From: a virus
Strand: one strand, 5' to 3'
Length of the DNA stretch: 22,355 bases
Virus record (IMG/VR): IMGVR_UViG_3300048063_000388
Location: 1-22,355 of that record
Both the position numbers and the translations under genes were made by a program. This document shows positions 1 through 22,355 of the stretch, piece after piece (positions within the stretch are counted from its first letter, which is position 1; every line of letters begins with the position of its first letter). The notes beneath the pieces were generated by a model. It saw only the letters and a list, made by a program, of their open reading frames with translations, had not been told where the DNA came from and made no database searches.

Positions 1-200
1 TTAGCAACCTTCATATTCAAACGATACATCTTCACCTTATATTTCGTAAGAGCGTATAAAGTTGAGAAAATGTATACTGGTACTAGCATACATATAAACA
101 GAGCAGTTAGTAGTTTGAGTAGCATATGTGTTTTGGTTGTGGGTTGGTGAGACATTGAACATATCAACATCTCTCTTATTTGTTTTTGGTTTGTGTTCAT
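1..200 (-). CDS. small membrane protein, partial (C-terminus off window)
   Basis: An open frame starts at the ATG at 198-200 (minus strand) and is still open at the window edge, giving at least 66 residues. The first 25 residues are polar (MNTNQKQIREMLICSMSHQP...). They are followed by a hydrophobic stretch at about residues 27-50 (MLLKLLTALFICMLVPVYIF), a likely single membrane helix, and then a basic tail (KYKVKMYRLNMK). An in-frame ATG at 123-125 would start the protein right at the membrane helix, and it too is preceded by an AACCCACAA box, so either start is possible. I do not recognise the family. It is the last visible gene of the leftward small-gene cluster and begins 19 bases after the stop of the gene at 220-390. 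Confidence 0.6.
   Translation of the reverse strand, partial: MNTNQKQIREMLICSMSHQPTTKTHMLLKLLTALFICMLVPVYIFSTLYALTKYKVKMYRLNMKVA
126..145 (-). promoter_or_regulatory. AACCCACAA leader box before an internal ATG at 125
   Basis: On the minus strand AACCCACAA (137-145) lies 11 bases before the in-frame ATG at 125. The same nonamer lies before the starts at 200 and 691, and a one-base-shorter form lies before the start at 490. This supports 125 as an alternative or true start of the partial membrane protein. The function of the box is unknown. Confidence 0.3.
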
Positions 201-221
201 TGTTAGTATATCTTGTGGGTT
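201..221 (-). promoter_or_regulatory. start-site leader: AACCCACAA then TATACT before the ATG at 200
   Basis: On the minus strand the stop of the 220-390 gene overlaps AACCCACAA (213-221). This is followed by TATACT, four bases and ATG. No Shine-Dalgarno sequence is present. The same layout recurs before the start at 490. Confidence 0.4.
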
Positions 222-390
222 ACCCTAGATACCGAAGACAATCTTCAGATTCCTTTTCCGTTGCGAAATACTCACTGTTACGTGAATACGGTAACCAGCA
301 GCCTATCTCCTCGTCGTAGTATTCTCTACCTACGTAGTATCCAGCTGCTGATTGCATTACTTTTAGTGGTGTTATTTTTTCAGTTACCAT
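220..390 (-). CDS. 56-residue hypothetical protein
   Basis: The ATG at 388-390 (minus strand) opens a 56-codon frame ending in TAA at 220-222. The protein begins MVTEKITPLKVMQSAAGYYV and continues with GREYYDEEIGCWLPYSRNSEYF, so it is soluble, rich in Tyr and Glu, and has two Cys (residues 31 and 51). It has no membrane segment or signal peptide. I do not recognise the family. The start lies 4 bases after the stop of the 395-490 gene, and the next gene follows 19 bases after its stop, so it belongs to one leftward transcription unit of very small genes. The plus-strand frame over the same bases gives an atypical protein and looks like a shadow. Confidence 0.6.
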   Translation of the reverse strand: MVTEKITPLKVMQSAAGYYVGREYYDEEIGCWLPYSRNSEYFATEKESEDCLRYLG

Positions 391-394
391 AATG

Positions 395-490
395 TTATTT
401 GTTTAGTTTTATATACATGTAGATAAACAATCCTAGATAGACTGTGACGATTGGTCCGAAGATTAGGTAAGCTAGTAGTACTTGATTCAT
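395..490 (-). CDS. 31-residue single-helix membrane peptide
   Basis: The ATG at 488-490 (minus strand) opens 31 codons ending in TAA at 395-397. Almost the whole peptide is one hydrophobic helix (MNQVLLAYLIFGPIVTVYLG, then LFIYMYIK) with a short basic C-terminus (KLNK). This is the pattern of a small inner-membrane phage peptide. It is spaced 18 bases from the gene before it and 4 bases from the gene after it. Its start has the leader TATACT, four bases, ATG. A role in membrane takeover or exclusion is possible, but nothing in the sequence decides it. Confidence 0.55.
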   Translation of the reverse strand: MNQVLLAYLIFGPIVTVYLGLFIYMYIKLNK

Positions 491-510
491 GATTAGTATA
501 GGTTGTGGTT
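491..510 (-). promoter_or_regulatory. start-site leader: AACCACAA then TATACT before the ATG at 490
   Basis: On the minus strand AACCACAA (503-510) is followed by CC, TATACT, four bases and ATG (488-490). Compared with the leader of the gene at 200, the nonamer has lost one C, but TATACT-N4-ATG is kept exactly. The box overlaps the stop codon of the upstream gene. Confidence 0.4.
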
Positions 511-691
511 AGATTGTGCTTCTGATTACAGTACTAAAGGATCCAGAATGCTCATATAACTCAGCATTGTTTTCCCAAGATACTTCATCATATCTCTTTA
601 TTGCTTTATTACGGGAGGTGAACTCTTCTTCTACTTCGTTGTGGGGATCATCTGAGAACTCTACTGTTAGGATGTATGTTGCGTTTTGCAT
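509..691 (-). CDS. 60-residue acidic hypothetical protein
   Basis: The ATG at 689-691 (minus strand) starts a 60-residue protein, MQNATYILTVEFSDDPHNEV..., with an acidic middle (EVEEEFTSRNKAIKRYDEVSWENNAELYEHS). The alternating TYILTVEF start suggests a beta strand followed by a helix (SRNKAIKRYDEV), so a small folded alpha/beta domain is likely. I do not recognise the family. The minus-strand frame is preferred over the plus-strand frame at 516-728 because it has the conserved leader box directly upstream and fits the leftward cluster. It ends 18 bases before the next gene. Confidence 0.6.
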   Translation of the reverse strand: MQNATYILTVEFSDDPHNEVEEEFTSRNKAIKRYDEVSWENNAELYEHSGSFSTVIRSTI

Positions 692-708
692 AGTATATAT
701 TGTGGGTT
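692..708 (-). promoter_or_regulatory. start-site leader: AACCCACAA then TATACT before the ATG at 691
   Basis: On the minus strand AACCCACAA (700-708) is followed by TATATACT and then directly by ATG. The nonamer is identical to those at 213-221 and 137-145, and TATACT is shared with the leaders of the genes at 200 and 490. Here TATACT abuts the ATG rather than sitting four bases away. Confidence 0.4.
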
Positions 709-740
709 TGGTTTTTGGATTTGATTAACACCAGAAAGCA

Positions 741-760
741 GGGGGACTTCTCAGCCCCCC
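741..760 (-). terminator. GNRA-loop hairpin terminating the 773-1000 gene
   Basis: On the minus strand GGGGGGCT-GAGA-AGTCCCCC forms an 8-bp stem (including one G-T pair) closed by a GAGA tetraloop, starting 12 bases after the stop of the 773-1000 gene. It is followed by TGCTTTCT, a weak T-rich tail, so it may be an imperfect intrinsic terminator or a 3' stabiliser. The same hairpin is preserved in the inverted copy at 1464-1482. Confidence 0.55.
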
Positions 761-772
761 TACCGTTTAGGC

Positions 773-1000
773 TTAGCAGGTCACGATGTAGGTGTCCACC
801 CAGCCATTCTCCCAAATGACTTTGTCGACTGTTATGGACGTCCCCCGCTTGAGGGCCGTGTCGTGCCATACTTTCATATACTCACCAGACTCCGTTCTCA
901 CGGTGGTTGGGTATTCACCCTCTGTGGACTTTGCGCCGCAGGCGACAACGTCTCCTTGATATTGGGTTACTTGGACTTCGGATTTTGTAGCTTTTTTCAT
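773..1000 (-). CDS. 75-residue hypothetical protein, duplicated in inverted form
   Basis: The ATG at 998-1000 (minus strand) starts a 75-residue protein (MKKATKSEVQVTQYQGDVVA...). It looks beta-rich, with alternating polar and hydrophobic residues (SEVQVTQYQGDVVACG, SITVDKVIWENGWVDTYIVT) and two Cys (residues 21 and 75). There is no signal peptide or membrane helix, and I do not recognise the family. TATAAT lies four bases before the ATG on the minus strand, matching the leader pattern of the neighbouring small genes. It is the first gene of the leftward cluster, 81 bases ahead of the 509-691 gene and separated from it by a strong hairpin. A broken, inverted copy of the same gene lies at 1219-1452. 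Confidence 0.65.
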   Translation of the reverse strand: MKKATKSEVQVTQYQGDVVACGAKSTEGEYPTTVRTESGEYMKVWHDTALKRGTSITVDKVIWENGWVDTYIVTC

Positions 1001-1004
1001 ATGT

Positions 1005-1052
1005 ATTATAGGTTTCGTGAGCGGAATTGCTCGTCCCGAAAGAATCTGTCAA
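1005..1052 (-). promoter_or_regulatory. promoter-like elements upstream of the 773-1000 gene
   Basis: On the minus strand TTGACA lies at 1052-1047 and TATAAT at 1010-1005, followed by four bases and ATG. Both hexamers are textbook, but they are 36 bases apart, too far for one sigma-70 promoter, and TATAAT is too close to the ATG to be its -10 box. The elements are nearly kept in the inverted copy (TTTACA and TATAAT, 31 bases apart). They may belong to different signals. Confidence 0.3.
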
Positions 1053-1071
1053 GGTGGAGATTCGCTAAAAT

Positions 1072-1090
1072 TGCATCGGAATCCGATGCA
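1072..1090. repeat. 19-bp interrupted palindrome TGCATCGGA-A-TCCGATGCA
   Basis: The 9-base arms are perfect with a single central base. It lies about 20 bases upstream (minus-strand sense) of the TTGACA at 1052-1047, a position suited to an operator for the leftward genes. Only the half TTCCGAT survives at the matching place in arm B. Confidence 0.55.
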
Positions 1091-1218
1091 CGTCGACCCG
1101 CTTAAGATAAATGGACATGGGTTGTGGACGCCCACAGGTTCCGATACTTGCGGGGTGCGAATACTACCTTTACAGATTCTTTAGAGCAATTCCGATCACG
1201 AAAACTATAATACATTCG

Positions 1219-1452
1219 ATGGGAAAAAAGCTTCAAAATCCGAAGTCAAAGTGACATGGATCCAATGTCAAGGAGACGTTGTCGGCTGCGGCGCAAAGGC
1301 TGACTAGGAATACCCAACCGCCGTGAGAACGGAGTCTGGTGACTGATGACATGGCACGTCACGGGCCTCAAGCGAAGAGGGGGACGTCCGTGACAGACGG
1401 CATTAGTGCTTTGCGAGAAGGGCTTGGGCACCTACGTCGATGAGCCGCTTAG
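1219..1452 (+). pseudogene. frameshifted inverted copy of the 773-1000 gene
   Basis: The base alignment with the intact gene starts at the ATG at 1219-1221 and runs to a TAG at 1450-1452 near the equivalent stop. An insertion just after the start (ATGGGAAAAAAGC against ATGAAAAAAGC) throws the frame off, and TGA and TAG stops follow quickly. Further indels occur in the second half. No long frame on either strand reproduces the protein. The segments AATACCCAACC and GAGAACGGAGTCTGGTGA remain identical, so the duplication is not ancient. Confidence 0.8.
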
Positions 1453-1463
1453 CCTAAACGGTA

Positions 1464-1482
1464 GGGGGGCTGAGAAGTCCCC
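1464..1482 (+). terminator. preserved copy of the GNRA-loop hairpin
   Basis: GGGGGGCT-GAGA-AGTCCCC sits at the end of the pseudogene and is base-for-base that of 741-760 except for the last C. It is embedded in an identical block that starts at GCCTAAACGG. It is followed by ATGCTGTATGG, with no T-run. It would face rightward, toward the terminase region. Confidence 0.45.
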
Positions 1483-1497
1483 ATGCTGTATGGTGTT

Positions 1498-1906
1498 TGG
1501 GGGAGGTTTGGTTAGTGCAAATGCTTGTGGAGTAAGGTGTTGCGATTGTGGAATGTATAGATAGGCCGCCTTGTTTGTCGCGTTCGGGTGGGCGTGAGCC
1601 AGAAGCGGAGACAAAGTTCTGATAGCCAAGGGTTTAGCGCGTCACTGTTGCCCGCTTCGTGGGCTGTGGGGTCTGGAGGCGCATGAAGAGAAGGTCAACG
1701 TTCGAAGTTCCGAGGGTCCGAAGGAGCTGCGTTGCATTAGCAAGCCGACGACTCCTAATCGACACAGGAAACTTAGGCCCCCACTGGGGGAAACGAATCG
1801 GTGACGAAACAAGGAGTCCCTACCTGCAAATCCAATTTTCAATTTTTGGGATTTCGGGTGATTTAGTGCACAAGTGTTCAGTGGAATTGGCAATTACTGC
1901 TAAATC
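1498..1906. other. non-coding stretch with no recognisable gene
   Basis: The open frames here (about 60-100 codons on both strands) have unlikely compositions, and one runs into the TCACAC repeats, so I do not accept them. The stretch contains a strong hairpin GCCCGC-TTC-GTGGGC (about 1649-1663) and another, CCCCC-ACT-GGGGG (about 1779-1791). No cloverleaf tRNA could be drawn. It is richer in G and C than the AT-rich repeat region that follows. A degraded gene or a structured RNA cannot be excluded. Confidence 0.5.
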
Positions 1907-2156
1907 TGTCACACTTATCACACTTGCATCACACTTTTTTGAGCTAAGTGTGACTTATTAAATGGTACCTTTATCAACGACTTACGTAATCTGTCACACA
2001 AATCACACTTTTTCTAACCCCCTAACGTTTACTTGTAACAGACCCCCAAAAAAAGTGTGATTTGTGTGACAGATTCCATAAGTGCTTAATAACTATATAA
2101 TAAAGTTAATCACACCCCCCCAAAAAAAGTGTGATACAGGTGTGATAAGTGTGACA
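1907..2156. repeat. 250-bp concentric palindrome of TCACAC/GTGTGA boxes
   Basis: TCACAC occurs at 1909, 1918, 1929, 1994, 2003 and 2110, and GTGTGA at 1948, 2055, 2064, 2129, 2140 and 2149. Each pair is mirrored exactly about position 2031.5. The inner arms 1988-2013 and 2050-2075 are a perfect 26-bp inverted repeat. The outer arms 1907-1940 and 2123-2156 differ at two bases. Within clusters the boxes are 9 or 11 bases apart, close to one helical turn. The central 36 bases are not symmetric. The element lies in the divergent intergenic region directly before the small terminase gene. It could be an origin with iterons, a terminase recognition site or an operator array. Confidence 0.9.
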
Positions 2157-2159
2157 CGC

Positions 2160-2188
2160 TTGACATTTTGTTCACTACTTGTTTTACC
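2160..2188 (+). promoter_or_regulatory. candidate promoter for the packaging operon
   Basis: TTGACA (2160-2165), 17 bases, then TTTACC (2183-2188). The -35 is perfect and the spacing ideal, but the -10 is weak. It overlaps the right edge of the TCACAC palindrome, so a protein bound there could control it. The start codon at 2196 is only 7 bases after the -10, which would make the mRNA nearly leaderless. Confidence 0.35.
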
Positions 2189-2195
2189 TTGTTAC

Positions 2196-2732
2196 ATGCC
2201 AACCAAGAAACCAGATGGTAGAACTTATGCTGCAGGTAAGAAACCAAAGCAGGTTGTTAAGCAGCAAAATGCAAAAAGAACACGGTGTCACCGTAAACGC
2301 ATGAAGGCAGAAGAAGACATGATAGTAGCTAAGAAAGATCTTGCTAAGGTTGAGAATGAGCTCTCAATCAAGCAACAGTTCCTGGATATGATGAGCCAAG
2401 CTCCTACCCCTGCCCAGCAACGGAAGGCTTTGCTTGCCATGTTTGCGGACAAAGGCATCAATCCTATCGAGGAACTGATGAGCTATACCAATAACACAGA
2501 AGTTCCCCTAAAGGAGAAAATATCTATCTGGAAGGAACTAGCCAGTTACACCCAGCCGAAACTTAAGAGCGTAGACGTCCAGCAGAACATTACGGGTGAG
2601 ATGAAGATATTGTCTGTGGACTACAGTAAGGTGTCCAAAGCTGACTTAGCAGATTCAGTTGACGCAGAAATCGTTGACATCGGCGAAGATTATGATGAAT
2701 TTCTAAGCGAGGAGGAGAGAAGTGAGTCTTGA
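2196..2732 (+). CDS. terS: terminase small subunit
   Basis: A 178-residue protein expected to bind the packaging start site on phage DNA and load the large terminase. The N-terminus is very basic (KKPDGRTYAAGKKPKQVVKQ, residues 4-23) and is followed by a helical, probably coiled-coil stretch (about 36-62). The segment GINPIEELMSYTNN (87-100) with IWKELASYTQPKLKSVD (111-127) matches the conserved core of many small terminases, in which a Gly-x-(D/N)-P helix is followed by an E-L-x-x-Y-x-x-P-K-L signature. The tail is acidic. The start at 2196 (MPTKKPDG) is preferred to an upstream ATG at 2082 because the upstream 38 codons lie inside the palindrome repeats and read as low-quality sequence. It overlaps the next gene by 11 bases. 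Confidence 0.85.
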   Translation: MPTKKPDGRTYAAGKKPKQVVKQQNAKRTRCHRKRMKAEEDMIVAKKDLAKVENELSIKQQFLDMMSQAPTPAQQRKALLAMFADKGINPIEELMSYTNNTEVPLKEKISIWKELASYTQPKLKSVDVQQNITGEMKILSVDYSKVSKADLADSVDAEIVDIGEDYDEFLSEEERSES

Positions 2733-2982
2733 GCCAATAGAGAAAGCAATCGCCATACTGGGAGAACACTTCCGTCACTATGTGGTCATAGCGTCGGATG
2801 ACGATACTCCCTTGGCATATGACGTTCGCTTCAGCGATCCCTACGCCGCATCTGGTCTGCTTAGCTCCGCAACAAAGTATCACGAGAATTTCATCAGCGA
2901 CAGTGGTAGTATGGACGATGACTGGGAGTGGAGCGAGCTGAGTGATGACGACGACTTTGACGATTATCTAGATGAATATTAG
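2722..2982 (+). CDS. 86-residue acidic protein between the terminase genes
   Basis: The start codon is GTG (2722-2724) with an excellent AGGAGG Shine-Dalgarno six bases upstream (2710-2715), lying inside the end of the small terminase gene. The protein begins MSLEPIEKAIAILGEHFRHY and ends in a strongly acidic tail (residues 65-85, mostly Asp and Glu). The N-terminal half (EHFRHYVVIASDDDTPLAYDV) looks like a small alpha/beta fold. It overlaps both neighbours by 11 bases, so translation is probably coupled. I do not recognise a function. The position suggests a packaging accessory, and the acidic tail could mimic DNA, but that is inference. Confidence 0.7.
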   Translation: MSLEPIEKAIAILGEHFRHYVVIASDDDTPLAYDVRFSDPYAASGLLSSATKYHENFISDSGSMDDDWEWSELSDDDDFDDYLDEY

Positions 2983-4285
2983 CGTCCCAGCTCAGGGATG
3001 GGAGCCAAGACCTTACCAGCTTCCATTACTGAAGTATATGTCCCAGAAGAAGCGCAGCCTGAGAGCGGTTGTTGCTTGGCACCGTCGTGCTGGTAAGGAT
3101 CTAACCTGTGTGAATATTGTTGCGATCAAGGCATTGCAGCGTGTTGGCACTTACTGGTATGTGTTGCCCTACGGCAATCAGGCACGCCGAATCGTATGGA
3201 ACGGCATGACTGGCGAGGGCAAGAAATTTATCGACTACTTCCCAAGGGAATTGGTCGAGAAGAAGAGTGAGCAGGAGATGCGTATCCACCTTAAGAATGG
3301 ATCAATCATCCAGCTCATGGGATCTGACGACCCCGATAAAATGGTTGGTGCGAATCCCGTCGGAGTGGTATTCTCGGAATATAGTATCTCCGATCCTTCA
3401 GCGTGGCAGTTGATTAACCCCATCCTTGCAGAAAACGGAGGGTGGGCGTTGTTCAACGGAACGCCTCGTGGTGAGAACCACTTCTACAAGATGCTGTTAA
3501 AAGCTCAGGCCGACAAAGCGTGGTACAGCAGCCACCTGTCGGTCAAGGACACAAAGGCGATTGCACCCGACGAACTTCGTAAAGCTCGTAACGAGCTGAA
3601 CAACGAAGCTCGCTTCCAATCGGAATATATGTGCTCGTTTAAGACTCCAGTGGAGGGAGCTTACTACGGATCGCAGATCAACAAGGCTTACAGGGAGAAG
3701 AGAGTTGTAGACAGCATCGCGGTCGACCCCCTGCTCCCTGTCCACACTGCGTGGGACTTGGGGATGGACGACGCGACAACCATTTGGTTTTTCCAGCAGT
3801 TTCGCAATGAGTTACGGATAGTGAACTACTACGAGAACAGCGGGGAGGGGCTGCCCCACTATGCACGAGAACTGCACAGGTGGTCTGCCCAGAAGGATGT
3901 GACGTATGGGAAGCACTATGCCCCACACGACATCAAGGTGCGAGAGCTTGGTACAGGCAAGTCTCGCTTAGAGACAGCCAGAGGACTTGGCTTGAAGTTT
4001 ACTCCAGTCAAGAAGCTGTCTATCATTGACGGCATCGAAGCCGTCCGAAACATTCTACCGAAGTGTTGGTTCTCAAAGACAGCGTGCTACGCAGGCATTG
4101 AGGCACTGAAGGGCTACCATAAAGAATTTGATAGCTCTCGCGCAGTTTTCAGAAAAACGCCCGTCCATGATTCCAACTCACACGGAGCAGACGCTTTCAG
4201 AACATTAGCGGTTGGTCTAAAGCAACCAAAACTGGATAAAAAGAAACCAAAGCATGAGTATCAAGTCGCAGGTATCCGTTGGTGA
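2972..4285 (+). CDS. terL: terminase large subunit (packaging ATPase and nuclease)
   Basis: A 437-residue DNA-packaging motor that cuts concatemeric phage DNA and pumps it through the portal. Motifs visible are Walker A WHRRAGKD (36-43), Walker B VGVVFSEYS (130-138, with Glu136 as likely catalytic residue), and the coupling motif FNGTPRGE (161-168). The C-terminal nuclease domain has acidic residues in HTAWDLGMDD (258-267), YAPHDIKV (316-323) and HDSNSHGADAFR (399-410). The aspartates there are the likely metal ligands of an RNase H-like fold. The length is on the short side for the family but all motifs are present. The start overlaps the previous gene by 11 bases, and its end overlaps the next by 32. 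Confidence 0.95.
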   Translation: MNISVPAQGWEPRPYQLPLLKYMSQKKRSLRAVVAWHRRAGKDLTCVNIVAIKALQRVGTYWYVLPYGNQARRIVWNGMTGEGKKFIDYFPRELVEKKSEQEMRIHLKNGSIIQLMGSDDPDKMVGANPVGVVFSEYSISDPSAWQLINPILAENGGWALFNGTPRGENHFYKMLLKAQADKAWYSSHLSVKDTKAIAPDELRKARNELNNEARFQSEYMCSFKTPVEGAYYGSQINKAYREKRVVDSIAVDPLLPVHTAWDLGMDDATTIWFFQQFRNELRIVNYYENSGEGLPHYARELHRWSAQKDVTYGKHYAPHDIKVRELGTGKSRLETARGLGLKFTPVKKLSIIDGIEAVRNILPKCWFSKTACYAGIEALKGYHKEFDSSRAVFRKTPVHDSNSHGADAFRTLAVGLKQPKLDKKKPKHEYQVAGIRW

Positions 4286-4721
4286 GGACTACCGCCTATC
4301 CTTATTGGATGAGGCGGTGGTTTTGTATCACACACAAAACGCTGATTTCATTCAGCTTCAGGATTACTACCTGAACTGCCCACACGGTGAGGAGCGTTAC
4401 TATTGGGGCACCCCCACCTACATTCTCATGGCAGAGGTACTTGAGGATGAGGTTGGTCGTTACTGGAGGATCGCCTATGCCGCTAGCCGCGACCCATCCA
4501 AGAGTGTTTCCATCTTCTTTGAACTTGCACCTTTTCCCCTTGACAGAGTATCGTTTACTCGTTACCACAGAATGCACAAACCCAACTCAGAAAAATTTTT
4601 TGAGTGGAACACTTTAAAACGTATATCAAAATATGGGCTCATCACCAAGCAAACCACCTCCTCCCCCACCACCCCCTGCTCCTCCTCCTCCTCCAGCACC
4701 GATGGCGCGGATGCCAGTTAA
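4254..4721 (+). CDS. 155-residue hypothetical protein between terminase and portal
   Basis: It starts inside the end of the large terminase gene (32-base overlap). The first 125 residues look like a genuine folded domain: IQLQDYYLNCPHGEERYYWG, then YILMAEVLEDEVGRYWRIAYAAS, then an aromatic-rich part with FELAPFPLDRVSFTRYH and FEWNTLKRISKYG. The last 30 residues, full of Ser and Thr, are read from the same DNA that encodes the proline repeat of the next gene in another frame (4633-4721), so that tail may carry little function. Small proteins with a pattern of Pro-Phe-Pro, an aromatic R/Y segment and W-x-x-L-x-R occur at this spot in other podoviruses. I do not know their function. Confidence 0.65.
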   Translation: MSIKSQVSVGEDYRLSLLDEAVVLYHTQNADFIQLQDYYLNCPHGEERYYWGTPTYILMAEVLEDEVGRYWRIAYAASRDPSKSVSIFFELAPFPLDRVSFTRYHRMHKPNSEKFFEWNTLKRISKYGLITKQTTSSPTTPCSSSSSSTDGADAS

Positions 4722-4863
4722 ACAGGCAGCCGCTCCATCTGCCCGCGTAACATCTGCTGGCCTGTTTGGTTCGCAGGCTGCTCGTCCCCGACAAAAGACT
4801 TCGCAAAGAAAGCGAACTCAAGGTCGCGCTACCCTTGGTGGTGGTTCAGGCTTGTATGGTTAG
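4633..4863 (+). CDS. 76-residue proline-rich protein before the portal
   Basis: It begins MGSSPSKPPPPPPPPAPPPP and continues into a basic, Gly-rich C-terminus ending TLGGGSGLYG. A short protein with an N-terminal proline run and a C-terminal T-L-G-G motif is common just before the portal gene in podoviruses. It is therefore probably a minor virion or assembly protein, though its role is not known to me. It overlaps the 155-residue gene by 89 bases in another frame. Its stop overlaps the portal start (ATG at 4856, stop at 4861-4863), which suggests translational coupling. Confidence 0.7.
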   Translation: MGSSPSKPPPPPPPPAPPPPPAPMARMPVKQAAAPSARVTSAGLFGSQAARPRQKTSQRKRTQGRATLGGGSGLYG

Positions 4864-6472
4864 ACTCAAGCAACGCTATGAGGAGCTTAAGCTGTTAAGG
4901 TCAAACCTTGACAGTATGTTCTATGATGCCCAGAGATATGTTCGGCCGAACTCAAACAAGTTCGATCACGGACATACTCCTATGCAGGAGGATGATTCAC
5001 GGGAGCTTTACGATGATACAGCTGTCTGGTGTAATCAGATGTTTGCAAACGGACTCAGCTCTAACCTGATTCCAAAGTCTGATCGTTGGTTCTATCTTCG
5101 AATTGTCAATCGAGCGCAAAATGATGTCTCTTCAGAGGAACTTGCGTATCTGCAGAAGGTAGCTGATCGGATCCTACATGAGTTCGCTCTGCCGCAATCT
5201 CAGTTCTATAGCTCAAGTCACGAGTGTTTCTTGGATATTGGTGCTTATGGAACGTCTCCTGTTCAGATCTCGGAAGTTAACGGCGTTGTTAACTTTCGTT
5301 CTCGACCGCTGGCGGATGTGTTTTTTGACACAGATCAGCACGGCACCGTAGATACCGTTTATTATCGGTGTTACAAAACTGCTCGTCAGTTGATGCAATC
5401 GTTCCCAGCTGTTGAGGATATGGATGGCTTCAACAAAGATAGCTCGGTACACAACAAGTACGAGCTTGTTTATACGATTGAGCCCAACACTGATAAGGCT
5501 GCTAAGAAAGGGAGTCGTGTCGGCAAGGGTCGACCTTATAAGGTAACTTATTGGTGCCCTGCTTTGAAGGAGCCACTTCAGGAAAGTGGATCCAGCTACT
5601 TTACATTCTTGGTGCCTCGTTGGTCTAAGTTGGCGGATGAAGTCTACGGACGGGGTCCCGCTTTCTCATGTTTGTCGCAGATTCGTGCGCTTAACAAGAT
5701 GGTTAAGGAAGCACTGACATCTGCCGAGTATCTGAACTTCCCAACGCTGACAGCCGAAGAGGACAGCATCATGCTTCCTATGAAATACGGTTCTCGTCAG
5801 ATTATGTTTCATGAGGCTGGCAGTGAGAAGCCGTCGCCAATCATGGCAGGTAACCAGCCACAGTATGTGATGGAGATGATCCGCATGTATCGTGACTCTG
5901 TCAACCGTTCGTTCTTTGTCGATCAGATTATCCGTCAGGAAAAGAAGGAACGCCAGAGTGTTACAGAGATCCAAGATGTACGCGGACAGATGCTCAACCA
6001 GTTGGCTCCGCTTCTTAATCGCATGGAAGCGGAATATCTGGGACCCGCCATTGAAGCAACATTTGAGCTTCTTGATCGTGCTGGTAGGTTACCAGAAAAA
6101 CCAGCAAGCCTGTCTGGTGCGTCACTTGAGGTATCCTACTCCAGCCCAGCGTCTCAGTCTCAGTTTGCTACTCGACTTTCAGATATTAGTGCCTTTATGC
6201 GAGACATTGCACCTTTGGCTCAGGTTAAACCTGAAGTGATGGGTGCCGTTAACGAGCAGCGGCTGTTGGCCAGTTACGCACAGTATCGGAACATCACACC
6301 AGATATCATAAAGACCGAAGAAGAACTAGCTAAGATAGCACAGGCATCCCAACAACAACAACAACAAAGAGACGCTGTAGAGGCTGCTCCACAAATCGGA
6401 GGGGCGATGAAAGATATCGCTCAGGCCAAGCAGATTGATCCAGAAGGCGTGGGTCAGTTGTTGAACATATAA
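4856..6472 (+). CDS. portal (head-tail connector) protein
   Basis: A 538-residue protein, close to the usual size of T7-type connectors. Twelve copies would form the ring through which DNA enters and leaves the head. The start is taken at 4856 (MVRLKQRYEELKLLRSNLDS), since the N-terminus R-Y-x-x-L-K-x-x-R is typical of this family. The 30 codons upstream in the same frame only shadow the proline-rich gene. Recognisable segments include ELYDDTAVWCNQMFANGLSS (near residue 60), the clip and wing region with SSYFTFLVPRWSKLADEVYG, and the late segment RQEKKERQSVTEIQDVRGQM. The C-terminus holds six Gln in a row and a helical tail. It sits directly before the Bbp19-like gene and scaffold. Confidence 0.92.
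   Translation: MVRLKQRYEELKLLRSNLDSMFYDAQRYVRPNSNKFDHGHTPMQEDDSRELYDDTAVWCNQMFANGLSSNLIPKSDRWFYLRIVNRAQNDVSSEELAYLQKVADRILHEFALPQSQFYSSSHECFLDIGAYGTSPVQISEVNGVVNFRSRPLADVFFDTDQHGTVDTVYYRCYKTARQLMQSFPAVEDMDGFNKDSSVHNKYELVYTIEPNTDKAAKKGSRVGKGRPYKVTYWCPALKEPLQESGSSYFTFLVPRWSKLADEVYGRGPAFSCLSQIRALNKMVKEALTSAEYLNFPTLTAEEDSIMLPMKYGSRQIMFHEAGSEKPSPIMAGNQPQYVMEMIRMYRDSVNRSFFVDQIIRQEKKERQSVTEIQDVRGQMLNQLAPLLNRMEAEYLGPAIEATFELLDRAGRLPEKPASLSGASLEVSYSSPASQSQFATRLSDISAFMRDIAPLAQVKPEVMGAVNEQRLLASYAQYRNITPDIIKTEEELAKIAQASQQQQQQRDAVEAAPQIGGAMKDIAQAKQIDPEGVGQLLNI
6350..6367 (+). repeat. (CAA)6 microsatellite coding for six Gln
   Basis: Six CAA codons in a row near the C-terminus of the portal protein. In-frame trinucleotide repeats can change length without breaking the frame. 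This one lies in the flexible portal tail, where such changes would be tolerated. Confidence 0.8.
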
Positions 6473-6473
6473 C

Positions 6474-6740
6474 ATGAAAGTCCTAGATTCCTTAAGTAAG
6501 CTCCGCGAGAAAGCGAAGCTTAAAGAAGATTTAACTAATATATTGGAGACACCGCACGGTAAGCGGTTCTTCAAAGTACTCTTGCGTGAATGTCACGTAA
6601 CCAAGCCCGTGTTTCATTCGGACGAAGCCAAGCTTCGTGAATGTGAAGGACGAAGACGTTTGGCTATGAGCTTTCTCACTCTACTGGGTCAAGACGATCC
6701 ACAAGAACTTATTAACAAGATAGAGATGGAGAATAAATAA
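6474..6740 (+). CDS. Bbp19-like small phage protein
   Basis: An 88-residue protein starting two bases after the portal stop. It carries the signature of the Bbp19-type phage domain: TPHGKRFFKVLLREC (26-40), the short Phe-containing linker PVFHSD, and CEGRRRLAMSFLTLL (57-71), which corresponds to the family's E-G-R-R core. Such proteins lie between portal and scaffold genes in many podoviruses. The molecular role is not known to me; assembly or virion stability is plausible. The stop is immediately followed by the scaffold ATG. Confidence 0.75.
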   Translation: MKVLDSLSKLREKAKLKEDLTNILETPHGKRFFKVLLRECHVTKPVFHSDEAKLRECEGRRRLAMSFLTLLGQDDPQELINKIEMENK

Positions 6741-6741
6741 T

Positions 6742-7659
6742 ATGTCAGAAGATACAGAACCAACAGGAGGTCTGGGAGGCGGAAGCGTCGATCAGGAAGC
6801 CTCCGAACCATCAACTTCGCCCAGCCAATTTGATTTCTCATCAGAGGACGCATACGGACAGTTCTACGAGTCACTGCCAGAAGAGCTTCAGGCACACGAC
6901 ACCCTGAGAAACACCAAGTCGATTCATGCATTAGCTGATCAACTTGTTAATGCGCAGAGTGCATTGGGTAATAAACGACTACAGGCTCCCCAAGAAGACT
7001 GGGGAGACGAGCAGTGGGAGGATTTCTACAATCAGATTCGACCCGAAAACGGTGAATACTCAGTCTCAGATGAGCTCTCTTTTGAAGGTGCAGAATCCAC
7101 CCCTGACTTCGCAGATGAGACGATTCAGGAACTTGTGGATTTTTCCGCAGAGATGGGTCTTAGTCAAAAACAATTCGACATACTATACGAGCGTTATGCT
7201 CAGATGGCCGTTGATGGACAAGACCGTATGTCCGCCGAAACACAGGATCTAGTTGCGAACCACCGACAATCCATTCAAGGAGAGTGGGGAGAAAAGTATG
7301 AGTCAAACCTAGCCGAAGCCAATCAGGCGTACGAAGCACTTGCTTCCGAGATTCCCGAACTTAGAGAGTTGATCGACTCAGACCCTGTTGTGGCAAACCA
7401 CCCAGCCGTGCTTAAGGTTTTTCACAGAATCGCAGAGGTATCTGGCGATGCACTGCCTCTTGCGGAAAACAACCCCACATCTGGGTTTGCTGCTGAAAAC
7501 ATTCATGGCATTAAGAGCGCAATTCAGGAATTGGATTCCAGTCATGCGGAATTAATTATGTCGGATCCAGCCTCTCTTAACATGGCGGATCGTACAAAAC
7601 GACAGCAAATATTGGATCAACGGGCGAAGTTATACTCTAATTTGTACCCATCTGATTAA
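6742..7659 (+). CDS. capsid scaffold (assembly) protein
   Basis: A 305-residue acidic protein between portal and capsid genes, the standard place for the scaffold that shapes the procapsid and leaves before or during packaging. The N-terminal 30 residues are low-complexity (Gly, Ser, Glu, Pro), followed by EDAYGQFYESLPEELQAHDT and NTKSIHALADQLVNAQSALG, a pattern common to podovirus scaffolds. A long helical middle follows. The C-terminus ADRTKRQQILDQRAKLYSNL (about 283-302) is helical and basic, as expected for the part that binds the coat protein. The start lies one base after the previous stop. A strong terminator follows at 7687. Confidence 0.85.
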   Translation: MSEDTEPTGGLGGGSVDQEASEPSTSPSQFDFSSEDAYGQFYESLPEELQAHDTLRNTKSIHALADQLVNAQSALGNKRLQAPQEDWGDEQWEDFYNQIRPENGEYSVSDELSFEGAESTPDFADETIQELVDFSAEMGLSQKQFDILYERYAQMAVDGQDRMSAETQDLVANHRQSIQGEWGEKYESNLAEANQAYEALASEIPELRELIDSDPVVANHPAVLKVFHRIAEVSGDALPLAENNPTSGFAAENIHGIKSAIQELDSSHAELIMSDPASLNMADRTKRQQILDQRAKLYSNLYPSD

Positions 7660-7686
7660 AATAGACTTGACATCTCCTTTAAACAA

Positions 7687-7721
7687 GGCTATCCCAGCTA
7701 TTACTGGGGTAGCCTTTTTTT
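7687..7721 (+). terminator. intrinsic terminator after the scaffold gene
   Basis: GGCTATCCCAG (7687-7697) pairs with CTGGGGTAGCC (7704-7714) in an 11-bp stem with one wobble pair and a six-base loop, followed by seven T. This is a textbook rho-independent terminator 27 bases after the scaffold stop. It implies that the capsid gene needs its own promoter or partial readthrough. Confidence 0.92.
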
Positions 7722-7830
7722 AGGTCCTAGTATCAGCTTTAGAAGGCCGTTGGTTACGTATAACTAGAAGAGTCCGAAAGGGTAGCTCATCGAAAAGCAA
7801 ACTTCTATTTAACTTAACTTATATTATATT
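7722..7830 (+). promoter_or_regulatory. 109-base capsid leader, likely containing a promoter
   Basis: The stretch between terminator and capsid start ends in a run of TA-rich steps (TAACTTATATTATATT) directly before the ATG. No convincing TTGACA-TATAAT pair could be set, and no Shine-Dalgarno sequence is visible. A phage-specific promoter is expected here because the terminator cuts off upstream transcription, but I cannot point to its exact bases. Confidence 0.35.
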
Positions 7831-8934
7831 ATGGCATATTCAGATCCATCCTACATGTCAGACAACGGCTCAGGTGCTGCTGCAATCAGCAACGCCGCTG
7901 CTCTGAACACCGCATACGTTGAATCGTTCAAAGCTGGTTTCGAACAAGCATTCCAGCAAACTGAATCTAAGCTTCAACCGTATTTTGAACAAGAATCCCA
8001 AAACGAAGAGTTCCAATACTTTGATCGTATCGGCGTCGCCGAAGAAATGACCGAAGACGCTACTCGTTATGGCGATAACCCTAACAGTGATATCTCTCAC
8101 GATCGTCGTCGCATCGGTCTTAAGGACTACGAGCTCGGCAAGTACATCGACGAGAAAGATCTTAAGCGCGTGCTTACAGATCCAATGAATGCTTACACAC
8201 AAGCACTTCTTGCATCAGGTAAGCGTAAGATCGACGATATCATCATCGACCGAATATTCGGAGAAGCGTACACAGGTCGTAGCGGTGGCACAACCGTTAC
8301 TTTCTCCCGTGCCGATTCCTCTACTCGTGACACCAACATCACTATTGGTAATCTGAGCAAGAACGAGGCTAACCCAATCATCGACACCTACGATGCAGCT
8401 ACTGCAAAGAATGGTGTTGATATCGTTGCTGGTAACACTGAAGGTTTCTCCATCGGTGCTAACTATGACGGTACCCCAACTGGCGGTGCTGCTCCTCTTG
8501 GTCTTACCCTTGAGAAGTTGAAGGCTGCTCGTCGCACAATGCTTCGTCTTGAAGCTATTGGTCAGGATGACGTCGTTAACTGCTTCCTTACTTCGACTCA
8601 GTTCAACGACCTTCTTGGAATCGAGGAGATCATCAACTCTGACTACGCTGTTCGCAAGTCCCTTGCAGAAGGTGCGGTCACTACGTTCATGGGCTTCCGT
8701 TTCATCCAAACCGAGCGTCTTGGTCTTAACAACGACGGTGCTAACAACGACGAGCGTCGTGTTATCGTTGCAACTCCAAAGGCACTTAAGATGTCTATCG
8801 GCACATCCCTTAAGGGCGATGTGTGGCGTGTTCCAGCCAAGAAGAACATCCCTTACGTGTACTTCAAGCTCTGCTCTGAAGCATCTCGTATGTGGGGTGA
8901 GGTTACTGGCGAAATCCGCTGCCTAGAGGCTTAA
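7831..8934 (+). CDS. major capsid protein
   Basis: A 367-residue protein in the capsid position between scaffold and tail tubular protein A. It expectedly forms the icosahedral shell with an HK97-type fold. The N-terminus is Ala/Ser-rich (MAYSDPSYMSDNGSGAAAIS), followed by a helical arm (YVESFKAGFEQAFQQTESKL) and ELGKYIDEKDLKRVLTDPMN, which resembles the spine region of podovirus coat proteins. Late segments FLTSTQFNDLLGIEEI and YVYFKLCSEASRMWGEVTGE are typical of the family's C-terminal half. Codon choice is visibly more uniform and C-ending (ATC, CTT, CGT) than in neighbouring genes, as expected for a very highly expressed gene. It is flanked by a terminator before and a hairpin after. Confidence 0.9.
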   Translation: MAYSDPSYMSDNGSGAAAISNAAALNTAYVESFKAGFEQAFQQTESKLQPYFEQESQNEEFQYFDRIGVAEEMTEDATRYGDNPNSDISHDRRRIGLKDYELGKYIDEKDLKRVLTDPMNAYTQALLASGKRKIDDIIIDRIFGEAYTGRSGGTTVTFSRADSSTRDTNITIGNLSKNEANPIIDTYDAATAKNGVDIVAGNTEGFSIGANYDGTPTGGAAPLGLTLEKLKAARRTMLRLEAIGQDDVVNCFLTSTQFNDLLGIEEIINSDYAVRKSLAEGAVTTFMGFRFIQTERLGLNNDGANNDERRVIVATPKALKMSIGTSLKGDVWRVPAKKNIPYVYFKLCSEASRMWGEVTGEIRCLEA

Positions 8935-8942
8935 TCTAAACC

Positions 8943-8974
8943 GTAGCCTCCCCTGAATTGACGGGGGAGGCTAC
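8943..8974 (+). terminator. GC-rich hairpin between capsid and tail tubular A genes
   Basis: GTAGCCTCCCC (8943-8953) and GGGGAGGCTAC (8964-8974) form a perfect 11-bp stem with a 10-base loop. The tail TTCTCCTCT is T-rich but broken by C, so termination would be partial. It matches the position of T7's partial terminator after the capsid gene. The right arm also contains GGGGAGG, Shine-Dalgarno-like and 13 bases before the next ATG, so the hairpin could hide it. Confidence 0.7.
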
Positions 8975-8983
8975 TTCTCCTCT

Positions 8984-9607
8984 ATGGCTATAGAAGCATC
9001 TAAGTTAAAGATAATGAACGCTGCCTTGCGTATGGTTGGCAGCTATCACATGGAGGACTATGCTGATGACGATGCCGTGCCGAGCAGTACTTACGAAATA
9101 ACTAATCGTGCTTACTTACAGGCCGTCACTGAGTTGTTCGGCGACAATATTTTTAATTACAACACGAAGCGGTCAGGGTTGACTGGTGTCGAATCAACAG
9201 AGTTTAAAAACTTTGGATACGAGTATACACTACCTACCGATTTTAATTTATTTTTATACATAGAGACTGCAGAAGACAACCTTGTTCCCGATTTCCGATT
9301 TGCGAACGGCAAGTTGTATGCAAGCGAACCATCCCTAAATATCACATACACGTATGTTCCTGATCTAGAGATGTCCGCACAAGGACTACCAGCTTTCCTT
9401 GTTCGACTGCTAACTCTCCATATAGCACAAAATGTGGCAATCGAGTTGTCTGGTTCTGAAAACCGACATGAGATACTCCACAAACAGTATATTATGGCTC
9501 TTCGAAGAGCACGCACACTAGAAGGCCGTCAGGGACCAGCGCAGACTTATATCAGCGACAGTAACTCTCAGTTTATAAGCGCACATCAAGGGTATGGCTC
9601 GGTATAG
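8984..9607 (+). CDS. tail tubular protein A (head-tail adaptor)
   Basis: A 207-residue homologue, by pattern and position, of T7 gp11, which forms the ring linking portal to tail nozzle. It starts MAIEASKLKIMNAALRMVGS; the K-I-x-N-A-A-L-x-x-x-G opening is typical of the family. The middle has GYEYTLPTDFNLFLYIE and LNITYTYVPDLEMSAQGLPA, with P-x-x-F-x-x-L-L-x-x-x-I-A at 138-150, also as in gp11-like proteins. The tail is polar. It overlaps the next gene by 14 bases. Its translation may be controlled by the hairpin just upstream. Confidence 0.88.
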   Translation: MAIEASKLKIMNAALRMVGSYHMEDYADDDAVPSSTYEITNRAYLQAVTELFGDNIFNYNTKRSGLTGVESTEFKNFGYEYTLPTDFNLFLYIETAEDNLVPDFRFANGKLYASEPSLNITYTYVPDLEMSAQGLPAFLVRLLTLHIAQNVAIELSGSENRHEILHKQYIMALRRARTLEGRQGPAQTYISDSNSQFISAHQGYGSV

Positions 9608-12554
9608 TAATGTCCAAACAGACTTCTCAGGTGGTTTAATCAGTGATTATGTTCTGGGACGTACTGATATTAAGCGCATAGCTAATTCGGGGCGCAAGTT
9701 TAGAAACTTCTTTCCATCGCTACAAGGCCCTGCTATCTTTAGGACAGGGTTTAAGTGGTACAGAACAGAGAACTATACTGGAGATGCTGTTGCGTCTATT
9801 GATGTTGTCTTATCAACAGATGAGCCTTATAGAGTAGTATTCACCCCTCAGCAAGTAGAGATATTTGACAAAGACAGTGTACTCAAGGATACAGTAGCCA
9901 CTACTTACTCTGCTACTGATATCAAAGATATTCGGTTTAGTTCAGAAACAGGAGAGCTTTATATAGCTCATGGTCTTCATAGACCAAGAAAACTTTCAGC
10001 TGACTTATCATATGTAACAGCAACACTTGTGTCCAGTGACGGCTATACCCTTGAGGACGACGGCGGAGTTACACTGCAAACTAACGTCGAAGTGCAGGGA
10101 GACGACCAGTGGACGCTGGAGGATTTGTCATTTGATGTAGAGCCTTTCCTTGAAAAAGAAGCCTCAGGTAAAAAGTTCACTATTTCACAAAATGAGCGAT
10201 ACGTTAAATTGGAGTCGAGTGTCAATTCGTTTTCAGCTGTAGTCAACAATCCAACTAGAGACTGGTATGTGGATTACACTATTGGGTCTAATAAATATTT
10301 AGGTAAGGTAGTAGACTCGACTTACACGACTAATTACACTCTCGACAACCCTACAAACACAACCGTGTATGTGGAGCCAGTTGTTTCCGTATTGGATATT
10401 GAAGATAATGCAGCACAACTCTATCTTTTAGACAGCGATGAGGTAGATGAGGCAACACAGCCATCAGTAAGTAAGGCTCTTGAGTTGGATGGGGTTGGTG
10501 AAGATGAAATACATCTGCGCTCCGACACTACAGTGTTCAGTTCGGGGTTTACCGACTCGTGGGTTCGTGTGGGTAGTGATAGACGAAATAACAATGTAGT
10601 TGTTGGTGAGAATCGTGATCTGGTTCGATGGGTTAAGATCAAAGAGCATCTTGGAGCCGAAGACCACCCTGTTGAGTTTTACAGAGGAACCTACGATAAC
10701 AGTGTGTACAAAAGCGGGAGTGTTTATAGAATATACGACGGCTTTACCAGTGGCACCTTGTATATGGCTGGCCCTGACACTCAGGGGGCTATTAAGATAG
10801 TCAACGCCGTTTTGCAAGCCGATGGAAACAGGACGTATACCTTTGTTAATAAATTATCGGCAACCAACCCACACAACGACACAAACCCACCCGCCGTAAG
10901 TGCAAGCTATGTGATTGGGAACTTATCCACCCAAAAACAATTTGACTGTGTGAAGTGTTATAATTCGGCAGACGGTATCCCGAAAGTTGAAGAGTATTCA
11001 TCTTCAAATACAGCGGGTAATCTGATAGTTCCTGCCACTTCCAGCAGTTTTACAGCCACTGAGATTGCAAATGACGCTAACCTTAATGTTACAGAAACCA
11101 CTTTCCTTCCAGAGGACATAGGCCGACATATACTTGGTCGTATGCAGTCGGGCAGCGTCTACATGAAAGTAGTTCGCTTCACCAGTGCCCAGCAAGTAGT
11201 AGTTGAACTGCTTAACTCAGCTCCTCGTGACAAACGAACACTTGCTTTTGAAAACGGAGGTTTGTTTGAAGATGTAAAACTTGGTGCGTGGTATGGTGGT
11301 AATTATCCCAGAACCGTAGCTAAATTTGAACAACGTCGTATCTTTGGAGGTACTTATCAAAACGCCAATTATATTTACTTTAGTAGAGTTGGAGAGGAGC
11401 AAAGTTTTCAGCCAACGCAGGACGACGGTGAAGTGTTGGATACAGATGCTATAACATATGCACTGGCTAATCGTAATGCATCTATTCGTTGGATCAACGC
11501 AGCTAAGGATTTGGTTGTCGGAACAACTGGTGGTATATACCGAATCGTTCCGAATCAATACCAATACGGTATTAGCCCGAAAACAATTCGTATGGAGCTT
11601 ACGGAAGAGGAACCCTGTGAGATACAGGCAGAAACAGTGGGCAGCTCTGTGTTTTATCCAGATCAGTCAGGAACAAGGCTGATGGAGTATAAACACGACA
11701 CAACCCTGAATAGCGCATCATCTAACGATGTGTCTAAGCTGATATACCCGATATTTTTAACTGACACTATCGCTCAAATTGCGTATCAGCACACACCCCA
11801 ACCAAGAATCTGGGTTCGCACCGTATCAGGTAAGTTGTACTGCTTGTCTTATCACAGACAGGAGGAGTTCTATGCGTGGTCTGAGCAGGATCTTGGTTCA
11901 AATGTAAAAGTAATGGATATGTCTGTAATGCACAAAGGATCTGCTACTGATTTGGATCAGTTGTGGATTGTTGTTCGACGTGGTGGTACTATTTATACAG
12001 AAGCGTTAGCTGAAACAGATCCTGTGCAGCTGACGGAGAGCTATCCAATGCTGGATAGCTACATTGAGTTGGTAAAACCAGAAAACGGTTTAATTAATAA
12101 CGATATAAGCGCACGCTTTGGAGCTGGAGAAACTGTTTCTGTTGTCGAAGATGGTGTATATATAGGTGAGTCAGCAACATCCGACGGAACAGTTCCAATA
12201 TCCGCACAGGCCGAGCGGGTGGTTGTGGGCCTACGCTATACAGGGGAACTACAGATGATGTTCCCGACATGGGACGCAACCAACAAACCAGCGTATTCTT
12301 CGGAAACGGCTCGTATTATCTCGATAAAGCTTTTCCTGATTAACACATGGAGCTTCATGTTGGGTATAAAGGATAGGTTTGAGACAATCCGAACATCCAC
12401 AACTTACGGAAACGGTAAAGGTTTCACTGGTTTTGATAAAGAAAGACCAGTGACAGGCTCTACATTTGGTGCCGACAATGTACCAACAATTAAGCACAGT
12501 GAGCCATACCCCTTGACAGTCGCCTCGATAACCACCAAAACTGATTTAAATTGA
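9594..12554 (+). CDS. tail tubular protein B (tail nozzle)
   Basis: A 986-residue protein that by order and pattern corresponds to the tail nozzle (T7 gp12 class; here about 200 residues longer). The N-terminus MARYSNVQTDFSGGLISDYV with GRTDIKRIANSGRKFRNFFP and GPAIFRTGFKW is highly typical, as is the later segment EQRRIFGGTYQNANYIYFSR with DTDAITYALANRNASIRWIN and LVVGTTGGIYRI. Another family hallmark, NDVSKLIYPIF, sits near residue 715. These parts form beta-propeller-like platforms in related proteins. The extra length lies mostly in the variable beta-rich insert (about residues 150-500). The start overlaps the previous gene by 14 bases. Confidence 0.9.
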   Translation: MARYSNVQTDFSGGLISDYVLGRTDIKRIANSGRKFRNFFPSLQGPAIFRTGFKWYRTENYTGDAVASIDVVLSTDEPYRVVFTPQQVEIFDKDSVLKDTVATTYSATDIKDIRFSSETGELYIAHGLHRPRKLSADLSYVTATLVSSDGYTLEDDGGVTLQTNVEVQGDDQWTLEDLSFDVEPFLEKEASGKKFTISQNERYVKLESSVNSFSAVVNNPTRDWYVDYTIGSNKYLGKVVDSTYTTNYTLDNPTNTTVYVEPVVSVLDIEDNAAQLYLLDSDEVDEATQPSVSKALELDGVGEDEIHLRSDTTVFSSGFTDSWVRVGSDRRNNNVVVGENRDLVRWVKIKEHLGAEDHPVEFYRGTYDNSVYKSGSVYRIYDGFTSGTLYMAGPDTQGAIKIVNAVLQADGNRTYTFVNKLSATNPHNDTNPPAVSASYVIGNLSTQKQFDCVKCYNSADGIPKVEEYSSSNTAGNLIVPATSSSFTATEIANDANLNVTETTFLPEDIGRHILGRMQSGSVYMKVVRFTSAQQVVVELLNSAPRDKRTLAFENGGLFEDVKLGAWYGGNYPRTVAKFEQRRIFGGTYQNANYIYFSRVGEEQSFQPTQDDGEVLDTDAITYALANRNASIRWINAAKDLVVGTTGGIYRIVPNQYQYGISPKTIRMELTEEEPCEIQAETVGSSVFYPDQSGTRLMEYKHDTTLNSASSNDVSKLIYPIFLTDTIAQIAYQHTPQPRIWVRTVSGKLYCLSYHRQEEFYAWSEQDLGSNVKVMDMSVMHKGSATDLDQLWIVVRRGGTIYTEALAETDPVQLTESYPMLDSYIELVKPENGLINNDISARFGAGETVSVVEDGVYIGESATSDGTVPISAQAERVVVGLRYTGELQMMFPTWDATNKPAYSSETARIISIKLFLINTWSFMLGIKDRFETIRTSTTYGNGKGFTGFDKERPVTGSTFGADNVPTIKHSEPYPLTVASITTKTDLN

Positions 12555-12555
12555 T

Positions 12556-13188
12556 ATGGAAGTAGCAGTAATCTCAATAATAGCTAGCTCGCTTATAAGT
12601 TATAGATCCGCGATGAATTCCGCCAAAGCGCAGGAGTATGCTGCGGAGGCTGCTGAGGCGCAGGGGGTGTATAACGCACAGATCGACGTTAACAACGCTC
12701 GTGCTGCTGCGGATCAGGAGGCTTTTAATCAGTCAGCTGCAGAAGCCAATAAATACCGAGATATGGAAGCTAACCAGAAAAAACGGACTGCTCTTTCTAA
12801 ACAACTTAATGCTGAGTTGGCCAAAGAGCGTATACAGATGACATCATCTTATGGGACATTCGAAGATACCTTTAGATCCTATGAGATGGAAGCGAATAAT
12901 CGCCTTGCTAGTTTTGACTTTGACGCATCCGAATCAAGTTACCAATACAATTTGCAATCAGGAGAGGCTGGGCGTAAACGTAACCTAGCATGGGATCAGG
13001 GTCTTGCTCAGCGTGAACTAACACTAGCTTCTTCTGCCAACCAAGCTACACAGCTCCGCAATCAAGCATCAAACACCAGACTTGGTGCTTATGGTTCTTT
13101 GATTGGTGGGATCGGACAAGCAGCTTATATGGGCAGTGAAATGAAGCCCTCGGCAGCCAAGGGCCAGCCCTCGGCAGCCAAGGGCTAG
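12556..13188 (+). CDS. internal virion protein B-like (T7 gp14 position)
   Basis: A 210-residue protein starting one base after the nozzle gene. It has a short hydrophobic N-terminus (VAVISIIASSLISY, residues 3-16) and then a long Ala/Glu/Gln-rich helical coil (about 20-110) rich in AAEAAEAQG and NNARAAADQE. A Gly-rich hydrophobic stretch, LGAYGSLIGGIGQAAYMGSE, lies near the end. This matches the first ejection protein of T7-like virions, which crosses the outer membrane during infection. The last residues are a tandem PSAAKGQ repeat encoded by 21-bp DNA repeats, an unusual ending that looks recently added. Confidence 0.78.
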   Translation: MEVAVISIIASSLISYRSAMNSAKAQEYAAEAAEAQGVYNAQIDVNNARAAADQEAFNQSAAEANKYRDMEANQKKRTALSKQLNAELAKERIQMTSSYGTFEDTFRSYEMEANNRLASFDFDASESSYQYNLQSGEAGRKRNLAWDQGLAQRELTLASSANQATQLRNQASNTRLGAYGSLIGGIGQAAYMGSEMKPSAAKGQPSAAKG

Positions 13189-13200
13189 CCCTCGGCATAG
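13146..13200 (+). repeat. 21-bp tandem repeat at the end of the gp14-like gene
   Basis: Unit GCCCTCGGCAGCCAAGGGC plus two bases: copies at 13146-13166 and 13167-13187, and a 13-base partial copy at 13188-13200. Each unit can fold on itself (GCCCT with AGGGC). The two full copies differ by one base, C to T, which turns CAG (Gln) into the TAG stop at 13186-13188. The third copy lies after the stop and ends in a second TAG in the same frame. Confidence 0.9.
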
Positions 13201-13218
13201 AAACCGAAAGAGTGATAT

Positions 13219-15930
13219 ATGGCCATTCAATTAAATACCCAAACTGCTCCTCAGCAAAAAGCACCTTTCTCAGCTTTTGATACTACTTCGAACTACCGAA
13301 GTGGTTTATCTGATGTAGCCCAAGGTCTCAGTCAAGTAGGCCAAGCTGCGTTTAAAATAGCTACGGAACAAAAGCGACAGAAAGAGCAAGCACAGAAGTT
13401 GCTGTCAGGGGAGGCTTATACAAACTACAACGTAGAACTTGATCGTGCGCATAATGAACTTGATCACGCCTTTAAAACAGGAAACATTGATCAGATAAAT
13501 CAAGCAAAGGCTAATTTTAGCAAGCTTCAAGAGCCCGATTTTAATAAATTTCTGGGTGAAGACGCAGGTGGTTTGATTGAAAGCGAATCGGCTCTTGCTC
13601 CTTACCGACAAAAAGCAGGTGAGTCGTGGGGTATGCTTAACAACAAGGTTCTTCTTCAAGAGAACAATAGGCTGGTTTCAAATCGAACCAATAGGCATCT
13701 TGATGGACTAAGAAGCACAACTATCCGAGCAATTACCAACAACCCTTCTGGGCTTCCGTCAGCGGATGCAGTTGCTCTTTTCAACTCGCTAATACCTTCT
13801 GACGAATTTCATAATCTGCTGGATGCACAGCTTACAGGGGATATGCGGAATGCGTTTGGAAGAAATGCAGCCAGCAGTGCTGTTGCTCTACTAAAGCATC
13901 AGCTAAAAACAGCAAACAGTGCTGATGAGTTGAACGCTCGCAAAGAAATAGGCGATGCGTTTGTAAACGAGTCTCTGTCTAGTTATGGTTTTACCGAGGA
14001 GCATTTACTTAATCTAGAGGACATATATAATACAAGATATGCTGAAGTAAGCGACCCCACTTATTTAGTAGAACAAGCAGAGGAAGAATTTACTACTCTT
14101 AATAACACCTACGATGCTTTTTGGAATCTTACGTCAGCTACTGACTCAAGAAGCGCAGCTCAAAAGTTGGAGCAACAGGTAATTAATGCAAAAGAAAACC
14201 CTTACGTTGTAAAAGAACACGGAGATGCCCTTAGAGAAATGGAAGAGGTGTTGTCCATGTTTACACCCCCAGTGGATGCTCAGGGCAACCTGTTGGGGGA
14301 TAGGGACTCCTTAGTTGATCTTTTGGCTCGGCGATTTATTCTCAGCAGACCAGATAGCCGACCATCCTTTGCTGACTTTCAGGTTATTGTTGATAAAGAT
14401 AGTACCTTAAGTAACAAAACAGTCGAGAGAGTACAGAACTACATTAACTCGCGCATAGACATAGTAGAGCGAGGTTTGGCGGAAAGTGACCTAGCATCAC
14501 TAGGCGCATTGTATCCTGATTTTAAAAATGCTATTACATCGGGAGATCAGGATAAAGCCCGTCTTTACTACACGGAAGTAATTCTGCCAGAGCTTACAGC
14601 TGAAGGTATGGATGCTGGGGTTTATGGTGAAGTTGGAGGTAATATCAAACTACCTCCTGAGATGTGGTTTGGATTAACCGATGAAGTAGTTTCTGGAAGA
14701 TTTAAACAAAGACACAGTGTGGAGCAAGCCGCTTCCGATGTGTACAACCTACTTGTTAAAAACAGAGGTCACGAGGAGGCGGCAATTGCAGGTGCTATGT
14801 TTGCTGCAGGCAGTCCAAGTATATCCGAAGGAAAGCATCAAACTTATATGCTTTTCATGGCTGCAGCAAGAGCTGTTCGCGAGGGAGATGATCCACAGAC
14901 AGTGACGGAACAGTTACTTGAGTTTGATCGCTTGGCGGTGACTAACGTAGATAATGATCAAGTTAATGATCTATACGACGAGTTTTACGCCAAAGAGGAT
15001 GTTGGCGCAGTGATGGATGTAGAGTTGCTTGATTCAGTACAAAGAATTAAGCAACTTGATGGTACTACCCGATACAGGGAAAAAGTTTTCTATGAAAACC
15101 AACTAAAGGGTTTAATTGCTAAGTATGTTAAGCAGGGACATTCGACTGATGAGGTATTTGAGTTAGTGCAGCAGCACGAAGACAGATATCTTCGACCTTA
15201 TTATGGAACTTTGCGTCAAGTTAGAGAAGGTCAGACTGCTTTTATACACCCCGAAGTTTACAACGAAAATGTTGATCCAAAATACGAGCGAAGAGGTCTT
15301 TTAGGATCAATGTTTATTAGTCCCATCAGTGAGGTGCCCGCTTTAGGCGGTAAGACAGGGGCAAAGCGTGTTGCCGAGATCAGTCAGGCAGCAGTAATTG
15401 CGTGGGCAACCAAGCACTACAATATTCTTGATACCGATATAGTCCGAGGAGATATGGATTTTGGTTTTCGAGATCTGAAAGCAGAAATCGAGAAGACAAC
15501 CTTACCTGTTGGAGAGGTGGGTTTTACTCCCGAACTTTACCGCAGCCAAATGGAAGCTGAAGGTGTTGAGGAAATGGATCAGCGAGCTTTATTCCTTGGT
15601 CTTAGTAATAACAATTACTATCCCGCAGGTGAAGGGCTTTTTGGTCCAAAAGGTGACGGAGTTCCGATTGCAGAGGTTCGTGGTACTACATTTAGACAAG
15701 GAAGGGAATATTATGTTTTGGAAGCTTACAATCCTCGGCTGCTTAGGTACGAATCTATTGTAGATTCAGATAATAAAGAAGTCTTGGTTCCAGTAGATGT
15801 CATCAACCCAATAATACGTAAAGCTGTTTTGGAGGATGTCGGTTTGAATCCTCTTGATGTTACAATTGGTGATTTTACTACATCAGCCACCTCTTCTCAA
15901 AACAGAGTGTGGAACCTACTCAGTCAATAA
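13219..15930 (+). CDS. internal virion protein C-like (T7 gp15 position)
   Basis: A 903-residue, mostly helical protein between the gp14-like and gp16-like proteins, corresponding by order and size to the second ejection protein (T7 gp15, about 750 residues). The N-terminus MAIQLNTQTAPQQKAPFSAF is followed by amphipathic helices (DVAQGLSQVGQAAFKIATEQ, near residues 33-52) and a long coil-rich body. No transglycosylase signature or other enzyme motif could be found. The C-terminal third is more beta-rich (EVPALGGKTG..., EYYVLEAYNPRLLRYESIVD). It is expected to line the channel through the periplasm. Its stop is followed at once by the next ATG. Confidence 0.8.
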   Translation: MAIQLNTQTAPQQKAPFSAFDTTSNYRSGLSDVAQGLSQVGQAAFKIATEQKRQKEQAQKLLSGEAYTNYNVELDRAHNELDHAFKTGNIDQINQAKANFSKLQEPDFNKFLGEDAGGLIESESALAPYRQKAGESWGMLNNKVLLQENNRLVSNRTNRHLDGLRSTTIRAITNNPSGLPSADAVALFNSLIPSDEFHNLLDAQLTGDMRNAFGRNAASSAVALLKHQLKTANSADELNARKEIGDAFVNESLSSYGFTEEHLLNLEDIYNTRYAEVSDPTYLVEQAEEEFTTLNNTYDAFWNLTSATDSRSAAQKLEQQVINAKENPYVVKEHGDALREMEEVLSMFTPPVDAQGNLLGDRDSLVDLLARRFILSRPDSRPSFADFQVIVDKDSTLSNKTVERVQNYINSRIDIVERGLAESDLASLGALYPDFKNAITSGDQDKARLYYTEVILPELTAEGMDAGVYGEVGGNIKLPPEMWFGLTDEVVSGRFKQRHSVEQAASDVYNLLVKNRGHEEAAIAGAMFAAGSPSISEGKHQTYMLFMAAARAVREGDDPQTVTEQLLEFDRLAVTNVDNDQVNDLYDEFYAKEDVGAVMDVELLDSVQRIKQLDGTTRYREKVFYENQLKGLIAKYVKQGHSTDEVFELVQQHEDRYLRPYYGTLRQVREGQTAFIHPEVYNENVDPKYERRGLLGSMFISPISEVPALGGKTGAKRVAEISQAAVIAWATKHYNILDTDIVRGDMDFGFRDLKAEIEKTTLPVGEVGFTPELYRSQMEAEGVEEMDQRALFLGLSNNNYYPAGEGLFGPKGDGVPIAEVRGTTFRQGREYYVLEAYNPRLLRYESIVDSDNKEVLVPVDVINPIIRKAVLEDVGLNPLDVTIGDFTTSATSSQNRVWNLLSQ

Positions 15931-18900
15931 ATGATTATACCAGAAAGAGACCCAAACTCCTTAATCAGAACAAGGACTTTGTCCGAGATAGCAGGACAGG
16001 ATTACAGTCCAACTGATTACGGAGTCGTTGAGGGCTTAAAGGCCACTTCCCTTGCAACCATAGAGCGTAACTTTACAGTTACCGCTGCTGATTGGGTTAA
16101 GCAGTATGACGAGCGACGGGATATGAAGATGGGCAAATATGCCCCTGTTACTCAAGAAGAGTTCGATGCCAGCCCAGCAGCTAAATACGGCTTAGAGTTT
16201 CGTAGCAACGAAAACCCATATAGCTTTCAACGTCGGATCCAAAAATCCGCCAAGCTCAGTTACTATGATGAAATGGCCAGAGGTCAGGATCGACAAGCAT
16301 CCCAACTTGTAGCGTCTTTAGGAGTCGGCCTTGTCACAGATCCAGCTAATTTTATTGGGGTGGGCTTGGGTGCAAACGTAGCAAAGGGTTCTTTGTATGC
16401 GGCTGCAGGAAGGGCTAAAGCAGCTGCTTATCATACAACCAAAGGTACGTTTAAAAACACGTTAGCGTATGGAGCTGCTTTTGAAGTCCCTTATGCGTTT
16501 ATGTCAAACGATCTTGGTGTAGAAGAGTACACAGTTGATCACTTACAGATGTCTATGGCCATGAACGGTGTCTTCTCGACTCTTCTTTCTGCTGGAACAG
16601 GTACATTGGCCTACCGAAGTGCAGCAAAGGTTAGGAAAGCCAAAGCCGACTATGACGCATACAATAGTATGATGACAGGAGACTATACGATGCCACAGGC
16701 ACTTGAGTCCGTGTATGCTTCTGGCGACAAAGCTATTGCTAGAGTTATTAGAGAAAACAAAAGATTGTCTGACGTAGCAGAAGGTCGAGTTGTTGCTGAT
16801 GAGATGACACTAGAAGATACGTTTCTGGTAGCGAGTGTTCTTAAGGCACATGAGACGAACCTTAAGATGACAACTATGGCCTCTAAGATGGCAGATGACT
16901 TCTTAGCCCAAGTTAACTCTGGGGAGGTCGGTATTTTTAAGGCTCGTAAGGAATACGAAGCCAGAGTTAAGAGAGTCGGAGACGCCGTTCTTTTTGGTAA
17001 GGTGCAGAATCTTACAGACGTCGATGTTGAGTTCATAACCGAAAACGGAATCCAAATCCGCAAACGAGGGGATGCTGTTGATCAAAACGGTGGATCAGCT
17101 CAGCTGCACCCAGAATACACTCTTACTGAAGATTATGGCGTTGTTACCAACGCAGAGTCCTCGGCGAATCAATCACTAATAGAGGCATCCTATAAAGCAC
17201 AAAAGCTGGAACAACGCTACTTTCAACTTCTAAAAAAAGCTGAAGATGCTCATCGTCTTGACGGTTACAGCACCAAGCAAGAAGCACTTGAACATGCTGC
17301 GCTTCTTAAAAAACAAGCGGAGGAGTTAAAGCCAAAGGTTGATTCTGCTATTGGGGCTGTAGATAACGTAATTGGGGAAACATACGCCCGAATCGTCGAA
17401 GATGCTAATAGTATGGTGAATGATGTCTTCTTCGGAGAAAAAATCATTCCAGCGACAATTAGAAGGAAAGAGTTTGTTGATGAGTATAATGCTATTGCTT
17501 GGGTAGTGGACAATGAGTTAAGAAATTACATTAGCCAACCGCACACTCTTTTCTATCTTAGTGAGCACACATCTCAACACATACCAGATGCAAAAATCCC
17601 CGCTTCTGAGTTGTTGTTTACGCGAGTTCTAAGTGCGATGTTCCATGAGTCGTGGCACATTGTACAGGAGCTTGACCCAAATGCGTACAACAAACTTTTG
17701 GATATTGCTAAAAGCCGAAAAATAAAGAAAGCCTTAGACGAGATTCTTGAAAAAAGAGGATACTACTCACACCCTTGGTATAAAGAAAAAGACGCATTTA
17801 CTGAGGAGGCGGGCAGTCACTTACTGGAGTTTGCCTTAGCCCAGCCAGAGTTTTGGATCCAACTTAACAAAACAGACTCAACCTTGGCAGGTAAATATAA
17901 GTTGATGGTTAATAACCTTCTTTCTTACGCAGCATCTGTTCTTAAGGTCGATGGTTTTGAAAGCCTACTTAGTCTTAGAAAACCAGAAAGCGTTGCTAAA
18001 CGGGTTGCTAAGGTTATTGCTACGCTAAGAGAAAATGTAGATCAGATTAAAAGAATTAAGAAAATAAAGGATCAACTTGGTGGTTGGAGAAACAGATCGT
18101 TGAATATATCAAAAAAGACTGCTTACGACAACCCCAACTTTAAGTCTCGTGCAGAAGAGATGCGGAAGTATTCAGCAGACCCAGTTAAGTACCTAGAGGA
18201 TACAATTGAGTCTATGCTTGGGGATGAGCAGGCAATGCCTGAGCTTCTCCCCAATCAGTTACCCGAAACAGCAGCGGATCTGAACGAATACATTGCAACC
18301 ACCGTTGTTAAACTAGACAAGATGGGCTTGGGCCACATAACACCGTATGTCAAAGACAGTCTTGTCAATCAGATAGGCTCCCAGAAGCGACGTATTGCTA
18401 TCATGAAGGTCATACGAAAAGGTGATCCGACTGAAGATGTAATTGGCGCGCTTCTTAAAAACCTAAAAGACAAGAAGGCCCCCTTGGACCTTGTTCAGCG
18501 TATTGGGTTTATATTAAAAGATGAAGACCTGTCCATGACTGAAAAACTTGGCAAGGTTAACCGTTATTTTCACGAAGAAAATTTGGCAATGATTCTTCGT
18601 AATGTACACAACGCCACCGTTGCTCGGAACCTAAAAGCTGCTGTAGATGCCAAAAAAACTCCCAAAGAGAAAATGGATCAGCTAAAGACCATGCTCGACG
18701 GTAGCTTGCGTGAAGGAGTGCAGCGCAATACATCTATTCAAAGAGCGGTTGATGCTCAGATAATAAAAGACCAGTCTCCCCTGATTGAGTATCTGGTGAA
18801 CAACGATCTATTAGAGGTTTTTTTAGGAGAAGATCCGACGCACTACATGTCGTCATACAGGGAGCTTGTTGCTAAAAACCCCGAAGTAGCCCGAATCTAC

Positions 18901-20868
18901 GGAGAGAATCTCAAAGAAGGATCACTTCAACTGCACCTTGATCTTATGGATTCTATTTCCAGCGGTGCGATTCCTTTGAAGTGGAAGGATGTAGAAGAGT
19001 TCCAAGGTCTTGTAGATATCATCAAAACAATTAATCTCGGCCAGATGGCTGAGATCAACCATCTCGGTGTCAATATGCGCCAGCGTAAGGGCTTTACTGG
19101 TTATAGTATGCGTTACGACAGACAGGTGGTTTCTGCTATGTCGGAAAAAGAGTTTGTATCTTTTATGCTTGGTGTTGTGGACGCTGAGACGACTGAACGA
19201 CTGCACGGAGGTGTCATGGAGGGTAGACGCACTACGACACTCCCAGTGGAAACACGAAAAGCTAAGTCTGGTAAGCAGGAAGCCAGAACCTTTGATACTT
19301 TTGAAATCAAAGAGTTTCTCAGTAGGTTCTACGGTGAAATCGTATCAGGCAGGTTTGAAGAGGAGGACACCGCAGCAGCCAAGTCTATTATCGGGTCTAT
19401 GCGAAAGGCCGCTAAGATCGCATTTAAACCAGAACATCGCAACGAAGCGATGATTAAGCTTAGCAACTTTGAGAATTTAGGTCGATTGCTCCTTGAGCAG
19501 ATTCGCAACCGATCTGAAAAAATCGCATCGGTTAAAAATCTAGGACACGATCCATATGGCATGGTTATGGGTGTTGCTCGCAACGCAGGTCTGGCTAAGG
19601 TCAAGGGTTTCGACATTTTGGACGCTACAGCAAAACAGGTCACTGGGATGTTAGACAACCCAGTAGATGTTGATATAGCTAATAATTTCCAAAAGGTTCG
19701 ACAGTTCTCCAATGTTCTGTTTTTAGCAGGTTCGGGGATATCAGCTTTGTCTGATATTCCTCTAATGCTCACTACCTTGCAATATTTAGGTAACGATGTG
19801 ACATTTAAAGACTTCGTTGCATCTTACCGACAAGCAGCAGACGCTCAGTTTCGTGGAAACAATAAGCAAAAAGCCGCGTGGTTCCGATCACAAGGAGCTG
19901 GATTTGACATCATTACCCGTCAAACGGCGCAGCGAGTTGTAACGGGCGAGTCATACGCAGGTGGTCTTTTGGGTGCGGCCAATCAGCTTATGTTTGAGCT
20001 AAACGGCCTTAATCGTATCACAGCCACACACCAGCAGGTGTTTTTGGACTTGATAACAAACAGTATAGGGCATCAACTTAGGACAGGAGATATTAATCCT
20101 GTCCTAAAAAGCAGGATGCTTGAGTTTGGATTTACGGAAAAAGAGATTTCTGCTCTAGCCAAGTATGTAGTAAAGACACCAGATGGTAAATACAGGCTGG
20201 GTTCGTCTAATATTAAAAACGCACCGCTGCAGAGAAAACTCAGTGGGTTTTATATGACCTACATGAAGGAGGCTGTCATTGAACCAGATGCTGGAGCTAT
20301 GGCAATTTCTCGTCTGGGATTGGAGGCTGGTACAATTACGGGGGAAACAGCTCGTGTAGCTCTGCAATATAGTAGTTTTATGCTGGCTATGTCTCGTGTT
20401 GTCTATCGTCGATTCCTTCACGGCTACAGTGGCGAGGGCAAGCACAACGCTTACAAGATGGCTCACCTGATTACATATGTCGGAACTGCTTTGGCTTTTG
20501 CATATATGTCGACAGTCCTGAAAGACTTGTCGAGAGCCAAAGAACCGATCAATCCGCTAAATATGACTTTCTTCGATTTTAGCCGTATTTTACGCCAATC
20601 GGGGGTTCTTGGTGTCGCTGAGCTTGGTCTGAATGCAGCCCAATTCGGTCCTACTTCTACCTTATCACCCATCGCTGAAACGGCTGTAGATGTTGTTTCT
20701 GGTGACGTGGCTGGTGGTCTTAAACCGCTTACAGGGCAGCAATACCCAATAATCGGTCCTGTCCTCCAGAAAGCTATTGGCTTTGTAATGGGAGAAACTG
20801 TCCAGAATGTACAAAATGACCTAGTTGATCGGGCTGTGCAGGCAGAAAGGCAGGGCCGATACGATTAA
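15931..20868 (+). CDS. giant internal virion protein D-like (T7 gp16 position) with HExxH motif
   Basis: A 1645-residue protein, larger than T7 gp16 (about 1318). The N-terminus is soluble, then come hydrophobic helices near residues 126-150 (LVASLGVGLVTDPANFIGVG) and 210-225. A coiled stretch (about 410-470) leads to AMFHESWHIVQEL, in which His572-Glu573-x-x-His576 is a zinc-peptidase motif. Possible third ligands are Glu625/Glu626 in DAFTEEAGSH. A mid-region of long helices follows, then hydrophobic segments at about 1264-1286 and 1512-1530 (HLITYVGTALAFAYMSTVL), typical of the third ejection protein, which is injected into the cell envelope. No lytic transglycosylase motif was found at the N-terminus, so the peptidase domain may replace it for opening the cell wall or may process virion proteins. 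Confidence 0.85.
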   Translation: MIIPERDPNSLIRTRTLSEIAGQDYSPTDYGVVEGLKATSLATIERNFTVTAADWVKQYDERRDMKMGKYAPVTQEEFDASPAAKYGLEFRSNENPYSFQRRIQKSAKLSYYDEMARGQDRQASQLVASLGVGLVTDPANFIGVGLGANVAKGSLYAAAGRAKAAAYHTTKGTFKNTLAYGAAFEVPYAFMSNDLGVEEYTVDHLQMSMAMNGVFSTLLSAGTGTLAYRSAAKVRKAKADYDAYNSMMTGDYTMPQALESVYASGDKAIARVIRENKRLSDVAEGRVVADEMTLEDTFLVASVLKAHETNLKMTTMASKMADDFLAQVNSGEVGIFKARKEYEARVKRVGDAVLFGKVQNLTDVDVEFITENGIQIRKRGDAVDQNGGSAQLHPEYTLTEDYGVVTNAESSANQSLIEASYKAQKLEQRYFQLLKKAEDAHRLDGYSTKQEALEHAALLKKQAEELKPKVDSAIGAVDNVIGETYARIVEDANSMVNDVFFGEKIIPATIRRKEFVDEYNAIAWVVDNELRNYISQPHTLFYLSEHTSQHIPDAKIPASELLFTRVLSAMFHESWHIVQELDPNAYNKLLDIAKSRKIKKALDEILEKRGYYSHPWYKEKDAFTEEAGSHLLEFALAQPEFWIQLNKTDSTLAGKYKLMVNNLLSYAASVLKVDGFESLLSLRKPESVAKRVAKVIATLRENVDQIKRIKKIKDQLGGWRNRSLNISKKTAYDNPNFKSRAEEMRKYSADPVKYLEDTIESMLGDEQAMPELLPNQLPETAADLNEYIATTVVKLDKMGLGHITPYVKDSLVNQIGSQKRRIAIMKVIRKGDPTEDVIGALLKNLKDKKAPLDLVQRIGFILKDEDLSMTEKLGKVNRYFHEENLAMILRNVHNATVARNLKAAVDAKKTPKEKMDQLKTMLDGSLREGVQRNTSIQRAVDAQIIKDQSPLIEYLVNNDLLEVFLGEDPTHYMSSYRELVAKNPEVARIYGENLKEGSLQLHLDLMDSISSGAIPLKWKDVEEFQGLVDIIKTINLGQMAEINHLGVNMRQRKGFTGYSMRYDRQVVSAMSEKEFVSFMLGVVDAETTERLHGGVMEGRRTTTLPVETRKAKSGKQEARTFDTFEIKEFLSRFYGEIVSGRFEEEDTAAAKSIIGSMRKAAKIAFKPEHRNEAMIKLSNFENLGRLLLEQIRNRSEKIASVKNLGHDPYGMVMGVARNAGLAKVKGFDILDATAKQVTGMLDNPVDVDIANNFQKVRQFSNVLFLAGSGISALSDIPLMLTTLQYLGNDVTFKDFVASYRQAADAQFRGNNKQKAAWFRSQGAGFDIITRQTAQRVVTGESYAGGLLGAANQLMFELNGLNRITATHQQVFLDLITNSIGHQLRTGDINPVLKSRMLEFGFTEKEISALAKYVVKTPDGKYRLGSSNIKNAPLQRKLSGFYMTYMKEAVIEPDAGAMAISRLGLEAGTITGETARVALQYSSFMLAMSRVVYRRFLHGYSGEGKHNAYKMAHLITYVGTALAFAYMSTVLKDLSRAKEPINPLNMTFFDFSRILRQSGVLGVAELGLNAAQFGPTSTLSPIAETAVDVVSGDVAGGLKPLTGQQYPIIGPVLQKAIGFVMGETVQNVQNDLVDRAVQAERQGRYD

Positions 20869-20882
20869 AAACCCAGTAAAAC

Positions 20883-20911
20883 TTGACACTATTTTCTTAG
20901 TTAGATATATG
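20883..20911 (+). promoter_or_regulatory. sigma-70-like promoter before the right-end accessory genes
   Basis: TTGACA (20883-20888), 17 bases, TATATG (20906-20911). The -35 is perfect, the spacing ideal and the -10 has TATA. It begins 15 bases after the stop of the ejection protein and 8 bases before the next ATG, so the small genes beyond can be expressed independently of the structural operon. Confidence 0.55.
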
Positions 20912-20918
20912 ACAATGT

Positions 20919-21185
20919 ATGAGCACTTCGTACCCTTCACCCTCCTATAACACCGTAAATCCTGAATCTGTAGGTTCGGTTATTGTTGATAGTTCGTCTG
21001 GCTCAGTTGCTGGTCGCTTTGGAGCTATTCAAGTCCTAAAAGACTGCACCATCAGCAGTATTGCCAGCACGACCGCTGTTGGCGTCACTAAGTTGCAAAC
21101 AACGCTGAGCGCAGGAACTGTTCTTTATGGTGTGTTTACCGAACTTACTATTACTAGCGGTCTTGTAGCACTACACAATGTTTAA
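20919..21185 (+). CDS. 88-residue probable virion surface (decoration) protein
   Basis: It starts MSTSYPSPSYNTVNPESVGS and continues VAGRFGAIQVLKDCTISSIA with GTVLYGVFTELTITSGLVAL. The pattern G-R-F-G-A-I-x-V-L-x-D-x-x-I, then A-G-T-x-L-Y-G-x-F-T-x-I-x-V-x-S-G, is one I associate with short beta-rich phage proteins found near tail genes, thought to be minor structural or capsid-decorating proteins. It has no signal peptide or membrane segment. Two other ATGs lie a few bases upstream in other frames (20909 and 20915). The start at 20919 is the one in frame. A promoter lies directly upstream. Confidence 0.65.
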   Translation: MSTSYPSPSYNTVNPESVGSVIVDSSSGSVAGRFGAIQVLKDCTISSIASTTAVGVTKLQTTLSAGTVLYGVFTELTITSGLVALHNV

Positions 21186-21187
21186 AT

Positions 21188-21229
21188 ATGAACACACTGT
21201 CACTGAATTTTAAGTTAGGTCTAAAGTAG
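21188..21229 (+). CDS. 13-residue mini-ORF resembling the start of the next gene
   Basis: ATG at 21188 (two bases after the previous stop) reads MNTLSLNFKLGLK and stops at 21227-21229. The next gene, starting seven bases later in another frame, begins MHLSLNIALGRP. The shared L-S-L-N-x-x-L-G suggests the mini-ORF is a truncated duplicate of its N-terminus. It may be a decayed gene start or a leader peptide. Confidence 0.35.
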   Translation: MNTLSLNFKLGLK

Positions 21230-21236
21230 GAACAGA

Positions 21237-21377
21237 ATGCATCTTTCTCTAAATATTGCGTTGGGTCGTCCAACATTTGTTGAGGGCCTAGGCTCATCTG
21301 ACCTGTTGTATTTTCAGCCCGACGGTACGTCCTTATACTTGCAACCCGACGGATCATCTTTCTATCTTCAACCCTAA
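21237..21377 (+). CDS. 46-residue repeat peptide (YxQPDGxS repeats)
   Basis: ATG at 21237, stop TAA at 21375-21377. The second half is a tandem repeat, LLYFQPDGTS, LYLQPDGSS, FYLQP, with a period of nine to ten residues. Podoviruses and siphoviruses often carry very small proteins near the tail genes in which a short LSLN-type N-terminus precedes repeats of an L-x-L-x-x-x-G-x type. This fits that style. The function is unknown; a small beta-solenoid add-on to a tail or capsid protein is plausible. It fills the gap between the 88-residue gene and the LRR gene, starting 51 bases after the former and ending 6 bases before the latter. Confidence 0.6.
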   Translation: MHLSLNIALGRPTFVEGLGSSDLLYFQPDGTSLYLQPDGSSFYLQP

Positions 21378-21383
21378 AATATA

Positions 21384-22016
21384 ATGGCTAATATTACAGT
21401 ATCTTCCTCCGTTGATACCTTGCTTAGATCCAGCGATACCGTTGGCATCAGGGGTGCGGTAAATTCTCCTTACACGGTTTTTATGACCGACAGCGGAGGA
21501 ACAGGTGGGATTAATAACAAGCTGCAAATAGAGGACTTCACTACGATTACGAGCAGCGACGGGATGCAGTATATCGACGTAAAGGAGGTTAGCATCGGGT
21601 CAAACGTGACATCTATTGGCAGCTACGCTTTTAGATATGGGTTCAATACCAGCAATACGCAACGTGATGTAACTATTCCAGACTCCGTTACTTCCATCGG
21701 GAGTGCTGCTTTCGACTACTGCACTTATTTGACTAGCGTCACCATAGGAAACGGCGTGACTTCGATTGGCAGTTATGCTTTCAGCTACTGCAGTTCCCTG
21801 ACCGACGTCACCATTGGTTCAGGAGTAACGGCAATTGGCAATTACGGGTTCAGCAGTTGCTCTTCCTTGGCGACCATCCATTGCCTAGCAACGACTGCCC
21901 CATCACTGGGTTCACTTGCGTTTTACTCCGCTGCAGCTACGGAAATTCATGTCCCCGTTGGAGCAACAGGCTACGGGACGACATACGGCGGTCTGACCGT
22001 TGTCTATGACCTATAG
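21384..22016 (+). CDS. BspA-type leucine-rich-repeat protein, candidate adhesin
   Basis: A 210-residue protein. The first 67 residues are a Ser/Thr-rich beta domain. Then come LRRs of the BspA (LRR_5) class: an irregular unit at 69-95 and three regular 23-residue units at 96-118, 119-141 and 142-164, each with V-T-I-x-x-x-V-T-x-I-G-x-x-x-F-x-x-C-x-x-L. The C-terminal cap reads EIHVPVGATGYGTTYGG, which is the usual end of BspA-type arrays. Proteins of this class bind surfaces or other proteins. In phage they occur near tail genes and may assist host recognition. There is no signal peptide, consistent with a virion part rather than a secreted protein. Its stop is followed at once by the sulfotransferase ATG. 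Confidence 0.8.
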   Translation: MANITVSSSVDTLLRSSDTVGIRGAVNSPYTVFMTDSGGTGGINNKLQIEDFTTITSSDGMQYIDVKEVSIGSNVTSIGSYAFRYGFNTSNTQRDVTIPDSVTSIGSAAFDYCTYLTSVTIGNGVTSIGSYAFSYCSSLTDVTIGSGVTAIGNYGFSSCSSLATIHCLATTAPSLGSLAFYSAAATEIHVPVGATGYGTTYGGLTVVYDL

Positions 22017-22355
22017 ATGAGCAAAAAGCTACACTTCGTATCTGGACTCCCTAGAGCTTGCTCGACGCTGCTCTGCAATCTCCTTGCGCAGAACCCAAGG
22101 GTTCACGCTACGCCTACGAGCGCATTGCATGAAATCGGCTATATAGCGAGACAAGTATTCCAAACCGAAGAAGCGAAGGCAGTGGACCAGAAGAATGTTC
22201 TGGAGCCTATGTATCTGGACTACGTCAAGGCTGGGTGCGAAAACGCTTTTAACACCATCACTGACCGACCAGTAGTGGTTGACAAGTGCCGTTCTTGGAT
22301 TGGCCACCTCGACCAGTTGTTCAAGGTATGGCCTGACGCAAAGGTGCTTGTTCCT
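22017..22355 (+). CDS. sulfotransferase, N-terminal 113 residues (cut by window end)
   Basis: ATG at 22017 directly follows the TAG of the LRR gene. The protein opens MSKKLHFVSGLPRACSTLLC. The Ser-Gly-x-Pro-Arg-x-x-Ser-Thr-x-L loop (residues 9-18) is the classic binding site for the 5'-phosphosulfate of PAPS in sulfotransferases, and it is followed by LLAQNPRVHATPTSALHE, also typical. PVVVDKCRSWIG (86-97) and WPDAKVLVP (105-113) are the strands leading up to the 3'-phosphate-binding R-D-P-R-type motif, which lies beyond the window. The enzyme moves sulfate from PAPS to a hydroxyl or amine. The acceptor cannot be told from sequence; a host surface glycan or a virion component are the main options. 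Confidence 0.85.
   Translation, partial: MSKKLHFVSGLPRACSTLLCNLLAQNPRVHATPTSALHEIGYIARQVFQTEEAKAVDQKNVLEPMYLDYVKAGCENAFNTITDRPVVVDKCRSWIGHLDQLFKVWPDAKVLVP

Follow-up and report, generated by a model that had tools for sequence, protein, structure and literature searches.

A mirrored array of short boxes before the terminase genes of a phage family, a candidate site for the initiation of DNA packaging

To our knowledge, packaging sites are known in detail in only a few model phages. In the pac site of P1, groups of hexamers flank the cut. Iteron origins, such as ori-lambda and those of R6K and pSC101, consist of direct repeats in AT-rich surroundings, with IHF taking part in some. As outlined in the passages on cosB in PMC9026076 and PMC4669245, this site in lambda-like phages is ordered as R3, the IHF site I1, R2 (inverted), R1 and the small terminase gene (terS); the IHF bend lets TerS dock on R3 and R2, and the layout is fixed while phages differ in the specificity of the word. 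The P1 pac site is presented, in the part of PMC10028697 that concerns it, as two hexamer groups (HEX4 and HEX3) with an IHF site, for which a bent complex is proposed, and at the SPP1 pac site TerS binds in two places, unlike in lambda, which is one-sided, according to the portion of PMC4856287 on this point. Among the matches listed for titles and abstract openings of the open-licence literature, no array of the kind reported here was described.

The array and its genomic setting

The window (the whole stretch of viral DNA analysed, 22,355 nucleotides, from an IMG/VR record) matches the assembly G019 at 99.99% identity. G019 is 42,465 bases long, its ends overlap by 127 bases, and it was taken as a complete circle; its leftward genes encode DNA polymerase, primase and two helicases, and its rightward genes encode terminase, portal-like, capsid and tail proteins. 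The array lies between these divergent gene blocks, directly before terS, where the first-pass annotation had placed it, and a putative terS was found in 68/68 related loci. The features of the window are as follows (coordinates, strand, description).

1813..1840, minus: second conserved non-coding element, left of the array, minus-strand sequence GAAAATTGGATTTGCAGGTAGGGACTCC
1907..2156, no strand: whole mirrored box array, centre 2031.5
1909..1934, plus: left outer box triple, TCACAC at 1909, 1918 and 1929 (spacing 9 and 11)
1948..1953, minus: left opposed box, from the exact TCACAC search
1972..1984, plus: motif of the left arm fitting the presumed IHF consensus, TATCAACGACTTA; exact in 51/60 distinct rows, one mismatch in 9
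1994..2008, plus: left inner box pair, boxes at 1994 and 2003 (spacing 9)
2014..2049, no strand: asymmetric, unconserved centre, mean majority frequency 0.53
2055..2069, minus: right inner box pair, boxes at 2055 and 2064
2079..2091, minus: IHF-like motif of the right arm, window copy TATTAAGCACTTA, one mismatch to the consensus
2096..2101, plus: promoter-like TATAAT, from sequence; the same or AT-rich equivalents stand there in relatives
2110..2115, plus: right opposed box, from the exact TCACAC search
2129..2154, minus: right outer box triple on the terS side, boxes at 2129, 2140 and 2149 (spacing 11 and 9)
2160..2165, plus: TTGACA adjoining the last box, present in 47/49 distinct relatives
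2196..2732, plus: putative small terminase of 178 aa, so called for its position in front of terL
2972..4285, plus: large terminase (phrog_2, terminase large subunit, 9.8e-28)

An exact search of both strands found 18 copies of TCACAC in the window, 12 of them at 1909-2154, six per strand. The arms of the inverted repeat (1907-2013 and 2050-2156; 107 nt, 79% complementary) are separated by 36 nt, and 87 of the 125 position pairs about 2031.5 are complementary, against a mean of 31.4 (sd 5.0) over all window centres; the second-best centre, with 57 pairs, belongs to a separate inverted repeat centred at 1110.5. When the circular assembly G019 was searched for 250-bp palindromes the array ranked best (z 11.1), and folded as a single DNA strand it reaches -62.8 kcal/mol, compared with -18.9 (sd 3.3) for shuffles (z -13.3). 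The twelve mirrored boxes that the first-pass annotation described are thus confirmed, as are its perfect 26-bp inner arm (1988-2013), its 34-nt outer arm with two mismatches and the asymmetry of the central 36 bases, which are also unconserved. Its description of the stretches between the clusters as diverged filler needs correction: the left stretch contains the best-conserved part of those compared, the 13-bp motif.

The putative TerS had no PHROG hit and no Pfam hit above the cut-off, and a PDB sequence search gave no convincing match. The closest TerL in the phage collection, from an uncultivated record, is 49% identical, and blastn of positions 1500-4300 against that collection gave no match. 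A relative with 86% identical TerL and a site with GCTCAC boxes (L250, NZ_NZMB01000001.1) was binned with a Sneathiella metagenome-assembled genome, a hint at an alphaproteobacterial host or at a binning error.

Several other features of these genomes were noted. The core of the element at 1813..1840 is recognisable in 41 rows of a reduced alignment (55 loci, 51 distinct); it adjoins the stretch 1500-1800, which, like the matching regions of relatives, is GC-rich with very low conservation. A structured RNA left of the site was rejected, as no Rfam hit reached the gathering score and 1500-1860 folds no better than its shuffles. A large imperfect inverted repeat occupies 727-1497, its right half being a degenerate mirror copy, frame-broken by eye, of the region of a 75-aa ORF at 773-1000; a comparable self-inverted stretch (78.8%) lies at 21988-22629 of G004. 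An early gene group at 9896-13607 of G019 (L132) encodes a ThiF/E1-like protein (PF00899, 8.7e-16), a protein with a weak E2-family match below the cut-off (PF14460, E 0.052) and a 76-aa protein that is ubiquitin-like by eye, and is perhaps a phage ubiquitin-like conjugation cassette. In six genomes (G019, G020, G005, G003, G012 and G029) the cumulative GC skew rises over nearly the whole circle on the terL strand and keeps rising although the early genes run the opposite way; at four-fold sites the coding-strand skew is -0.27 to -0.45 in opposed genes and -0.11 to +0.13 in co-directed genes. This pattern fits one-way replication.

Spacing and box words in relatives and other phages

Relatives were taken from a TerL search (the best 80 of 336 viral loci), from which 12 with fewer than 1000 bases upstream were dropped, leaving 68. 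In 68/68 of these the motif TATCAACGACTTA (at most two mismatches) occurs 730-1039 bases before terL, surrounded by box words, and the array precedes terS; the array that the first-pass annotation proposed to seek there in related phages is therefore present in every one of the 68. L038 and L077 have lost its left outer part to the contig end. The 60 distinct array sequences were aligned, and 38 rows were left below 93% identity.

Spacing, as read from the alignment, is nearly invariant. It was counted in the 34/38 rows whose first left box has no alignment gap, which omits L046 and L058 (gap in that box) and L038 and L077 (left arm missing). Box columns stand 9/11/9 apart in both arms (distances between alignment columns, not exact word positions), the outer-to-inner group distance is 65-66 and the distance across the centre is 50-53. 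Measured from exact word positions, the spacing in the right triple is 10/9 in L044, L045, L048, L049 and L070, a shift of one base. The earlier proposal that box spacing is under selection is well supported, since none of the 34 aligned rows has an insertion or deletion inside the box groups, with 10 in place of 11 in the L044 and L070 types. The right opposed box has at least five of the six letters of the genome's own word in 37/38 rows, compared with 141/646 for other-class words; for the left opposed box, taken at the best offset in a 20-base stretch, the figure is 25/38 non-redundant rows. Each genome has one such array: among the 11 genomes or contigs tested, 4-12 exact words occur at the site and 1-4 in the next-best 260-bp cluster, the contrast being weak in G029 (4 versus 3). 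G032, whose TerS is more distant (62%), carries a comparable site that uses different words.

The box word changes by lineage and does so in concert within a genome. Over the 38 rows, mean majority frequency reaches 0.94 in the ACAC half of the boxes and 0.55 in the four letters before ACAC, compared with 0.70-0.72 for the rest of the between-group stretches and 0.53 for the centre. Lineage words include TCACAC, GTACAC, TAGACAC and TTGACAC, and those read across the rows are TATCACAC, GTTCACAC, GCTCACAC, GGTCACAC, TGGTACAC and CTAGACAC, together with ACAGACAC, ATAGACAC, GTAGACAC, GTTGACAC, TGTGACAC and CCTGACAC. Of 4 variable letters, left and right words have 2.93 in common within a genome and 1.47 between genomes, and 0/20000 random re-pairings of arms reach the within-genome identity. 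In the close relatives L040 and L047 the letter preceding TCACAC is A/G in the former and T/C in the latter at almost all boxes, and the 37 bases around the left motif are identical; the array thus looks like one that tracks a changing reader, with no replacement of the module.

The 13-bp motif fits WATCAANNNNTTR, which we take to be the IHF consensus. In the 38 rows the mean majority frequency of the left motif is 0.99, the highest of the parts compared, and that of the right copy 0.87; over the 60 distinct rows the right motif is exact in 25, with one mismatch in 19 and two in 16. The left motif is the only exact consensus match in the window, where the mean chance expectation is 1.18; with about one chance match expected per window, the case for IHF rests on the motif's place and conservation. 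The NNNN part of the left motif is also conserved, beyond what IHF needs, and a binder other than IHF is therefore possible. A second TATCAAGGACTTA lies about 510-520 bases left of the site in G012 (~34580) and G033 (~2193), within similar non-coding stretches with several hairpins by eye.

Similar arrays were found in other phages. Three triple patterns of family words match 17, 14 and 7 viral contigs, 37/38 within the family: 35 had come up before in the TerL or TerS lists, and L286 and L287 also have terS and terL. In the 14,576 bases of L273, the window's terS, terL, portal and capsid proteins have no match. Looser 9/11 triples occur with GTACAC in 15 contigs (12 outside the family, including L273) and with TCACAC in 42 (6 outside), family membership being judged by contig name and gene content. 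The 18 outside contigs, many of them near-copies, form about seven groups, five with terS. In 16/18 a terS-like gene lies 0.02-1.1 kb downstream of the array, separated from it by zero to three ORFs; five of these 16 genes were tested, and eleven were judged on the strength of identical or almost identical first 45 residues. In L306 terL is found about 1.3 kb further along, and L291 has neither terS nor terL. The terS-like gene of L273 matches PF16677 (1.6e-15) and phrog_606, those of L299 and L290 match phrog_51, and those of L288 and L289 had no PHROG hit; identity to the annotated terS of Pelagibacter phage HTVC023P is 42.9% for L290, 43.6% for L289 and 50.4% for L288. In four of the five terS groups TerS is related to that of HTVC023P or HTVC027P.

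Among the 16 terS-bearing contigs the triple is oriented as in the window's right arm in all but L273, where it is opposite. Toward the terminase gene the layout is pair(9)-opposed-triple(11,9) in L299, as in the window, and pair(8)-opposed-triple(11,9) in L290; L288 and L289 have a pair or a single box followed by four boxes, and L273 has a forward triple and an inverted pair. The array is one-sided in L288, L289, L290 and L299. The association of array and terS is strong in these contigs and far from universal: the exact 9/11 six-base triple is absent from HTVC023P, HTVC027P, 023Pt_psg01 and DSL-LC04, which have related TerS, and a comparable site was absent, by weak tests, in 16 phage-collection records examined. 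In 12 phage-collection records with distant TerL the best palindromes reach z 2.8-5.0, in a scan that is weak, as the known sites of G010 and L250 were also missed. In the isolate L312 (HTVC023P) about five copies of CTAGGAAA were seen by eye within the 200 bases before terS, perhaps a further word of such a site.

The packaging reading, its reader and the alternatives

An array that stands before the packaging genes with nearly fixed spacing and a changing word, and that has similar arrays elsewhere, is most likely the place where DNA loading starts. On balance, if only just, we take it to be the phage's DNA-packaging initiation site, assisted by IHF and two-sided in this family. A protein encoded or recruited by the phage would bind the short boxes, of which two lie toward the centre and four toward the outside of a bend that host IHF would make; the bend would join both box groups, as in lambda cosB. 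The complex would hold the terminase, and the concatemer would be cut in or near the unconserved centre and the DNA loaded. In the window's family the unit would have been doubled as mirror images, so that it flanks the cut region from both sides, an arrangement like that of P1 pac and SPP1 pac. The box word would drift by lineage with its reader, the IHF-like motif and the spacing staying nearly fixed. No sign of a fixed DNA end was found at the centre, through which the circular assemblies G019 and G020 run. Among upstream contig ends (64 counted, 71/80 loci), 11 lie at 1000-1299 bases before terL, near the outer left edge of the array, and 3 at 800-999.

For the reader, word distance was compared with protein distance in 37 protein families, the control being one median protein distance only. 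The partial correlation is 0.25 for TerS, 0.54 for TerL and 0.52-0.56 for primase, polymerase and a UvrD-like helicase, and no covarying cognate initiator was recognised among the 37 families. The lack of covariation between TerS and the word speaks against packaging in its simplest version. The proposal of a terminase recognition site in the first-pass annotation is strengthened by the cosB-like order, the single site per genome and the arrays before terS elsewhere, and is opposed by this lack of covariation. TerS was rejected as a simple reader, its basic segment being identical across different words (for example in L057, L061 and L068), and an N-terminal HTH was not seen in its model, which is of low confidence (mean pLDDT 66, pTM 0.32). 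The highest partial correlation, 0.74 in 19 genomes, belongs to a 112-aa protein with two membrane helices, which in the recombinants G010, G011 and L185 follows the box class, as TerS and TerL do not. Such a protein is unlikely to read DNA, and a neighbour or plain linkage may explain the correlation.

Four further candidates were set aside: a 313-aa early protein that differs strongly between G004 and G005, whose palindrome is the same; an ORF of about 90 aa upstream of the polymerase gene, with similar helices at different words and different helices at the same word; the C-terminal part of primase, which is conserved across words; and a free-standing ORF like sigma region 4, which was found in nine distinct contigs (11 entries) and L182 and is not universal. 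This last ORF (73-100 aa; TRERIRQIEAKALRKLR) resembles sigma-70 region 4 by eye and lies between a membrane-protein gene and the ubiquitin-like gene in L024, L026, L027, L029, L032 (=G004), L034 (=G005), L035, L039 and G020, and also in L182. The broader proposal that 9/11 ACAC arrays form an undescribed class of packaging start, with a drifting word and a separate adaptor in place of TerS as reader, mirrored in the window's family, is tentative and rather doubtful.

A site before terS could also be the control region of the late operon. The array might be a dyad operator or enhancer between the early (leftward) and late (rightward) blocks, at which a lineage-specific regulator and IHF would control outward promoters, chiefly a terS promoter with TTGACA as its -35; we regard this as unlikely, yet as a serious alternative. 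Divergent blocks lie on either side in G019, TATAAT stands in the right arm, and TTGACA directly follows the last box in 47/49 distinct rows (TTGACT in L018 and L030). Intervening ORFs between array and terS (one in L288 and L290, three in L298) are as expected for an operon promoter. However, the -10 sequence after TTGACA matches at only 3-5 of 6 positions, the two arms hold no consensus sigma-70 promoter pairs, and scanning 1500-2400 for sigma-70 promoters gave one hit inside terS (shuffles 1.2) and none within the array or next to it. No TTGACA was seen by eye in about 100 bases on the terS side in L288, L289, L290 and L299, the genomes tested have no further word array elsewhere, and genes for repressor, integrase or RNA polymerase were not recognised in family scans of part of the ORFs. 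The dyad operator listed in the first-pass annotation is favoured by the TTGACA and opposed by arms without consensus promoter pairs.

The same annotation also raised an iteron-type origin, at which an initiator would bind the boxes, IHF would bend the DNA and AT-rich stretches would open. The IHF-like sites resemble those of the iteron origins in which IHF takes part. The direct repeats at about one helical turn and the AT-rich arms are iteron-like in general, by the account in PMC7466680. On the terL strand G is in excess over almost the whole circle in six genomes, a pattern that one-way replication would give. The resemblance to iteron origins is a general one: none of the replication proteins shows a marked covariation with the word (their values are like that of TerL), the GC skew does not point to the array, and the arrays elsewhere stand by terS, a helicase being the nearest large ORF only in L291. 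We therefore hold an origin here to be quite improbable, and a two-way origin was rejected for want of a GC-skew turn at the site.

A hairpin or cruciform of DNA or RNA, with base pairing itself under selection, would account for the very stable single-strand fold and for mirror box pairs being more alike (3.27 of 4) than non-mirror left-right pairs (2.84; higher in 29/38 rows, lower in 6), but the non-pairing boxes of one arm share their word too (2.85 of 4), much of the between-box stretches is unpaired, and the arrays of L288, L289, L290 and L299 are one-sided, so that this explanation is very improbable. A telomere was rejected on the non-palindromic centre, and an attP site on the failure to recognise an integrase in the scans made.

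If the array is a packaging start, its nearly fixed spacing, about a dozen natural words changing in concert and the close relatives L040 and L047, which differ chiefly in the word, would offer a ready system for the study of change in packaging specificity. Should its grammar hold, packaging starts would be predictable from sequence in uncultivated marine phages, and the reader would be a defined target.

Comparison with known packaging sites and origins

Iteron origins differ from the array, which has mirror symmetry, no adjacent initiator gene that could be found and a link to terS. The likeness to the cosB of lambda-like phages is closer. From the centre of the window toward terS there follow a box pair, the IHF-like motif, an inverted box and a box triple, with terS 165 bases from the centre; lambda-like cosB, as the cited accounts give it for lambda, 21, phi80, Gifsy-1 and Monarch, likewise has repeated words, an IHF-type site between them, one word inverted and terS next, the IHF likeness of the array being one of consensus match only. 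Lambda-like cosB has three R sites of about 16 bp, whereas the array has six-base boxes in pairs and triples, mirrored on both sides. A conserved cosN adjoins cosB, in contrast to the unconserved centre of the array, and in the N-terminal wHTH of the cosB-binding TerS the recognition helix changes with the word, whereas the TerS of the present family has no recognised wHTH and does not covary.

Two box groups with an IHF site or motif are common to P1 pac, as far as its cited description extends, and the array. The hexamers of P1 read TGATCA/G, contain Dam sites and are located within pacA, whereas the array has ACAC words outside terS, arranged as a mirror image and varying by lineage. Finally, pacL and pacR of SPP1 share no sequence identity, whereas the two sides of the array share both word and spacing.
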